Shown here: positions 1 to 64,000 of the stretch, piece after piece
Layout: every line of letters starts with the position of its first letter
Position numbering within the stretch: position 1 is the stretch's first letter
NCBI GenBank assembly: GCA_019054805.1
Contig: JAHQIY010000021.1
Span: 124,001-188,000, forward strand
DNA: 64,000 bases
Source: Brachionus manjavacas
Taxonomy: Eukaryota; Rotifera; Eurotatoria; Ploima; Brachionidae
Reading direction: 5' to 3'
Notes under the pieces: model-generated
Database searches by the model: none
What the model was told of the DNA's origin: nothing
Seen by the model: the letters and a program-made list of their open reading frames with translations, nothing else
Position numbers and translations under genes: made by a program

Positions 1-141
1 GTAGCAAAACCATGTATATTGAATAAGAGAACATTTGGTAAACCTTTATTTAAATATTTGTAAGATATTATATATTTATAATTATATACCTATATAATTA
101 ATTAAGCAAATATATTTTACCAACTTGGTATTTAAATTAAC

Positions 142-782
142 ATGAAAACACCCAATAGCTTGCTTGTAATTGTAGATATGCAATACTGCTTTACCAACCA
201 AAATGGTAGGTTATACGTTAATAAGGCTAACCTTTTAGTTAAGCAGGTTAATAGCTATATTAAAAACAATGTATTTAATTTTAATTTTATTTTATTTACA
301 CAAGATACCCACTTTGCTAAAGAATATATAGAATCTAACGAGGCTTTAGAGTTTCCGTTACACGCAGTTTACGGCACAACAGACTGGAAATTAACCGTAA
401 ACAATCCCCAATTGCCCCACTGTTTTACACTGTATAAAAATACCTTTGATATGTGGCACATTAGCAAGTTAAACCCTAGCTTTTTACAAAACATTACACA
501 TTACAACAAAATAAACAGTGTTGTAAGCAACTATGTTGTATTCAACAATATAAACAAATTTACAGATTTTTACACAAAAAAAATATATGTAATATTTATA
601 TTGCCGGCGTAGCTACAGATTATTGCGTTAACTACGCCGCCAAAGGCTTTTTAAAACAAGGGTTTAACGTTAATATACTTTGCAATTTAACTGCAGGAAT
701 CTACCTAAATGCCGATTCTGTATTTAATAATGATTTTTATAAAAAATATTTAAAAAATAATAAATTAAAGCTTATAAAATAA
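142..782 (+). pseudogene. pncA: nicotinamidase (pncA-like), frameshifted in a poly-A run
   Basis: Isochorismatase-fold amidohydrolase that would convert nicotinamide to nicotinate for NAD salvage in the cytoplasm. The first frame (142-612) has the N-terminal VIVDMQYCF motif, with the catalytic-type Asp, and a mid-protein YKNTFDMW segment. It ends in out-of-frame residues. From the A run at 576-583 the -1 frame continues to the stop at 780-782 and contains GVATDYCV, the family signature with the nucleophilic Cys. The two parts sum to about 213 residues, the normal length for PncA. One A is missing from the run. This could be a read error, a real mutation, or a gene rescued by transcriptional slippage; the rest of the gene looks intact. 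Confidence 0.8.
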
Positions 783-830
783 AAAAAATAAGCTATAATT
801 AATTTTAGTAAATGTTTAAAAAGGTAATAA

Positions 831-2116
831 ATGAAAAAAATAGCGGTTATTGGTTCTGGAATATCTGGCTTAAGCATGGCCTATATATTAAAGCATAATA
901 ATATACAAGTTACTTTGTTTGAAAAAACAACCAACTAGGTGGCCACGCTAAAACTATAGTTAGCAATATTAATAATAACAACGTTAATATAGATATTGGC
1001 TTTATTGTGTTTAATTTTGCTACTTATCCGCATTTAACTGCGTTGTTTAAACATTTGCAAGTAGATATACAAACCGCAGATATGTCGTTTGGGGCAAGCA
1101 TACCCAACAATAATGGCGTTATAGAATACTCTGGCAAAAGCTTATGGAGCTTATTTGCACAGCCTAAAAATTTATTTAATTTTAAATTTTATAAAATGCT
1201 AGTAGATATTGTTAAATTTAATATTAAAGGCACTAAACATAAAGATACCATTAGTGCTAATTTATCTTTGTACGAATACGTTAAGCAAAATAAACTAGGA
1301 GACTGGTTTGTAAAATTTTACTTACTACCAATTGGCGGAGCAATTTGGAGCACTAAAGCCAACGATATGATGGGTTTTCCGGCTAAAACTTTTTTGCAGT
1401 TTTTTCATAATCATTCGTTATTAAAAACTTTTAAAAAACACCAATGGTATAGTGTGGTTAACGGCAGTGTTAATTATGTAAACAAAATAGCCAATTATTT
1501 AGGCAATAGCGTGGTATTAAACAGCAATATAACTGCGGTTAAACGGCAAAATAATAGCGTTGTAATAACCAACAACAATAAAGATTACACTTTTACCGAT
1601 GTAATTTTTGCTTGCCCTACTTACCAAATTTTACACATGCTAGGTAGCAACATTACCCCAACCGAACAACAATTGCTAAGCAACATTACCTTTAAAAATA
1701 ACAGTTTAAGCGTGCACACCGATGTTGCCTGCATGCCACAAAAAAAATTAGCTTGGAGTGCGTGGAGCTACAAAGAAACCGGCAATAAAGATTTAGGCTT
1801 AGTTTACTGGGTAAATGTATTGCAAAAAATAAAAACTAAAAGTAATGTTTTTATATCTTTAAATGCTAGCAACACGTTTAACAATACATTGCATACAGAT
1901 AATTTTAAGCATCCGCAATTTAATGCTTTAGCGGTAAATGCACAAAGCAATTTGCAACAAATTCAAGGCAAAAACAACACTTGGTTTGCAGGAGCATACT
2001 GGCGTTATGGTTTTCATGAAGATGGTATTTTAAGTGCTTACAATATTGCTAAACAAATGCAGTTAAACATTCCGTGGCAAAAAGATTTACCAAAAAATTT
2101 ATTGCAGGATTTATAA
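831..2116 (+). pseudogene. FAD-dependent oxidoreductase (NAD(P)/FAD amine-oxidase family), frameshifted
   Basis: Flavoprotein of the amine-oxidase/desaturase-like family that accompanies DUF1365 and CFA-like genes. The reading frame begins at ATG 831 after AAGG. It shows the dinucleotide-binding GSGISGLS motif at about residues 8-15, and then runs into TAG. An A run at 922-927 has six A; a seventh would join it to LGGHAKTI and the long frame 1007-2116. That frame ends with WFAGAYWRYGFHEDG, the FAD-binding C-terminal region of this family. Full length would be about 428 residues. The stop overlaps the start of the next gene (TAATG), so the three genes are translationally coupled. Homologous clusters in Rhodobacter and Vibrio belong to singlet-oxygen/RpoE responses and modify unsaturated fatty acids; that role here is inference. 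Confidence 0.8.
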
Positions 2117-2934
2117 TGCACAATTATTTACTAGTAGGCAAAGTAGTGCATACACGCTTTGCAGTAAAAAAACATTCGTTTACTTACAAAGTATTTTATT
2201 TGTATTTAAGCTATTTTACTATTAAAAACATTAAAGCTAAATTATTTAGTTTTAATAAATTTAATTTATTTAGCTTTTACAACAAAAACCATGGTTATTA
2301 TAAAAAAAACGCCACAAAAGATACTGTTGTAACTTGGTTAAACGATATTAAGCAAAAAATAGATAACAACAATATTATTAATTTGCAACTTACTAAGGTA
2401 GTAACTATGCCTTATATTTTAGGGTTTAATTTTAACCCTGTAAATATATGGTTTTTATATAGCAATAACAATGCGTTGGTTGCTATGGTTTATCAGGTTA
2501 ATAATACTTTTGGCACACACCATACCTATGTTTGTTATAAACAAAATTTACAACCCATTACTAATAAAGATACTTTAACCGCTAAAAAAGTGTTGCATGT
2601 GTCTCCGTTTTTTACTACACAGGGCGAATATAAATTTAAAATTAATTTTATAAAAAATAAGCTATATATTTATATAGATTACTACATAAACAATGCTCCG
2701 CAAATAAAAACACTACTATTTGGGCAAACCATACCTTTAAATAGTAAAAACATTTTATTATATTTTTTAAAATATCCGTTAGGTTTTTTGCGATCTTTAT
2801 TTTTAATACATTACCAAGCAATAAAATTATTTTTTAAAAGAATTCCTTTTTTTGGAACCTCTTTACTAAACAAGCAACAACATCATTCTATAACATATAA
2901 TTTAACAACTAACCGAGAGCAAAATGATATTTAA
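2116..2934 (+). CDS. DUF1365 family protein
   Basis: 272-residue protein of the DUF1365 family, which is nearly always encoded between the FAD oxidoreductase and the CFA-like methyltransferase. The biochemical role is unknown. Family features visible are the start VGKVVHTRF, the segment YILGFNFNPVNIWFLY, and the KVLHVSPFF motif. I chose ATG 2116, which overlaps the stop of the preceding gene as TAATG; an earlier in-frame ATG at 2074 would add 14 residues inside the upstream gene and is less likely. The 3' end overlaps the methyltransferase start by 11 bases. No signal peptide is seen. Confidence 0.8.
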   Translation: MHNYLLVGKVVHTRFAVKKHSFTYKVFYLYLSYFTIKNIKAKLFSFNKFNLFSFYNKNHGYYKKNATKDTVVTWLNDIKQKIDNNNIINLQLTKVVTMPYILGFNFNPVNIWFLYSNNNALVAMVYQVNNTFGTHHTYVCYKQNLQPITNKDTLTAKKVLHVSPFFTTQGEYKFKINFIKNKLYIYIDYYINNAPQIKTLLFGQTIPLNSKNILLYFLKYPLGFLRSLFLIHYQAIKLFFKRIPFFGTSLLNKQQHHSITYNLTTNREQNDI

Positions 2935-4102
2935 TTATTTTTTAAAACAAATAAGCAATATTGTAACCCAAGGCAAATTAACCATTACCTACAAAGGTAA
3001 TACCACTATAATTAATGCTAACCATACAAACAATGTTGCAGATATACAAATACATAACGATAAATTTTTTACCAACATATTTAGTAAAAGCGATATTGGT
3101 TTGGGCGAAAGTTACATAAAGCAACATTTTACTACTTCTAACTTATTGGCTTTGTTAAATTTAATAGCTTTAAATTTTAACCAAACAAATCATAAGTTAG
3201 AAAAAGGGGCTTCGTGGTTTAATGCAATAGGTTATAAAATACTAAACTGGTATCGTAAAAATTCTATTAAGCAAAGTGCTAAAAATATTAGCTACCATTA
3301 CGATTTAGGCAATGATTTTTATAAATTATGGCTAGATGAATCTATGACCTACTCTTCGGGTATTTTTAACACCTTTAACGAATCTTTAGAGCAAGCACAA
3401 TACAATAAATATAACCACATTTTGCAAACACTAACTGCAGAATTAGGCGAAAATTTATCTATTTTAGAAATTGGTTGTGGCTTTGGCGGTTTTGCAGAAG
3501 TTGCCTTAAAACAAGGGCACACAGTTACCGCAATAACCATATCTACACAACAATACAACTATGCACAGCAACGCCTAAAACAATACATAGAAAACGGTAA
3601 GTGTAAATTACTACTGCAAGACTACAGACAAACCGAAGGCCAATTTAACGCCGTAGTTTCTATAGAAATGTTTGAAGCCGTGGGCAAGCAATATTGGCAA
3701 AGCTTTTTTAAAACGGTATATAGTAAGCTAAAACCCAAAGGTGTAGCGGTTGTGCAAACAATTTTTATTGCAGATAGCTTGTACGCTAACTATAGCAAAA
3801 ACAGTGATTTTATTAGGCATTATATTTTTCCGGGTGGGTATTTACCAAGTAACGAAAATTTTATTGCAAATGCATCTAAAAATGGGTTACAATATATAGA
3901 TAGTTACGAATTTGGTTTATCGTACGCTAAAACCTTAGAAATATGGTTAAATACTTTTAATGGTTGCTTAAACAAAGTAACCGAAATGGGATATTCTAAT
4001 AGCTTTATAAACATGTGGCAATTTTACTTAGCTATTTGCAGTGCCGCTTTTTATAATAAACGTATTGGGGTTGCACAATATAAATTACATAAAGTAAATT
4101 AA
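2924..4102 (+). CDS. cfa: cyclopropane-fatty-acyl-phospholipid synthase-like methyltransferase
   Basis: SAM-dependent methyltransferase that acts on the double bond of unsaturated acyl chains in membrane phospholipids. The 392 residues match the family length. The segment SYHYDLGNDFYKLWLD (about 122-137) and YSSGIF are characteristic, the SAM-binding LEIGCGFGG lies near 181-189, and FIFPGGYLPS is present in the C-terminal part. It overlaps the DUF1365 gene by 11 bases, giving a coupled trio. In related clusters this gene makes cyclopropane or methyl-branched/furan fatty acid precursors; which product is made here cannot be told from the sequence. Confidence 0.85.
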   Translation: MIFNYFLKQISNIVTQGKLTITYKGNTTIINANHTNNVADIQIHNDKFFTNIFSKSDIGLGESYIKQHFTTSNLLALLNLIALNFNQTNHKLEKGASWFNAIGYKILNWYRKNSIKQSAKNISYHYDLGNDFYKLWLDESMTYSSGIFNTFNESLEQAQYNKYNHILQTLTAELGENLSILEIGCGFGGFAEVALKQGHTVTAITISTQQYNYAQQRLKQYIENGKCKLLLQDYRQTEGQFNAVVSIEMFEAVGKQYWQSFFKTVYSKLKPKGVAVVQTIFIADSLYANYSKNSDFIRHYIFPGGYLPSNENFIANASKNGLQYIDSYEFGLSYAKTLEIWLNTFNGCLNKVTEMGYSNSFINMWQFYLAICSAAFYNKRIGVAQYKLHKVN

Positions 4103-4118
4103 AAAAGGTATTTATAGC

Positions 4119-4259
4119 ATGAAAAATTTTTTTAAACTGTTATTAATTTTACTAACTGCTTGTGTATTTGTTGCGTGTTCTACCTTTACAGAAGCCCCAA
4201 AAGTAGATTTTAAAAAGTATTTAGATATTCACCCAAAACATTTAAATACACAACGTTAA
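4119..4259 (+). CDS. small lipoprotein, paralogue 1
   Basis: 46-residue open frame starting 16 bases after the methyltransferase stop, with AAAAAAGG ahead of the ATG. It has a lipoprotein signal (basic start, hydrophobic core, lipobox-like FVAC at about residues 17-20). The short mature part contains FKKYLDIHPKHLN. The next gene has the same pattern (LKSYLNVHPKHLN), so the two are tandem paralogues. Function is unknown. They also resemble the N-terminal part of the DUF3833 lipoprotein that follows and may be truncated copies of it. Confidence 0.6.
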   Translation: MKNFFKLLLILLTACVFVACSTFTEAPKVDFKKYLDIHPKHLNTQR

Positions 4260-4279
4260 TATTACAAAATGTAAATAAA

Positions 4280-4477
4280 ATGAAAAACATATTTAAAATA
4301 TTGCTACTTATACTAGCCACCGCATTAATATCTGCTTGTACCAACAGTTCAAACAATAATGAAATGGTTGGAATTACTTCAAACAAAATTACTGGAATAG
4401 ATTTAAAAAGCTATTTAAATGTGCACCCAAAACATTTAAATGAGGTTGAAGCAGAATGGGTAAAAAAACATAAATAA
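4280..4477 (+). CDS. small lipoprotein, paralogue 2
   Basis: 65-residue predicted lipoprotein. The signal peptide KNIFKILLLILATALISAC ends in a lipobox with Cys at about residue 20. The mature part is short and polar and contains LKSYLNVHPKHLN, almost repeating the preceding 46-residue protein. It lies between the CFA-like methyltransferase and the DUF3833 gene on the same strand, so it is probably in the same operon. No known domain is recognised. Confidence 0.6.
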   Translation: MKNIFKILLLILATALISACTNSSNNNEMVGITSNKITGIDLKSYLNVHPKHLNEVEAEWVKKHK

Positions 4478-4494
4478 ACTAAAAGGAAGTTACT

Positions 4495-5028
4495 ATGAAA
4501 AAAACTTTATTTAAACTATTAATAATTATAGGAGCCACCGCCATGATATCTAGTTGTTCGCCAAAAATACAAGACTACGCCAACGCAAAACCAGCTTTAA
4601 ATATTAAAGAATATTTAAACGGAGAATTAGAAGTACACGGCTTGTTAAAAAATCGTAGTGGTAAAGTTATTAGACAATTTAATGCTTCGGTTGTTGGATC
4701 TTGGGAAGGCAACAAAGGCAAATTAGTAGAACACTTTATTTTTAACGATGGCGAAGAACAAGACAGAACTTGGATTATTGAATTTACCGACGACCATAAC
4801 TTTACCGCCACCGCCGGAGACGTTATTGGTAACGCAAAAGGTAGCCAATACGGTAACGCCGTTAATATGGTTTATACATTAAGAACTCCATATAAAGATT
4901 CTACTATAGATGTAAAAATTAACGATTGGATTTTTTTACTAGACAGTAAATACGCTATTAATACCAGCGTATTAACTAAGTTTGGTTTTAAAGTTGGCGA
5001 ATTGGTAATCTTTTTTAATAAAAAGTAA
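4495..5028 (+). CDS. DUF3833 family lipoprotein
   Basis: 177-residue lipoprotein with signal sequence and lipobox MISSC (Cys near residue 21). The mature domain matches DUF3833: KEYLNG..EVHGLLKNRSGKV at the start, then the repeated beta-rich segments around VVGSWEGNKGKLVEHFIFNDGE. DUF3833 genes regularly sit with DUF1365, CFA-like and SDR genes, as here. It has a good ribosome site (AAGGAAG). It is likely a periplasm-facing, outer-membrane-anchored component of the lipid-modification cluster; activity unknown. Confidence 0.75.
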   Translation: MKKTLFKLLIIIGATAMISSCSPKIQDYANAKPALNIKEYLNGELEVHGLLKNRSGKVIRQFNASVVGSWEGNKGKLVEHFIFNDGEEQDRTWIIEFTDDHNFTATAGDVIGNAKGSQYGNAVNMVYTLRTPYKDSTIDVKINDWIFLLDSKYAINTSVLTKFGFKVGELVIFFNKK

Positions 5029-5050
5029 TTAACTAAAAGGTATAAACCGT

Positions 5051-5797
5051 ATGCAAAATAAAACTATTTGGCTTATAGGTGCAAGCTTTGGTATTGGCGA
5101 AACTTTGTGCCAAAAATTAGCAACCAACAACACTTTAATACTAAGTGCACGTAGTGCTAGTAAGTTAACCACTTTGCAACAAAGCCTGCCTAATGCAAAT
5201 AAACATACGGTTTTACCATTAGATGTTACAAACTCACAAAGTATGCAAAACAGCTTTAACGTTTTGCAAAACACTAACATAGATTGCATAATTTACCTAA
5301 GTGGCGTTTACGAAACCGGTAATTTAGTAAATGTAGATATGCAAACTGGTATTAATATTTTAAATACTAACCTAATAGGTGCCTTGCATTTAGTAAATTT
5401 ATTTACGCCTAAACTTATGCAACAAAATAACAATCCTAGTATTGTATTAACGGCTTCGGCCGCTGCTTATGTTGGCTTGCCTAATTCTGGCTTTTATGGT
5501 GTATCTAAAGCAGGTGTATTACAAGCCGCCGAACAATTAAAGCTAGATTTAGCCCCGTTTAATATTAAAGTGCAGGTTATAAATCCTGGTTTTGTTAAAA
5601 CCAGACTAACCGACAAAAATAACTTTAATATGCCCTTTTTAACCGATACCAACAGCATGGCTAATTACATTGTAAAGCAACTATCTACCAATGTATTTGA
5701 TATTAACTACCCAAAACAACTTACTTTAATGCTAAAATTTATACGTATTTTGCCTTATAAATGGCAATTTGCCCTATTAAAAAAACTTATTAAATAA
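5051..5797 (+). CDS. short-chain dehydrogenase/reductase (SDR)
   Basis: 248-residue Rossmann-fold oxidoreductase of the classical SDR group. The nucleotide-binding start IGASFGIGETLC corresponds to TGxxxGIG. The catalytic Ser lies in the VLTASAAAY region and Tyr-Lys in YGVSKAG. The substrate is unknown. SDR genes are common companions of the FAD oxidoreductase/DUF1365/CFA cluster, so a part in lipid modification is plausible. It is preceded by AAAGG and followed 15 bases later by a transporter gene on the same strand. Confidence 0.75.
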   Translation: MQNKTIWLIGASFGIGETLCQKLATNNTLILSARSASKLTTLQQSLPNANKHTVLPLDVTNSQSMQNSFNVLQNTNIDCIIYLSGVYETGNLVNVDMQTGINILNTNLIGALHLVNLFTPKLMQQNNNPSIVLTASAAAYVGLPNSGFYGVSKAGVLQAAEQLKLDLAPFNIKVQVINPGFVKTRLTDKNNFNMPFLTDTNSMANYIVKQLSTNVFDINYPKQLTLMLKFIRILPYKWQFALLKKLIK

Positions 5798-5812
5798 ATA
5801 AGGAAAATTACA

Positions 5813-6730
5813 ATGTTAGCGTTTATTTTGCTTATATTTACCGTACTAGTATGGGGTTTAACTATTGCTATTTTAGGGCAAGCGGTTTATGCTATTCATC
5901 CATTTTATTTTGCGTTAATAAAGTTTTTACCTTCTAGTATAGCTTTAATTACAACGCTATGGTATACCGAAGGCAAAAAAGCATTTACCATAAACAAACA
6001 ATTTATACTAGCCAGTTTTATAGGAACTTTAAGTTTTATGGGCTTTAATGTATTTGTATTTTTTGGTGTAAAATTTACTAGCACAGTTAATACATCTATA
6101 TTAATTGCATGCTTACCTATTATAACAATTGCTTTTAGTTTATTATATTTTAAACAAAAATTTAATTTAATTACTTTATTTGTAATTGTTGGTGCTACTA
6201 TTACCGTATTATATTTAACCTTACAAGGCAACTTACTAGCTATATACAATCTATTTACATTGGGTAGTTTTGCGGGCAATGTAATTATTTTATGCGGATT
6301 AGTTTTAGCGGTGTTGTCATCGGTATTTGTACATAAATTTAGCAATTATAGTGCTTTAAAATACACTACCATAACGGTTACCAGTGGCGTAATATTTGCT
6401 ATTTTATTAATAATTATATTTAGCATTGCGGGTAAAATGCCTGCATTTAATTTTGCATTTGCAAAAACTATGTGGTTAAAACTATTATTTGTTGCCGTGT
6501 TTGGTGGTGCAATTGCCCAATACACTTTTATAAAAGGTATAAAGCTAATAGGTTTAGGCAACGCTGTGGCTTTTACAACACTGCAACCTGTTGTGGTTAT
6601 TGTATACAATTATATTTATAAAATTCCGGTAAAAAATTACGAACTTACAGCCAGTGCAATAATAATACTATTGCTATTTGTTTTGGTTTATGATATAAAA
6701 AGAAAAGAAAAACTAAATACTAAAATATAA
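5813..6730 (+). CDS. EamA-type drug/metabolite transporter
   Basis: 305-residue inner-membrane protein with about ten hydrophobic helices in two EamA repeats, the layout of the DMT superfamily. The start FILLIFTVLVWGLTIAILG is typical of family members. Members export amino acids, nucleobases or small metabolites; the substrate cannot be assigned. It follows the SDR gene by 15 bases (AAGGAAAA ribosome site), so cotranscription is likely. The lysine-rich cytoplasmic C-terminus fits the positive-inside rule. Confidence 0.8.
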   Translation: MLAFILLIFTVLVWGLTIAILGQAVYAIHPFYFALIKFLPSSIALITTLWYTEGKKAFTINKQFILASFIGTLSFMGFNVFVFFGVKFTSTVNTSILIACLPIITIAFSLLYFKQKFNLITLFVIVGATITVLYLTLQGNLLAIYNLFTLGSFAGNVIILCGLVLAVLSSVFVHKFSNYSALKYTTITVTSGVIFAILLIIIFSIAGKMPAFNFAFAKTMWLKLLFVAVFGGAIAQYTFIKGIKLIGLGNAVAFTTLQPVVVIVYNYIYKIPVKNYELTASAIIILLLFVLVYDIKRKEKLNTKI

Positions 6731-6745
6731 TTACAAGGTATAAAA

Positions 6746-7417
6746 ATGGTAGATATTACAAAATTAATAAATGGTTATGCAGATTTTTACACTAAATACT
6801 ATAATGATAATACTAGTATATTTAAAAATTTACAAAACAAGCAATCGCCACAAACGTTAATTATTTCATGTTCGGATTCTAGGGTAGACCCTGCAATTTT
6901 AATGAATGTAGACCCAGGCGATATATTTGTAGTGCGTAATGTTGCTAATTTGGTTCCGCCGTACGAAGAAAAATGGGATTCTAAACACGGTACCAGTGCC
7001 GCCTTAGAGTTTGCTGTTAACGTGCTACAAGTTAAAAATATTATTATACTAGGGCATAGTAATTGTGGCGGTATAAAAGCTTTTGCCAATAGCATTAGCA
7101 ACCCTACTGCCAATAAAGATTTAAAATTTGTTAGCGGATGGATGAATATTTTAGACCCCATGAAAGCCAAAATACCAAGCACCGTTAGTAATGCAGATTT
7201 ACCGTGTTATTGCGAAAAAGAGGCCATAAAGCAATCTTTAAGTAATTTAATAACTTTTCCGTTTATAAAAAGTAAATTGCAAACGGGGCAGTTATCTTTA
7301 TATGGTTGGTATTTTGATATTACCAGTGGATCTTTACTAAGCGTAGAAAAAAACGGAGAGTTTAGCTCTATAGATAAACCAACCATTACCACTACCCAGC
7401 CAACACAAAATAAATAG
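6746..7417 (+). CDS. beta-carbonic anhydrase
   Basis: 223-residue zinc enzyme interconverting carbon dioxide and bicarbonate. The zinc/active-site motifs of the beta class are visible: CSDSR (about residues 42-46) and HSNCGG (about 103-108), with NVANLVPPYE and HGTSAALEFAV between them. Cytoplasmic, no signal peptide. It starts 16 bases after the transporter gene. Its TAG stop is immediately followed by the stop of the convergent ankyrin lipoprotein gene, leaving no room for a hairpin terminator. Confidence 0.9.
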   Translation: MVDITKLINGYADFYTKYYNDNTSIFKNLQNKQSPQTLIISCSDSRVDPAILMNVDPGDIFVVRNVANLVPPYEEKWDSKHGTSAALEFAVNVLQVKNIIILGHSNCGGIKAFANSISNPTANKDLKFVSGWMNILDPMKAKIPSTVSNADLPCYCEKEAIKQSLSNLITFPFIKSKLQTGQLSLYGWYFDITSGSLLSVEKNGEFSSIDKPTITTTQPTQNK

Positions 7418-7963
7418 TTATTGTTGTATAGTTTTATTTTTATAGCTTTTTAATAAATCTATTATATGCAAACTTTTAGCAGTTAAGCCATCGACATCGC
7501 TTTGTTTATAACCTGCGTTTTTGGTGGCTCTTAATATTGCATCTTCGCCATAGTTGTTGGTTATATTTACATCGGCTCCGTTTGCAAGTAAAACTTTAAT
7601 TACATCTATTACTCGGTTGTTGTCTGCGGCGTATAGCAAAGCAGTCCAGCCATCTTTATTTTGTTGATTTACATTAGCCCCATACTTAATTAACAACGCC
7701 ACAGCATTGGCATGTTGGTTGTTGCGTGCCATATACATTAACGGCGTAGTTAAGGCTTTATCTGTAGTATTAACGGTAAAATTAGGGTTTTGTTTAATTG
7801 CAATTTCGTACTGTTTTTGTACTTCGGTAGCATCGGCATAACCCAACCAAGAAACACTTTTAAAACAGGTGGCTCCACTGCAGGGGGTGCTATCGTAACA
7901 AGCAGAAAGCAAACCTACACTTACTAACAACAACAATGTAAAAAAAGTATTTTTTATAGCCAT
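7418..7963 (-). CDS. ankyrin-repeat lipoprotein
   Basis: Predicted lipoprotein of about 181 residues. I prefer the second Met (7963), which gives MAIKNTFF plus a hydrophobic core and the lipobox LLSAC; an upstream ATG at 7978 adds five residues. The mature part carries two clear ankyrin repeats (TPLMYMARNNQHANAVALLI and the following DGWTALLYAADNN) and a partial third. Ankyrin domains mediate protein contacts; a periplasmic or surface role is inferred from the lipobox. Extended -10 TGTTATAAT on the minus strand at 7999-8004 is a likely promoter. Confidence 0.75.
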   Translation of the reverse strand: MAIKNTFFTLLLLVSVGLLSACYDSTPCSGATCFKSVSWLGYADATEVQKQYEIAIKQNPNFTVNTTDKALTTPLMYMARNNQHANAVALLIKYGANVNQQNKDGWTALLYAADNNRVIDVIKVLLANGADVNITNNYGEDAILRATKNAGYKQSDVDGLTAKSLHIIDLLKSYKNKTIQQ

Positions 7964-7998
7964 AATTAAATTATCCATAATTTTACTTAATAATATTT

Positions 7999-8004
7999 AT
8001 TATA
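7999..8004 (-). promoter_or_regulatory. extended -10 promoter of the ankyrin lipoprotein gene
   Basis: Minus-strand TATAAT preceded by TGT, about 36 bases upstream of the chosen start. No good -35 hexamer is visible, as is usual for extended -10 promoters. Confidence 0.5.
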
Positions 8005-8039
8005 ACACACTTACATATAAACTTTTTATAAAAAATTTG

Positions 8040-8069
8040 TTGCAATTTATAGTAAAAACATTTTATAAT
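8040..8069 (+). promoter_or_regulatory. sigma-70 type promoter of pckA
   Basis: TTGCAA, 18-base spacer, then a perfect TATAAT. The predicted transcript begins near 8076 and has a leader of about 60 bases before the pckA ATG. Confidence 0.6.
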
Positions 8070-8135
8070 AAAAAAAGCACATAAAAACAACAAAAAACAA
8101 TATACAAGCAACATAAACGTAACAAGGCACTAACA

Positions 8136-9725
8136 ATGAAAGATTTAAACCAGTTTTTACAGCAACACTTTATACAATCTACCAAGCAAATAATTTATAA
8201 CCCAAGTTACCAACAATTAAGGCAATACCAACTAGCTAACCCAACCCACAACACCACGCTAACCAACCTAAACGCAATTGCTATAGATACCGGCAAGTTT
8301 ACGGGGCGTTCGCCTAAAGATAAATACATAGTAAAAGATAACACCACGCAAAACACTATATGGTGGAACGAAACCGCCAAAAACGATAATAAACCCATAA
8401 GCCCACAAATATGGCAACACTTGCAACAATTGGTTGGTAATTATTTAAGCAACAAAACTTTATATGTTACAGATGCAATTTGCGGAGCAAGCGATAAAAA
8501 TAATTTAAAAGTACGTTTTATTGCAGAAACTCCGTGGCAAGCACATTTTGTTAAAAATATGTTTATACCAATGCAACCCACCGATACCAACCGCCCTATA
8601 GATTTTACCGTTATTGCCGGTTGTGGTGCTGTTAATAATAATTGGCAACAACAAGGTTTAAATTCAGAAAACTTTATTGCCTTTAATTTAAGCCAAAACG
8701 TGCAACTTATTGGCGGAACATGGTACGCAGGCGAAATGAAAAAAGGCTTGTTTAGTGTTATGAACTATCTTTTACCGCAAAAAAATGTAGCCAGTATGCA
8801 CTGTGCTGCCAATGTTAGTAAAAACGGCAATGTAAATTTATTTTTTGGTTTAAGTGGAACTGGCAAAACCACTTTATCTAGCGATTCTAACCAACAACTA
8901 ATTGGCGACGACGAACACGGCTGGGACGACGAAGGCGTATTTAACCTAGAAGGTGGTTGTTACGCAAAAGTAATTAATTTAAGCCAACAAAACGAGCCAG
9001 ATATATACAACGCCATAAAAGAAAACGCACTGCTAGAAAACGTAGTAATTAAAGACAACAATGTAAATTTTAGCGATTCTAGTAAAACCGAAAATACCAG
9101 AGTATCTTACCCCATTAACCACATTAACAACATTGTAAAGCCTAAATCTAAAGGCACGCACGCTAAAAACATAATTTTTTTAACGGCAGATGCATTTGGC
9201 GTGTTACCACCTGTTGCGGTTTTAAAGGGTAATCAAATACCATATTATTTTTTATCTGGCTTTACGGCAAAAATGGCCGGCACCGAAATAGGCGTTACTA
9301 AGCCTACCCCTACTTTTTCTGCTTGTTTTGGGGCGGCGTTTTTAACCCTTAACCCAATTACGTACGCCAATATATTACTTAACAAAATTAATACTTACAA
9401 TGCAAATGTATACCTTGTTAATACCGGTTGGAATGGCGAAAATAAGCGTATATCCATAGCTAATACCCGCACCATAATTAATGCTATTTTAAATAACACA
9501 ATTAACAACGCCCCACTAACCACATTGCCTGTGTTTAATTTGCAAATGCCAACGCAATTACATAATTTAAATAGTAGTATCTTAAACCCTAGTGCATCTT
9601 ACAGTAGCCCTGATTTGTGGCACAGCAAGGCGATTAGTTTAGCCACATTGTTTATAGAAAACTTTAAAAAATTTAACACCCAAAGCAATTACAATAGCCT
9701 TATACAAGGAGGCCCCAAGCTTTAG
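8136..9725 (+). CDS. pckA: phosphoenolpyruvate carboxykinase (ATP)
   Basis: 529-residue enzyme that converts oxaloacetate and ATP to PEP, the first step of gluconeogenesis from TCA intermediates. ATP-type signatures are present: [10 protein letters not shown] near residue 53, [12 protein letters not shown] near 197, the kinase-1a P-loop GLSGTGKTT near 238, and GDDEHGWDD for metal binding. Length is that of the family. Monocistronic, with its own promoter and a hairpin terminator at 9752-9786. Confidence 0.95.
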
Positions 9726-9751
9726 TTGTTAATTATGTTTAGTATATTTAT

Positions 9752-9790
9752 AATAGCGTTATTATTGCTTTAATGGTAACGCTATTTTGT
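9752..9790 (+). terminator. pckA rho-independent terminator
   Basis: Perfect 10-base stem AATAGCGTTA / TAACGCTATT (9752-9761 with 9777-9786), 15-base loop, followed by TTG. Confidence 0.65.
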
Positions 9791-9853
9791 TAGATTGGTT
9801 TTAATTTGTTTTAGTTTAAAGTTATAATAAGTAAATATTATTGAATATATAAG

Positions 9854-9930
9854 TGGCGGGAGCGACGAGACTCGAACTCGCGACCTCCTGCGTGACAGGC
9901 AGGCGTTCTAACCAACTGAACTACACCCCC
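9854..9930 (-). tRNA. tRNA-Asp (GTC)
   Basis: Folds into a cloverleaf on the minus strand: acceptor GGGGGTG paired with CGCTCCC (one G-T pair), D arm with TTCAGTTGGTTAGAA, anticodon stem CCTGC/GCAGG around loop CTGTCAC, T arm with TTCGAGT. CCA is encoded. 77 nt. Lies downstream of tRNA-Val and probably shares its transcript. Confidence 0.95.
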
Positions 9931-9997
9931 ACTTAAAAAGTAGAAATAATTTATAGATAAAATACAAAGTTACATAAATTTACACTAACTTTGTAAA

Positions 9998-10073
9998 TGG
10001 TGGGCGGTAAGAGACTCGAACTCCTGACCCTCTCGGTGTAAACGAGACGCTCTACCAACTGAGCTAACCGCCC
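9998..10073 (-). tRNA. tRNA-Val (TAC)
   Basis: Cloverleaf on the minus strand: acceptor GGGCGGT/ACCGCCC, anticodon stem TCTCG/CGAGA with loop TTTACAC (anticodon TAC), T loop TTCGAGT, encoded CCA. 76 nt. A hairpin terminator separates it from hupB upstream. Confidence 0.95.
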
Positions 10074-10076
10074 TTT

Positions 10077-10108
10077 AAAAACTCCTTTTAAAATTAAAGG
10101 AGTTTTTT
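10077..10108. terminator. bidirectional hairpin after hupB
   Basis: 12-base stem AAAAACTCCTTT / AAAGGAGTTTTT (10077-10088 with 10096-10107), with runs of T on both strands. On the minus strand it ends hupB transcription just before the tRNA pair. Confidence 0.75.
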
Positions 10109-10164
10109 ATTCTTTATATAAATATGTTATATCAATTTTTAAAAAATTTCAACAACAATTTTTA

Positions 10165-10443
10165 TTATTTTGAATTTACGGCGTCTTTTAAGGCTTTTCC
10201 TGGTCTAAATTTAGGTAATTTAGAAGCTGGAATTTTAATTACATCGCCAGTTCTTGGGTTGCGTCCTTCCCCTGCTTTTCTTTCGCTAACTTTAAAAGTA
10301 CCAAAACCTACTAAACGAACCTCTGCACCGCTAGTTAAAGCACTAGTAATAGAATCTGTAACGGCTTTTAAAGCCTTTTCTGAATCTGTTTTAGTTAAAT
10401 TTGTAGCTTCTGCAATTTTTGCAACTAAATCTGTTTTGTTCAT
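10165..10443 (-). CDS. hupB: DNA-binding protein HU
   Basis: 92-residue histone-like protein that bends and compacts DNA. Whole-length match to the family: N-terminal dimerisation helices MNKTDLVAKIAEA..., VGFGTFKV, then the DNA-binding arm with GRNPRTGD, and a C-terminal lysine-rich helix. It follows lon, as is common in proteobacteria, but has its own near-consensus promoter (10530-10558) and an AGAGGTT ribosome site. Confidence 0.93.
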   Translation of the reverse strand: MNKTDLVAKIAEATNLTKTDSEKALKAVTDSITSALTSGAEVRLVGFGTFKVSERKAGEGRNPRTGDVIKIPASKLPKFRPGKALKDAVNSK

Positions 10444-10529
10444 AAAAACAACCTCTTGTTATAAAATAATGTAATAATTAATATTTGTAGTTTATTAAAA
10501 TATTTAACAAACCTACACTTTATAAAGTA

Positions 10530-10558
10530 ATAATAAAAAAAATATTGCTTATAGTCAA
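10530..10558 (-). promoter_or_regulatory. hupB promoter
   Basis: Minus strand TTGACT, 17-base spacer, TATTAT; one mismatch per hexamer from consensus. Predicted start near 10523 gives a leader of about 80 bases. Confidence 0.65.
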
Positions 10559-10608
10559 GCTTTTTATTGAGTTTTTTGTATTTTATTAAAAAAAACTTAA
10601 TAAAGCTT
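10557..10608 (-). terminator. imperfect inverted repeat after lon
   Basis: AAGCTTTTTATTGAG and the near-complement CTTAATAAAGCTT form an AT-rich hairpin between lon and hupB. It overlaps the hupB -35 box at its left edge. It could be a lon terminator; no clean U tract follows on the minus strand. Confidence 0.35.
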
Positions 10609-10654
10609 ATAGTTACACACATTAAAATGTATACTATAAGTTTACTAAAAGCCT

Positions 10655-12973
10655 TTATTTTACTATTGCGTTATCTAAAACCTCTTTAAAATTGCTAACG
10701 GTTATAATATTTAGCTGTTTTAAAGCTTGCTCTGGTAAATCTACCAAATCTTTAGCGTTATCTTTAGGTATAATAACGTTTTTAATACCATAGCGTAGTG
10801 CGGCTAGTAGTTTTTCGCGTACGCCACCTATAGGCAATACTTTGCCACGCAGGGTAATTTCGCCTGTCATTGCTATATCGTTTCTAATTTTTTGGTTTGT
10901 TAAAACCGAATAAATAGATGTTGTCATAGCTACTCCGGCAGAAGGCCCATCTTTTGGCGTTGCCCCTTCTGGTACATGAATATGAATATCGCTTTTTTCT
11001 ACGTCTGCTAAATCTATATTTAAATCTTTATAATTAGCTAACAACATAGAATACGCAGCCTTGCCAGATTCTTGCATAACTTCGCCTAGTTTACCAGTTA
11101 GTTTAATATTGCCTTTGCCAGCAAGTTTTAAGGCTTCTATGTATAAAATATCGCCCCCTACTCTTGTCCAAGCTAGGCCTGCGGTTACCCCTACTAACGG
11201 ATGAAGCTCTACAGTATTATCTAAATATCTAGGTGCCCCTAAATACTCTATAGCTATATCTTTGGTAACGTGTGCGTTTTTAAACTTTTTTTGTACAATA
11301 TCTTTGGCAACTTTACGTGCTATTGCACCTAGGTTTTGTTCTAACGCTCTAACGCCCGATTCTCTGGTATAGTTATGTATAACCGATAATATTGCTTCGT
11401 CTTCTATGGTAAATTCTTTAGTATTTAACGAAGTTTCTTTTAATTTTTTTGGCAACAAATGTTTTTTAGCAATATGCAGTTTTTCTTCGGCCGAATATCC
11501 ACTTAATTCTACTAGCTCCATTCTATCTAGCAAAGCATCTTGAATATTTAGCGAATTTGCAGTAGTTATAAACATAACATTGCTTAAATCAAACGGAACC
11601 TCTATGTAGTGGTCTACAAAAGTGTTGTTTTGTTCGGGGTCTAAAACCTCTAGCAATGCAGATGCAGGGTCGCCTCTAAAGTCCGAACCCATTTTGTCTA
11701 TTTCGTCTAACAAAATTACTGGGTTGCTGGTTTTAGCTTTTTTAATAGCGTTAATAATTTTACCAGGCATTGCACCTATGTAGGTTCGTCTGTGCCCTCT
11801 AATTTCAGATTCATCCCTTACGCCACCTAACGATATACGCACAAACTCTCTGTCTGCTGCTTTAGCTAACGAACGTGCCAACGAAGTTTTACCAACCCCC
11901 GGAGGCCCCACCAAACACAACAAAGGCGCTTTAATATTGTTAGATTTTTTTAACACTGCCACGTATTCTAAAATTCTGTTTTTTACTTTAGTTAGGCCGT
12001 AGTGGTCTTCTTCTAAATATTCTTCTGCTTTAGTTAAATTAATTTTTACGTTAGATTTAACGCCCCAAGGTAAATTTAGCAACCATTCTACATAGTTACG
12101 CACTACCGATGCTTCGGCCGAAACGCTACTCATTAACGATAATTTTTTTAACTCCGATTCTACTTTTTCTTTAGCTTCGGCAGATAATTTAACTTTTTTG
12201 GCTTTTTCTCTAAGTTCTTTAACGTCGTCTTTTGGTTCTTCGCCGTTGTTCATTTCTTTTTGAATAGCCTTAATTTGCTCGCTTAGGTAGTAATCTTTTT
12301 GATTTTTCTCCATTTGCTTTTTAACGCGGTCTCTAATTTTTTTCTCCACGTTTATCATATCGGCTTCAATTTCTAATAACGAATTTAAAACTGCCACTCT
12401 TTCTAGCAAATCGGTAATTTCTATTAACTTAACCCTGTCTTCTACTTTCATGGGTAGGTGGGCAGATATGGCGTCTACCACATCTTTAAGAGTTTCTAGT
12501 TTTTTAATGGATTCTAACAACGAAATAGAAACTTTTTTGCTACTTTCGGCATATTTGCTAAAGTTTTCTAACAATGTTAGCTTTACATCTTCTAACGAAC
12601 TATCAGAGTAGTCTACAGTGTCTTCTATAACTGTATGGTTTGCCACAAAATAGTTTGTTTGCAAGGCTACGTTGCTTAATTTAACTTTAGAAACCCCTTT
12701 AACCATTAATTTAACGGTATTATTAGGCATATTTACCAATTGCAAAATTTCTACTAAGCAACCAAATACATTAATGTTATCTACAGTTATTTCATCTGCA
12801 GTGCTTTCTTTTTGGGTAGATAATAAAAATAAATTACCAGATTCGTTAATTTGCTGAACCGCCTGCAATGAATTTTTTCTACCTACTAAAAAAGATACCA
12901 CCATATCCGGAAAAACCACCAAATCTTTGGTAACTATTAACGGTAACGCTTCTATTTTAGTTTTTTTTGCCAT
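10655..12973 (-). CDS. lon: ATP-dependent protease Lon
   Basis: 772-residue AAA+ serine protease degrading misfolded and regulatory proteins in the cytoplasm. N-terminal substrate-binding domain (LPLIVTKDLVVFPDMVV), coiled-coil middle, Walker A GPPGVGKTS near 356, Walker B ILLDEIDKM, and the C-terminal protease domain with Ser in GPSAG (about 676) and Lys in REKLLAA (about 720), the Ser-Lys dyad. Slightly shorter than E. coli Lon. Part of the classical tig-clpP-clpX-lon-hupB order, 40 bases after clpX. Confidence 0.96.
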   Translation of the reverse strand: MAKKTKIEALPLIVTKDLVVFPDMVVSFLVGRKNSLQAVQQINESGNLFLLSTQKESTADEITVDNINVFGCLVEILQLVNMPNNTVKLMVKGVSKVKLSNVALQTNYFVANHTVIEDTVDYSDSSLEDVKLTLLENFSKYAESSKKVSISLLESIKKLETLKDVVDAISAHLPMKVEDRVKLIEITDLLERVAVLNSLLEIEADMINVEKKIRDRVKKQMEKNQKDYYLSEQIKAIQKEMNNGEEPKDDVKELREKAKKVKLSAEAKEKVESELKKLSLMSSVSAEASVVRNYVEWLLNLPWGVKSNVKINLTKAEEYLEEDHYGLTKVKNRILEYVAVLKKSNNIKAPLLCLVGPPGVGKTSLARSLAKAADREFVRISLGGVRDESEIRGHRRTYIGAMPGKIINAIKKAKTSNPVILLDEIDKMGSDFRGDPASALLEVLDPEQNNTFVDHYIEVPFDLSNVMFITTANSLNIQDALLDRMELVELSGYSAEEKLHIAKKHLLPKKLKETSLNTKEFTIEDEAILSVIHNYTRESGVRALEQNLGAIARKVAKDIVQKKFKNAHVTKDIAIEYLGAPRYLDNTVELHPLVGVTAGLAWTRVGGDILYIEALKLAGKGNIKLTGKLGEVMQESGKAAYSMLLANYKDLNIDLADVEKSDIHIHVPEGATPKDGPSAGVAMTTSIYSVLTNQKIRNDIAMTGEITLRGKVLPIGGVREKLLAALRYGIKNVIIPKDNAKDLVDLPEQALKQLNIITVSNFKEVLDNAIVK

Positions 12974-13013
12974 AGTTTATCCTTTTTAAATTTTTAATAT
13001 TACTTTACTTTAT

Positions 13014-14345
13014 TTAATTTGCATTTTTTTTAGTTTTAGTGGCTTTAGTAATTTTATAAATATAAGTTGGTTTTTTTTCTTTATTTGCAACTTTTTCGTC
13101 TATAATTACTTCTTCTAGATCTTCTTTTATAGATGGTGTTTCAAACATTACATCTTTTAAAATACTTTCTAAATAAGAACGCAAACCCCTTGCCCCTAAA
13201 GATTTTACATAAACGTTTTTAGCTATTACCCTAAGGGCTTCTTCGGTAAAAGTTAGTTTTACGCCGTCTATTGCTAGTAGTTGTTTGTATTGTTCTACCA
13301 ATGCATTTTTTGGTTGCGTTAAAATTTTATAAATGGTTTCTTCATCCATTTTTTGTAACGTTGCCAATACAGGCAAACGCCCTACTAGTTCTTGAATTAA
13401 ACCAAATTTAAATAAATCTTCTTCGGTTACATCTTTGTAAATATCTAGTTGCTGTGTAGCTAATTGCGTATTATTAATGGTAGCGTTAAAACCTATAGAA
13501 CTTTGAGTTTTTCTGCCTTCTATAATTTTATCTAACCCACTAAAAGCACCGCCGCAAATAAATAAAATACCGCTGGTATCTACTGGTATAAATTCTTGCG
13601 ATGGATTTTTTCTAGAACCCTGCGGTTGTACGTAAGAAATTGTGCCTTCTATAATTTTTAACAATGCTTGTTGCACGCCTTCGCCACTTACGTCTCTGGT
13701 TATAGAAACATTTTCGCTTTTACGAGAAATCTTGTCTATTTCATCTATATATATAATGCCAGATTGTGCTTTAGCCACATCAAAATCTGCAGATTGCAAC
13801 AGGCGTAAAATAATGGTTTCTACGTCTTCGCCCACGTAGCCTGCTTCGGTTAACGAAGTTGCATCTGCCACTGCAAAAGGTACATCTATTATTTTGGCTA
13901 AAGTTTGTGCTAATAAAGTTTTACCAACGCCGGTTGGCCCTAGCAATAAAATATTAGATTTACCTAAATCTATTTTATTTTTATTAGTTTTAGAATTTGC
14001 CTTAGCGTTAAAAATTAAACGCTTATAGTGGTTGTATACCGCTACAGATAGCGTTTTTTTGGCTTCATCTTGCCCTATAACGTATTCGTTTAATTTATTG
14101 TAAATTTCTTGCGGAGTTAAAAAATTAACGTTTGGCTTTTTGGTTTTTTTTACATTAAAATCATCGGCCTCAGAATCGGAGTAGTCAATGTCTCTAAAGT
14201 ATTCTTCGCCTATTAGTGTGGCACAAATATCCACACATTCCGAACAAATATTGCCTTTAACACCATGAATCATTTTATGCACTTCATCGCTAGGCTTTCC
14301 GCAAAAAGAACAATTAATATTTCCATTTTTGCCTAAATCTTTCAT
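13014..14345 (-). CDS. clpX: ATP-dependent Clp protease ATP-binding subunit ClpX
   Basis: 443-residue AAA+ unfoldase feeding substrates to ClpP. The N-terminal C4 zinc domain is complete (Cys 12, 15, 34, 37). Walker A GPTGVGKT lies near 133, the Walker B region reads [10 protein letters not shown], and the pore/sensor segments [10 protein letters not shown] and RKTQSSIGF are present. The IGF-type loop that docks on ClpP is seen as [11 protein letters not shown] plus the QSSIGF region. Good GAGGA ribosome site. It is 31 bases downstream of clpP. Confidence 0.96.
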
Positions 14346-14375
14346 ACTATCCTCTAAATATATGTATAATTTTTA

Positions 14376-14975
14376 TTATCTTTTTTCTATAATTTCATCT
14401 ACTAAACCAAAGGCTTTAGCTTCGGTTGCATTCATAAAGTAGTCTCGCTCTAATGCGTTTTGTATATCTGTTACGCTTTTATTGGTAATGTTAGAATATA
14501 TATTATTTATTAAATTTTTTAAATATAAAATTTCTTTTGCCTGAATTTCAATATCGGTGGCCTGCCCTCTGGCTCCGCCACTTGGTTGATGCACCATTAC
14601 CCTTGCAGATGGCAAAATAAAACGCTTACCTTTTTGCCCTGCCGCCAATAATAAAGACCCCATAGAAGCCGCCTGCCCTATGCAAATGGTAGAAACAGGG
14701 GCTTTTATGTAGTTCATAGTATCGTAAATAGCTAGCCCTGCGGTAATAACACCACCGGGCGAATTAATGTATAAATGAATATCTTTATTAGGGTCTTGTG
14801 CTTCTAAAAACAATAGCTGTGCACAAACTAACGATGCTATGCTGTCTTCTATTTCGGCACTTAAAAAAATTATACGCTCTCCTAATAATCTAGAATAAAT
14901 ATCAAAAGACCTTTCGCCTTTAGCGGTGCTTTCTACCACCATAGGTATTAAGTGATTATTAAATTTGTTATCCAT
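14376..14975 (-). CDS. clpP: ATP-dependent Clp protease proteolytic subunit ClpP
   Basis: 199-residue serine protease that forms the tetradecameric chamber closed by ClpX. Catalytic Ser104 in GQAASMGS, His129 in VMVHQPSGG and Asp178 in ERDYFM are all present. The N-terminal LIPMVVE is typical. It lies 31 bases after tig and upstream of clpX in the conserved order. Confidence 0.96.
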
Positions 14976-15005
14976 TTATATAAAACCCTGTTTTTGCTAT
15001 TTTTA

Positions 15006-16382
15006 TTACGCTGTTGGTACGCTTAATTGTTTAAGGTATTCTTCAAACGTAACTACTGTTTCGTTATACGCTACTTTAGATAAAATAAAGTTAAATATTT
15101 TATCTTCCATTGCTTTAGATTGTAATTGCTTTATAAACTCTGGGTTTTTTTGGTAATTACTTAAAAGCATTTCTGGTTGCACGCCGTACATTTTTGCTTC
15201 TTGCATTACAACATCCATAACGTCTTTATTTTCTAACATTATGTTGTTTTCTTTAGCTACTGCATTAAACACTAAGCTTATAGCAACAGTTTTACGGGCT
15301 TGTTCTTTTAAATCTGCTTTAATTTCGGCTTCTGGTTTGTTGTAGTATTCGGCTTCGGCATCGGTGTGGCCGTGGTCTTTATGGTCGCCTTTTGCTTTGT
15401 GGGTTTCCATATGTTCTTTTTTACTTACAAAATCTTGCCACATAGCTTCTTCTTGCTCTTGCAGTATGTTTTCTGGAATAGTAATAGTTACAGCTTTTAC
15501 TAGTTCATCTAACAACTGAGTTTTTAACTTGCCTTGCTCTAGGCTATCTAGTTGGCTAGTGTGTTGTTGTTTAATGTTATCTTTAAGTTCGGCTAAAGTT
15601 GTAAAGCCAGCTTTTTTAGCTAAATCGTCGTTAATTTCTGCTAATTCTTCGGCCTGAATTTTTTTAATAACAACATCAAAAACCACATCTTTACCTGCTA
15701 GCTCTTTAGCTTGGTATTCTGCCGGAAAAGTAACTTTAACTTCTACGTTATCGTTTACTTTTTTGCCTATTAGTTGGTCTTCAAACCCTGGTATAAAGGT
15801 GTTAGAACCTAAAGTTAAAGGGTAATCTGTACCTTTACCGCCTTCAAACGGTACGTTGTTTAGCTTACCTAAAAAATCTATAACGGCAACATCGCCTTCT
15901 TTTGTGGCTCTGTCTTCGGTTATATCGGTATAATTTTTGTAGTTTTTAGCCACTTCTTGTAAAGATTTGTCTAGTTCTTCGTCTGATAAATTAATAGTAA
16001 ATTTATTTAATTTAATTGCAGAAAAATCTATATCATTAATTTCTGGTAATATGTTAATATTTACTTCAAACACTAAATTAGAGTTATCGTTATATTCTAT
16101 TACATTAACTTTAGGTGTACCTAAAACGCTAAATTTATTTTCTTTAATTAACGAATCTACGGCATTGTCAATAGAAACATCTAAAACCTGTGCCATAATT
16201 TTAGACCTATACTGAATTTCTACCATACTTAATGGTGCTTTACCGGGTCTAAAACCTTGTATATTAACGGTTTCTGCTATTTTTTTAGTTTCTTGTTGTT
16301 TAGTAACGTTTAATTCTACGCTACTAATTGTTATCTCGTACTTTGCTTGCGAGTTAGACTTTATAATTTCTTTGGTTTGCAT
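15006..16382 (-). CDS. tig: trigger factor, ribosome-associated chaperone and prolyl isomerase
   Basis: 458-residue chaperone that meets nascent chains at the ribosome exit. The ribosome-binding signature appears as VNIQGFRPGKAPLS near residues 44-57. The FKBP-type domain (about 155-240) contains GDVAVIDFLGKLNNVPFEGG and the C-terminal helical arms follow. A His/Asp/Lys-rich insert (HMETHKAKGDHKDHGHTDAE) in the C-terminal domain is unusual and might bind metal. First gene of the tig-clpP-clpX-lon run. Confidence 0.93.
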   Translation of the reverse strand: MQTKEIIKSNSQAKYEITISSVELNVTKQQETKKIAETVNIQGFRPGKAPLSMVEIQYRSKIMAQVLDVSIDNAVDSLIKENKFSVLGTPKVNVIEYNDNSNLVFEVNINILPEINDIDFSAIKLNKFTINLSDEELDKSLQEVAKNYKNYTDITEDRATKEGDVAVIDFLGKLNNVPFEGGKGTDYPLTLGSNTFIPGFEDQLIGKKVNDNVEVKVTFPAEYQAKELAGKDVVFDVVIKKIQAEELAEINDDLAKKAGFTTLAELKDNIKQQHTSQLDSLEQGKLKTQLLDELVKAVTITIPENILQEQEEAMWQDFVSKKEHMETHKAKGDHKDHGHTDAEAEYYNKPEAEIKADLKEQARKTVAISLVFNAVAKENNIMLENKDVMDVVMQEAKMYGVQPEMLLSNYQKNPEFIKQLQSKAMEDKIFNFILSKVAYNETVVTFEEYLKQLSVPTA

Positions 16383-16517
16383 TTATTTTATCCAAAATTG
16401 TTAGTGTTGTATAATTTCTATATAAAAGTAATTATAACATATTGTTATATATGGTAAAGATTTTTAATAATTACAATAGATAATTTTAATTTTTTTTGCT
16501 TTTTTTGATTTTTTTTG

Positions 16518-16603
16518 TGGTGCGGATAGAGGGACTTGAACCCCCACGACTCCTCGTCACTAGAGTCTAAATCTAGCGTGTCTGCCAATTTCACCATATC
16601 CGC
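16518..16603 (-). tRNA. tRNA-Leu (TAG)
   Basis: 86-nt class II tRNA on the minus strand: acceptor GCGGATA/TATCCGC, D arm GGTGAAATTGGCAGAC, anticodon stem CTAGA/TCTAG with loop TTTAGAC (anticodon TAG), long variable arm, T loop TTCAAGT, A73 and encoded CCA. Stands alone upstream of tig. Confidence 0.95.
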
Positions 16604-16677
16604 ATAAAGATATTTTATATTTAATATAATAATATAATTATTGCACTTTGTAAATAAAATAATTTATAAAAAAATTT

Positions 16678-17754
16678 TTATTCTTTTATATCTTTGTTGT
16701 TTTTGTACTGTTTATTTACTTTTTTTATGTACTCTTTATTGTTTTTAACTTTATTTACCATATTTTTATTTTTATAAGTTGCTAATTGCTGTTGCAATTT
16801 GTGGTATTCTTGATAACGCTGTAAGTTTAAACTACCATTTTGCAAACTGGCTTGTATGTTGCAGTTAGGTTCGGTTGTGTGGGTGCAGTTGGTAAATTTA
16901 CACTTTAGGGCTATTGAAGTTACATCGGCAAAGGCTTCTTCTAGCGATTCTTGGTTATTAATTGCCACGGCAAATTCTCGCATTCCGGGGGTATCTATTA
17001 TAATACCGCCACTGGGAATTAAAAACATTTGCCTATTGGTGGTAGTGTGCGTACCCTGATGCTTAGTTTGGCTTACATTAGCTGTTTTTTGCACATTACT
17101 ATTAAGCATTAAATTTACCAATGTAGACTTACCACTACCAGAACTACCTATAAAAACCGCAGTTTTGTTGTTTTGTATTAAATTTAATAATTTAATATAT
17201 GCATTATTGTGCAAACCACTTACTATAACACTAGTATTGCTTAGGGCAAAATATTCTGTGGCTTGGGTTATTTTTTGTTGGTTTTGGTTTATATCTGCTT
17301 TGCTTAAAACTACTACAGGGGTTACGTTGCCATCTATACAACTGGTTAGCATACGGTTGGCTTTTTTTAAATTAAATTGGTCGTCTAGGGCTACGGTAAT
17401 AAAGGCGTAATCTATATTATTAGCTATGGTTTGCAAGGTTAAACGCTTGCCTGCTATTTTTCTGGTTAATGTGCTATAAGGTTTAATTATGTAATCTATT
17501 AAATATGTACCGTTTGGTTGTAAGGGTTGGTTTGCGGTTTGTAGTACCACAAAATCGCCAATATAGGCAATGCTACCTTGTTGTTTGTAGTATAAATTAT
17601 TAGTTTTTAAAGATGCATTAACCACACCTACATTGGTTATAACTTTATAACTATTTTTAGATACCAACACTACTCTGCCTAAATAAGCGGCGTGGCTTGG
17701 TTGCGTTAAACTATCTATTATTATTTTACTAGCACCGTATTGGCTTAATATCAT
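16678..17754 (-). CDS. rsgA: ribosome small-subunit biogenesis GTPase RsgA
   Basis: 358-residue circularly permuted GTPase that checks late 30S maturation. Order of motifs is G4-G5-G1-G3: VLSKAD (G4), then P-loop GSSGSGKST, then DTPGMREFA (G3), as in RsgA. An N-terminal OB-like part precedes them and a zinc-binding set (Cys in KCKFTNCTHTTEPNC) follows. The C-terminus is a lysine/asparagine-rich tail. Confidence 0.92.
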   Translation of the reverse strand: MILSQYGASKIIIDSLTQPSHAAYLGRVVLVSKNSYKVITNVGVVNASLKTNNLYYKQQGSIAYIGDFVVLQTANQPLQPNGTYLIDYIIKPYSTLTRKIAGKRLTLQTIANNIDYAFITVALDDQFNLKKANRMLTSCIDGNVTPVVVLSKADINQNQQKITQATEYFALSNTSVIVSGLHNNAYIKLLNLIQNNKTAVFIGSSGSGKSTLVNLMLNSNVQKTANVSQTKHQGTHTTTNRQMFLIPSGGIIIDTPGMREFAVAINNQESLEEAFADVTSIALKCKFTNCTHTTEPNCNIQASLQNGSLNLQRYQEYHKLQQQLATYKNKNMVNKVKNNKEYIKKVNKQYKNNKDIKE

Positions 17755-17828
17755 TTGCTTATTTATTTTACACTGTGTATAATTTTGTTATGTAATATAA
17801 ATAATAACATAAAAAATTAACCACAACA

Positions 17829-18248
17829 ATGAAATTAATTAAAACCATTATACTACTAAGTGCATTAATAATAGGCGGTAATATTTTTGCTTTACCTATA
17901 GAACGAGAACGCATAAAAGAAATTATAACAACCTTTAAAGCTAACGGCGGTAGCCCCCAAGCCAGTGCATATTTGCAAGATAATTTAAACGCTTATTTAC
18001 AAAAAGCCCAAAACATACAACAAACTAAAATTACGCCAATAAAACAAAAAATACAGGCTTTAGTAAAAGCCAACACGTTTAATATAAAACAATACAACAA
18101 AACCATTACGCAACTTAACCGCATAAATTCTGCTATTAATAAAGAATACCAAAAAGCTATTGCGTTGGCTTTAAGCAAGTTTAATAAGCAAGACAGAGAG
18201 CTGTTATTTAACATTATAAGCAATATTTACCCTATTAATTTAAATTAA
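17829..18248 (+). CDS. small helical exported protein of unknown function
   Basis: 139 residues with a signal peptide (LIKTIILLSALIIGGNIFA) and no lipobox, so probably periplasmic. The mature part is predicted all-helical and rich in Lys, Gln and Asn. It resembles Spy/CpxP/ZraP-type periplasmic helical proteins in size and layout, but the LTxxQ motifs are not seen, so no assignment is made. It lies between the divergent rsgA and the convergent xer gene. Confidence 0.55.
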   Translation: MKLIKTIILLSALIIGGNIFALPIERERIKEIITTFKANGGSPQASAYLQDNLNAYLQKAQNIQQTKITPIKQKIQALVKANTFNIKQYNKTITQLNRINSAINKEYQKAIALALSKFNKQDRELLFNIISNIYPINLN

Positions 18249-18270
18249 ATACAAACATAATATTGTTGCT

Positions 18271-19221
18271 TTAGGGTTTAAGCTTAGGGTTAGGCTTAGT
18301 AAAGGTAGTTTTAGCCAGTGGGTGGTTGTTATAAACGGCTTGTGCGTATTTATTGCCTAAAATATGGGTATAAATTTCGGTGGTAGAAATATCGCTATGC
18401 CCTAGCAGTGTTTTAATATGCATTAAACTACCGCCGTTATTAAGTATGTGCGATGCAAACGAATGCCTTAAAACATGTGGCGAAACCATTGTATGGTTAA
18501 TGTTGCACTGTATGGCGGTGTGCTTTAGTATTTGGGCAAAGCGTTCTCTGGTTATATACTGCTGTTTTGCAGTGGTAGAAGGAAAAATATAAATATTATT
18601 TTTATCTAAATTTTTAATTTGCTTTCTAACACTTAACCAGTTGGTTAGTTGCAACTTAGCCACTTTAGTTAACGGAACAATACGCTGTTTATTGCCTTTG
18701 CCTGTTACTAACAAAAAATTGCCGTCTTCTATAATGCTACTAAGTGGCAAGCTTACTAGTTCGGTTACTCTTAAGCCTGTAGAATACAATACTTCTAGCA
18801 TTACATAAAACATATAATTATGTTGCTTGGCGTAGTTTAGCAAGGCCTCTACTTCGTTAATTTGCAAAAATTTTGGTAAGCTTTTACTAATTTTAGGATT
18901 TTTTAAATCTAAAGCCGGATTACTGTTTATTATTTGTTCGCTATAGCAAAACTTATAAAACCTTTTTATAGCCGAAATTCTACGAGACTGCGTTTTGGCG
19001 TTAAAATGCTGGCTAGCCAGTTTGTTAATGTAGTCTAGTATATCTACTGTGGTGGCACTTTTTAAATCTTTTATGGGTTTGCGTTTTTGCAAAAAGCTAT
19101 AAAAATGTTGTAAATCTGCTTTATAGCTAGTAATTGTGTTGTTGCTTAGCCCTGCTTCTATGGTTAAATTATCTAAAAACTGCTGTAGTATTTGCAACTG
19201 TGGTAAATTTTTTTGTATCAT
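18271..19221 (-). CDS. tyrosine recombinase of the XerC/XerD type
   Basis: 316-residue site-specific recombinase, probably for chromosome dimer resolution at dif. The N-terminal SAM-like core-binding domain covers residues 1-100. The catalytic domain has Arg in TGLRVTELV, the box HVLRHSFASHIL, GHSDISTTEIYTHI with the second His and the nucleophilic Tyr. The XerC versus XerD choice cannot be made safely. Divergent from aroKB, 61 bases between starts. Confidence 0.88.
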   Translation of the reverse strand: MIQKNLPQLQILQQFLDNLTIEAGLSNNTITSYKADLQHFYSFLQKRKPIKDLKSATTVDILDYINKLASQHFNAKTQSRRISAIKRFYKFCYSEQIINSNPALDLKNPKISKSLPKFLQINEVEALLNYAKQHNYMFYVMLEVLYSTGLRVTELVSLPLSSIIEDGNFLLVTGKGNKQRIVPLTKVAKLQLTNWLSVRKQIKNLDKNNIYIFPSTTAKQQYITRERFAQILKHTAIQCNINHTMVSPHVLRHSFASHILNNGGSLMHIKTLLGHSDISTTEIYTHILGNKYAQAVYNNHPLAKTTFTKPNPKLKP

Positions 19222-19282
19222 TTATTTAAAATTGTTTTATAATTTAACTAAAGTACTTATATTTTACAAGCTTGCACTAAAA

Positions 19283-20890
19283 ATGACAACAATTATATTA
19301 ACCGGACTTCCACTAAGTGGTAAAACCACTTTAGGATACACCTTGGCTAAACATTTAAATTATAAGTTTATAGATACCGACAAAACCATAGAAAAACTAT
19401 ACAATACTTCTATTGCAAATCTTATAGCCAAGTTTGGTATAAAAAATTTTAGGGTAATAGAACACCACACCATAAAAAATCTATTAAAAAAAAATGTAAA
19501 AAATACCGTTATTGCGTTAGGCGGAGGCTCGTTTAACAATTTAACCACGCAAAAACTATGCAAACAAAAAGGCACCGTTGTATGGCTTAATGTTAATATA
19601 AATATTATTACAAAATACTTGCTTAATAAAAAACAACAACAATTAAGACCATTACTGCAAAATAATTCGTTACACAGTTTACTGCAAAAACGCAAAATAC
19701 ATTATAGCAAAAGCCACGTAGTTGTTAGCTACAATGCCTTGGTTTCTAAACAAAAAGCGTTAAATATATTACTTAATGCTTTGCAGTTTAATAGGTTTAG
19801 TACAATTATTAATATTAAATCGCAAAAACCTAGCCAAGCAATTATTAACAACTTTGTTTTTAGCAACAATTTAGCCAATTACTTTAAACGTAACGCTTAC
19901 AATAAAGTTATAATAATAGCAGATAACAAACTAAGCAAACTACACTTACAGCAAGTTTATAATCAGTTGCAATTTTATAACATTAACTTTAATGTTATAA
20001 ATATTACCGTTACCGAAAAAGCTAAAAATCTAAACAATGCAACCAAATTAATAAATAAAATACTACAACACAACATTAATAAACAAACCGCAATTTTAGC
20101 AATAGGCGGCGGAGTAATAGGAGACCTATGCGGATTATGCGCCAGCATATTACTACGTGGTTTGCCGTTATTTTATATGCCCACTACCCTACTAGCTATG
20201 GTAGATAGTTCTATTGGCGGTAAAAACGGCGTAAACACACAATACGGTAAAAATTTAGTTGGCAGTATTTATAGTGCCAACGCAATATTTATAGACTACA
20301 TTTGGCTACAAACTTTACCTAAACAGCAAATAGAGTCTGGTTATTTTGAAGCCTACAAATACGGCGTATTATTTAGCAAACAATTTTTACAAAACATTAT
20401 ACAACAAAAATTACAATTGCTAAATTTAAACCCACAAACCATACATTATATGGTTAGCAATAGCATACAATTTAAAGCCAATATTATTAAGCAAGATGAA
20501 TTTGAAGAAAAAAACATACGCTATCTACTAAACCTAGGGCACACCTTAGGCCACGCACTAGAAACCTACACAAACTACAAAACCATACCCCACGGCCACG
20601 CTGTAGCAATTGGTATTTACTTTATTGCAAAATTATGTAACAATATTAATATGCTTAGTTTAAGTAGTTGTAATTATATTTGTAATAATCTTAATTTTGG
20701 TAATTTGCAAAAAAAATTGCCCGCTAATATTAACATTAGCCAACTTATTACCATTATGCTAAAAGATAAAAAAAATTTGCACAACCACATAAACCTAGTG
20801 CTAATTAAAGATATAGAAAACTGTGTATTTACTAAAAATATAAATATACAACTTATAACCACCACATTAAATAACCTATTAAAAAAGTAA
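19283..20890 (+). CDS. aroKB: bifunctional shikimate kinase / 3-dehydroquinate synthase (AroKB fusion)
   Basis: 535-residue fusion acting at two steps of the shikimate route. Residues 1-165 are shikimate kinase: a P-loop GLPLSGKTT (Ser/Leu where GxGK is usual), IDTDKTIE and ALGGGSF. From about 185 on is dehydroquinate synthase with AIGGGVIGDL, PTTLLAMVDSSIGGKNGVN, GYFEAYKYG, and the metal ligands in NLGHTLGHALE and PHGHAVAIG. I start at ATG 19283; the frame is open a further 49 codons upstream but that overlaps the divergent xer gene. The stop is 4 bases before the next gene. Confidence 0.9.
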   Translation: MTTIILTGLPLSGKTTLGYTLAKHLNYKFIDTDKTIEKLYNTSIANLIAKFGIKNFRVIEHHTIKNLLKKNVKNTVIALGGGSFNNLTTQKLCKQKGTVVWLNVNINIITKYLLNKKQQQLRPLLQNNSLHSLLQKRKIHYSKSHVVVSYNALVSKQKALNILLNALQFNRFSTIINIKSQKPSQAIINNFVFSNNLANYFKRNAYNKVIIIADNKLSKLHLQQVYNQLQFYNINFNVINITVTEKAKNLNNATKLINKILQHNINKQTAILAIGGGVIGDLCGLCASILLRGLPLFYMPTTLLAMVDSSIGGKNGVNTQYGKNLVGSIYSANAIFIDYIWLQTLPKQQIESGYFEAYKYGVLFSKQFLQNIIQQKLQLLNLNPQTIHYMVSNSIQFKANIIKQDEFEEKNIRYLLNLGHTLGHALETYTNYKTIPHGHAVAIGIYFIAKLCNNINMLSLSSCNYICNNLNFGNLQKKLPANINISQLITIMLKDKKNLHNHINLVLIKDIENCVFTKNINIQLITTTLNNLLKK

Positions 20891-20894
20891 AAAC

Positions 20895-22169
20895 ATGCTT
20901 ACATATATTATAATTGCTGTTATTTGTTTATTATTATCGGCGTTTTTTTCTGCATCTGAAACCGCCCTTACTGCTTCTTCTAAGCCTTATTTGCTACACC
21001 AAGAGCAAAAAGGCATTACCAGAGCAAAACTAATAAACAATATGTTAAAAAATTTTGATACCACCATAACTTGCCTACTTATAGGCAACAACCTAACCAA
21101 TGTATTATTTACATCTATATTAACGGCATTATTTATAAACCTATTTGGCGAAGCTAACCTATACGCTTTTTCTTTAGCTATAGTAATAGTTATTTTAATT
21201 ACTGCAGAAATTTTACCTAAAACTTTAGCGTTTGTTAACCCTACTAAATTGGCTTTGTGGTTGGCTCCGTTTATTTATGGTATTGTTGTGCTTATTACTC
21301 CGTTTGGTAAGTTGTTTTTATTAATTAACAAATTTATTACTAAATATGTGTTGTTTGTAAATAAAAAAAGCAATAATTCTGGAGTTTTTAGCACAAAAGA
21401 TAGCCTGCGTGGTGCTATAGATATGTTTGGCGAAAATACATCTGCCAGCACGCAAGAACACAAAGAAAAAGCCATGCTACACGGCGTGCTAGATTTACAA
21501 GAGCTACAAGTAGCAGATATTATAAACCACCGTAAAGATGTTTATAGCATTAACCTTAAAAGCACTTACCAAGACCTTATGCAAAAAATTTTAGCCAGCC
21601 CTTATACATTAGTGCCGGTTTTTAATGCAGATAGCAACACTGTAAGCGGAGTTTTAAATGTTAAATCTTTTTTAAAAGATGTAGTTAAAAATATGCAAAA
21701 TAACAATAAAACTGCAGATATTAACAAGTATATTCAGCTACCTTATGTTGTACCAGAAAGCAGTTTTGTGTTAAATTTGTTAGAATCTTTTAAAGCCAAG
21801 CAAGAACGCATGGCAATTGTAGTAGACGAATACGGTAGCTTTATGGGTATTTTAACCTTGGGTGATATTTTAGAAGAAATTACAGGAGATTTATCTTCTA
21901 AAGAACAATCTAATACTAAAAACTCTATTGTGCAATCTAACAACAGCTATATTGTAGAAGGCGATTTAAAAATTAGAGACCTTAACCGCAAAATGAACTG
22001 GAAACTACCAGACGAAGAATTTACCACCGTTGCAGGTTTAATTTTGTACGAAACTGGTAAAATTCCTAACAGTGGCAGTTCGTTTGCTTTTCATAATTTT
22101 AAGTTTACCATTTTAGAAAAAAGAAAACACCAATTAGTAAAAATAAAAATTACCCCACTAAGTAATTAA
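20895..22169 (+). CDS. CorC/HlyC-type (CNNM DUF21 + CBS) membrane protein
   Basis: 424 residues. The N-terminal DUF21 membrane domain has four hydrophobic segments and begins LLLSAFFSASETALTAS. It is followed by a CBS pair (about 210-335, LQVADIINHRKDVYSI and RMAIVVDEYGSFMGILTLGDILEEITG) and a C-terminal CorC_HlyC domain. Such proteins are linked to magnesium/cobalt homeostasis. It starts 4 bases after aroKB, so translational coupling is likely, and ends at a hairpin terminator. Confidence 0.85.
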   Translation: MLTYIIIAVICLLLSAFFSASETALTASSKPYLLHQEQKGITRAKLINNMLKNFDTTITCLLIGNNLTNVLFTSILTALFINLFGEANLYAFSLAIVIVILITAEILPKTLAFVNPTKLALWLAPFIYGIVVLITPFGKLFLLINKFITKYVLFVNKKSNNSGVFSTKDSLRGAIDMFGENTSASTQEHKEKAMLHGVLDLQELQVADIINHRKDVYSINLKSTYQDLMQKILASPYTLVPVFNADSNTVSGVLNVKSFLKDVVKNMQNNNKTADINKYIQLPYVVPESSFVLNLLESFKAKQERMAIVVDEYGSFMGILTLGDILEEITGDLSSKEQSNTKNSIVQSNNSYIVEGDLKIRDLNRKMNWKLPDEEFTTVAGLILYETGKIPNSGSSFAFHNFKFTILEKRKHQLVKIKITPLSN

Positions 22170-22175
22170 GTAAAA

Positions 22176-22236
22176 AAAAAGAAGTATTAAGTTGCTAATT
22201 AAAACAATTACAACCCTAAAAATACTTCTTTTTAAT
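22176..22236 (+). terminator. terminator after the CorC-type gene
   Basis: 13-base stem AAAAAGAAGTATT / AATACTTCTTTTT (22176-22188 with 22221-22233) with a 32-base loop and T run; it lies between convergent genes and may serve both. Confidence 0.65.
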
Positions 22237-22271
22237 TTAACGGTTAAACCGCACTATTAATTAATAGTTAG

Positions 22272-23663
22272 TTAATTAACATATTTGCGTTTTATAACTA
22301 AAAATGCTATTGCTACAGCACAACCCATTGCTATAATGGTAGATAAACCAATATTTAAACCAAAGCCTATTGGTGCGTATAGTAAGTAGGTTATTACAAC
22401 TATTGTCATAAATAGTGCAGGTAGCAAGGTAGCTAAAATATTTTTTTTATTTTGTAGTAAATAAGCTGTGGCTATCCATAATGTTATTGCTGCTAAAGTT
22501 TGGTTAGCAAAAGAAAAATAACGCCACAATAACTGAAAATCTATAAACGTTAACATTACAGAAACCGCAAAAAACGGAGCAATTATTAATACACGGTTAA
22601 TTAACTTTACTTGGTTAATTTTTAAATACTCTGCCAACATTAAACGCAAAGCCCTAAACGATGTTCCGCCCGAAGTTAAAGGTAACATTATTACCCCCAA
22701 AATTACAATTACACTTAACCAACTACCCAAAGCCGCTTTAGCCACATTGTTAACCACTAACGAAGGCGTGCCTTGATTAATTAAATCTAACAACGTATTG
22801 CCGTTTAACATAGCCAATGTAATGCTTGCCCATACCAGTGCAATTATTGCCTCGCCTATCATCATACCATAAAATACGTATCTGGCTTGGTTTTCGTTTT
22901 GTAATGTACGTGCAATTAACGGAGACTGCGTTGCATGAAAACCAGAAATAGCCCCGCAAGATAATATTAAAAACAACAGCGGAAAAATTGGTAACCCTTG
23001 TGGGTGCAAGTTTTGTAAATTAACCTCTGGTATTTTTATACCACTAAATAATAAATAACCTAATAATAAAAAAGACCCCATTATAAACAAACCGCCTATA
23101 AATGGGTATATTTTACCAATAATTTGATTAATAGGCAAAATTGTTACCAACATATAAAATCCAAAAATACCTGCAATAGCAACATATAAATTAATAAAGC
23201 TAAATAAATTTACCAATAAATTAGCCGGCCCAACCACAAACACAGTTGCCACCAACAATAAAAGTAAAGCGGTAAAAAATTTAACTATATGTTTTGCTAT
23301 ATTACCAAAGTATTTTTGTGCCAACATAGGTAAAGTATAGCCATTATTGCGTAACGAAATTACCCCTATGGTAAAATCGTGCACTGCTCCGGCAAAAATT
23401 GCCCCTATAACTATCCATAGTAACACCACAGGGCCATATAACGCCGCTAATATTGGCCCAAACACCGGCCCAGTACCTGCTATGTTTAGTAATTGCACTA
23501 TAGCATTTTTTTGTTTTGCCATTGGTACAAAATCTATATCATCTTTAAGCCTATACGCAGGCGTTACATTGCTACTGTTTAAGTTTAATAATTTTGCTAT
23601 GTATTTAGAATACAAAAAATATCCTAACAATAGTGCTACTATAGAAGTTAAAAATGTAATCAT
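22272..23663 (-). CDS. CstA-family carbon starvation / pyruvate carrier-like protein
   Basis: 463-residue inner-membrane protein with many hydrophobic helices. The CstA core is plain: TPAYRLKDDIDFVPM, NIAGTGPVFGPILAALYGP, GAVHDFTIGVISLRNNG near the N-terminus and GAISGFHATQSPLIART in the middle. It is shorter than E. coli CstA or BtsT (about 700) and lacks the extra C-terminal part. Family members import pyruvate or peptides; pyruvate would fit the PDH genes in this window, but that is inference. Confidence 0.82.
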   Translation of the reverse strand: MITFLTSIVALLLGYFLYSKYIAKLLNLNSSNVTPAYRLKDDIDFVPMAKQKNAIVQLLNIAGTGPVFGPILAALYGPVVLLWIVIGAIFAGAVHDFTIGVISLRNNGYTLPMLAQKYFGNIAKHIVKFFTALLLLLVATVFVVGPANLLVNLFSFINLYVAIAGIFGFYMLVTILPINQIIGKIYPFIGGLFIMGSFLLLGYLLFSGIKIPEVNLQNLHPQGLPIFPLLFLILSCGAISGFHATQSPLIARTLQNENQARYVFYGMMIGEAIIALVWASITLAMLNGNTLLDLINQGTPSLVVNNVAKAALGSWLSVIVILGVIMLPLTSGGTSFRALRLMLAEYLKINQVKLINRVLIIAPFFAVSVMLTFIDFQLLWRYFSFANQTLAAITLWIATAYLLQNKKNILATLLPALFMTIVVITYLLYAPIGFGLNIGLSTIIAMGCAVAIAFLVIKRKYVN

Positions 23664-23690
23664 ATTTTGCCTTGTTGTTTAAGTTATTAA

Positions 23691-25574
23691 TTATTGCTGT
23701 GTTGGGTTTACACTAAACTTAGCAAAGCCATCTGCCGTTTTGTTAACAAAGGTAAAATTATTATATTTGCCTTTACTAGCATTGGGCGATGTAAAAAACA
23801 CAACGTTATTAGCATTTTTTATATCTAATTGCCAGTTATTGTTAACACTTACGTTTAATTTTTTTTGTGCCGTAATGTAATCTATTAATATAGCTTTATT
23901 TTCGGTGGCAGTATCTAACACTAAATTGCTACCGTTGGGGTTTATTATTGGGTTGGTGTCTGCTCTGTAATTATTGGTTGCAAACAAAAACTCATCGGTA
24001 TCTTTAACAGTTACATTATTATATTGTAAGTTTTTAATACGGTTTGCGTTGGCGTTTGTAACTTTTAAACCGCTGTATTTAGCAGGTTGTGTAACATCTA
24101 CGGTGTAAGTAACGCCATCTACCACATCGTATAAATAGCTAGGAATACTGTAATTAATTAACACTTGCTCTGTGGTTGCATTAGGGTTAATGGTGTTAAA
24201 AATTTGGCTACCCCACTCTAAGTATTCTTTTAATTGCTTGCCGGTAACTTTTAGCACATGCAAAGTATTAGGGTAAACGTATAAATCTGTGGCGTTGCTG
24301 TAATTTATTTTGCCTTTTTTTATTTCAATGTAATAATCTGACCCCATTCTACCGCCATTTTTAAAAGCACTATGCCCAGACAACACAGGTAAATCTTTAT
24401 ACTCTACCAACGAAGATTCTTGTAGCTTTTTTATATATTCTATTTGTGCAGTATTAACAATTTCTATAGTGTAATCATCTTTAACTAAGGCAAAGTAATT
24501 GTTTAAATTGCTAGATAATTTGGCTATAGGTTTTTTAAAATATTTAATGGTGGCTTTTTGCTCTTTGGCTAAAAGTTTGTTAAACTCTTTGTCTTCTTTG
24601 TTGGTTTGTTGTAAGCTTACGGTAAAATCATCTAATACCCATTTACGATTTTTTAACACTAAGTTGCTTTCTATTACCCCTAGCACACTACCGTAAAAAC
24701 CTGCAATAACTACTGGTTTGTTGTTTATGGTGCCTTTGGTTGCATCTATTTGTTTTAAATCTTTATAATAAGTGCTTTTTTCATTCGGAAAAGCAACATG
24801 TGTATGCCCGCCAATAATGTAGTCTACGTCTTTTATTTCTGCAATTTGGGTTAGTACATTTTCTTTATTGTTAGCGTTTAACGAAATTCCAGAATGCACT
24901 AAAGCAATAACAACATCTGCCTGTTTTTTTAGTTCTTTACTGGCTTGTTTTACTTCTTCTACCATATCGTTAACTATAATTTTGCCAGACAAATTAGCTT
25001 TATCCCACTGCATAATTTTTGGTGGAACCACGCCAATAATGGCAAATTTAACGTTATATTCTAAACCGTCGGTAGCTTTAATTTTTTTATTAAGTATTAA
25101 GTATTTAGTAAATCTGTGGTTATTGTTGGTGGTGTAAATATTGTGGTTAATTATAGGTACTGTGGTGTTTTTTACGGTGTTGTCTAAAATATCTAGCCCG
25201 TAGTTAAATTCGTGGTTACCTAGGTTTATAGCATCGTAATTTAAATAACGCATTGCCTTTATTATAGGGTGAACCTGCTTGCTTAAATCTATATTTTTTA
25301 CTACATATTCGGCAAATTCGCTACCCTGAATTAAATCGCCATTGTCTAGCAAAATAGCGTTATTACCGTAGGTTGCTTTGTATTCTTTAATAAGTGAAGC
25401 TAAGCGGTTTAAACCAACTTTATTGTTGGTAGCATTTTTAGTATAATTGTAGTTAAACATATGCCCGTGTAAATCGGTTGTGGTTAAAACTACCACTTTA
25501 GCCTTAATATCTAGGGCGTGTAGTAACGATGTACTTAAAATAATTGTTAGTAATAGTTTTATAATGTTTTTCAT
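23691..25574 (-). CDS. cpdB: 2',3'-cyclic-nucleotide 2'-phosphodiesterase / 3'-nucleotidase (CpdB type)
   Basis: 627-residue exported metallophosphoesterase for periplasmic nucleotide salvage. Signal peptide IIKLLLTIILSTSLLHA, then the metallophosphatase motifs TTDLHGHMFNYNY, LLDNGDLIQGS, NLGNHEFNYG and GGHTHVAFP. The C-terminal 5'-nucleotidase domain has SGHSAFKNGGR and SNLVLDTATENKAIL. DLHGHMFNYNY is closer to CpdB than to UshA. The gene lies 27 bases from the CstA-type gene start on the same strand. Confidence 0.82.
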   Translation of the reverse strand: MKNIIKLLLTIILSTSLLHALDIKAKVVVLTTTDLHGHMFNYNYTKNATNNKVGLNRLASLIKEYKATYGNNAILLDNGDLIQGSEFAEYVVKNIDLSKQVHPIIKAMRYLNYDAINLGNHEFNYGLDILDNTVKNTTVPIINHNIYTTNNNHRFTKYLILNKKIKATDGLEYNVKFAIIGVVPPKIMQWDKANLSGKIIVNDMVEEVKQASKELKKQADVVIALVHSGISLNANNKENVLTQIAEIKDVDYIIGGHTHVAFPNEKSTYYKDLKQIDATKGTINNKPVVIAGFYGSVLGVIESNLVLKNRKWVLDDFTVSLQQTNKEDKEFNKLLAKEQKATIKYFKKPIAKLSSNLNNYFALVKDDYTIEIVNTAQIEYIKKLQESSLVEYKDLPVLSGHSAFKNGGRMGSDYYIEIKKGKINYSNATDLYVYPNTLHVLKVTGKQLKEYLEWGSQIFNTINPNATTEQVLINYSIPSYLYDVVDGVTYTVDVTQPAKYSGLKVTNANANRIKNLQYNNVTVKDTDEFLFATNNYRADTNPIINPNGSNLVLDTATENKAILIDYITAQKKLNVSVNNNWQLDIKNANNVVFFTSPNASKGKYNNFTFVNKTADGFAKFSVNPTQQ

Positions 25575-25577
25575 TGC

Positions 25578-26021
25578 TTACTCCTTGGGTTGCTGGTTAA
25601 TTTGGTTAATAAAGTAGGTTAGTATTTTTTGTTGTGCCACTAAAAAAATTTTACCAAAAGCAGCAGATAATAATTTAGATTTAAAATCAAATTCTATAAA
25701 AAAATCCACTTGTGTGGTTTGTTCGGTTAGTTTGGTAAACGTCCATGTGCTATATAAATGTTTAAAGGGGCCGTTTAGTAGCTCTACTACAATTTTTTGG
25801 TTAGGGTAAAAGGTGTCTTTAGTGGAAAAGGTTTCTTTGGTAACTTTAAAGTCTACCTCCACTAAATAGTGGCACTCTAGCGGAGTACTATTATTGCAAA
25901 ATATTTGCTTAGTAGAAGATATCCAAGGAATAAAGTTAGGGTAATCTGTAATATTGGCAACTAAATTATACGCTGTTGTAATGTTATGATCTATAATTAT
26001 AGATTTTTTGTGCGTATACAT
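25578..26021 (-). CDS. Coq10/RatA-type START-domain protein
   Basis: 147-residue polyketide-cyclase/START family protein. Typical pattern: IIDHNITTAYNLVANITDYPNFIPW, then a beta-rich middle, the NGPFKHLYSTWTF segment and a long C-terminal helix. In mitochondria and alphaproteobacteria such proteins bind ubiquinone (Coq10); the E. coli homologue was named RatA after a proposed ribosome-association effect. The quinone role is more likely here, by lineage. It ends 3 bases before cpdB. Confidence 0.75.
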   Translation of the reverse strand: MYTHKKSIIIDHNITTAYNLVANITDYPNFIPWISSTKQIFCNNSTPLECHYLVEVDFKVTKETFSTKDTFYPNQKIVVELLNGPFKHLYSTWTFTKLTEQTTQVDFFIEFDFKSKLLSAAFGKIFLVAQQKILTYFINQINQQPKE

Positions 26022-26057
26022 GTGTTACCTAGGTTTGTTTAGCTATTTTTGTTTAAA

Positions 26058-26135
26058 TGGGGCGAATGATGGGAATTGAACCCACGACCCCCTGAATCAC
26101 AATCAGGTGCTCTAACCAACTGAGCTACAATCGCC
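26058..26135 (-). tRNA. tRNA-His (GTG) with encoded G-1
   Basis: Cloverleaf on the minus strand with anticodon loop TTGTGAT. Counting back from T8-A9-G10, the acceptor is G1CGATTG7 with an additional G at -1 facing C73, then encoded CCA. A T5-T68 mismatch interrupts the acceptor stem. The G-1:C73 pair is the usual bacterial form, which one large alphaproteobacterial group has lost. Confidence 0.93.
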
Positions 26136-26151
26136 ATATAAACAAATAAAT

Positions 26152-27183
26152 TTAATTACTACTTCCTATTTTAGTTATAGCTTCTTGTACTTTGGCTTTT
26201 GCTGCGGCTTGTTTTTCCCTTAAGTCGCGCTGAATAGCCAAATTAGCTTCTAACCAATTTGCACCAGTAGTACTTGCAATAGAGTATACATTAAAGGGCA
26301 AAGTGCCTTCGTAACCAAACGCAGATATCATTAATTCATCTTGCGGTATATTAACATTGTATCTGTACTCTATTCTTACATTTTTAATATTTTTATACAA
26401 GTAAGTAACTAAAGTTTGCGTGTAAATAACTCTAGACTCTTTATAATCGTCATCTTGTTGCCAATTTTTAACCGAGTTAGGATGGCTATAAACCACAATT
26501 AATACTTTTTGGTTAGGTGCGGTTTTTTTAACAAACTCTTGCAATAACAACCTATGAACAGTGGATATCTCTGCACCTTTAATATCGTCAGAATATCTTA
26601 CTTTATTAGGTATATATTTATAAGCAGGGTTAATATCAACACCTTCTTTAGCAATGTCTTGGGCGTTATCTAATTTTAATAACATTAAAGGTATATTATT
26701 AAATACAAATAAGTTGTCTGCTATAAATTCGTTATCTTGGTCTATTTCTTTTAAATCTAAATCTCTACTTGCATTAAAAAAGTTAGTAATAAAAGATTTA
26801 TTTACTTCTTTTTCATCTGCAGGCGAGCCATATTCGGCTTGCATAACATCTAAATATTCTTCGTATGTTGCGTATTCAAAATTTTCTTTAGGTTGCAACT
26901 GTAATTTAGCACTAGGCTTATTAACAAAAGGCACTTCTTTAACGGTTAAACCCTCTAGGTCTTCTACTAAAACATCTTCAACTTCTTCATCTTTTTTTAG
27001 GTCATTAACTACCGAATCTGTAGAGTTCTTTTTGTTTACTTCTGCTGTTGCCTCTGTATCTTTATTAGCATCTTGTACAACATCGGCATTTTGTTGAGCC
27101 GAAGCATCAACCGCTTTTTTACTAAAAAAGCATCCAGACATTAACAAAACCAACAAAATAAAAATATAATTTTTTGCGTACAT
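26152..27183 (-). CDS. predicted lipoprotein of unknown function
   Basis: 343-residue protein with a lipoprotein signal (YIFILLVLLMSGC, Cys near residue 18). A strongly acidic, Ala/Asp/Glu/Lys-rich linker covers about residues 25-90, as in proteins that span the periplasm. The C-terminal part (VLIVVYSHPNSVKNW ... SRVIYTQTLVTYLY) recalls the spacing of OmpA-like domains (GHTDS ... L.RA..V..YL) but lacks the key Asp/Arg residues, so I do not assign it. It stands just downstream of dxs on the same strand. Confidence 0.6.
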   Translation of the reverse strand: MYAKNYIFILLVLLMSGCFFSKKAVDASAQQNADVVQDANKDTEATAEVNKKNSTDSVVNDLKKDEEVEDVLVEDLEGLTVKEVPFVNKPSAKLQLQPKENFEYATYEEYLDVMQAEYGSPADEKEVNKSFITNFFNASRDLDLKEIDQDNEFIADNLFVFNNIPLMLLKLDNAQDIAKEGVDINPAYKYIPNKVRYSDDIKGAEISTVHRLLLQEFVKKTAPNQKVLIVVYSHPNSVKNWQQDDDYKESRVIYTQTLVTYLYKNIKNVRIEYRYNVNIPQDELMISAFGYEGTLPFNVYSIASTTGANWLEANLAIQRDLREKQAAAKAKVQEAITKIGSSN

Positions 27184-27252
27184 TGTGTTTAATTTTTAAT
27201 TTTTATAAAACTAACTAATATATAGTTTAACGTATTATTTTAATAAAACAAA

Positions 27253-29112
27253 TTATTTTTTTAATAATTGTAAAATTTTATTTGCAATGCTTTCGGCATT
27301 TAACCCGCAAGCCTTTATTTGCTGTGCTATAGAGGCTTGTTGTAAAAACTTTTTACTAACGTATAAATTGTTAACTAATACCTTGTTTAATAAATTATTT
27401 TTGTTTAAAGCGTGTAAAACTTTTGTTCCAAAAATATTATCCATACCTTCTTCTAGCGTTAATATTACAGAATGATTTTTGGCTAAATCTACTATTAAAT
27501 CTTCATCTAGCGGGCTTAAAAACCTTGCATCTGCTATGGTGCAGTTAATATTATGATTTTTTAGTATATTGTTGGCTTTAAACGCTTGTAGTAAAATTTC
27601 GCCCAAGCCTATAATTGCAACTTGTTGGCCTGTGTGCAAAACACAACCTTTGCCGTGTTGTAACGCAGGTAAATTGCTTATATAGTTAGTGTGGCTAATG
27701 GCGTTGGCTCGGTTAAAACGCAAACTAATTGGCTTGTTGTGGTTTGCCATAAGGCTAAGCATTTGTGTAATGTTTTCGGCAAAAACCGAAGCCATAACCG
27801 TAAAGTTTGGCAAACAACCTAGCATGCTATAATCGTGCAAACCTGCGTGGGTGCAACCGTCTGCCCCAACAAAACCGCCACGGTCTAGCACAAATTTAAC
27901 TGGTAGTTCTTCTATGGTAACATCGTGTATTATTTGGTCGTAACAACGTTGTAAAAATGTAGAATAAATACAAACAAACGGTTTTAAGCCTGCTTTGGCA
28001 AGCCCTGCGGCAAAACCTACGGCGTGTTGTTCTGCTATGCCTACATCAAACATTTTAGTTTTGTGGTGTTTAGCAAATTCGCTAAGCCCAGTGCCAGAAG
28101 GCATTGCGGCGGTAATTGCCACTATTTTGCTATCTGTATTGGCTAAAGTAGTTAAAGTATTGGCAAATAAATTGGTATTGCTTATAGTATTTGGTTGTTT
28201 AATTTCGGTAGAATACGCATGCATAGATTTTTTATTTTCGTGCTGTAAGCCATAGCCTTTGGTGGTGTTAACGTGTAGTAAAATAGGCTTGGTTGGTTTG
28301 CTGTTTTTTATATTTTCTAAAATATTGCACATAAGCTCTATGTTGTGGCCGTCTATTGGCCCATAGTACTGAAAACCCAAGTTACTAAACAAAGCGTTAT
28401 GATTGGTAATACTAAATAAATTGTTTATATTGTTGCTTAAAATTTGGTTAGAATTATTAAACAGTTTTTTTTCTACTTTTTTATTTAACTTATTAAATAT
28501 TTTTTTTACCCCTTTTAACGCAGGCAATGTACGCACCTTAGTTAAATAATTATGCAAAGCCCCTACACTGTTGGCTATAGACATATTATTATCGTTTAAA
28601 ATTACAATATTATTGTAATTGGTGCTACCTAGATGATTTAAAGCTTCTAGCGCCATACCTGAGGCTATAGAAGCATCGCCAATAACAGAAATTACAAAAC
28701 CGTTGTTATTTTGCATACTTTGCCCTGCTTTTAAGCCCATTGCTGTAGAAATACTAGTAGAACTATGCCCGCCGGTAAATAAATCAAATTCGCTTTCTTG
28801 TGGGTGGCTAAAGCCAGATATTCCGTTATATTGCCTTAGGGTAGTAAAGCTATTTTTGCGGTTGGTTAAAATTTTATATGCATAAGCTTGGTGTCCAATA
28901 TCCCATACTATTTTATTATTATCTAAATTAAAAGTTTTTAGCAACGCCAAGGTTAAATCTACCGTAGCTAAAGGCGACCCTAAATGCCCGCCGTTGGTGG
29001 TTACTACTTGTATAATGTAGTTTACAATTTCTGCAGAAAGCTGTTGTAGTTGTTTGTTATTTAAGCCAGATAAATCTTTATAATTTGTAATATTATTTAA
29101 AATGTTTGCCAT
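27253..29112 (-). CDS. dxs: 1-deoxy-D-xylulose-5-phosphate synthase
   Basis: 619-residue thiamine-diphosphate enzyme making DXP from pyruvate and glyceraldehyde 3-phosphate, first step of the MEP isoprenoid route. Seen: NNGGHLGSPLATVDLT (His), the ThDP motif VIGDASIASGMALEALN, GPIDGHN, and the transketolase middle domain with GIAEQHAVGFAAGLA and DRGGFVGADG. Length is normal. It follows ispA by one base, a common pairing. Confidence 0.95.
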   Translation of the reverse strand: MANILNNITNYKDLSGLNNKQLQQLSAEIVNYIIQVVTTNGGHLGSPLATVDLTLALLKTFNLDNNKIVWDIGHQAYAYKILTNRKNSFTTLRQYNGISGFSHPQESEFDLFTGGHSSTSISTAMGLKAGQSMQNNNGFVISVIGDASIASGMALEALNHLGSTNYNNIVILNDNNMSIANSVGALHNYLTKVRTLPALKGVKKIFNKLNKKVEKKLFNNSNQILSNNINNLFSITNHNALFSNLGFQYYGPIDGHNIELMCNILENIKNSKPTKPILLHVNTTKGYGLQHENKKSMHAYSTEIKQPNTISNTNLFANTLTTLANTDSKIVAITAAMPSGTGLSEFAKHHKTKMFDVGIAEQHAVGFAAGLAKAGLKPFVCIYSTFLQRCYDQIIHDVTIEELPVKFVLDRGGFVGADGCTHAGLHDYSMLGCLPNFTVMASVFAENITQMLSLMANHNKPISLRFNRANAISHTNYISNLPALQHGKGCVLHTGQQVAIIGLGEILLQAFKANNILKNHNINCTIADARFLSPLDEDLIVDLAKNHSVILTLEEGMDNIFGTKVLHALNKNNLLNKVLVNNLYVSKKFLQQASIAQQIKACGLNAESIANKILQLLKK

Positions 29113-29113
29113 A

Positions 29114-30019
29114 TTAACTACCTGCTGTTTTATTGCTTAATATATATTGTAATAGATTACTTAACTGGTTGTTGGTTAAATTTAAGTTAGTGTTTAAGTT
29201 ATCTATAATTTTATTAATTTTAACCACAAAATTATTTAAAATTTTATCTGCTTGTTGTGTGCCTGCAACATTATAAATATTTATTGCTTTGTTGTTGGCT
29301 TTGTCGGTTTCTTTGTCTTTATAGTCGTCTATTATTTGCCAAATTAAGCCTAAGTATTCGCAATATAGCATAATATCGTTATTAAGAATATTGCTTGGTA
29401 TATTTTTTACATTGGCTATTTTGCAAACTATAGCCCCGCACAATGAAAACATTTTAGCAGTTTTTAATAAATGAATATTTAACACATCTGCAATATCTTG
29501 CTGGGTGTTGCCACTTAAAGTAAATTGTAAATCTAGCACTTGCCCAGAAATTAAATTATAAGTGCCGGCATACATAGCAACCAAGTAGATTATTTCTAGC
29601 TTATCTGCAGGCATAATTGCTAATTTAGGGCTACTTAAATGCATAAAAACTTGGCTTTGCAAAGCATCGCCACTTAAAACGGCTAAACTTTCAGAAAAAG
29701 CTTTATGTGCACTGGGTTTGCCTCTTCTAAGGTCGTCGTTATCCATACATGGTAGGTCGTCATGCACTAGGGTGTAGGTGTGCATAAGTTCTACACAAGC
29801 CCCTAAGTGCAATATTGCTTGCGAATTAGCATTTAAAATTTTACCTAAATAATGCATTAAAAATGGTCTAAATCTTTTACCACCACCTAGTACCGAATAT
29901 TGCATTACTTTAATTATTTGGCTACTATCTGGTGTTAGTTCTTTTAGTAAATCTTGTAGTTTAGATTCTACTGTAAGGCTAAAGTTTTTAATTTCGTTGT
30001 GCATAATTTGGTTTTGCAT
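29114..30019 (-). CDS. ispA: (2E,6E)-farnesyl diphosphate synthase
   Basis: 301-residue short-chain prenyltransferase condensing IPP with DMAPP/GPP. First aspartate-rich motif DDLPCMDNDDLRRG (DDxxxxD type) near residue 90; second motif DDYKD near 240, a variant of DDxxD; GGGKRFRP for IPP binding. Supplies substrate for quinones and undecaprenyl phosphate. It lies 5 bases after the methyltransferase-like gene and 1 base before dxs. Confidence 0.92.
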   Translation of the reverse strand: MQNQIMHNEIKNFSLTVESKLQDLLKELTPDSSQIIKVMQYSVLGGGKRFRPFLMHYLGKILNANSQAILHLGACVELMHTYTLVHDDLPCMDNDDLRRGKPSAHKAFSESLAVLSGDALQSQVFMHLSSPKLAIMPADKLEIIYLVAMYAGTYNLISGQVLDLQFTLSGNTQQDIADVLNIHLLKTAKMFSLCGAIVCKIANVKNIPSNILNNDIMLYCEYLGLIWQIIDDYKDKETDKANNKAINIYNVAGTQQADKILNNFVVKINKIIDNLNTNLNLTNNQLSNLLQYILSNKTAGS

Positions 30020-30024
30020 AATAT

Positions 30025-30771
30025 TTATAGGTTGTTTATTGGTTTTACTTCTATATATTTATTACCGGCGTTTTCTACGGTTAATTTTATTTTAGAAAAA
30101 TCTGGCTTAACGTAGTGTTTACTAAGCTTAAAGGTAAAAACCGAGCCATAAATTAAAATTTCTACGTCATCAAAATATTTATACAGCATGGTTTCTAAAT
30201 CATCTAGCAAATATTGCTTGTTAAACCACTGTTTTTGATTAATTTTATTATTAATATAGGCTTTTGCTTTAGCACTGTGCTTAAACTGGTGCAATGGCAA
30301 ATAAGAAAAACCAAAAACTACGGCGTTGGGGCTTAGTATATTTAGTAGCCTTTGTATAAAATTTTCTATTTCGGTTAAGGTGCTAAATTCTTCTAGCGCT
30401 AAATTTAAGGCAACCGAAGCAAACGGCAAATTATTAACTAAAGTTGGGTTTTGCGTGGTAATGTTTATGGGTTGGTTATCGGCAAATAGTAGATAATCTT
30501 GCAGTAAAACGTTTAGGTCTTCTACTAGTTTAGGATTTTTATCTACTGCTATTATATAAGGGGCAGTATCTGCTAGTCTGTGGGTTTCGTAAATTAATAC
30601 GCCACCAAAAGTGTTAATTTCTAGGTGTAAGTTGCCAACAAAAATATAGTTAGTTTGTAAATCTACCAATTTAACATTTAGGGTTTTTAGCATTTTATAT
30701 ACTTGGTAAGCTCTAAAGTTGGCTTGCATGTATTGTAGATAGTCTGTAAATAAATGCTTTATAGAAAACAT
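30025..30771 (-). CDS. degenerate class I methyltransferase-like protein
   Basis: About 248 residues if started at ATG 30771; the frame is open to 30822 but that ATG directly abuts the T run of the upstream terminator. The C-terminal half looks like a SAM methyltransferase (LPFASVALNLALEEFSTLTEIENFIQRLLNILSPNAVVFGF resembles motifs II-III of UbiE/BioC-like enzymes). The glycine-rich motif I is not recognisable (ETHRLADTAPYIIAVDKN stands in its place). It may be a non-catalytic relative. It is in operon position ahead of ispA-dxs. Function unknown. Confidence 0.5.
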   Translation of the reverse strand: MFSIKHLFTDYLQYMQANFRAYQVYKMLKTLNVKLVDLQTNYIFVGNLHLEINTFGGVLIYETHRLADTAPYIIAVDKNPKLVEDLNVLLQDYLLFADNQPINITTQNPTLVNNLPFASVALNLALEEFSTLTEIENFIQRLLNILSPNAVVFGFSYLPLHQFKHSAKAKAYINNKINQKQWFNKQYLLDDLETMLYKYFDDVEILIYGSVFTFKLSKHYVKPDFSKIKLTVENAGNKYIEVKPINNL

Positions 30772-30825
30772 TATTAAACCAAACTTTTTTAAACTATATA
30801 TAGGCGAAACAAATTTAAACATAAA

Positions 30826-30887
30826 AAAAACCTATAAAAATATTGTATACGTGTTAATAAAATTATACAACAATTTATAGGTTTTTA
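30826..30887 (-). terminator. terminator of the 86-residue gene
   Basis: Long AT-rich hairpin: AACCTATAAA with TTTATAGGTT, extended inward by ATTGTATA/TATACAA-type pairing. Minus-strand T run follows. Separates the 86-residue gene from the ispA operon. Confidence 0.6.
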
Positions 30888-30916
30888 ATAATTAATTTAA
30901 TAAAAAAGATATTAAA

Positions 30917-31177
30917 TTAAGCGTTTTCTTTATTTAAGCCAGCAGCTTCTTGCATTTTTGTAATCATATCTTGGTTTTTAGGGTCTTTTACAAAAACAGC
31001 TAAAGCATAAATAAAAGTATTAATAGGCATAGCTATTGTTTGTGTAGCTACAGGTAAAGATTTTCCATCTTTTTCTACAACTTCGTCTACTTTTTGGTTG
31101 CCTAAAATTAATTTTACAACGCCGTTGTTAATGTTAATTGCAGTAATTGCATCAAAATATGCTATGTTATTGTCCAT
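30917..31177 (-). CDS. 86-residue protein of unknown function
   Basis: Small soluble protein with beta-rich N-terminal half (AYFDAITAININNGVVKLILG), a hydrophobic stretch (TIAMPINTFIYALAVFV) and a short helical tail ending in Glu-Asn-Ala. No signal peptide. It has its own terminator downstream and a divergent neighbour (aspS) upstream, so it is monocistronic. I do not recognise the family. Confidence 0.6.
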   Translation of the reverse strand: MDNNIAYFDAITAININNGVVKLILGNQKVDEVVEKDGKSLPVATQTIAMPINTFIYALAVFVKDPKNQDMITKMQEAAGLNKENA

Positions 31178-31465
31178 TATATATAAACCTTATATTAAAA
31201 ATTAAACTTATTTAAAGTTGCGTTACTTAAACACATAATTAATAATACACCACGTTTATGCAAAGTAACTAAATATTTAATAAAATTAAATAATAAATAT
31301 GTAAATAAGCAATTGCAAAATTAGCTAAAACTGTGTAGAATAGTAATTAAAATAGCAACAATATAACTGGTAAAATTTTAAGCAATAATATTGCGTGTTA
31401 TATTTAGGTTGTAATAAAACAGTAATTTTAAAAGCAATAGCTTACATATTTATAGTTGGAAAAAA
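31178..31465. other. 288-base divergent intergenic region
   Basis: Lies between the 86-residue gene (minus) and aspS (plus). AT-rich, presumably holding both promoters; GTGTAGAATAGTAAT near 31330 offers a -10-like TAGAAT. I see no RNA gene, repeat or convincing small frame in it. Confidence 0.4.
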
Positions 31466-33262
31466 ATGCATTTATTTAGAACACACACTTGTAATCAATT
31501 AACCAAACAACACATTAACACTGCAGTAAAGTTATCTGGCTGGGTACTTAGAAAAAGAGACCACGGTAGCCTTATATTTATAGATTTAAGAGACCACTAC
31601 GGCGTTACACAAATAGTATTTAATAGCAGTAGCAACAAACAAGTATTTGATATTGCCCAAAATACCAGAACCGAAAGCGTAATTACCATAGTAGGCAACG
31701 TGGTAGCCAGAAGCCCAGAAACAATAAATACACACTTACCAACCGGCGAAATTGAAGTTGAAGTTGCAGAAATAATTGTAGAGAATCAGTCTTTAGTGTT
31801 ACCGTTTTTAGTTAACGAAAACGACAACGCCCCAGAAGACCTACGCTTAAAATATCGCTTTTTAGATTTACGCAGACAACACAACCACAATATGTTAGTA
31901 ATGCGTAGTAAAATTATAAGTTTTTTGCGTAAAAAAATGGAAAATCTAGGCTTTTTAGAAATGCAAACGCCTATTTTAACCGCTTCTTCGCCCGAAGGTG
32001 CCCGTGATTTTTTAGTGCCTAGCCGTAAACACCCAGGTAAATTTTACGCCCTACCGCAGGCGCCGCAACAATTTAAGCAATTATTTATGACAGCAGGCTT
32101 TGATAAATACTTTCAAATTGCACCCTGCTTTAGAGACGAAGACGCCAGAGCCGACAGAACCCCTGGAGAGTTTTATCAGTTAGATTTTGAAATGGCCTTT
32201 GCTACCCAAGAAGACGTTTTTGAAGTACTACAAGAAGTACTATACGATACCTTTAATCAATTTAAAGGCAACAAAACCATTAACTCTAAGCAGTTTCCTA
32301 AAATTACTTATAAAGATAGCATGCTAAAATATGGTAGCGACAAACCAGATTTACGCAACCCACTAGAAATGACCATAGTAACCCAAGCATTTGCAGGTAG
32401 TGATTTTAGCCTATTTGCCAAGCTAATAGAAAAAGGTAATTTTGTTAAAGCTATTGTTGCTCCAAAATCTGCAGGCAAAGCCCGTAGTTTTTTTGATAAA
32501 CTAAACGATTGGGCAAAAAGCGAAGGCCAAGGCGGTTTAGGCTATATTATTTTTGAAGAAAACGGCGAAGCCAAAGGCCCTATTGCTGGTAAATTAACCA
32601 CAGAAAGACTAAATACAATTAAAGAAATTACCGGTGCAAACAACGGCGATAGCGTGTTTTTTGTGTGCGGTAAAAATTTAGCAGATGTTAAGTTTTCTGG
32701 CTTGGCACGTAATAAAATAGCACAAGAATTAGATTTATTTGAAAAAGACGTATTTAATTTTTGCTTTATTGTAGATTTCCCTATGTACGAAATTAACGAA
32801 GAAACTAATAAAATAGATTTCTCGCACAATCCGTTTTCTATGCCACAAGGCGGAATGGAGGCCTTGCAAACGCAAAATCCTTTAGATATTGTGGCTTTTC
32901 AGTACGATATTGTTTGTAACGGTATAGAACTTTCTAGCGGTGCAATAAGAAACCACAAGCCAGAACTTATGCTTAAAGCCTTTGAAATTGCAGGCTATAC
33001 CCAAGCAGATATAGAAGAAAAATTTGCCGGCTTGTTTAATGCCTTTAAATACGGGGCTCCGCCACATGGTGGGTCTGCACCGGGGGTAGATAGAATGATT
33101 ATGTTGTTGTTAGATTCGGAGAATATAAGAGAAATTATAGCTTTTCCGTTAACCCAAACCGGCGAAGATTTACTTATGCAGGCACCTAACACCGTTGCCA
33201 CAAAGCAATTGCAAGAGCTACACATTAGCCTAAATTTACCAAAACCTAAAACTAACGGATAA
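31466..33262 (+). CDS. aspS: aspartyl-tRNA synthetase
   Basis: 598-residue class II synthetase of the bacterial type. N-terminal OB anticodon-binding domain ([23 protein letters not shown]), class II motif 1 around [25 protein letters not shown], motif 2 [22 protein letters not shown], a GAD insertion (about 300-410), and motif 3 [14 protein letters not shown]. Length and GAD domain mark the bacterial form; whether it also charges tRNA-Asn cannot be read from this window. Confidence 0.95.
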
Positions 33263-33266
33263 CATT

Positions 33267-33512
33267 ATGGCAAAAAATGTAGTAACTTTACAAACCGTGC
33301 AAACTTTGCAAGAACTACAAAAACTTAACCCAAGTTTTGAAGAAGTATATGCAGAGTTACAAAATATTGTAAATTCGCAACAAAATCAACAGCTTTCGTT
33401 ACAACAAAGCATAGATATGTATAAACTAAGCAAAATTTATATAGAATATTGTAGCCAAATTTTAAACCAAGCTACTTTAGAAATAGAAAAAATAGAAAAC
33501 AGCACTAAATAG
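33267..33512 (+). CDS. xseB: exodeoxyribonuclease VII small subunit
   Basis: 81-residue helical subunit; the family core is NPSFEEVYAELQNIV followed by LSLQQSIDMYKLSKIYIEYCSQIL and LEIEKIEN. Works with XseA in mismatch repair and single-strand DNA degradation. It starts 4 bases after aspS, so the pair is probably cotranscribed, and ends at a terminator. Confidence 0.85.
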   Translation: MAKNVVTLQTVQTLQELQKLNPSFEEVYAELQNIVNSQQNQQLSLQQSIDMYKLSKIYIEYCSQILNQATLEIEKIENSTK

Positions 33513-33520
33513 TTAAAATT

Positions 33521-33557
33521 AAAGCAACTTTGTTTAAACAGAGTTGCTTTTTTGTTT
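33521..33557 (+). terminator. aspS-xseB terminator
   Basis: Stem AAAGCAACTTTG / CAGAGTTGCTTT (33521-33532 with 33539-33550, one G-T pair) with a short TTTAAA loop and a long T run. Confidence 0.75.
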
Positions 33558-33584
33558 TTTTGTTTTTGTGTTTTTTTATATTTA

Positions 33585-36095
33585 CTATTGTTTTAAAAAT
33601 TCGTAATCGTAAACTTTTTGCTCTATGGCGTGGCTTAGGTTAGTAAAGGCATCTGTAAAAGCTAAGTTTAGCTTGTTAAAGTGCAGGTTAAGTTCTGCGT
33701 TGTTTTTGCTTTCTTCTTTTAAACTGTTACGTACCTGATACCAACCCACCGAAGCCGAATGTAAATGATACTTATTTTTTACACTTTGGCTAAAATTAGT
33801 TGTAAAATACAATTGCCACAAAGCGTTACCGCAATTTATAACCTGTTGGGCTTGTGCAGTAAATTTTAATTTATGTTGTTTAATAAAGTTGGTTAAAAAG
33901 TCGTTTTCAAAACGTGCGTTTGCCCCTACTTGGCTTTCGGTAAAGGGTATAAAGTGGTTGGTAATGCTGTGGGTTTGATTATTGTATTGTATGTTGTTGC
34001 TACTGGCGGTTAGGTTACTGCCACTAAATAGCATATACGCTAGGCAATTGGTTACAAAAGCCCCTTCTGGGGTTTTTATATTATAAATATTGGGGTTGCT
34101 GGCGGTTAAATTTATATTGGGTTGTAAAAATTGGTCTCTATCGTTAAGCCATGTGGGTTTTATTACACGCCTAACGGCAAAAACTATACTGGCTTGCAAT
34201 AAATTTTGTGGCGTTATGTACATTCCGTGGCCTCCTCCATAAACTGAAGATAAAATAAAAGTTTTTTGACTAGTATGCTGTATATCGTTAGAATGAAAGC
34301 AAGCATAAGCTATAGCGTTGTTGCTCCAATAGGTTAAAGGTTTTTGTGCGGTGTAGACATCAACTGTATTTCTTAACGGTACGGCAAATTGCGTATTGGC
34401 TTTGGGTCTATCTATCCACACATTTAAAAAAGTACTATTAGGTAAATTATAAAAATTTTTAGTGCCAACATTTATAGCATTTTTGGTTAGCACGTGGGTG
34501 GTTATGGTGCCTAAGGCTTGGGGCTTGCTTAATTGCCACATTAAAAAACCAATAGGAAAATTACCCTTTAAACCTTCAAACGCTTGGCTGTGTACCACAA
34601 AACCATTTAAATAGGTGGCTTTAAAATGCTCTCTAAATTTAGCAAAATTAGGGGCGTTTACGTATTTTAATGTGCTAAACATAGCTAAGGTGGTTTTGGT
34701 TTTAGTGGTTTCTTGCAAAATGCGGGCTACAAATTGGGTAAAAAGTTCGTTAGTGGCTTTGCCGTAATCTTTACCGCTACTTTTACCCATTAAATATTCT
34801 GCTACTTTAGTGGTTGCTACGTTGTTTTTGTGGCTTCCTTCACCTGCAATAGTTGTAGCATTTGTAGCCTCGGCATAAGGCGGGTTAATTAAAATTAGTA
34901 ACTTTTTTTTAACCCCGTTTATAGTGCCGTGTTGCAGTAGTTCTTGCAGTGGTTTTGGTATTTTGTTAGTTAAGCTATAATTAATATTGCCGTTGGCGTC
35001 TATATCATCGTTTAAATAATCGTACTGAAAAATACTAGCCCCAACACAAACTTTGCTAGATTGCATTATATCTACGTCTTCGTTGTCTAGGGTGCTCATA
35101 AAAATATTGCGGTAATTACTGTGCTTAACCTGTAAATTACCAGTACCACAACACATATCCCACACAATGTAGTCTTTTTGCCAGTTTTTACCTAAGGTGG
35201 TATTTAAATAGCCATAAGCTTGTTCTACCACATGCAACGGCGTATAAAACGCCCCTTTAAACAATTTAGCTTCTAGCGGAATTAGTGCGTCTCGGCGTTC
35301 TAGCAAATAGTTGCGGTGTTCTTGTGCTGGTGGGCGGTTATAAAAGCTCCAAAACTTATCGTAACCGTCTCTGTTATTTAAACTATAAACCAAGCCATTT
35401 AGCATAAACGCTGGGTTATTATTATGGGTTATTAATTGGGCGGCTAACTTGTAAGTATTAACACCGCCATCGTTCATTATATCGGCATAAAAAAACAAAG
35501 CGTAATCTTCTGGTGCAAGACTTTCCCCACTTGGCGTTTTAATTGTGTTACCTATGAAGTTTACCCAGTTATCAAACACTATGCGTAAGTTATTAGGGGT
35601 TATAGCATTACGCACCATTTTGCCTTGGCTAAAGGCTATTTGTACGGCTTGTTTAAATTCGTCTTCGCTATCTTGTAAATTATACACCACATAATGGGTT
35701 TGTATTTGCTTTGCAACTTGTGCTAAAGCATCTTGGCTAATTTTACTAGCACTTTTGCCCCATTTTATAGATTTATCGGCTAAAATGGTTTCGGTTCGGC
35801 TGGTTTCTAGTATTGCGGCTTGCTGGCTATCTACCACGGCTAAAAACGGCGGAATAAAATCCCCATTTTCTTTTGCTGTTTTTACGTAATAAATTAATTG
35901 CGTAAACATATCTATTGGGTTGGTTTTTTTATGTTTGGCTTCAAACCACATGGTATCGGTTTTAATATCTACTAAGCCTAAAGTTAACTGCCCTTTAAAC
36001 TTATTTACCAACGCATTTAACTTTAAATGCTTTATTTATATTTGCTTTACGTCTTCTTCTGATTGCGCTTGTTGTAAATCTGTATATAAACCCAT
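33585..36095 (-). pseudogene. type IIG-like restriction/adenine methyltransferase with early in-frame stop
   Basis: An 808-residue frame opens at TTG 36011. The coding-like frame continues upstream to ATG 36095 with an AGG ribosome site, and is cut by TAA at codon 20 (36036-36038). The N-terminal VDIKTDTMWFEAKHKK looks like a PD-(D/E)xK nuclease core (Asp15, Glu24, Lys26 of the TTG frame). Then come KGAFYTPLHVVEQA, the SAM motif DMCCGTGN (285-292) and the N6-adenine motif NPPY (376-379), with a long C-terminal target-recognition part. Type IIG enzymes modify and cut DNA in one chain. With the stop, translation may need the weak TTG start, so the gene may be silent. It lies downstream of glpK-glpD. 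Confidence 0.7.
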
Positions 36096-36109
36096 GTTGC
36101 TATTGCCTG

Positions 36110-36136
36110 TTATAATAATTGTATAAATTATTATAA
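36110..36136. promoter_or_regulatory. 11-base perfect inverted repeat between glpD and the methyltransferase gene
   Basis: TTATAATAATT and AATTATTATAA around a GTATA loop. It is all A/T, so it could be a protein-binding palindrome or a weak terminator for glpK-glpD; no T run distinguishes these. Confidence 0.35.
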
Positions 36137-36137
36137 C

Positions 36138-37694
36138 TTAAAAATAATTACTTGGTAAGTATAAATTAGCAACTTTGTTAAAGTTTTGTAATTCGGTTTG
36201 TGCCCAACTATCTTTTTGCCCTAAGTATTGTTGCATAATTTGCACAACAACTGGTGCAATTTGCATGGTTGCTTGGGCGTTTAAAAACAAACAACGGGTG
36301 CGTCTGGCTAAAATATCTTCTAGGGTGTGGGCGTGTTCGTTTTGTAAAGCCCAAATTACCTGTGCGGCACAAATTGGTAAATCTGCATGTAAATTTTTGC
36401 CAAAGCCACTAATTTGTTTTAGGTTTTGGTAGTGGTCTCCGTAAAATCTATATTGTGTAGGAATTTGCTGCGCTTGTGTATTACTTATGTATCCGTATAA
36501 CTGTAAATTTAGGGTATTACATGGGCGGTTGGGTAGTAAGTTGTTACTTATAGCAAAATTTATGGCTTTTTGCCCCATGTGCCTAAAGGTAGTCCATTTA
36601 CCGCCTATTATAGAAATTAAATTACTGTTATCTAGCGTTATTTTTTCTTCTCTACTAATTTTTGCCGTAGATGAATTGTTTTTTATTAAAGGCCTAATAC
36701 CCGCATAAATACTATGCACGTGGCTAGGTTTAATGTTGGTTTTTATGTAGGTATTTACGTTTTGTAAAATTAGTTCTACTTCGGTTGTTAACGGAGTAGG
36801 ATGCAAAGTTGGCTTATTAATTAAAGTATCGGTTGTGCCTATTATAACCTTGTTATACCACGGAATACAAAACAGCACCCTGCCATCGGTAGTTTTAGGA
36901 ATTAAAACCGCTTTGCTACTGTTGTATGCATTAGCATCTACCACTAAATGAATACCCTGCGCTAAAGTTACACTGTTGGTTGGGTTGTTGTTTAGTTTAT
37001 TGGTTTCATCGGTAAATACGCCGGTAGCATTAAAAACCACACTGCAGTTTACGGTATAGTTGGTGTTGGTTAAAGTATCGGTAAAATGTACGCCAACAAC
37101 TTTATTATTAGAATTTTTTACAAAACCTGTTACCTTGCAGTAGTTTAAAGCCACGCCGTTGTGTTTAATAAAGGTATTAATTGCGGTTAGGTTTAGGCGG
37201 GCGTCGTCAAACTGGCCATCGTTATACATAATTCCGTATTTATTGTGGCTAGAGTTTAAATTAGGCAAATATTTAGCCATTTTGTTGCTAAACAGCCATT
37301 TGCTTAAATATTTTAATTTAAAGCCGGCTAAAATATCGTATACCAACATACCTGCACCATAAAACGCCGTGCTAAAAAAATTATTACTAGGAATAACAAA
37401 ATCTAACGGATAACACACATGCGGAGCATTGTTATACAAACGCATTTTTTCGTGCAAGGCATTGTAAACCAACTTTATATTGCCTTGAGCCAAGTATCTA
37501 ACCCCGCCGTGCAAAATTTTAGTAGATTTAGAAGACGTGCCGCTGCCAAAGTCTGCTTGTTCTAACAATAAAGTGGCAAAGCCCCTGCTAGCACTGTCTA
37601 ACGCAATAGCACTGCCGGTTGCTCCGCCACCTATAACTACGTTTATAAATGTAGAGTTATGTATATTACTTAAAATTTGTTTACGATTTTGCAT
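36138..37694 (-). CDS. glpD: glycerol-3-phosphate dehydrogenase (FAD, respiratory)
   Basis: 518-residue membrane-associated flavoenzyme oxidising glycerol 3-phosphate to DHAP with electrons to quinone. FAD-binding VVIGGGATGSAIALDSASRG at residues 19-38, then FGSGTSSKSTKILHGGVRYL, ARLNLTAI, and near the C-terminus the GKWTTFRHMGQKAI segment. Length matches. It follows glpK by 30 bases and forms a glycerol-use operon. Confidence 0.93.
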   Translation of the reverse strand: MQNRKQILSNIHNSTFINVVIGGGATGSAIALDSASRGFATLLLEQADFGSGTSSKSTKILHGGVRYLAQGNIKLVYNALHEKMRLYNNAPHVCYPLDFVIPSNNFFSTAFYGAGMLVYDILAGFKLKYLSKWLFSNKMAKYLPNLNSSHNKYGIMYNDGQFDDARLNLTAINTFIKHNGVALNYCKVTGFVKNSNNKVVGVHFTDTLTNTNYTVNCSVVFNATGVFTDETNKLNNNPTNSVTLAQGIHLVVDANAYNSSKAVLIPKTTDGRVLFCIPWYNKVIIGTTDTLINKPTLHPTPLTTEVELILQNVNTYIKTNIKPSHVHSIYAGIRPLIKNNSSTAKISREEKITLDNSNLISIIGGKWTTFRHMGQKAINFAISNNLLPNRPCNTLNLQLYGYISNTQAQQIPTQYRFYGDHYQNLKQISGFGKNLHADLPICAAQVIWALQNEHAHTLEDILARRTRCLFLNAQATMQIAPVVVQIMQQYLGQKDSWAQTELQNFNKVANLYLPSNYF

Positions 37695-37724
37695 AATTAC
37701 TATTTTTATTACTATATTTAACTA

Positions 37725-39212
37725 CTATAGCCAACCTTTACTGCGTTCTACGGCTTTGTGCCAATTGCCTAGTAGATCTGCACGTTGGTTGCTGGTAATT
37801 GTGGGTTCAAACACTTTGTCTACTTTCCATTTAGAAGCTATTTCATCTGCAGATTGCCAAAAGCCAACAAACAAGCCCGCTAAATAAGCTACGCCTAGTG
37901 CGGTGGTTTCGGTTACTACTGGCCTAATAACTTGTGCGTTGTTAATATCTGCCTGAAACTGCATTAAAGTGTTGTTGGCACTGGCGCCGCCATCTACCCT
38001 AATTTGCGTTATGGTAGTGTTAGAAACCTGTTGCATGGTGTTTAAAACATCGTAACTTTGAAAAGCAATGCTTTCTAAAGCGGCTCTGGCAATATGGCCT
38101 TTGGTAGAGCCTCTGGTTAAACCAATTATAGTACCACTGGCGTAAGAATCCCAATACGGAACCCCAAGCCCAACAAATGCAGGCACAAAATATACGCCCC
38201 CGTTGTTTGGTTGGGTTAGGGCTAAGGCCTCTACATCGCTACTATTATTTATAATACCTAGGCCGTCTCTTAGCCATTGCACTACAGACCCCCCAACAAA
38301 CACACTGCCTTCTAGTGCATAGGTTACGTGGTCTTTTCTGCCCCAAGCAATGGTGGTTAAAATTTTATCTTCTTTTATTAAAGGGTTTTCTCTGCCAATA
38401 TTTAGCAAAGTAAAGCAACCGGTGCCGTATGTATTTTTTGCCATACCTGGTTTTAAACAGGCTTGGCCAAAGGTGGCGGCTTGTTGATCTCCTGCTACGC
38501 CACAAATTTTAATTTTACCTGGTAAAATATCTTCGTTAACGGTGCCGTAATCATCAGAACTTTTGTAAACTTTAGGTAACATATTGTGCGGAATATTAAA
38601 TAGGTTTAGCAGTTCGGTATCCCACTGTTTAGTGGTTATGTTGTAAAGCATGGTACGGCTGGCGTTAGAATAATCGGTGGCGTGTACGTTGCCCCCTGTT
38701 AGTTTCCATACTAGCCAAGTGTCTATAGTGCCAAATAGTAGATTACCTTTTTCGGCTTCTGCTCTGGCGTTTTCTACGTTGTCTAAAATCCATTTTACTT
38801 TTGTGGCACTAAAGTAAGAGTCTACCACTAAGCCAGTTTTATTTTTTATAAGTTTATCTGTACCGTTTTGTGTAAGTTGTTTGCAGTAGTCTGCGGTTCT
38901 TCTGTCTTGCCAAACAATTGCGTTGTAAATAGGCAACCCAGTTTGCTTGTGCCACACTACTGTGGTTTCGCGCTGGTTGGTAATGCCTAGGGCTGCAATT
39001 TGTTTACCTAGGTTGCCGTGTTTTGCTAGGGTTTCGTTAATAATACCCATAACGCCTGCCCAAATTTCTAGGGCGTTGTGTTCTACCCAACCGTTTTTAG
39101 GAAAAATTTGCGTAAATTCTTTTTGTGCCATGCTAACAATATTAACATCTTTATCAAACAAAATTGCTCTGGAGCTTGTGGTTCCTTGGTCTATAGATAA
39201 AACGTATTTCAT
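37725..39212 (-). CDS. glpK: glycerol kinase
   Basis: 495-residue FGGY-family kinase forming glycerol 3-phosphate. N-terminal IDQGTTSSRAILFD, NQRETTVVW, WQDRRTADYC, and the second FGGY signature near GSTKGHIARAALESIAFQSYDVL; DGGASANNTLMQFQAD for nucleotide binding. Driven by a textbook promoter at 39315-39343 with a leader of about 95 bases. No glpF or glpR is in view. Confidence 0.95.
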   Translation of the reverse strand: MKYVLSIDQGTTSSRAILFDKDVNIVSMAQKEFTQIFPKNGWVEHNALEIWAGVMGIINETLAKHGNLGKQIAALGITNQRETTVVWHKQTGLPIYNAIVWQDRRTADYCKQLTQNGTDKLIKNKTGLVVDSYFSATKVKWILDNVENARAEAEKGNLLFGTIDTWLVWKLTGGNVHATDYSNASRTMLYNITTKQWDTELLNLFNIPHNMLPKVYKSSDDYGTVNEDILPGKIKICGVAGDQQAATFGQACLKPGMAKNTYGTGCFTLLNIGRENPLIKEDKILTTIAWGRKDHVTYALEGSVFVGGSVVQWLRDGLGIINNSSDVEALALTQPNNGGVYFVPAFVGLGVPYWDSYASGTIIGLTRGSTKGHIARAALESIAFQSYDVLNTMQQVSNTTITQIRVDGGASANNTLMQFQADINNAQVIRPVVTETTALGVAYLAGLFVGFWQSADEIASKWKVDKVFEPTITSNQRADLLGNWHKAVERSKGWL

Positions 39213-39314
39213 GCTTAATTACCTTTATGTAGTTACAAATATTATTTAGCGCCGGCTAGTTAGATATTTTAAGTTTATTTATTACTTAAACGTGTATATA
39301 CGGCAGTTATTTGT

Positions 39315-39343
39315 ATTATAACTTTTTGTTTTGTTTGTGTCAA
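39315..39343 (-). promoter_or_regulatory. glpK promoter, perfect consensus
   Basis: Minus strand TTGACA, 17-base spacer, TATAAT: both hexamers and the spacing equal the sigma-70 consensus. Start of transcription near 39308. It backs directly onto the repeat array at 39422. Confidence 0.8.
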
Positions 39344-39421
39344 GTATATACGCTTAATGTGTTGTTGTTTGTTGTGTTTTGTGGTGGGTGTAGTGGCTGT
39401 GGTTTTACTATACCAATAGTG

Positions 39422-39523
39422 GGTAAAGCATAGGTAGTTTTGTACGTATGCTACACCCTACTACTGCTAAAAATAAAAAAATAATAAGGTAAAGCATAGG
39501 TAGTTTTGTACGTATGCTACACC
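39422..39523. CRISPR. minimal CRISPR-like array: two 36-nt repeats, one 30-nt spacer
   Basis: Two copies at 39422-39457 and 39488-39523 are identical; identity extends 3 bases further, 39 in all. The 36-nt core is symmetric end to end: GGT...ACC outer pairs, a 2-base mismatch, AGCATA with TATGCT, GTA with TAC, and a GTTTTG loop, giving 12 base pairs. The spacing is 66 bases, so the spacer at 39458-39487 is exactly 30 nt and AT-rich. Self-complementary 36-nt repeats with a TTTTG loop and 30-nt spacers are the pattern of type VI-B arrays. The array ends 118 bases before a two-HEPN gene on the plus strand. A pair of intergenic hairpin repeats unrelated to CRISPR is the alternative. Confidence 0.7.
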
Positions 39524-39582
39524 CTATACCTTTAAATATACTATAAAATCTAAAAAAATTCAACTTTTATTATAAAAAAAAT

Positions 39583-39592
39583 GTGCTAAAAT
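39583..39592 (+). promoter_or_regulatory. extended -10 promoter of the Cas13-like gene
   Basis: GTGCTAAAAT: TGC followed by TAAAAT, one mismatch from consensus. Predicted start near 39599, leader about 43 bases, AAAGG ribosome site before ATG 39642. Indicates that the effector can be made independently of the array. Confidence 0.5.
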
Positions 39593-39641
39593 GTATTTAT
39601 ATAGGCACAAAAATAGCATTTTTTAATAAAGGTAATAAAAC

Positions 39642-41582
39642 ATGGGCAAAAAAAATAATACAAATAATAATAAAAAAATTACTTCTTTGTGCAACTTTTT
39701 TAAAGAAATTGAACAACATAACAGTAATTATAAATATTTGTTGGCTCCTATTTTAACCTATTATTTTGAACATAACAAAAAAAATAAAATAGATAATACA
39801 ACGCGCAACCATTACAGCCACTATTACAGAAAGGATTCTGTAGCAAGAAACAGTGTAATAGAGATTTTAAATAATTTAAGCATAAACCCTATTCCGCAAA
39901 TGCTTAATGTTACTTTAAGCAAAATTATTAAAGAATACGACGGGAGAGTAAAAGAAACAAGCAAAGGTTCTTTTGTTAATGTATACAGCTTAATAGATAC
40001 ACTGAAGGCTAACCAAGAAAATACAGAACAGTTAGTTATTAAATTTAATAACAATAAACTAATGTCTATAGTTATTCCTAAAGAATACATAAAATATTTT
40101 TTTAAATATAACCCTAATACAGACTTAGTAACAAATTATACACCTATTTTTAAACTTAAAAACGACTTGGAGAAAGATGAAAAAATACCTAAGCAGATAA
40201 CAATTGGTAAATCTTTTTTTAAAGATAAAATAATATCTGTTAATACTGCGTTGAAACAAAACCAAGAAATTGAAATATTTTTCACTAAACTTAAATTAGG
40301 GGTGCAACTACTAGAATTTAAAGTTACAATTAACAATCCACAAAAGGCAATAACAGAAATAAAGAAAGAAATAGAGTCCGCTAGGAATAATAATCTAAAG
40401 GATATAATCGATCATGTAAAAGAAGAAAAAAACAATATAAACATTAAGTTTAAAGATTATCATAATAAAATTGGTGTAAAAGGAGCAGAAAAAAATCAAA
40501 TATGTATTAGCAATAAAAAAATTGATGATAAAAACATTGATAATAATAATATTAGTTTAGAAAGAATTATTTTAGCAAGTTTTATAAACGACAAAATAAA
40601 AATTAATTACCCAAATAAAGAAATATTAATAAAATGGATTAAAGCAAATAAAAAACAACTAGAGCCCTTGTTAAAATTTGCTAAAGATACTGGTTATGGT
40701 AGCATTTTAGGTACAGCTATAGATGTATTTGAAAATACTTTAAAAGAGTATTACTATAAAGATAAAAATAAAAATAACGAGATAGTTAAAGCTAATTTGT
40801 TAGAATTTGATATAACAGAGCAAGATAAAGAGTACGAAGCAAACACAGATAGAAAAAAAATACTAAAGAGTACCCCAAATAATACAAAACTACAAGAATT
40901 AAATAAATTTATTAATAAACAAATTAGTCGTAATTACGGAGCAGGCAGTAAATTTATAAAACAAATATTATTATTTGAAAAAACTTTTTTTGATGAGAAC
41001 AAAACAAACAAAGACGACTACGTTGCTTTTAAATACAACAGCTTAAAATGCGATAACAACCAAAACCCCATACTGCAAAAATACTTACCTGACGATATAG
41101 ATTTAGAAAAGTTGTTTTTTAGTAATACAGAAGGAGTAAAACAATTACGCAACAGTGCTTTGCATTTTAACCAACCTAAAGCATTATCTAAGTACCCAGA
41201 AGTAGAAGAGTTTGTTGGATTTTACACAAATACAGTAGAAATAGAAACAATAAATAACAAGCTTAATCTAGACAAAAAAAATAAAATAATAGACAATAAA
41301 AACATTAAGCTTTTAAAAGAATTAGCTATTAGTATAAAAGATTATACTAGCAAAGCAAGAAATGAAGAAACACAACAACAAGAACAATTAAAAAAACTAA
41401 ATTTTAACAATAACAACCACAGTAACAGCAATAGCCAAGGCACCACAGGCACGGCAACAAATAACACAAATACCAGTAAAAATAACAATCACCGCCACAA
41501 TAAAAATAAATTTAAAAGCCAAGCTAATAGCCAACCAACAACACACGATTTAATAAACAAGTTTAATAACAATAAACTTTAA
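39642..41582 (+). CDS. compact Cas13-like protein with two HEPN RxxxxH motifs
   Basis: 646 residues. Two HEPN ribonuclease motifs lie near the ends: RNHYSH (R55, N56, H60), inside a TYYFEH...[10 protein letters not shown] context very like the N-terminal HEPN of Cas13b, and RNSALH (R503, N504, H508) near the C-terminus. This terminal pairing is the hallmark of Cas13, the RNA-guided RNA nuclease of type VI CRISPR. The region between is Lys/Asn-rich, mostly helical, with no other known domain. Residues from about 588 form a Gln/Asn/Ser/Thr low-complexity basic tail. Known small Cas13 (e, f, bt) are about 770-800 residues, so this is shorter still. A 36/30 repeat array lies just upstream. No cas1 or cas2 is seen. 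The last 4 bases overlap the convergent lipA stop. The alternative is an Abi-type two-HEPN RNase. Confidence 0.75.
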
Positions 41583-42559
41583 GCGTTTTGTGCTAGGCGG
41601 GCTTCTCTTAGTTTTACAAAGTCGCTATCGGCGTGGTAGCTACTGCGGGTTAATGGGCTAGAAGAAACCAATAAAAAGCCTTTTAATAGTGCAATTTTTT
41701 TAAGTTCATCAAATTCTTGCGGGGTAACGTATCTATCTATAGGTGCATGAAAAGGCGTTGGTTGCAAATACTGCCCTATGGTTAAAAAGTCTACATTGGC
41801 TTCTCTAAGGTCGTTCATTACTTGTAGCACTTCTTCTTTAGTTTCGCCCAAGCCTAGCATTATGCCAGATTTTGTAAACATATTTTTGTTATCTTGTTTT
41901 ACTCTCCATAATAAATTTAGGCTGTTAAAGTATCTGGCTTTGGGTCTTATATCTTGGTATAATCTAGAAACCGTTTCTAAATTATGGTTATAAACATCTG
42001 GGTTAGCCTGCACCACTATTTTGTAAGCATCGCCTTTGTCTCTAAAGTCTGGCGTTAGTACTTCTATTGTTGTATTTGGCGAAATTTGTTTAATTTTATT
42101 AATACAATTGGCAAAATGGCTTGCACCTCCGTCGTCTAGGTCGTCTCTATCTACCGAAGTTATAACCATATGCTTTAAACCTAACGTTTTAGCTAAATTT
42201 GCCACGTTTTCTGGTTCGTTTTCATTTAACGGTTGTGGCCTACCGGTTTTTACGTTGCAAAATCTGCAGGTTCTGGTGCAAATATCGCCCATTATCATAA
42301 CGGTGGCGTGTTTTTTTTGCCAACATTCGCCAATATTTGGGCAGGCGGCTTCTTGGCAAACGGTGTGTAGGTTGTGTTGTTTTACTAGCTGGCTAGTTTG
42401 TAAATAGCCCGCATTGTTAGAATGCCTAACTCTAATCCAATCTGGTAGTTGGCTGTGGGGTCTGGCAATTGCTAAACGCTCTCGCTTAACAGATGCAAGT
42501 TTTTTTTTAACTCTTTGCTCTAAGTTTTGCTTATGCGTAGATTGCTCGGCCACAGACAT
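41579..42559 (-). CDS. lipA: lipoyl synthase
   Basis: 326-residue radical-SAM enzyme inserting two sulfurs into octanoyl groups on lipoyl domains. Both clusters are present: auxiliary Cys68, Cys73, Cys79 ([12 protein letters not shown]) and radical-SAM Cys94, Cys98, Cys101 (CTRTCRFC); the C-terminal RSSYHA supplies the serine ligand. It serves the lipoyl domains of PdhB and PdhC in this window. Overlaps the 3' end of the Cas13-like gene by 4 bases. Confidence 0.95.
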
Positions 42560-42852
42560 TTTACACCTTTATTTTGTTTAAATATAATTGTAATTAATAT
42601 ATACCGTTATTGTAGCACATTTATTTGTTTTTACCAAATTTGTTTAGCACTTGTTTGCAAAGTTAACAGCATACAAAGTATATTGCTTTGTAACGCATAA
42701 GGCAAAAAATAAAATGTAAAAACATACGGTAACATTGTATTATAAAAAAATGTTGCAAAATTACACTGCAATAAATTATACTGTAAAAAAAAAAGCCACA
42801 CATAAAAAATACACCCAAGCAAAAGCACATGCAAAAAAGATTATTTAATAAA

Positions 42853-43779
42853 TTAGTTGGTATATTTTAAAATATTTTCTACAACAATTTCGTAAGACTC
42901 TATAGGTTTTAAAAATTGATTATTTTTTGTGCATAGTTCTATTAAATCGTCTATATCTACTAATGTTATTTTTGTATCGTTGTTGGCTTCTTTTTTGGCT
43001 TGCTGGCTAAAATAAGAAGAAGTAATAAATACGCCAATATCGTAATTTGCTAGGCTACCTCTAAATTCTCTTATAGAGCTAGAAGGTATGGTGTTGCCAC
43101 TGCAATAATGTTTAAACTGAAACCCTACTTTATATTTTAAAAAGTTATCGGCAATTAATGTACCTTCGCCGTCTATACCTTTATCGTTAGTTTTGCCGGT
43201 GTGGTTAATGTTGGTAATGCCTAGGCCTTTTGTAACTTCTAGGCAAAATTTTTCAAACATATCGGGGCTCATTTTTTTTATGTAATTAGTTAAATCTATT
43301 TCCCAACTAGCTTTAGAAGGATCTGTATCGTCTTCTGTTTCTGTTGCATAATGGTTGTTATTTAATTGTGCTTGTTGTGGTGCATTATTTGTGGATATTT
43401 CTTTTTGGTTTTTTTTACTATCTACAATTTTGGCTTGTTGCTTCCAATCTATATTATATATTTCTGCTATAGATAGATTATTGGCAATACTAGTAAGTTT
43501 ATAGGTAGATTTAGCTACTCTGGTTAAATAGCCTAACTTTAAAAGATAATAGACAGTCCAACCCATTCTATGCAAAATTTTTGAATTTCCGCTTGGTATT
43601 CTAAGTTCTAATTCTGCATCGGTAATTTGTAAGTATTGTATGGTTAATAATCTTATTTCGTGAGTTAAAAATGTAAGCTTACCATTACTTGATTTTAATA
43701 CATTAAGCATGTGGGGGCAGTAAAAATAATGTTCGCAGGTAGTAAAATCTTTAATTCCGCTTCTATCAAAATTTTGCAT
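42853..43779 (-). CDS. mrr: Mrr-family restriction endonuclease
   Basis: 308 residues. N-terminal Mrr_N winged-helix domain (about 10-105: LTHEIRLLTIQYLQITDAELELRIPSG... KLGYLTRVAKSTYKLT). A linker rich in Gln, Asn and acidic residues follows, and then the Mrr catalytic domain: MFEKFCLEVTKGLG, GIDGEG with Asp203, and Gln221-Phe-Lys223 as the QxK motif. Family members are type IV enzymes that cut modified (often methylated) DNA. The promoter lies in a 53-base repeat shared with the GmrSD-like gene. Confidence 0.82.
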   Translation of the reverse strand: MQNFDRSGIKDFTTCEHYFYCPHMLNVLKSSNGKLTFLTHEIRLLTIQYLQITDAELELRIPSGNSKILHRMGWTVYYLLKLGYLTRVAKSTYKLTSIANNLSIAEIYNIDWKQQAKIVDSKKNQKEISTNNAPQQAQLNNNHYATETEDDTDPSKASWEIDLTNYIKKMSPDMFEKFCLEVTKGLGITNINHTGKTNDKGIDGEGTLIADNFLKYKVGFQFKHYCSGNTIPSSSIREFRGSLANYDIGVFITSSYFSQQAKKEANNDTKITLVDIDDLIELCTKNNQFLKPIESYEIVVENILKYTN

Positions 43780-43850
43780 AAAACTATTTACTCTGTTAAA
43801 AAAATATTTTTTTATATTTGTATAATTTAATTGTAAACTTTGTTTTTAAT

Positions 43851-43903
43851 AAAAAATTTACACAACTAAAAGTTAATTTAGCATACATTATAGTTTAAGT
43901 AAA
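43851..43903 (-). repeat. 53-base promoter repeat, copy 1 (upstream of mrr)
   Basis: Matches 45747-45799 at 49 of 53 positions, same orientation. On the minus strand it holds TTTACT (-35, 43898-43903), a 17-base spacer ending in TGC, and TAAATT (-10, 43875-43880). Confidence 0.75.
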
Positions 43904-43928
43904 GCTATAACTAGGCAAAAGCCTATGT

Positions 43929-43957
43929 AAAAAGCCACACATAACGCATGGCTTTTT
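43929..43957 (-). terminator. terminator after the GmrSD-like gene
   Basis: 9-base stem AAAAAGCCA / TGGCTTTTT (43929-43937 with 43949-43957), with T run on the minus strand; 26 bases beyond the stop codon. Confidence 0.6.
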
Positions 43958-43982
43958 AATTTTAGTAAAACAAAGCAAATAA

Positions 43983-45709
43983 TTAAGCTTTAGGCACAAA
44001 AAATTTTATAAAATCATTTTTGTATAGCTCGTTCATTTCTTTTATTTCTTTATCTGTCCATTGCTCTTTTTTATTAATGCAAGTCCAGTACGGTAACATT
44101 TTAGAATGTTTAGCATACGCTTCTTTTTTTTGGCTAAAAAGTGAATTTTTTATTCTAGAATTTACACTTCCCGTTAAAAGAAAAAAATTACCCATACAGC
44201 TAAGCAAATACTCTTCACCTTCTGGTAGTTTATCCCAATTTCCCTGAGTTTGAGGGTAGATATGTTCTAAACTAATTTTTTTAGAATTTAATAAATCCCA
44301 ATCTAAATTACTAATACTATCTGAAGCTTCTTCTTGTTGAGCTTTTAAGCTTAACAGCATATATATATTTTTTATTTTATTGTTACTAGCAGACATTTTC
44401 TCATTAAACTTTCTCTCTATATCTTCTTTTACAGTAGAAATATCATAGTTAAAGTATTTATAGATATCATTAATATTGTTGTTGTTTACAGTGTCTAGTA
44501 AATTAATAACTTGTTTGTTAAAGCTTGATGAAGATTTATTATGTAATAAATAATACATTGTTATATTTAATAATGCATTACACAATCCGTTAATATCTTT
44601 TTTTTCTGCCACCGCATATAATACAACAGGGAAAAGAACCAACACACCCCACTTAGAGAAAAGAAATATTAAATTACGCAAGTTATTTGTTTCTGTTTTA
44701 GATAGTTCACAACCCAAGCTTTTGATATCATTAAAGCTAACATTGTTGTTTTCAATAAGAATTCTATACAATTCAGCATATTTTTTTAACCTACTAAATT
44801 CATTTAACTTTTCTTGTTCTTTATCTTTTAATTGATCTATAAAACTATAATAATCATTTTTAAAATCACTTTCTTTATAAGAGTTAATGTCATTTTTATT
44901 TTTATTATTAAAGCAAAATAAAAACTTAAAGTAAGTAGAAAAAAACCTATTTAATTGATCTGCATTCCAAAACTTATCATTTTCACTCCTAAATACATCA
45001 TCCCACTCTTCGGATAGTGCTTCTTTAGTAATGTTTTTTAAAAACTTACTTTTTAAAATATTTTCTATACTTAATGCCACACCTGTAGAGTTCATAACAT
45101 CAAAAATCTCTAACTCATCTTCATTTTCATCTATTACTGTGCGAATAATTTTTATTGTGCTTAAACGGTTAATAAAAGCTTCTAATATTTTTATTGGTTC
45201 GTTTTTATAATCTTTATCAAAGTAATCTTTTATTGTTCCATAATTTGTTATATAAATATTCTCTTCATCTTTTACGCCATTGTCTATATATTGGTAAAAC
45301 TTATTAAGCTTATCGTATTGACTAGAATTATCTTCAAGAATTAATCTTTTTGTTTGATTTTCTTTGAAAGAGTTTAAATAAAGTATTTCTTTTAACGCTA
45401 CATGCCGAGATGAGCAATTTTGTGGTAGATCTTTAGGAAGTAATAAAAGTATGTAATAAGAAATTAACATAATTGTAGTTAATCGTTGCTGACCATCTAT
45501 TACTTCGTAATAATTATCCCTTTTTTTAAAACAATATTACCTACTAAATTTACAGAAGAATACGGATTAAAAAAATTATCTAGTAAGCGGTTAACATTTT
45601 CTTTTGACCATACATACGGACGTTGGTATTCTGGAATAATTAATGCATTAGCCTTGGTAAGCTCATCATTACAAAAAGAATCATTTAAAGTGGTATCTTT
45701 TGCTTCCAT
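43983..45709 (-). pseudogene. GmrSD-like (DUF262/DUF1524) type IV restriction protein, frameshifted
   Basis: I start at ATG 45709, which has an AAGGAGAG ribosome site. The N-terminal DUF262 motif IPEYQRPYVW is followed by VGNIVLKK, after which the frame slips. The + strand T run 45521-45527 (A run on the coding strand) is one short. The next frame resumes with YYEVIDGQQRLTT, the DUF262 nucleotide-binding signature, and runs to a C-terminal DUF1524 HNH nuclease with SLEHIYPQ and MGNFFLLTGSVNSRIKN. Total about 575 residues. Such proteins cut glucosylated or otherwise modified phage DNA. As read, the gene is broken; slippage or a read error could restore it. Confidence 0.8.
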
Positions 45710-45746
45710 TTCACTCTCCTTTTTAAAAATTAAACAAAGTGCATAA

Positions 45747-45799
45747 AAAAAATTTACACAACCAAAAGTTAGTTTAACATACATTGTAGTTTAAGTAAA
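45747..45799 (-). repeat. 53-base promoter repeat, copy 2 (upstream of the GmrSD-like gene)
   Basis: Minus strand TTTACT (45794-45799), 17-base spacer ending in TGT, TAAACT (45771-45776). Four differences from copy 1. Sits 38-90 bases before the chosen start of the GmrSD-like gene. Confidence 0.75.
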
Positions 45800-45976
45800 T
45801 TTAAAAAAGTACAAACAAAGGCAAACATTAACCCCAATGCAACCATTACAAAAACAACCGTAAAGTTAACACAAACATTACAATGGCAACCGAAATACTA
45901 AAGTTAACCGTAACGGCAACCATAAACTCCAACAACACAGCAACGGGCAAGCATAAACGTACACAAAAGGGTTGAC

Positions 45977-46005
45977 AAAAAAAGCCCGCTAGTTTTAACG
46001 GGCTT
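45977..46005 (-). terminator. lpd terminator
   Basis: Stem AAGCCCG / CGGGCTT (45982-45988 with 45999-46005), unusually GC-rich for this genome, followed on the minus strand by seven T. Confidence 0.75.
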
Positions 46006-46055
46006 AAACTTTAAATATAAGATATTTTTAACTAAGTGCTAATGCACGTTGTGGT

Positions 46056-47450
46056 TTAAAAGTGTATCATTTTACCTACACTATCTAACACGCTTTCGTG
46101 CATACCTTCGGATATTGTAGGGTGTGCAAACACGGTGTGTATAAGTTCTTCTTGTGTGGTTTCTAGGTTCATGGCAATAACAAAGCCTTGAATCATCTCT
46201 ACAACTTCAAACCCAATTAAGTGCGCCCCTATTAGCTCGCCAGTTTTAGCATTAAAAATAGTTTTAATTAAGCCATCGCTTTCGCCCACGGCAATGGCTT
46301 TACCATTACCCATAAACGGAAACCTACCAATTTTAACATCAATTTTTTGCTCTTTGGCTTTTTGTTCGGTTAAACCAACCGATGCCACTTGCGGATAAGT
46401 ATAAGTACAACCTGGTAGTTTGCTTCTGTTTAACGCATGCGGATTTAACCCAGCAATTTTTTCTACACAAATTACACCTTCGTGGCTAGCTTTGTGTGCC
46501 AACCAAGGCCCTTGTGTAATATCGCCAATTGCGTATATGCCTGCAACCGAAGTTTGGCTATAATTATTAACTGTAACAAGGCCACGTTCGGTTTTTATGC
46601 CTAGTTTTTCTAAGCCTAAGTTTTCGGTATTTGGCACAATACCCACTGCAGAAATTATTTTTTCTACTTCTATAACTTGTTGTTTACCGTTTTGTTCTAT
46701 AGTAACGGCAACGGTGTTGGCTTTTTTGTCTGCTTTTAAAACTTTAGTAGATGTTAAAATAGTTATATCTTGTTTTTCAAAAGCTTTTTTAGCTAAAGCA
46801 GAAATTTCTGCGTCTTCTGCTGGTAAAATGCGGTCTACCATTTCTACCACGGTTACTTTTGTACCTATTGCGGCAAAAAAGTTAGCAAACTCCATACCAA
46901 TGGCGCCACTACCCATTACTAGCATAGTTTTAGGAATTTCGCTAGCAACTAATGCTTCTCTGTATGTCCAAATAAATTTACCGTCTGGTTCAAACCCTGG
47001 TATTACACGGGCTCTGGACCCTGTGGCTAAAATAATGTGCTTAGCTTTTACAGTGGTGGTAGATTTATCTGCCATAGTAACATTAACCACGCCAACAGAA
47101 GCCACACTACCAGTACCCATAATAACTTCTACTTTATTTTTTTTAAGTAAGTGGGTAACCCCGCCAGAAAGCTGTTTGGCCACCGCTCTAGATCTATCTA
47201 CCATGGCTTTAATATCTGGCGTGGCGTTTTCTACAGTAACCCCAAAGCTAGAAGCCTTTTTTATATATTTATAAACTTCTGAACTTTTAAGCAAAGCTTT
47301 AGTAGGAATACACCCCCAGTTTAAACATACGCCACCTAAGTTTTCACGCTCTATAACTGCGGTTTTAAAACCTAGTTGCGCCGCCCTAATTGCAGTAACG
47401 TATCCACCTGGGCCACTGCCTATTATAACTACATCAAAGTTTTTTTCCAT
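46056..47450 (-). CDS. lpd: dihydrolipoyl dehydrogenase (E3)
   Basis: 464-residue FAD disulfide oxidoreductase regenerating lipoamide in PDH and related complexes. FAD-binding VVIGSGPGGYVTAIRAAQLG, redox pair in GGVCLNWGCIPTKALL (Cys42/Cys47 region), NAD-binding GSGAIGMEFANFF, and the C-terminal HTVFAHPTISE with the catalytic His-Glu. Belongs with pdhA-pdhB-pdhC upstream but is separated from them by a dcm-type gene. Confidence 0.95.
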   Translation of the reverse strand: MEKNFDVVIIGSGPGGYVTAIRAAQLGFKTAVIERENLGGVCLNWGCIPTKALLKSSEVYKYIKKASSFGVTVENATPDIKAMVDRSRAVAKQLSGGVTHLLKKNKVEVIMGTGSVASVGVVNVTMADKSTTTVKAKHIILATGSRARVIPGFEPDGKFIWTYREALVASEIPKTMLVMGSGAIGMEFANFFAAIGTKVTVVEMVDRILPAEDAEISALAKKAFEKQDITILTSTKVLKADKKANTVAVTIEQNGKQQVIEVEKIISAVGIVPNTENLGLEKLGIKTERGLVTVNNYSQTSVAGIYAIGDITQGPWLAHKASHEGVICVEKIAGLNPHALNRSKLPGCTYTYPQVASVGLTEQKAKEQKIDVKIGRFPFMGNGKAIAVGESDGLIKTIFNAKTGELIGAHLIGFEVVEMIQGFVIAMNLETTQEELIHTVFAHPTISEGMHESVLDSVGKMIHF

Positions 47451-47497
47451 TTTTTATATCCTTATGTTATTATTTTTAGTTTTTTTTAAATTATTTA

Positions 47498-47641
47498 TTA
47501 AGTATTTAGTTTTAATAAAAACTGTAACTTATCTTTATATTTATCTATTTTATTATTATTAATATATGCTATTTTAATTCTACTTTTTGTGGGGTTTAAT
47601 AGTTCAAATGTAATTTTGCATTTAATCTTTAACCAACCTTT
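47498..47641 (-). pseudogene. possible gene remnant between dcm-type gene and lpd
   Basis: A 47-codon open stretch, overlapping the last codons of the methyltransferase in another frame, with no ATG. It reads like coding sequence (charged and hydrophobic residues well mixed, e.g. CKITFELLNPTKSRIKIAYINN) and might be the 3' tail of a lost partner gene such as a cognate endonuclease. Family not recognised. Confidence 0.25.
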
Positions 47642-48828
47642 TTATTAATCTCGTGCTTAATATTTATAATTCTTTTTACTTCTTGTGCAATTTGCTTAGC
47701 AAAAAATGGCGGAACCGCATTACCTATTTGCCTATACATACTATTAAGGCTACCTGTAAAAATAAAATTATTAGGAAAAGTTTGTAAAATAGCACATTCT
47801 CTAACCGATAGTCTACGCATTTTGTTAACATGAATTTCTGGCGTGGTAGCGGTTATGGTATCGCTTGGTGTGTTCCAATTAGTTATGCGTAACGATTGCT
47901 CAAATGTAAGTTGTTTTAACTCAAGCTCTGTAACCTGTTTATCGTATTTATCATCAAACTGTAAAATTTCTTTTAATCTTAACCAATCTTTAGGGTTAGG
48001 TATAGAGCCAGATTTATTATCTTTTCTAAACCAATGCCCTGCTGTATGCCTATAGCCAAAAATTTTGTCTATTTTAGTTGCAGATAATTTAGCTTTTTTA
48101 CGATACTCATTTAAATAATCGCATATATCTGCTTGTAACGGTGGATTTTTGCGTGCGTAAAAATGCTCTGCAACATTGGTAGAAGCTATATGATTATAAA
48201 TTACTGTATTTTTAGTTTTTATTGGCTCGTTGTTTAATTCAACATCGCTTAAATAACCTATAGCTTCTGCAACAGATATTTTGTTTAAATTTTTATTTAA
48301 ATACAACCCACCAGTATAATTTAATTTATTACCATAAAGTATTATTCTCTCTCTATTTTGCGGAACACCATAGTTAGACATATTATAAAGTTGATAGTTA
48401 ACAAAATAACCAATCTCTTCAAAATCCTTTATAATTTGTTGCATTACAGCACCACCACCCATAGACAACAAACCTTTAACATTTTCTCCTATAAAAAATT
48501 TTGGTTGCTTATCTTTTACTACCCTTAGCAGTTCTTTATATAAAAAATTTCTTTCGTCTTCAATAGCTCTATTTTTATTATTTATAGAAAAGCCTTGGCA
48601 AGGAAATCCACCTAATACTACATCTGGATTATTTGGAATCTCCTTGCTAGAAATTAGCCTTATATCTTTATTAATAATATGGTTACCTATATTTTTTTTA
48701 TAAGTTTCTACTGCATCTTTATTAAAGTCGTTAGCCCATAATATTTTAAAACCTGCTTGTTTAAAACCTAGGTCTAAACCACCTGCACCAGAAAACAAAG
48801 ATATTACAGTTAACCCTTTATTGTTCAT
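47629..48828 (-). CDS. dcm: DNA (cytosine-5) methyltransferase
   Basis: 399-residue C5 methyltransferase. Motif I LFSGAGGLDLGFKQAG near residue 11, motif IV GGFPCQGFS with catalytic Cys77, motif VI GENVKGL with Glu115, QNRERI (motif VIII) and the C-terminal QIGNAVPP (motif X). The target recognition region is about 190-330. The site specificity is unknown. It sits between pdhC and lpd, whose products form one complex, so it is probably an insertion into an ancestral pdh operon. No intact cognate endonuclease is adjacent. Confidence 0.92.
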   Translation of the reverse strand: MNNKGLTVISLFSGAGGLDLGFKQAGFKILWANDFNKDAVETYKKNIGNHIINKDIRLISSKEIPNNPDVVLGGFPCQGFSINNKNRAIEDERNFLYKELLRVVKDKQPKFFIGENVKGLLSMGGGAVMQQIIKDFEEIGYFVNYQLYNMSNYGVPQNRERIILYGNKLNYTGGLYLNKNLNKISVAEAIGYLSDVELNNEPIKTKNTVIYNHIASTNVAEHFYARKNPPLQADICDYLNEYRKKAKLSATKIDKIFGYRHTAGHWFRKDNKSGSIPNPKDWLRLKEILQFDDKYDKQVTELELKQLTFEQSLRITNWNTPSDTITATTPEIHVNKMRRLSVRECAILQTFPNNFIFTGSLNSMYRQIGNAVPPFFAKQIAQEVKRIINIKHEINKKVG

Positions 48829-48836
48829 AAAAATAA

Positions 48837-50126
48837 CTAACCTACATAAAACATTAAAGCTGGAATTTCTATATATTTTCTAAAGGCGTTTAAAAATTTA
48901 GCAGCAACGGCACCGTCTATAACTCTGTGGTCGGCAGATAATGTTACACGCATAACATTAGCAATAACCATTTGTCCGTTTTTAACTAAAACGGTTTCTT
49001 TAGTGGCACCAATTGCTAAAATACCTGCTTGTGGCGGGTTAATTATAGCGTTAAATTCATCTATACCAAACATACCTAAGTTAGATATACTAAACCCACC
49101 GCCTTGATATTCGCTTGGTTTTAGTTTGCCGTCTTTGGCACGTTTAGCTAGGTCTTTCATATCTGCAGAAATTTCTACAATGCTTTTAGCTTCGGCTTCG
49201 GTAACTATTGGGGTAATTAAACCAGTTGGCGTGGCTACAGCTACAGATACATCGCTACTTACAAAATATCTGGTAGAATCGCCGTTCCAATAACAATTGG
49301 CATCTGGTACATCTTGCATAGCTAAAGCCGTTGCTTTAATTATAAAATCGTTTACAGATAATTTATAAACATCTTTACCTTGCTTGTTTAATTCGGCTCT
49401 TAGCTCTAATAAAGCATCCATTTTTACTTCTATGGTTTCGTAGTAATGTGGAATTTGCGTTTTAGATTCTAACAAACGGCTTGCAATAACTTTACGCATA
49501 CCAGAGTTTGGTTTATCGGTAAATTTACCACTGTTACCTTTGGCGTATTTACCACTGGCTACCATACCGCCGGCGGTTGCTGTACCGTTTGCCATTGCGG
49601 TTTCAACGTCTGCTTTTACAATTCTGCCGTTGGGGCCACTGCCTTTAATTTTGGCAATATCTAAGCCGTTTAAAAATGCAATTTTTTTAGCTAAAGGCGT
49701 AATAAATACTCTACCGCCTGTATTGTTAACGGTTTGGTTAACTACTGGGGCAGGTGTAGTTGGCGTAGTAGTTGTAGGGGTAGAGACTACAGGTGAAGCT
49801 ACTACAGGTGCAGGAGTAGATACCACTGGGGCAGAAACTGTAGAATTACTAGCCACAAAACTGTCTATTACGCTGGCGTCTTCGCCTTCGTCTAGCATTA
49901 CGGCTATTAAATCGTTAACTTTTACGCCTTCGGTTCCTTCGGCTACTAATAGTTTGCCCAAGGTTCCTTCTTCGGTGCTTTCAAACTCTATCATTGCTTT
50001 ATCGGTTTCTATTTCCGCTATTACGTCTCCGGCTTTTACAAAATCACCTTCTTTTTTTACCCATTTGCTTAGTTTACCTTCTGTCATGGTTGGCGATAAC
50101 GCCGGCATTAATACTTTTATTGGCAT
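48837..50126 (-). CDS. pdhC: pyruvate dehydrogenase E2, dihydrolipoamide acetyltransferase
   Basis: 429 residues: one lipoyl domain (1-95, modified Lys in ETDKAMIE), an Ala/Pro/Thr/Val linker, the peripheral-subunit binding domain (FITPLAKKIAFLNGLDIAKIKGSGPNGRIVKADV, about 143-177) and the catalytic domain ending with LSADHRVIDG (active-site His). It transfers acetyl from lipoamide to CoA. The first 296 bases of the gene are almost identical to those of pdhB. Confidence 0.95.
   Translation of the reverse strand: MPIKVLMPALSPTMTEGKLSKWVKKEGDFVKAGDVIAEIETDKAMIEFESTEEGTLGKLLVAEGTEGVKVNDLIAVMLDEGEDASVIDSFVASNSTVSAPVVSTPAPVVASPVVSTPTTTTPTTPAPVVNQTVNNTGGRVFITPLAKKIAFLNGLDIAKIKGSGPNGRIVKADVETAMANGTATAGGMVASGKYAKGNSGKFTDKPNSGMRKVIASRLLESKTQIPHYYETIEVKMDALLELRAELNKQGKDVYKLSVNDFIIKATALAMQDVPDANCYWNGDSTRYFVSSDVSVAVATPTGLITPIVTEAEAKSIVEISADMKDLAKRAKDGKLKPSEYQGGGFSISNLGMFGIDEFNAIINPPQAGILAIGATKETVLVKNGQMVIANVMRVTLSADHRVIDGAVAAKFLNAFRKYIEIPALMFYVG
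49831..50126 (-). repeat. 296-base lipoyl-domain repeat, copy in pdhC
   Basis: Aligned with 51281-51576 at a constant offset of 1450; I find two differences only (49837/51287 and 49995/51445). Covers the start codon through the lipoyl domain. Confidence 0.9.
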
Positions 50127-50142
50127 ATTAAGATTCTCTCTG

Positions 50143-51576
50143 TTATTTATTAGTAACTTTTTTTGCCGCAGCTACAATATCTGCCACACTTGGTAGTGCG
50201 TATTTTTCTAAATTAGCAGCATAAGGCATTGGTACATCTTTACCGGTAACTCTAACTACAGGGGCGTCTAAATAATCAAAGCACTCTTCCATAATTACTG
50301 CGGCAATTTCAGATCCAATTCCTGCATACGGCCAACCTTCTTCTACAGATATAATTCTGTTGGTTTTTTTAACCGAATTAACAATAGTTTGTGTATCTAA
50401 CGGACGCAAAGTACGTAAATTAATAATTTCTGCAGAAATTCCTAAAGCTTCTAATTCTGCAACGCTTTCCATTGCTATATGCATACCATAAGCAAAAGAT
50501 ACAATGGTAACATCGGTTCCGGCTTTTTCTATTTTTGCTTTACCTATAGGTATAATTAAATCTTCTACATCTGGTATATCAAAAGTTTTGCCGTACATAA
50601 CTTCGTGCTCTAAAAACACTACAGGGTTAGGGTTTCTAATTGCACTTTTTAGCAAGCCTTTAGCGTCTTCTGCCGAATACGGAGCAATAACAATAATACC
50701 CGGTATATGTGCATACCAAGAAGCCATACATTGCGAATGCTGTGCCGCTACCCTAGTACCAGAACCATTTAAACCCCTAAACACTATTGGGCTATTTACT
50801 TCGCCTCCGCTCATGTATAATGTTTTACCAGACGAATTAATAATGTGGTCTAACGATTGCATAGAAAAGTTAAAGTTCATATACTCTACTATTGGTTTTA
50901 GGCCACTCATAGAAGCACCAGAAGCCATACCAGTAAAACCATATTCGCTTATAGGCATATCTAATACACGTTCTGGCCCAAATTCTTGCAACATACCTTG
51001 CGATACTTTATAGGCACCTTGGTAATTAGCTACTTCTTCGCCCATTAAAAATACGGTGCTATCTTTACGCATTTCTTCGGTCATAGCTTCTCTTAGGCCT
51101 TCTCTTACCGAAATATTACGCTTTGGTGCGTTTACATATTGTGCTTCTATTTCGTTTAATTCTATAGCTTGGTGCCCTGCAGTGTTGGTTGTTGTTACTG
51201 TTGTGTTTTCTACCACTGTTGCAGTTGGCTGTGTAGTTTCTGTTGCAGTAGCTGGTTGTGTAGGTGCAGAAACCACAGGTGCAGAATCTGTAGAATTACT
51301 AGCCACAAAACTGTCTATTACGCTGGCGTCTTCGCCTTCGTCTAGCATTACGGCTATTAAATCGTTAACTTTTACGCCTTCGGTTCCTTCGGCTACTAAT
51401 AGTTTGCCCAAGGTTCCTTCTTCGGTGCTTTCAAACTCTATCATCGCTTTATCGGTTTCTATTTCCGCTATTACGTCTCCGGCTTTTACAAAATCACCTT
51501 CTTTTTTTACCCATTTGCTTAGTTTACCTTCTGTCATGGTTGGCGATAACGCCGGCATTAATACTTTTATTGGCAT
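50143..51576 (-). CDS. pdhB: pyruvate dehydrogenase E1 beta with N-terminal lipoyl domain
   Basis: 477 residues. Residues 1-95 are a lipoyl domain identical in sequence to that of PdhC, followed by a Pro/Thr/Ala linker. From about 145 on is the transketolase-type E1 beta ([57 protein letters not shown]). Lipoylated E1 beta is found in many alphaproteobacteria. Lies 16 bases upstream of pdhC. Confidence 0.95.
51281..51576 (-). repeat. 296-base lipoyl-domain repeat, copy in pdhB
   Basis: Partner of 49831-50126; same orientation, start codon to just past the lipoyl domain, two differences. Confidence 0.9.
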
Positions 51577-51612
51577 GGTGTATTCTCTCTATTTTATTTA
51601 CAAATTTTTATT

Positions 51613-52611
51613 TTATAAAACAACGTCTGTATAAAGATCGCTTAACTCTGGCTCTGGCGATGCTAAAGCAAACTCTTCGGCCTCTTTAACTACCGCTTTA
51701 ATTTTAGAGTTAATTTCTTTAGCTTGTTCTTCGGTTAATAAGCCGTTAGCTATTGCGTGTTCTTTAAAATTATCAATGGGGTCTTTGTAGTTTTTGTACT
51801 CTTCTACTTCCTCTTTGTCTCTGTATTTTTGTGGATCCGACATAGAGTGCCCTCTGTAACGGTAGGTTATAATTTCTAATAAATAAGGGCCTTTTCCGCT
51901 TCTGGCGTGTTCTATAGCTTTTTGTGCTTTTTCTATAACTTCTAAAATATTTTGGCCGTCTACTTTTTCGCCCGGAATATTAAAAGGTATACCACGTTGC
52001 GATAAATCTGTATTTGCGTGCGTACGCTCTAACGAAGTACCCATAGAATACTGATTGTTTTCTATTACTATAACTAAAGGTAGCTTGTGTAACGAAGCTA
52101 AGTTAAAAGTTTCGTAAACTTGGCCTTGTGGCATACCGCCATCGCCAACAAAAGTTACGGCAACGCCGTTATCGTTAGTATATTTATGTTTAAAAGCTAA
52201 ACCCGCACCTAGTGGTACTTGCCCGCCTACTATACCATTACCGCCAAAAAATCCGTTTTCTTTAGAATAAACGTGCATACTGCCACCTTTACCTTTAGAA
52301 CTTCCGCCCACTCTACCTACAAGTTCTGCCATTAGTGCATTAGGGTGCAATTTGGCTTGTAGTAATGCGTGTGCGTGGCATCGGTAACTGGTAATTGTGG
52401 TATCTTGTTTTGGTTTTTGTACAAAATTAAAGCCTGTAGCTATTGCCTCTTGCCCTATGTATAGATGTAAAAAGCCTGCTATGTGCCCCATTCCGTACAA
52501 TTGTGCACACTTTTCTTCAAATCTTCTAACAAAAAGCATATCGTAATAAAGCTGATAAGCCTGTTGCGCTGTTAATGTTACATTAGTTTTTGCTGAATTT
52601 AGTTTGGCCAT
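51613..52611 (-). CDS. pdhA: pyruvate dehydrogenase E1 alpha
   Basis: 332-residue ThDP-dependent subunit decarboxylating pyruvate. GHIAGFLHLYIGQEAIATG near the N-terminus, the ThDP/magnesium motif TFVGDGGMPQGQVYETFNLASL, the phosphorylation-loop type YRYRGHSMSDPQKYRDK. First gene of pdhA-pdhB-pdhC. Confidence 0.95.
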   Translation of the reverse strand: MAKLNSAKTNVTLTAQQAYQLYYDMLFVRRFEEKCAQLYGMGHIAGFLHLYIGQEAIATGFNFVQKPKQDTTITSYRCHAHALLQAKLHPNALMAELVGRVGGSSKGKGGSMHVYSKENGFFGGNGIVGGQVPLGAGLAFKHKYTNDNGVAVTFVGDGGMPQGQVYETFNLASLHKLPLVIVIENNQYSMGTSLERTHANTDLSQRGIPFNIPGEKVDGQNILEVIEKAQKAIEHARSGKGPYLLEIITYRYRGHSMSDPQKYRDKEEVEEYKNYKDPIDNFKEHAIANGLLTEEQAKEINSKIKAVVKEAEEFALASPEPELSDLYTDVVL

Positions 52612-52838
52612 GGTATATCTCTCGTAATTATTTTAATTAAAACTATACACTATTAATATAAAATATAACATTTTATATTTTAATTTACAACATTCTTTTA
52701 TTAAATTTTATTAAAAAAGATAACTTTAAAATAAATATTATAAATTTACAATTTAATGCTTGCTTTTAAAATTAATTTTGTTTTATAATTTATAACATGT
52801 ATAAACAAATAAGTATAAAATTATATGTAATTTTATGG
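52612..52838. other. divergent intergenic region, pdhA / barrel protein
   Basis: Very AT-rich. Contains a second plus-strand promoter-like site, TTGCTT (52760-52765), 18-base spacer, TATAAT (52784-52789), upstream of the nearer one. No gene or RNA seen. Confidence 0.4.
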
Positions 52839-52868
52839 TTGCATTAACTTTTACACTTAGTATATAAT
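52839..52868 (+). promoter_or_regulatory. promoter of the outer-membrane barrel gene
   Basis: TTGCAT, 18-base spacer, TATAAT; start near 52875, 26 bases before the ATG, with GAGG ribosome site. Confidence 0.6.
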
Positions 52869-52900
52869 TTTATTAATTAAATAAAAACGAGGTAATAAAA

Positions 52901-53503
52901 ATGACAAAACACTCTTTTATAAAAAAAACTTTAATAGCTACATTGGCTTTATCTACATTATTTGCCTTTGCCCACGCTAAAGGTAATTGGTTTGTGGCTG
53001 GCGGTGTTGGGGTAAATATTAAATCTCAAGAAAGCTCTAGTGCTAATTTTACATTTAAAAATACTGCAAACTTTACGCTAAGCAGTGGCTATAAAACTAA
53101 TAATTTTGGTATAGCGTTAGATTACAACCAAACAGACTACGCTACCAATAAAGAGCTTAAGCAAACAGATAATATTGTTTTAAAACTAAAACAAGCTAGC
53201 ATTTATATTGCTCCGTTTATTGCCGTTAATGTAAATAAACAATCTAGTATATTTTTAAAAGTAGGCTTTGGCTATAATTGGCCTAGTTATAAGCTTAAAG
53301 ATGCAGATGGTAAATATAACTTACAAAAATCATTAGCATGGAAAACAGGGATTGGTTACCAATACTCTGTAAACAATAACAATGCAGTAATGCTAGAGTA
53401 TAATTTTATTAACAATGGGTTAAAAGAGTTTTTTGGCATATATCACTCTCGTCAAACTCATCATAATTTTAATATATTATACAAATATAGTTTTGCTAGC
53501 TAA
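52901..53503 (+). CDS. small outer-membrane beta-barrel protein
   Basis: 200 residues with a clear signal peptide ending FAHA-KG. The mature part alternates polar and apolar residues in about eight strands (GNWFVAGGVGVNIK, NFTLSSGYKTNNFGIALDYNQ, SIFLKVGFGYNWPSYKL, NAVMLEYNFI, NFNILYKYSFAS), as in OmpA-N/OmpW/Opa-like eight-stranded barrels. Strong promoter and terminator suggest high expression. Function unknown, perhaps surface adhesion. Confidence 0.75.
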   Translation: MTKHSFIKKTLIATLALSTLFAFAHAKGNWFVAGGVGVNIKSQESSSANFTFKNTANFTLSSGYKTNNFGIALDYNQTDYATNKELKQTDNIVLKLKQASIYIAPFIAVNVNKQSSIFLKVGFGYNWPSYKLKDADGKYNLQKSLAWKTGIGYQYSVNNNNAVMLEYNFINNGLKEFFGIYHSRQTHHNFNILYKYSFAS

Positions 53504-53508
53504 ATAAA

Positions 53509-53540
53509 AAAAAGACCATAGCTAATTATGGTCTTTTTGT
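53509..53540 (+). terminator. terminator of the barrel gene
   Basis: 12-base perfect stem AAAAAGACCATA / TATGGTCTTTTT (53509-53520 with 53527-53538), 6-base loop, T run. Also usable from the convergent ftsB side. Confidence 0.8.
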
Positions 53541-53563
53541 ATTTTACAAAAAATGTAATAAAA

Positions 53564-53866
53564 TTATTTTATAAAAACTTTTTCTTGCTTGTGCTTTAAT
53601 TGTAACACTGTTTTAGCTTGCGTTTCTAGTATATCTAAGTTAATGCTTTCTTCTTTTAAACCATTTACTTTAATGGTTAATTTTTGTATATTGTTTTGTA
53701 AATCTTGCTGTTGTTGTTTAAGATTTTGCAAATTTACCTGTAAATTATTATAGTTATTAAACCAGTTAAATATATATTTAACACTAACCATAGAATAAAT
53801 AACTAATACCACAAACACAGTTATTTTAACCACAGATAGCAAACTATTTTTAAAAGGGATTCTCAT
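53564..53866 (-). CDS. ftsB: FtsB/DivIC-type septum protein
   Basis: 100 residues from ATG 53866; a GTG four codons earlier is possible. One transmembrane helix (about residues 9-30), then a coiled coil rich in Gln, Asn and Leu (LQVNLQNLKQQQQDLQNNIQKL), then the family-type end NLDILETQAKTVLQLKH. Bitopic cell-division protein that would pair with FtsL/FtsQ. In other alphaproteobacteria it lies near the pdh genes, as here. Confidence 0.72.
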   Translation of the reverse strand: MRIPFKNSLLSVVKITVFVVLVIYSMVSVKYIFNWFNNYNNLQVNLQNLKQQQQDLQNNIQKLTIKVNGLKEESINLDILETQAKTVLQLKHKQEKVFIK

Positions 53867-53927
53867 ACAAGTATACACATTAAATTTATTATTACATTAA
53901 TAATAAAGCTTTTTAGTAAAAATAATA

Positions 53928-54380
53928 TTAATTTGTTGCAATATATATACTTACTTGGTTAAGGTTGTCTAGCGTATACAATTCAAAATCTGCAGTGTAG
54001 GTGCGTTGCTTTTCTAATTCTGCATTACCCCAAATAGTTTGCCACAAACTTATAACTGTTTCTGGCAATTGCCCGTTATTGTTAAACACGCTGTAATTTT
54101 GTGGGTTAATAGTAAGGCTTTGCAAATTGGCTGGTAAATCTGTATTGCTTGTATCTACTTGTTGCCCAATAAAGTAAGTGTAATTGCCGTTTTTATCAGA
54201 TTCGTAATTAGTGTAAACCGCATATACATTATTAGGGTTGCAACTATTAAAACTACCTAATACATTATTAAAAAAATTTTGCATAGTTGGGGCAATTTTA
54301 CCATTGGCGGTAAATTCTGTGGCATTATTGGTGGTTATTGCTATACCCCACAATGTAATTTTTGGTAAAGATGTTTGCAT
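53928..54380 (-). CDS. GyrI-like (effector-binding domain) protein
   Basis: 150-residue single-domain protein of the GyrI/AraC effector-binding family. It has two duplicated SHS2-like halves; typical are FTANGKIAPTMQNFFNNVLGSF, VYAVYTNYESDKNGNYTYFIGQQV, LTINPQNYSVFNNNGQLPETVISLWQTIW and the closing DFELY...VSIYIATN. Stand-alone members bind small molecules. No DNA-binding part. It lies 22 bases after rlmN. Confidence 0.72.
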   Translation of the reverse strand: MQTSLPKITLWGIAITTNNATEFTANGKIAPTMQNFFNNVLGSFNSCNPNNVYAVYTNYESDKNGNYTYFIGQQVDTSNTDLPANLQSLTINPQNYSVFNNNGQLPETVISLWQTIWGNAELEKQRTYTADFELYTLDNLNQVSIYIATN

Positions 54381-54402
54381 TGTAATAGTTTACTTTATAT
54401 TA

Positions 54403-55518
54403 TTATAATTGTTGTACGTTAGCTTTTTCTTTTTTACTAGCAGATTTTAACTGCCCGCAAGCAGCCATAACATCATCGCCTCTGGTGGTTCTAATGGTGG
54501 TGGTAAAGCCTGCATTAATTAGGTGGTTAGCAAAGGTATACATATCTTCATCGTTTAGGGGTTCGTAAATACTGCCTTCGTACTTATGAAAAGGTATAAC
54601 ATTAAATTTACAAGGCAACATTTTACCTAATTCTATTAATTCTTTGGCATGCTCTGGTTTGTCGTTTACGCCTTTTAGCAATAAGTAAACCAAAGTAATG
54701 CGCTTGGCGTTAGAATTATTATAATAAAAATTGGCAGATTTTATAATTTCTAATAGCGGATAAGTATTGTTAATAGGCATTACTTTACTGCGTAAAGTAT
54801 CGTTAGAAGCATGCACCGAAATAGATAAATTAACAGGCATATCTAGGGCTAAACGTTCTATATTAGGAATAATTCCGCAAGTAGATACAGTAATTTTACG
54901 CTTAGATAACGATAAACCGTCTTGGTTATGCATAATTTGCAACGCTTTAATCACATTTTTATAATTTTGCAACGGCTCGCCCATTCCCATAAAAACCACA
55001 TTGGTTAAAACACGGCTTGCATCGTTACGCCCGTAATCATTATGTAAATCTTTTAACAATAAAATTTGCCCCATAATTTCTGCAGAAGTAAGGTTACGCA
55101 CCATTTTTTGCGTACCAGTATTGCAAAAAGTACAACCCATATTGCAACCAACTTGCGATGATATACACAAAGTACCACGGCTTGGCGTAGGAATAAAAAC
55201 CATTTCTACTTCTTTATCATCGGTAAATTTTACTAAATATTTAGTGGTGCCATCTAAAGATTTATGCGTTTGCGTAACCACTGGGCGTTGCAAGGTAAAC
55301 AATAAATTTAGTTGGTCTTGTAGTTCTTTTTTTATGGTAGTTATTTGGCTAAAACAGGTTACCCCTTGTATGTAAATAGCTTGCCATATTTGTTTGGCAC
55401 GATATTTTTTTTGGCCTAAATTAAGTAGTTGTTCTTCTAGTTCTGGGTAAGGCAAACCAATTAGGTTAATTTTTTCTACGGCAAGGTTGTTGCTATTAGG
55501 GTTACTAGGTACTGACAT
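54403..55518 (-). CDS. rlmN: 23S rRNA (adenine-2503-C2) methyltransferase / tRNA methyltransferase RlmN
   Basis: 371 residues from ATG 55518. Earlier in-frame ATGs at 55566 and 55596 fall on or upstream of an extended -10 TGGTATAAT, so cannot be the start of that transcript. Radical-SAM CxxxCxxC in GCNMGCTFCNTGTQK, preceded by CISSQVGC; MGMGEPLQNY; C-terminal TTRGDDVMAACGQL with the methyl-carrying Cys. Methylates A2503 of 23S rRNA and A37 of some tRNAs. Confidence 0.93.
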   Translation of the reverse strand: MSVPSNPNSNNLAVEKINLIGLPYPELEEQLLNLGQKKYRAKQIWQAIYIQGVTCFSQITTIKKELQDQLNLLFTLQRPVVTQTHKSLDGTTKYLVKFTDDKEVEMVFIPTPSRGTLCISSQVGCNMGCTFCNTGTQKMVRNLTSAEIMGQILLLKDLHNDYGRNDASRVLTNVVFMGMGEPLQNYKNVIKALQIMHNQDGLSLSKRKITVSTCGIIPNIERLALDMPVNLSISVHASNDTLRSKVMPINNTYPLLEIIKSANFYYNNSNAKRITLVYLLLKGVNDKPEHAKELIELGKMLPCKFNVIPFHKYEGSIYEPLNDEDMYTFANHLINAGFTTTIRTTRGDDVMAACGQLKSASKKEKANVQQL

Positions 55519-55566
55519 ATTTTTGTTACAACTTATATTAAAAAAAAAATTTACTGTTATTTGCAT

Positions 55567-55574
55567 ATTATACC
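55567..55574 (-). promoter_or_regulatory. rlmN extended -10 promoter
   Basis: Minus strand TGGTATAAT (TATAAT at 55567-55572). No good -35. Places the start near 55560 and decides the rlmN start codon. Confidence 0.55.
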
Positions 55575-55599
55575 ACACTTTAAGGGCTTTTAACATAAA

Positions 55600-55637
55600 A
55601 AAAAAGACTAACCATAAAGATTAGCCTTTTTTTAAAC
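55600..55637 (-). terminator. rplM-rpsI terminator
   Basis: Stem AAAAGACTAA / TTAGCCTTTT with one A-C mismatch and long A/T flanks, T run on the minus strand just beyond rpsI. Confidence 0.6.
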
Positions 55638-55658
55638 AAAGTATTTATATAAAATAAA

Positions 55659-56123
55659 TTATCTTTTAGAAAACTGAAAGCTTCTTCTGGCTTTAGCTTT
55701 ACCGTATTTTTTACGCTCAACCACTCTTGGGTCTCTGGTTAAAAAGCCTGCTGCTTTTAGGGCTGGTCTGTAAAGTGGGTTAAAGTTAACTAAAGCTTTA
55801 GAAATTCCGTGCTTAATAGCACCCGCTTGGCCAGATAACCCGCCACCTAAAACCGATACCATTACATCAAACTTACCTACAGCTTCTACTATACCAAAAG
55901 GTTGGTTTACCATCATTTGTAATACTGGTCTGGCTAAGTATACTGGTAAATCTCTTTTATTAATTGTAATTTTACCGGTACCTTCTTTAACCCAAACTTT
56001 AGCTATAGAATTTTTTCTTTTACCGGTTGCGTAAGCTCTACCAAACTTATCTACTTTTTTTACATAAGTAGCTACTTCGCTTGCTGTAGCTAATTCGCTT
56101 AAACTTTCTAAACCTTTTGACAT
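55659..56123 (-). CDS. rpsI: 30S ribosomal protein S9
   Basis: 154 residues from ATG 56123, which has AGGTG six bases ahead; a GTG at 56132 overlaps that site. The S9 core [28 protein letters not shown] starts near residue 32 and ends with the tRNA-contacting tail [13 protein letters not shown]. The N-terminal extension of about 25 residues is usual in alphaproteobacteria. Confidence 0.95.
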
Positions 56124-56137
56124 ACTATTCACCTAAA

Positions 56138-56596
56138 TTATCTTTTATTTTTATTGTTTAAACCAGCAACGTCTAAAACAACAGGGTTTTGACCTTGATG
56201 CGGATGCTCTGCACCACTGTATACGTAAAGTCTTCTCATTTGTGCTCTACGCAAAGGGCCTTTAGTAATCATACGCTCTACTGCTTTTTCTATTAATCTT
56301 TCAGGAAACTTACCGTTAATAATATCTTTCCAAGATTTTTCTTTAATACCGCCTGGGTAATTAGTGTGCCAAATAAACTTATTGTTATTTAACTTATTAC
56401 CAGTTGTTTTAACTTTTTCTGCGTTAATTATTATTACATTATCACCGCAATCTGCATTAGGGGCAAAAGTGGCTTTATGCTTGCCTCTTAATCTGTTGGC
56501 AACTATAACAGCTAATCTTCCTAACACAACGTCTTGTGCATCTATAATCAACCATTTATTATTAATTTCCGCTAATTTTGGAGCATACGTTTTCAT
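56138..56596 (-). CDS. rplM: 50S ribosomal protein L13
   Basis: 152 residues with [37 protein letters not shown] and the [30 protein letters not shown] end. Normal length, paired with rpsI as in nearly all bacteria. Confidence 0.96.
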
Positions 56597-56822
56597 ATTA
56601 CTTATATATCCGTTTTTACTTTTAAATTTTTTTTAATTACTAAAATTGCCTATAAAAAGGCAATATACACAATATATTCTTAATTATTACATTATATTTA
56701 TGTAGTGTCAAGCATTTTTAGTAAAATAATATAAAATATTTTTATATTAACTTTATTGTATATTTATATGGTATTATATATATACAAATATAGTGCAACA
56801 ATTTAAAAAGGATAGTAGCAAT

Positions 56823-57614
56823 ATGAATAACATGTTAAATTTAAATAACCCTAAAAGCATAATTGGTATAATAGTAGTTTTGGCTATTGTTTTGGCTGGT
56901 TTTTCTTCTTTTCATTCGGTACCTGCAGGGCACAAAGGCGTTGTGGTGTTGTTTGGTAAAGTAAGCCCAAAAGTTTTACCAGAAGGCCTGCAAATTAAAA
57001 ATCCACTAGCAGAAGTTATAGATATTGATATAAGAGAGCAACGAGAAGAGCTAAAACTAACTTCTTATACCAGAGATATTCAGTTAGCAAAAATTGGCTT
57101 AGTATTTACTTTTTCTTTAAATGGCGAAATGGCTAATAGGTTATACCGTGAAGTTGGCTTAGATTACAGAGCTAAATTAATAGCCCCAGTATTAGAAAAC
57201 GCAGTAAAAGGTGTTGTTGGTAGATGGGAAGCCGACCAATTAATTGAAAATAGATCGCAAGCTATAGAAGATATGATTGCATTGTTGCAAACTTCTTTAA
57301 ATAAAAGTTTTATTAAATTTGGCACATTTGCCCTAACCAATATTAATTACTCCGAAGCCTTTGAAGGCGCTATTGAGCAAAAACAAATAGCAACCCAAAA
57401 CGCCATTAAAGCCAGAAACGATACCGTTAGAATTAGAGAAGAAGCCAACCAAAGATTAATTTCTGCCCGTAGCGAAGCCGAAGCAATTAAAATTAAATCT
57501 GAAGCCCTAAAAGCTAACAAAGGCTTAACCGAGTACGAAGCCGTGCAAAAATGGGACGGCAAACTACCACAATACACAGGCGGTGGCGTTGTGCCTTTTA
57601 TAAATATTAAATAA
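56823..57614 (+). CDS. SPFH/prohibitin-family membrane protein (HflC-like)
   Basis: 263 residues from ATG 56823, which has AAAAAGGA ahead; a GTG ten codons earlier is unlikely. One N-terminal transmembrane helix (IIGIIVVLAIVLAGF), SPFH domain (VPAGHKGVVVLFGKV...EGLQIKNPLAEVIDIDIREQ), and a coiled-coil with the ERQ-like AIEQKQIATQNAIKARND. Prohibitins form large rings around FtsH or respiratory complexes. An extended -10 TGGTATTAT at 56769-56777 precedes it. Confidence 0.85.
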   Translation: MNNMLNLNNPKSIIGIIVVLAIVLAGFSSFHSVPAGHKGVVVLFGKVSPKVLPEGLQIKNPLAEVIDIDIREQREELKLTSYTRDIQLAKIGLVFTFSLNGEMANRLYREVGLDYRAKLIAPVLENAVKGVVGRWEADQLIENRSQAIEDMIALLQTSLNKSFIKFGTFALTNINYSEAFEGAIEQKQIATQNAIKARNDTVRIREEANQRLISARSEAEAIKIKSEALKANKGLTEYEAVQKWDGKLPQYTGGGVVPFINIK

Positions 57615-57648
57615 TTTATTTTATTTGTAAAACAATTTAATATAAAAT

Positions 57649-57682
57649 AAAAAAAGACTCTAGTTATGCAGAGTCTTTTTTT
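57649..57682 (+). terminator. terminator between the SPFH gene and uhpT
   Basis: Stem AAAAAAGACTC / GAGTCTTTTTT (57650-57660 with 57671-57681), T runs on both strands; serves two convergent genes. Confidence 0.8.
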
Positions 57683-57708
57683 TATATGTTTGCTAAAAAA
57701 CGCTATTA

Positions 57709-59073
57709 TTATATTTTAGTACGGCGTATCATTTTTTCTTCGCCGTATACTACAAACACTAATAACCCTATGCCTATTATTAAAGCACCGTAAATTGCGG
57801 TAAAGGTACCACTCCAACCACTTAACCCAAATAACGAGTGTCCGTCTGCTATTAACGCTAGCCCTATTTTAGCAAAGCTGTCTCCTAGTAAATATGCGGT
57901 CATTCCTTTAAAACCATCGGCGGCGGCGGTGGCGTTTTTAGGCACAAACCCTACTACAGAAACCCCCAACAATAATTGTGGGCCAAAAATTAAAAAGCCT
58001 AATGCAAATAAAGCTACTTTATACATTAAAAACGAAGAAGCATGTTGATAATATTGCAATATAAACAACACAGCAACCATACAAACCATAGAAACCAAGG
58101 CTCTTCTACCTTTTAGTAAGTCTGATATTGCCCCAAACACTAAAGAAAACAATGCCCCAAGTTCAAACATAGTAAAGCCTACCACGGCTTCTTCTTTACT
58201 AAAATTTAATACCTGATAACCATAAACTACCGACCATTGGTCTACCCCAATACGCACAATATAAACAAAAATATTGGCTATAGCCACCGCCCATACAAAA
58301 GGATTTTTAATTACGTATTTTAAAAATACATTAAATTTACTATCGTTGGCTTGGTTAACTTCGTTATCCATGTAATTAACTGGTTCGTTAAAAATTTCTT
58401 CGGCTTTGCCTAGTCCGTAGGCTTCGGGCGAGTCGTTACCAACAAACAAGCCAATAACACCAATAATTATGGCTATAATTGCCGGAAAAATAAACAAACC
58501 TACCGCACTACCATTAAAAAAAGTATTAGCACCAAACAAAGCAACCACTGCCGCCAAGGCTCCGCCTGCATTGTGCGAAATATTCCATACACCAAAAAAT
58601 GTTCCACGATTTTTGCGTGCTGTCCACTTAGTAATGGTAGACAAACTAGCAGGGCCACCCGCACTTTGAAAAAAACCGTTTAAACCAAAAAATACTCCCA
58701 TTAATATAATATTAAAAATACCACTACCTAAGCTTAACCCTAACATTATATTCATTGTGGCGGCAATTATTAATAAAACCGCTACAAAGTTTTTGGTGTT
58801 GCGTCCGTCTCCGTAGTATCCTAATACTAATTTACCAACACCATAAGTTATAGAAAAACAAAACGCTATGCTACCTAATACTGTTTTGCTTAGGCCGTAT
58901 TGCTCTATTAAATGATTTTGCGATATGTTAAAGTTTTTGCGTATTAAATACATTGCCATGTAACCAAAAAATACCACAGCGTAAGATGCAAAAAAATGTT
59001 TAAACCATTTAGATTTTAATTGTTGCTCTGTGTAATTGGCTTTGGGTAGTCTTGTTAATTGTAAAATTTTCAT
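57709..59073 (-). CDS. uhpT: hexose-phosphate:phosphate antiporter (UhpT type)
   Basis: 454-residue major-facilitator protein with about twelve helices. It follows the UhpT pattern closely: MYLIRKNFNISQNHLIEQYGLSKT near the start, GFFQSAGGPASLSTITKW, RGTFFGVWNISHNAGG, NDSPEAYGLGKAEEIF in the central loop, VRIGVDQWSVVYG, and GFVPKNATAAADGFKG. Exchanges glucose 6-phosphate for phosphate in E. coli. In a bacterium inside or on host cells it would draw on phosphorylated sugars. No uhpABC regulators are in view. Confidence 0.88.
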   Translation of the reverse strand: MKILQLTRLPKANYTEQQLKSKWFKHFFASYAVVFFGYMAMYLIRKNFNISQNHLIEQYGLSKTVLGSIAFCFSITYGVGKLVLGYYGDGRNTKNFVAVLLIIAATMNIMLGLSLGSGIFNIILMGVFFGLNGFFQSAGGPASLSTITKWTARKNRGTFFGVWNISHNAGGALAAVVALFGANTFFNGSAVGLFIFPAIIAIIIGVIGLFVGNDSPEAYGLGKAEEIFNEPVNYMDNEVNQANDSKFNVFLKYVIKNPFVWAVAIANIFVYIVRIGVDQWSVVYGYQVLNFSKEEAVVGFTMFELGALFSLVFGAISDLLKGRRALVSMVCMVAVLFILQYYQHASSFLMYKVALFALGFLIFGPQLLLGVSVVGFVPKNATAAADGFKGMTAYLLGDSFAKIGLALIADGHSLFGLSGWSGTFTAIYGALIIGIGLLVFVVYGEEKMIRRTKI

Positions 59074-59234
59074 ATTTCCTCTTTTTATTGCGTTGTTTTT
59101 TTGTAGTATTACTGTTTAAAAATGTACTTTAAATATTATATAATGTTAAGTAAATGTACGCAATTTTTATTTTTACAATACAAGGTAAAGCTTTTATAAC
59201 TGCAAATAAATAATTTTATTATGCATTTGTATGG

Positions 59235-59240
59235 TATAAT
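59235..59240 (+). promoter_or_regulatory. mtnN extended -10 promoter
   Basis: TGGTATAAT with TATAAT at 59235-59240; start near 59247, leader about 37 bases. Confidence 0.5.
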
Positions 59241-59283
59241 ATAAACTGTAAAAATATTTATAGCATTTAAAATTAGGTGTATT

Positions 59284-60012
59284 ATGCAAACAACTACTGT
59301 TACAAAAACTATTGGCTTTGTTATAGCTATGCAACAAGAATTTGAAGCCCTAAACTTTGCTTTTAACAACAATTTAACCACTACTGTGCAAAATCAACCT
59401 TTTGTAGAATACACCTGTAACTACAATAATATTAAGTTAGTTGCCGTTATTAGCGGTATTGGTAAAACATTGTCTGCCAGTGCAACTACGTATTTAATAA
59501 ATAAGCATAGCCCTAATTTGGTAATTAACGTGGGCTCTAGCGGCGGGGTAAACCAAGCTAAAGTTGGCGATATTGTATTAAGTAGCAATGCTGGTTTTTT
59601 TGATGTAGACGTTACAGCCTTTGGTTATAAATTGGGGCAAATACCTAAGCAACCAAGCATTTTTAATACACTTACGCACAATGTTGGCTTGCAATCTTTA
59701 GTAAATAGTTTGCTAACTAATAACGTTATTAGCGGAACCGTTGCTACAGGAGATTGCTTTGTTAGTGATGCAAAGGCCGTAAAGCAAATTAAAACTTTAT
59801 ATAACAATATTGCATGCATAGAAATGGAGGCGGCATCTATAGCGTTAGTGGCTAACCTTTTTAATACAGATGTATTGTTTGTAAAAAAAATATCCGACTT
59901 AGCAGACGAAAAAGCCACTGCAGACTTTAGCTTAAATATACAAAACATGCAACAAAATTTGCAAGATTTACTGGTTAATGTGTTAAATAATATAGAAAAA
60001 TATATTAAATAA
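59284..60012 (+). CDS. mtnN: 5'-methylthioadenosine/S-adenosylhomocysteine nucleosidase
   Basis: 242 residues. Cleaves MTA and SAH, clearing inhibitors made by SAM-dependent enzymes, of which this window has many. Family motifs: GFVIAMQQEFEAL, SGIGKTLSASATTYLI, NVGSSGGV, FFDVDVTAFGYKLGQIP, the active-site Glu region CIEMEAASIA and catalytic Asp in ISDLADE. Convergent with prmC, 5 bases apart. Confidence 0.92.
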   Translation: MQTTTVTKTIGFVIAMQQEFEALNFAFNNNLTTTVQNQPFVEYTCNYNNIKLVAVISGIGKTLSASATTYLINKHSPNLVINVGSSGGVNQAKVGDIVLSSNAGFFDVDVTAFGYKLGQIPKQPSIFNTLTHNVGLQSLVNSLLTNNVISGTVATGDCFVSDAKAVKQIKTLYNNIACIEMEAASIALVANLFNTDVLFVKKISDLADEKATADFSLNIQNMQQNLQDLLVNVLNNIEKYIK

Positions 60013-60017
60013 TTATT

Positions 60018-60893
60018 TTATTTAAACATTAAAGCTCTGGTAATTTTGGCTAAATCTTTTTTACTACTAACTAAATTAAAACCGTTTTGATTGGCTATTT
60101 CTATAACTTGTTGTTCTTGGTTATAGCCAATTTCTACCAATACGGTGCCTTCTGTATTTAATAAAGATTTAGCCATACTAAATATTTTAGTGTAAAACTG
60201 CAGGCCGTTATTGCTGGCAAATAAAGCTAGGGCTGGTTCGTACTGTTTAACTTCGGCTTGTAGGTTAGTATCGTTAACATCTATGTAAGGTGGGTTACTA
60301 ACAATACTGTTAAATTTAGGCAAGCTTAAAGCCCATCTACTTTTAATTAATTTATTAAAGTCGGTATTAAATAAATCTATATGCTTTAAAGCACAACGGT
60401 TTGCCACGCCTAAATCGTAGGCGTTTATTTGGGCAACATCTATTGCGTTTTGGCTAATATCTACCCCTACGCCTTTGGCTTTTTTGTATTCTAACAATAA
60501 AGATAACAAAACATTGCCACTGCCAACGCCAATGTCTAAAATATTTAGGCTTTCGTTAACATTTTTGTAATATTCTAAAAATAATTCTATTAAAATTTCG
60601 GTATCTGGGCGTGGAATTAAAACACGGTTATCTACAAAAAATTTAGAACGCCAAAAGTTTTTATATTGCAAAATATAAGCTAATGGGGTTTTAGTGCATC
60701 TTTGTTTAGCGTATTTGTAAGCTAATGCTACTTTTTCATCGTTTAAAGTAACTACGCTGGCGTTTTTTAAAAGCTCTACAGTAGAATAACCAGAAACAGT
60801 TTCTACAATTAATCTGGCTTCTAGTTCGGGCTTTTCTATACCGTTGTTTTTTAATAGCTGAGCAATGCTAAGCTGTAAAGATTGCAACATCAT
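60018..60893 (-). CDS. prmC: release factor N5-glutamine methyltransferase
   Basis: 291 residues. Methylates the GGQ glutamine of release factors; its substrate RF1 is encoded 4 bases upstream. N-terminal helical domain, motif I LDIGVGSGNVLLSLL, the catalytic-site SNPPYI, and the preceding RPDTEIL. The normal pairing prfA-prmC supports the call. Confidence 0.93.
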   Translation of the reverse strand: MMLQSLQLSIAQLLKNNGIEKPELEARLIVETVSGYSTVELLKNASVVTLNDEKVALAYKYAKQRCTKTPLAYILQYKNFWRSKFFVDNRVLIPRPDTEILIELFLEYYKNVNESLNILDIGVGSGNVLLSLLLEYKKAKGVGVDISQNAIDVAQINAYDLGVANRCALKHIDLFNTDFNKLIKSRWALSLPKFNSIVSNPPYIDVNDTNLQAEVKQYEPALALFASNNGLQFYTKIFSMAKSLLNTEGTVLVEIGYNQEQQVIEIANQNGFNLVSSKKDLAKITRALMFK

Positions 60894-60897
60894 GTTT

Positions 60898-61968
60898 TTA
60901 ATCCATTGTGGATGATAATTTTAAAGCTTGATCTTGAGATATTAAAGCACCTATCATTTCATCTAGCTCGCCCTCCATAAATTTATCTAGTTTATATAGG
61001 GTTAAATTAATTCTGTGGTCGGTAACTCTACCTTGCGGAAAATTGTAGGTTCTAATACGTTCGCTACGGTCTCCGGTGCCTATTTGCGTTTTTCTATCTT
61101 GGGCACGTTTAGAGTCTATTTCGGTTTTTTGATGATCGTACAATCTAGCCATAAGTATTTTCATAGCTTTTGCCTTGTTTTTATGTTGCGAGCGTTCATC
61201 TTGCTGTGCTACTGCAATACCTGTAGGAATATGGGTTATTCTAACCGCACTTTCTGTAGTATTTACGTGCTGTCCGCCGGCACCAGATGCACGGTAAATA
61301 TCTATACGTAAATCTTTTTCATCTATGTTAATATCAACTTCTTCGGCTTCTGGTAGTACTGCAACTGTGGCTGCAGATGTATGAATTCTGCCGTTAGTTT
61401 CGGTTTCTGGTATTCTTTGCACTCTATGCCCGCCAGATTCAAACTTTAATTTAGCAAACACGCCTTTGCCGTTAATACTAGCTATAATTTCTTTATAACC
61501 GCCGGCTTCACTTTCGCTTAAGCTAATAATTTCCACTTGCCATTTATTGGCTTCGGCATATCTAGAGTACATTCTAAATAAATCGGCCGCAAACAAGCCT
61601 GCTTCGTCTCCGCCGGTTCCGGCTCTAACTTCTAAAATTGCACTTTTTTCATCGTCTTTATCTTTTGGTAGCAAGGCCACTTTTATTTGATGATGCAGGT
61701 CTTCTAGGCTATCTTTAAGCTCTTGTTGTTCTTGTTGGGCTATTTCTTTTAAATCATCGTCCGATGCAGAGTCGGTTAACAATAGCTCTAAATTAGCAAT
61801 ATCTTGCTTGGCTTTATTTAGTTTAATAATTAGCTCGGCTACAGATTTTACACTGGCGTATTCTTTAGATACCGCAACAAAATCGGCTCCAGATAAATTA
61901 CTAGATAACTGTTTTTCTAAATCGTAATACTTTTGTAGTATAGATGCTAAGGTATCGTCAAAACTCAT
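60898..61968 (-). CDS. prfA: peptide chain release factor 1
   Basis: 356 residues. Recognises UAA/UAG stops. RF1 signatures: [22 protein letters not shown], the PxT anticodon element in [22 protein letters not shown], and the GGQ loop [17 protein letters not shown] (GGQ near residue 229). Followed by prmC, preceded by hisS. Confidence 0.95.
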
Positions 61969-62027
61969 TTTGTATTAATTGTATTTATTATTTATGTTGT
62001 TAGTATATTTTACTACACTAATACTTA

Positions 62028-63287
62028 TTATACTACATAATTTGCATATTTAAATAATAAAACCGATTTTAAATCTGTAAAATTAATAGTTTGCTGGCTA
62101 AAGCTTTCTAAGTCTTTAAGTTCTAGTGTATTTTTTGCCACTTCGTCTTCGCCAATTATAATAGCGGCTAAGTAATTAGAAGCCGAAGCTTTTTTTAATT
62201 TATTTGCGGTGTTGCTACCTTGCACAAAACTACAACTAAACCCTAGTTCTCTAACCGTATTGGCTACATTAAAAGCATAATTATTTTGGTTGTTATGCAT
62301 ACTTATAATGGCAATTTGCTTGGTGGTTGGTTTGTTAATATTGGTTAATAGGGCTAAACGCTCTACCCCACAAGCAAACCCTACTGCAGATGCACTGGTG
62401 TTGCTAAATTGTTGTATTAAATTATTGTAACGCCCGCCGGCTACTACTGTGGCTTGTGCTCCTAAATCTTGGCTTACAAATTCAAACACAGTGTGCGTAT
62501 AGTAGTCTAGCCCACGCACTAGGGTGTTATCTTCGGTAAAGTTAATATTTAAGGCCTTTAGAGTTGCTTTTACGTTATTGTAGTAGGTTAAATCTTCTGC
62601 AGTTAGGCTATTTAATATGCTAGGTGCATTTTTATTAATGGCAATGTCGCATTCTGCTTTACTGTCTAGTATTCTAATAGGATTTTTTTCTAAACGTTTT
62701 AAGCTATCTTCTGATAACTGATTTTTGTGTTGCAAATAATAATTAGTTAAAGTGTGCTTATAGCTAATTAAAGATTCTGCAGACCCAACGGTATTTAGCA
62801 ACAAGGTGTAGTTAATATTAAGTTTTTTTAGTAAATCGCAAGCTAGCAAAATAACTTCTACATCGCTGGTGTAATCGTTGGTGCCTAGGTATTCTATACC
62901 TAACTGATGAAACTGGCGTTGTCTGCCTTTTTGTGGGCGTTCGTACCTAAACATAGGGGCTATGTAGTAGTATTTAAGCGGTAACAAATGCAACAACCCG
63001 CTAGATGCAATGTGCCTAACTACCGGTGCGGTGCCTTCTGGGCGAAGCACTATTTTGTCGCCACCTTTGTCTTCAAACACGTACATTTCTTTGTTAACAA
63101 TATCGCTTAGTTCTCCTACGGCAGAGTAAAAAACGTTTAAATTTTCTATAATTGGCGTTCTTATTTCGTTAAAACCATATAAAGTGGCACATTTTACAAA
63201 GGTTTCTTCTATTGCTTTTACTATTTGTAGGTCTGCCCCAAATAGGTCTTTTGTGCCTCTAACTGGTTGATACTTATTATTAGACAT
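62028..63287 (-). CDS. hisS: histidyl-tRNA synthetase
   Basis: 419 residues from ATG 63287, which has TGGGGG ahead; an ATG five codons earlier is possible. Class II motifs: [21 protein letters not shown], motif 2 [23 protein letters not shown], the histidine motif [15 protein letters not shown] and motif 3 [20 protein letters not shown] is the common bacterial form, in keeping with a tRNA-His that has G-1:C73. It overlaps the ispG stop by 8 bases. Confidence 0.94.
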
Positions 63288-64000
63288 TGCTACCCCCAAC
63301 ATAATTATTAACTAATTGTACTACATGTTCTACTAAATTTTCGTTACCAACTTTATGGTCTTTTTTACCATCTATGTATATTACGTTTTCTTTAGTACGG
63401 CTATTAACATCGCCAATACCTACTATACCTATGTTGCTGTGCATAGCCTCGCCAATGCCGTTAACTACGCAACCAAGTATAGATATTGTAATTGGTTTGG
63501 TTATGTGTTCTAGTTGTTGTTCTATTTGTGCTACGGTTTTTACAACATCAAAACCCTGCCTAGCACAAGAAGGACAAGCTATAATTTTAACGCCACGGCT
63601 TCTTATATTTAAGGCTTTTAGCATTTCAAAGCCTACTTTAATTTCTTCTATAGGGTTTGCAGATAACGAAACTCTAATGGTGTCTCCTATGCCTTGCATT
63701 AATAAATAGCCTAAGCCAATGCTAGAAACCACCGTACCGCTTTTTAGCGTGCCAGATTCGGTTATACCTAAATGTAACGGATAATTACAAGCATTAGAAA
63801 GCAAAGTATACGCTTGTGTTGCTAAAAATACGTTAGATGCTTTTACGCTAATTTTAAAATTAGTAAAATCGCAATCTTCTAAAATTTTAGCATGAAACAT
63901 AGCACTTTCTAGCATAGCTTGTGCGGTTGGGCTTTTGTATTTTTGTATTAGGTGGTCTTCTAACGAACCTGCATTAACGCCAATTCTAACCGAACAATTG
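63280..64000 (-). CDS. ispG: 4-hydroxy-3-methylbut-2-enyl-diphosphate synthase, 5' part outside window
   Basis: C-terminal 240 or so residues; the frame stays open to the window edge. Visible: [10 protein letters not shown] at the edge, [14 protein letters not shown], the iron-sulfur ligands in [13 protein letters not shown] and [13 protein letters not shown], and a C-terminal tail. Penultimate step of the MEP route, which with dxs and ispA places most of that route's landmarks in this window. Overlaps hisS. Confidence 0.94.

Follow-up and report, generated by a model that had tools for sequence, protein, structure and literature searches.

A candidate compact Cas13-like effector beside a minimal CRISPR-like array in a divergent, apparently host-associated alphaproteobacterium

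Compact type VI systems and the candidate effector

The described subtypes of type VI CRISPR-Cas are few and their origin is contested. Cas13an effectors are reported in PMC12165695 as proteins of 429-577 aa with two HEPN sites, a 36-nt repeat and a 30-nt spacer that precedes the repeat, encoded at loci described there as having no cas1/cas2; type II cas1/cas2 genes were present in trans in 4 of 10 Cas13an genomes, and by the same account Cas13an had gone undetected in HMM searches using known Cas13s. The description in PMC12709928 gives 424 and 529 aa for the Cas13j proteins, 775 aa for Cas13X.1 and 790 aa for Cas13Y.1, and the 2025 classification, in the account of PMC12669027, has Cas13e of VI-E as its smallest Cas13. 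We consider that Cas13an is possibly the same group as this VI-E. Repeat and spacer lengths in type VI average 36 and 30 nt, and the RNx3H form makes up about 74% of the RxxxxH motifs among novel Cas13s, as given in PMC9554183. Leader-repeat hairpins are reported for many spacer-repeat type VI systems, whereas ancestral type VI systems are described with no obvious leader-repeat hairpin and with the guide portion of their first-repeat RNA folding into hairpins (as outlined in PMC13187072). AbiF has been proposed as the Cas13 ancestor, and the Cas13e crRNA has been described as an antitoxin as well as a guide (both as presented in PMC12737573).

In the window analysed here, a stretch of 64,000 nt, we consider it likely that one locus is a minimal type VI CRISPR-Cas system with a compact, very divergent Cas13-like effector. 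This is the best reading because a rare motif pair and a CRISPR-shaped repeat pair, of which no other was found in the window, lie side by side, each line of evidence being suggestive when taken singly. No earlier description of the locus was found among the open-licence papers listed on compact and ancestral Cas13 (Cas13an included), on Cas13 in endosymbionts and alphaproteobacteria, and on AbiF.

The candidate effector is encoded by an ORF of 646 aa at 39642-41582 on the + strand, which starts with ATG and is the sole copy in the assembly. The first-pass annotation had placed RNHYSH at residues 55-60 and RNSALH at residues 503-508 of this ORF, and both the ORF and the motifs were exact, the codons of R55-N-H-Y-S-H60 being located at 39804-39821 (+) and those of R503-N-S-A-L-H508 at 41148-41165 (+). 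These are the only two Rx4H motifs of the protein (R55/H60 and R503/H508), both are of the RNx3H form, and they stand at opposite ends of one chain, as in type VI effectors. Among 20,000 shuffled versions of the protein, at least two Rx4H were found in 1.3%, at least two RNx3H in 0.035%, and two RNx3H spaced by at least 400 residues in 0.02%. Arg and His each make up 1.7% of the residues and Lys and Asn 14.9% each, in agreement with the Lys/Asn richness that had been noted. The low-complexity tail that had also been noted is present and Asn-rich; it is an Asn/Gln/Lys-rich segment of approximately residues 571-646 (41352-41579, +; boundary set by eye), without which the protein would measure about 570 aa. 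The GC content of the gene is 25.3%.

With regard to size, the protein had been called unusually small, which holds in relation to Cas13e/f/bt but not in relation to Cas13an (429-577 aa) and Cas13j (424 and 529 aa), both of which are smaller. Its 646 aa therefore fill a gap between the 424-577 aa of Cas13an and Cas13j and the 775-790 aa of Cas13X/Y without setting a record. The likeness to Cas13an, which was compared by description only and differs in its size range, lies in a small single effector with two HEPN sites and the 36/30 format of repeat and spacer; Cas13j, likewise compared by description only, is a compact Cas13 too.

The sequence around the N-terminal motif reads RNHYSHYYR, and an RNxYSHY/RNxFSHY context is common to this protein, Cas13b and Cas13bt/X/Y. 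The Cas13b HEPN1 context proposed in the first-pass annotation was found in PbuCas13b (PDB 6dtd; LRNYYSHYKY) and in Cas13bt3 (LRNYFSHYRH, in a sequence that matches PDB 7vti over all 775 residues), but it does not extend to PspCas13b, which reads RDLTNH there in the sequence used.

Searches for relatives were carried out at the protein, genome, profile and structure levels. No protein homologs were observed for the whole protein, for residues 330-560 or for residues 14-245 (7993, 3703 and 2270 candidates scored, respectively), and none in genome contigs or plasmids. The sole viral match (29%) was to a phage-like gene that has T and Y at the positions of R503 and H508, and it was attributed to chance. 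In the order to which the Megaira genome belongs, 3 of 343 genomes had matches at E ≤1 (best 0.0127), and in the class 8 of 385 had weak matches (best 0.0138); the loci of three of these 11 genomes were inspected, one of which had three internal stops and overlay other genes including metK, and all three were judged to be chance, the other eight being viewed at table level.

No PADLOC or NCBIfam model matched the whole protein, no Pfam match attained its cut-off, and no Cas13 or HEPN model matched pieces of it. The top Pfam match of the whole protein, ThiS (E 0.0015), scored 19.5 bits, short of its 22.5 cut-off, lies distant from the motifs and was rejected. The PADLOC Cas13b models detect Cas13bt3 and are silent on the 646-aa protein, and the Cas13b model PDLC02153 was found in 0 of 398 Pseudomonadota genomes. 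In PDB sequence searches with the whole protein and two pieces, no Cas13 or HEPN chain was returned, and a profile comparison with two Cas13b-family proteins gave 14.9, under the 16.8 of a control protein. The AlphaFold single-sequence models, with pLDDT 33.8 (whole) and 36.9 (residues 396-575), were too poor to show any fold. The failure to match known Cas13 profiles is weak counter-evidence, since Cas13an was likewise missed by Cas13 HMMs.

The two-repeat array and its leader

Upstream of the candidate effector, a CRISPR-like array was found at 39422-39523, which had gone without mention in the first-pass annotation. It consists of two identical 36-nt direct repeats, repeat 1 at 39422-39457 and repeat 2 at 39488-39523, on either side of an AT-rich 30-nt spacer (39458-39487, GC 17%), all given on the + strand, and the end of repeat 2 is 118 nt from the effector ATG. 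Repeats of 36 nt and spacers of about 30 nt beside an effector are the dimensions of a type VI array, here in the minimal form of two repeats and one spacer; since the identity of the repeats continues for 3 nt past the 36, to 39460 and 39526, a 39/27 reading of repeat and spacer is possible. The new compact type VI branch that had been proposed from the protein is independently supported by this adjacent 36/30 array.

When an exact 14-nt seed was used, this array was the sole direct-repeat family found in the window with repeats of at least 25 nt and copies no more than 120 nt apart. With up to 3 mismatches allowed, only these two copies of the repeat were found across the 114-Mb assembly, the next-best match elsewhere in the window has 21/36 identities, and no further repeats were observed at the four adjacent in-register positions (10-13/36 identities). 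In its 39-nt form, the repeat is predicted to fold into a base-closed hairpin on either strand, with z -3.2 on the + strand (equalled by 0 of 200 shuffles) and z -2.9 on the - strand (equalled by 3 of 200). At up to 3 mismatches, the spacer had no match in the assembly other than itself, and its first 25 bases had none in the viral contigs. Against phages, 25 records were obtained at chance level, with no convincing target; 24 of them had at least 99% identity, with 16-17 bases covered among the matches listed (19 of the 24), and the remaining record had 27 bases at 85%.

For comparison, six VI-B repeats and seven control repeats (one VI-A, two VI-D, three type II and the type II repeat of the same chromosome) were used. 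Of the 14 columns invariant in the six VI-B repeats, the repeat keeps 11 on the + strand and 5 on the - strand, and the controls keep 4-10 on either strand; together with the 36-nt length, the base-closed hairpin and a UUUUG loop, these 11 columns are shared with the repeats of Cas13b and Cas13bt/X/Y. The mean identity to the VI-B repeats is 16.5/36, compared with 21.8-25.4/36 for these repeats among themselves and 11.2-17.7 for the controls over both strands. This mean identity appeared significant against shuffles (0.0005) but was not relied on, since other CRISPR repeats reach up to 17.7. Judged by its sequence, the repeat has VI-B architecture and lies outside the VI-B group proper.

A solitary VI-B3-type (Cas13bt/X-like) repeat was also observed in the viral contig IMGVR_UViG_3300031280_000461, at 5571-5606 (-) of a 6-kb locus whose direct repeats include no further copy of it; one possible role is that of an RNA-based anti-CRISPR imitating the crRNA of a Cas13. 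This VI-B3-like repeat is the only one of the VI-B-kind comparison repeats that was traced in sequence data.

The + strand of the array is only inferred, from the VI-B-invariant columns (11 versus 5 of 14), because the promoter scan detected nothing promoter-like ahead of the array on the + strand and did give a weak 9/12 site on the - strand that would read through the array in the opposite direction; the scan returned 4 sites in total against 3.9 expected. Between the array and glpK, a promoter-like site with 12/12 sigma-70 consensus positions was observed at 39343-39315 (-), aimed at glpK.

Directly upstream of repeat 1, RNA folding predicts a leader hairpin of 10 pairs with an 8-nt loop at 39387-39414 (+), overlapping 39392-39421, the 30-nt position that would serve the first repeat as guide. 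The hairpin is modest when compared with shuffles, of which 16 of 200 (46 nt) and 10 of 200 (37 nt) fold equally well, and the 30-nt guide position by itself folds differently, being equalled by 36 of 200 shuffles. A leader-repeat hairpin was looked for and found to be absent: pairing between the leader and repeat 1 is scarcely present (fraction 0.026, reached by 169 of 300 shuffled leaders), and the best fold pairs the last four repeat bases with the leader only if the sequence ends at 39457. The apparent absence of a leader-repeat hairpin and the invisibility to Cas13 HMMs are shared with Cas13an and ancestral type VI systems, and the guide-side hairpin, predicted here at the modest level given above, may be a further likeness to the ancestral systems. 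The locus departs from VI-B in its lack of leader-repeat pairing and in the lack of a PADLOC Cas13b match for the protein. For an origin near the derivation of Cas13 from Abi-type nucleases, as had been suggested, the sole hints are features common to ancestral type VI systems.

A HEPN motif beside a structured RNA is also shared with AbiF/AbiFr. Differences from AbiF/AbiFr are the two HEPN motifs per chain, the lack of an Abi_2 Pfam match and the lack of an RF03085 RNA, which was absent from the 3 Rfam matches obtained at E ≤10 in 39000-42000; the AbiF-type pairing of an RF03085-like RNA with a single-HEPN protein was thus not found here. A match of mir-379 (Rfam) over repeat 1, with E 0.6 and far under the cut-off, was attributed to chance.

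Chromosomal context and adaptation genes in trans

The window is located on contig C21 (1,221,242 bases) of a 61-contig, 114-Mb assembly, for which no relatives were observed among the bacterial and archaeal genomes compared. C21 resembles a bacterial chromosome co-sequenced with a eukaryote, and since it is a chromosome-sized bacterial contig within a 114-Mb assembly, it probably derives from a symbiont or contaminant of that eukaryote. In a LipA tree of 81 rows, C21 was placed on a long branch among Alphaproteobacteria with a top identity of 65%, and the bacterium is apparently a very divergent, host-associated alphaproteobacterium.

No cas1/cas2 was observed among the window ORFs neighbouring the effector. 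The only Cas1 match in the assembly is about 1 Mb from the mini-array, inside a type II CRISPR locus with cas9, cas1, cas2 and an array (C21:1158001-1178000), where the part of cas1 that was compared fits the type II model best. The absence of local cas1/cas2 together with type II cas1/cas2 in trans is shared with some Cas13an genomes. The cas9 of this locus consists of two overlapping ORFs that match the 1070-position Cas9 model at 2-375 and 368-1070, reflecting a frameshift, a split gene or an assembly error. The type II array comprises 53 exact repeats, and of its 52 spacers (30-31 nt) only 26 are different, repeated in blocks; its period of 66 nt equals that of the mini-array.

Eight nearby genes were compared for GC content, which was 36.5-41.8% in five of them and 30.5%, 25.3% and 30.1% in the other three, the latter matching Mrr-type, GmrSD-type and C5-methylase Pfam models. 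Given the low GC content and the restriction-type genes nearby, the effector may plausibly belong to a defence cluster gained by horizontal transfer. The Mrr-type endonuclease gene (42853-43779) adjoins the GmrSD-type restriction gene, which is present as two ORFs (43983-45470 and 45500-45784, -), and the C5-methylase gene (47629-48828) lies nearby. Two 60-nt direct repeats with 88% identity, about 1.9 kb apart, were observed in the same region, one upstream of the Mrr-type gene (43851-43910) and the other covering the region where the GmrSD-type gene starts (45747-45806).

Alternative explanations and predicted working of the locus

Three other explanations of the locus were weighed. The protein might be a HEPN RNase restrained by a repeated structured RNA, in the manner of a type III toxin-antitoxin system (the AbiF/AbiFr logic) or of an intermediate toward Cas13, with the two repeats as antitoxin and a spacer that guides nothing. 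The proposed AbiF ancestry of Cas13 and the double role described for the Cas13e crRNA (as presented in PMC12737573) are consistent with this, as are an array of just two repeats and a single AT-rich spacer without a target, but two HEPN motifs per chain, the 36/30 type VI dimensions, the 66-nt period common to the type II array of the chromosome and the lack of RF03085 among the Rfam matches argue against it, and we regard it as improbable. Pure coincidence would require an orphan Lys/Asn-rich protein with chance motifs and unrelated duplicated regulatory repeats between divergent genes. Such an account would agree with the lack of a homolog or profile match and with the glpK promoter-like site in the same intergenic region; it is nevertheless very unlikely, as the motif pair and the repeat pair of CRISPR dimensions are jointly rare and stand side by side.

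A type VI remnant that is decaying or has become fixed, with an intact effector and a one-spacer array that no longer adapts or is now regulatory, overlaps with the preferred explanation in that the protein would still be a Cas13-like effector. The single spacer points in this direction, as do the two-ORF states of the in-trans cas9 and of the nearby GmrSD-type gene, while the identical repeats and the intact effector ORF point away from it, and a non-working remnant, taken apart, is assigned hardly any probability. The minimal type VI system thus remains the preferred reading, although we are less sure that it is adaptive and active at present. Within this reading, the effector may be a long Cas13an, a reduced relative of Cas13b or a subtype of its own. 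We only tentatively suggest a new type VI subtype, a deep branch between Cas13an/Cas13e and Cas13b that has an array of one spacer and borrows its adaptation module from type II; the possible basis for this is that the HEPN1 motif and the repeat architecture are Cas13b-like, while the size and the leader are nearer the ancestral kind.

As a type VI system, the locus would be ordered as a leader, repeat-spacer-repeat and one compact Cas13-like effector. The array would be transcribed and its folded 36-nt repeat bound as crRNA by the 646-aa protein, with the spacer presumably preceding its repeat on the 5' side, the order found in Cas13b and Cas13an. The spacer would guide the protein to matching invader RNA, and target pairing may unite R55/H60 and R503/H508, within putative HEPN folds, as one RNase site that would cleave the target and other RNAs. 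Spacer acquisition would have to rely on Cas1-Cas2 of the distant type II locus, whose array also has the 66-nt period.

If this reading is true, the effector bridges the gap between the groups of 424-577 aa and of about 775 aa, and Cas13s still escape sequence searches, one having been exposed here by a motif pair and a mini-array. A very divergent alphaproteobacterium, apparently host-associated, would be added to the carriers of type VI immunity. If, in addition, the locus is such a new subtype and the apo-protein should be toxic and restrained by its crRNA, it would represent a present-day intermediate linking toxin-antitoxin and CRISPR systems in an apparently host-associated bacterium.
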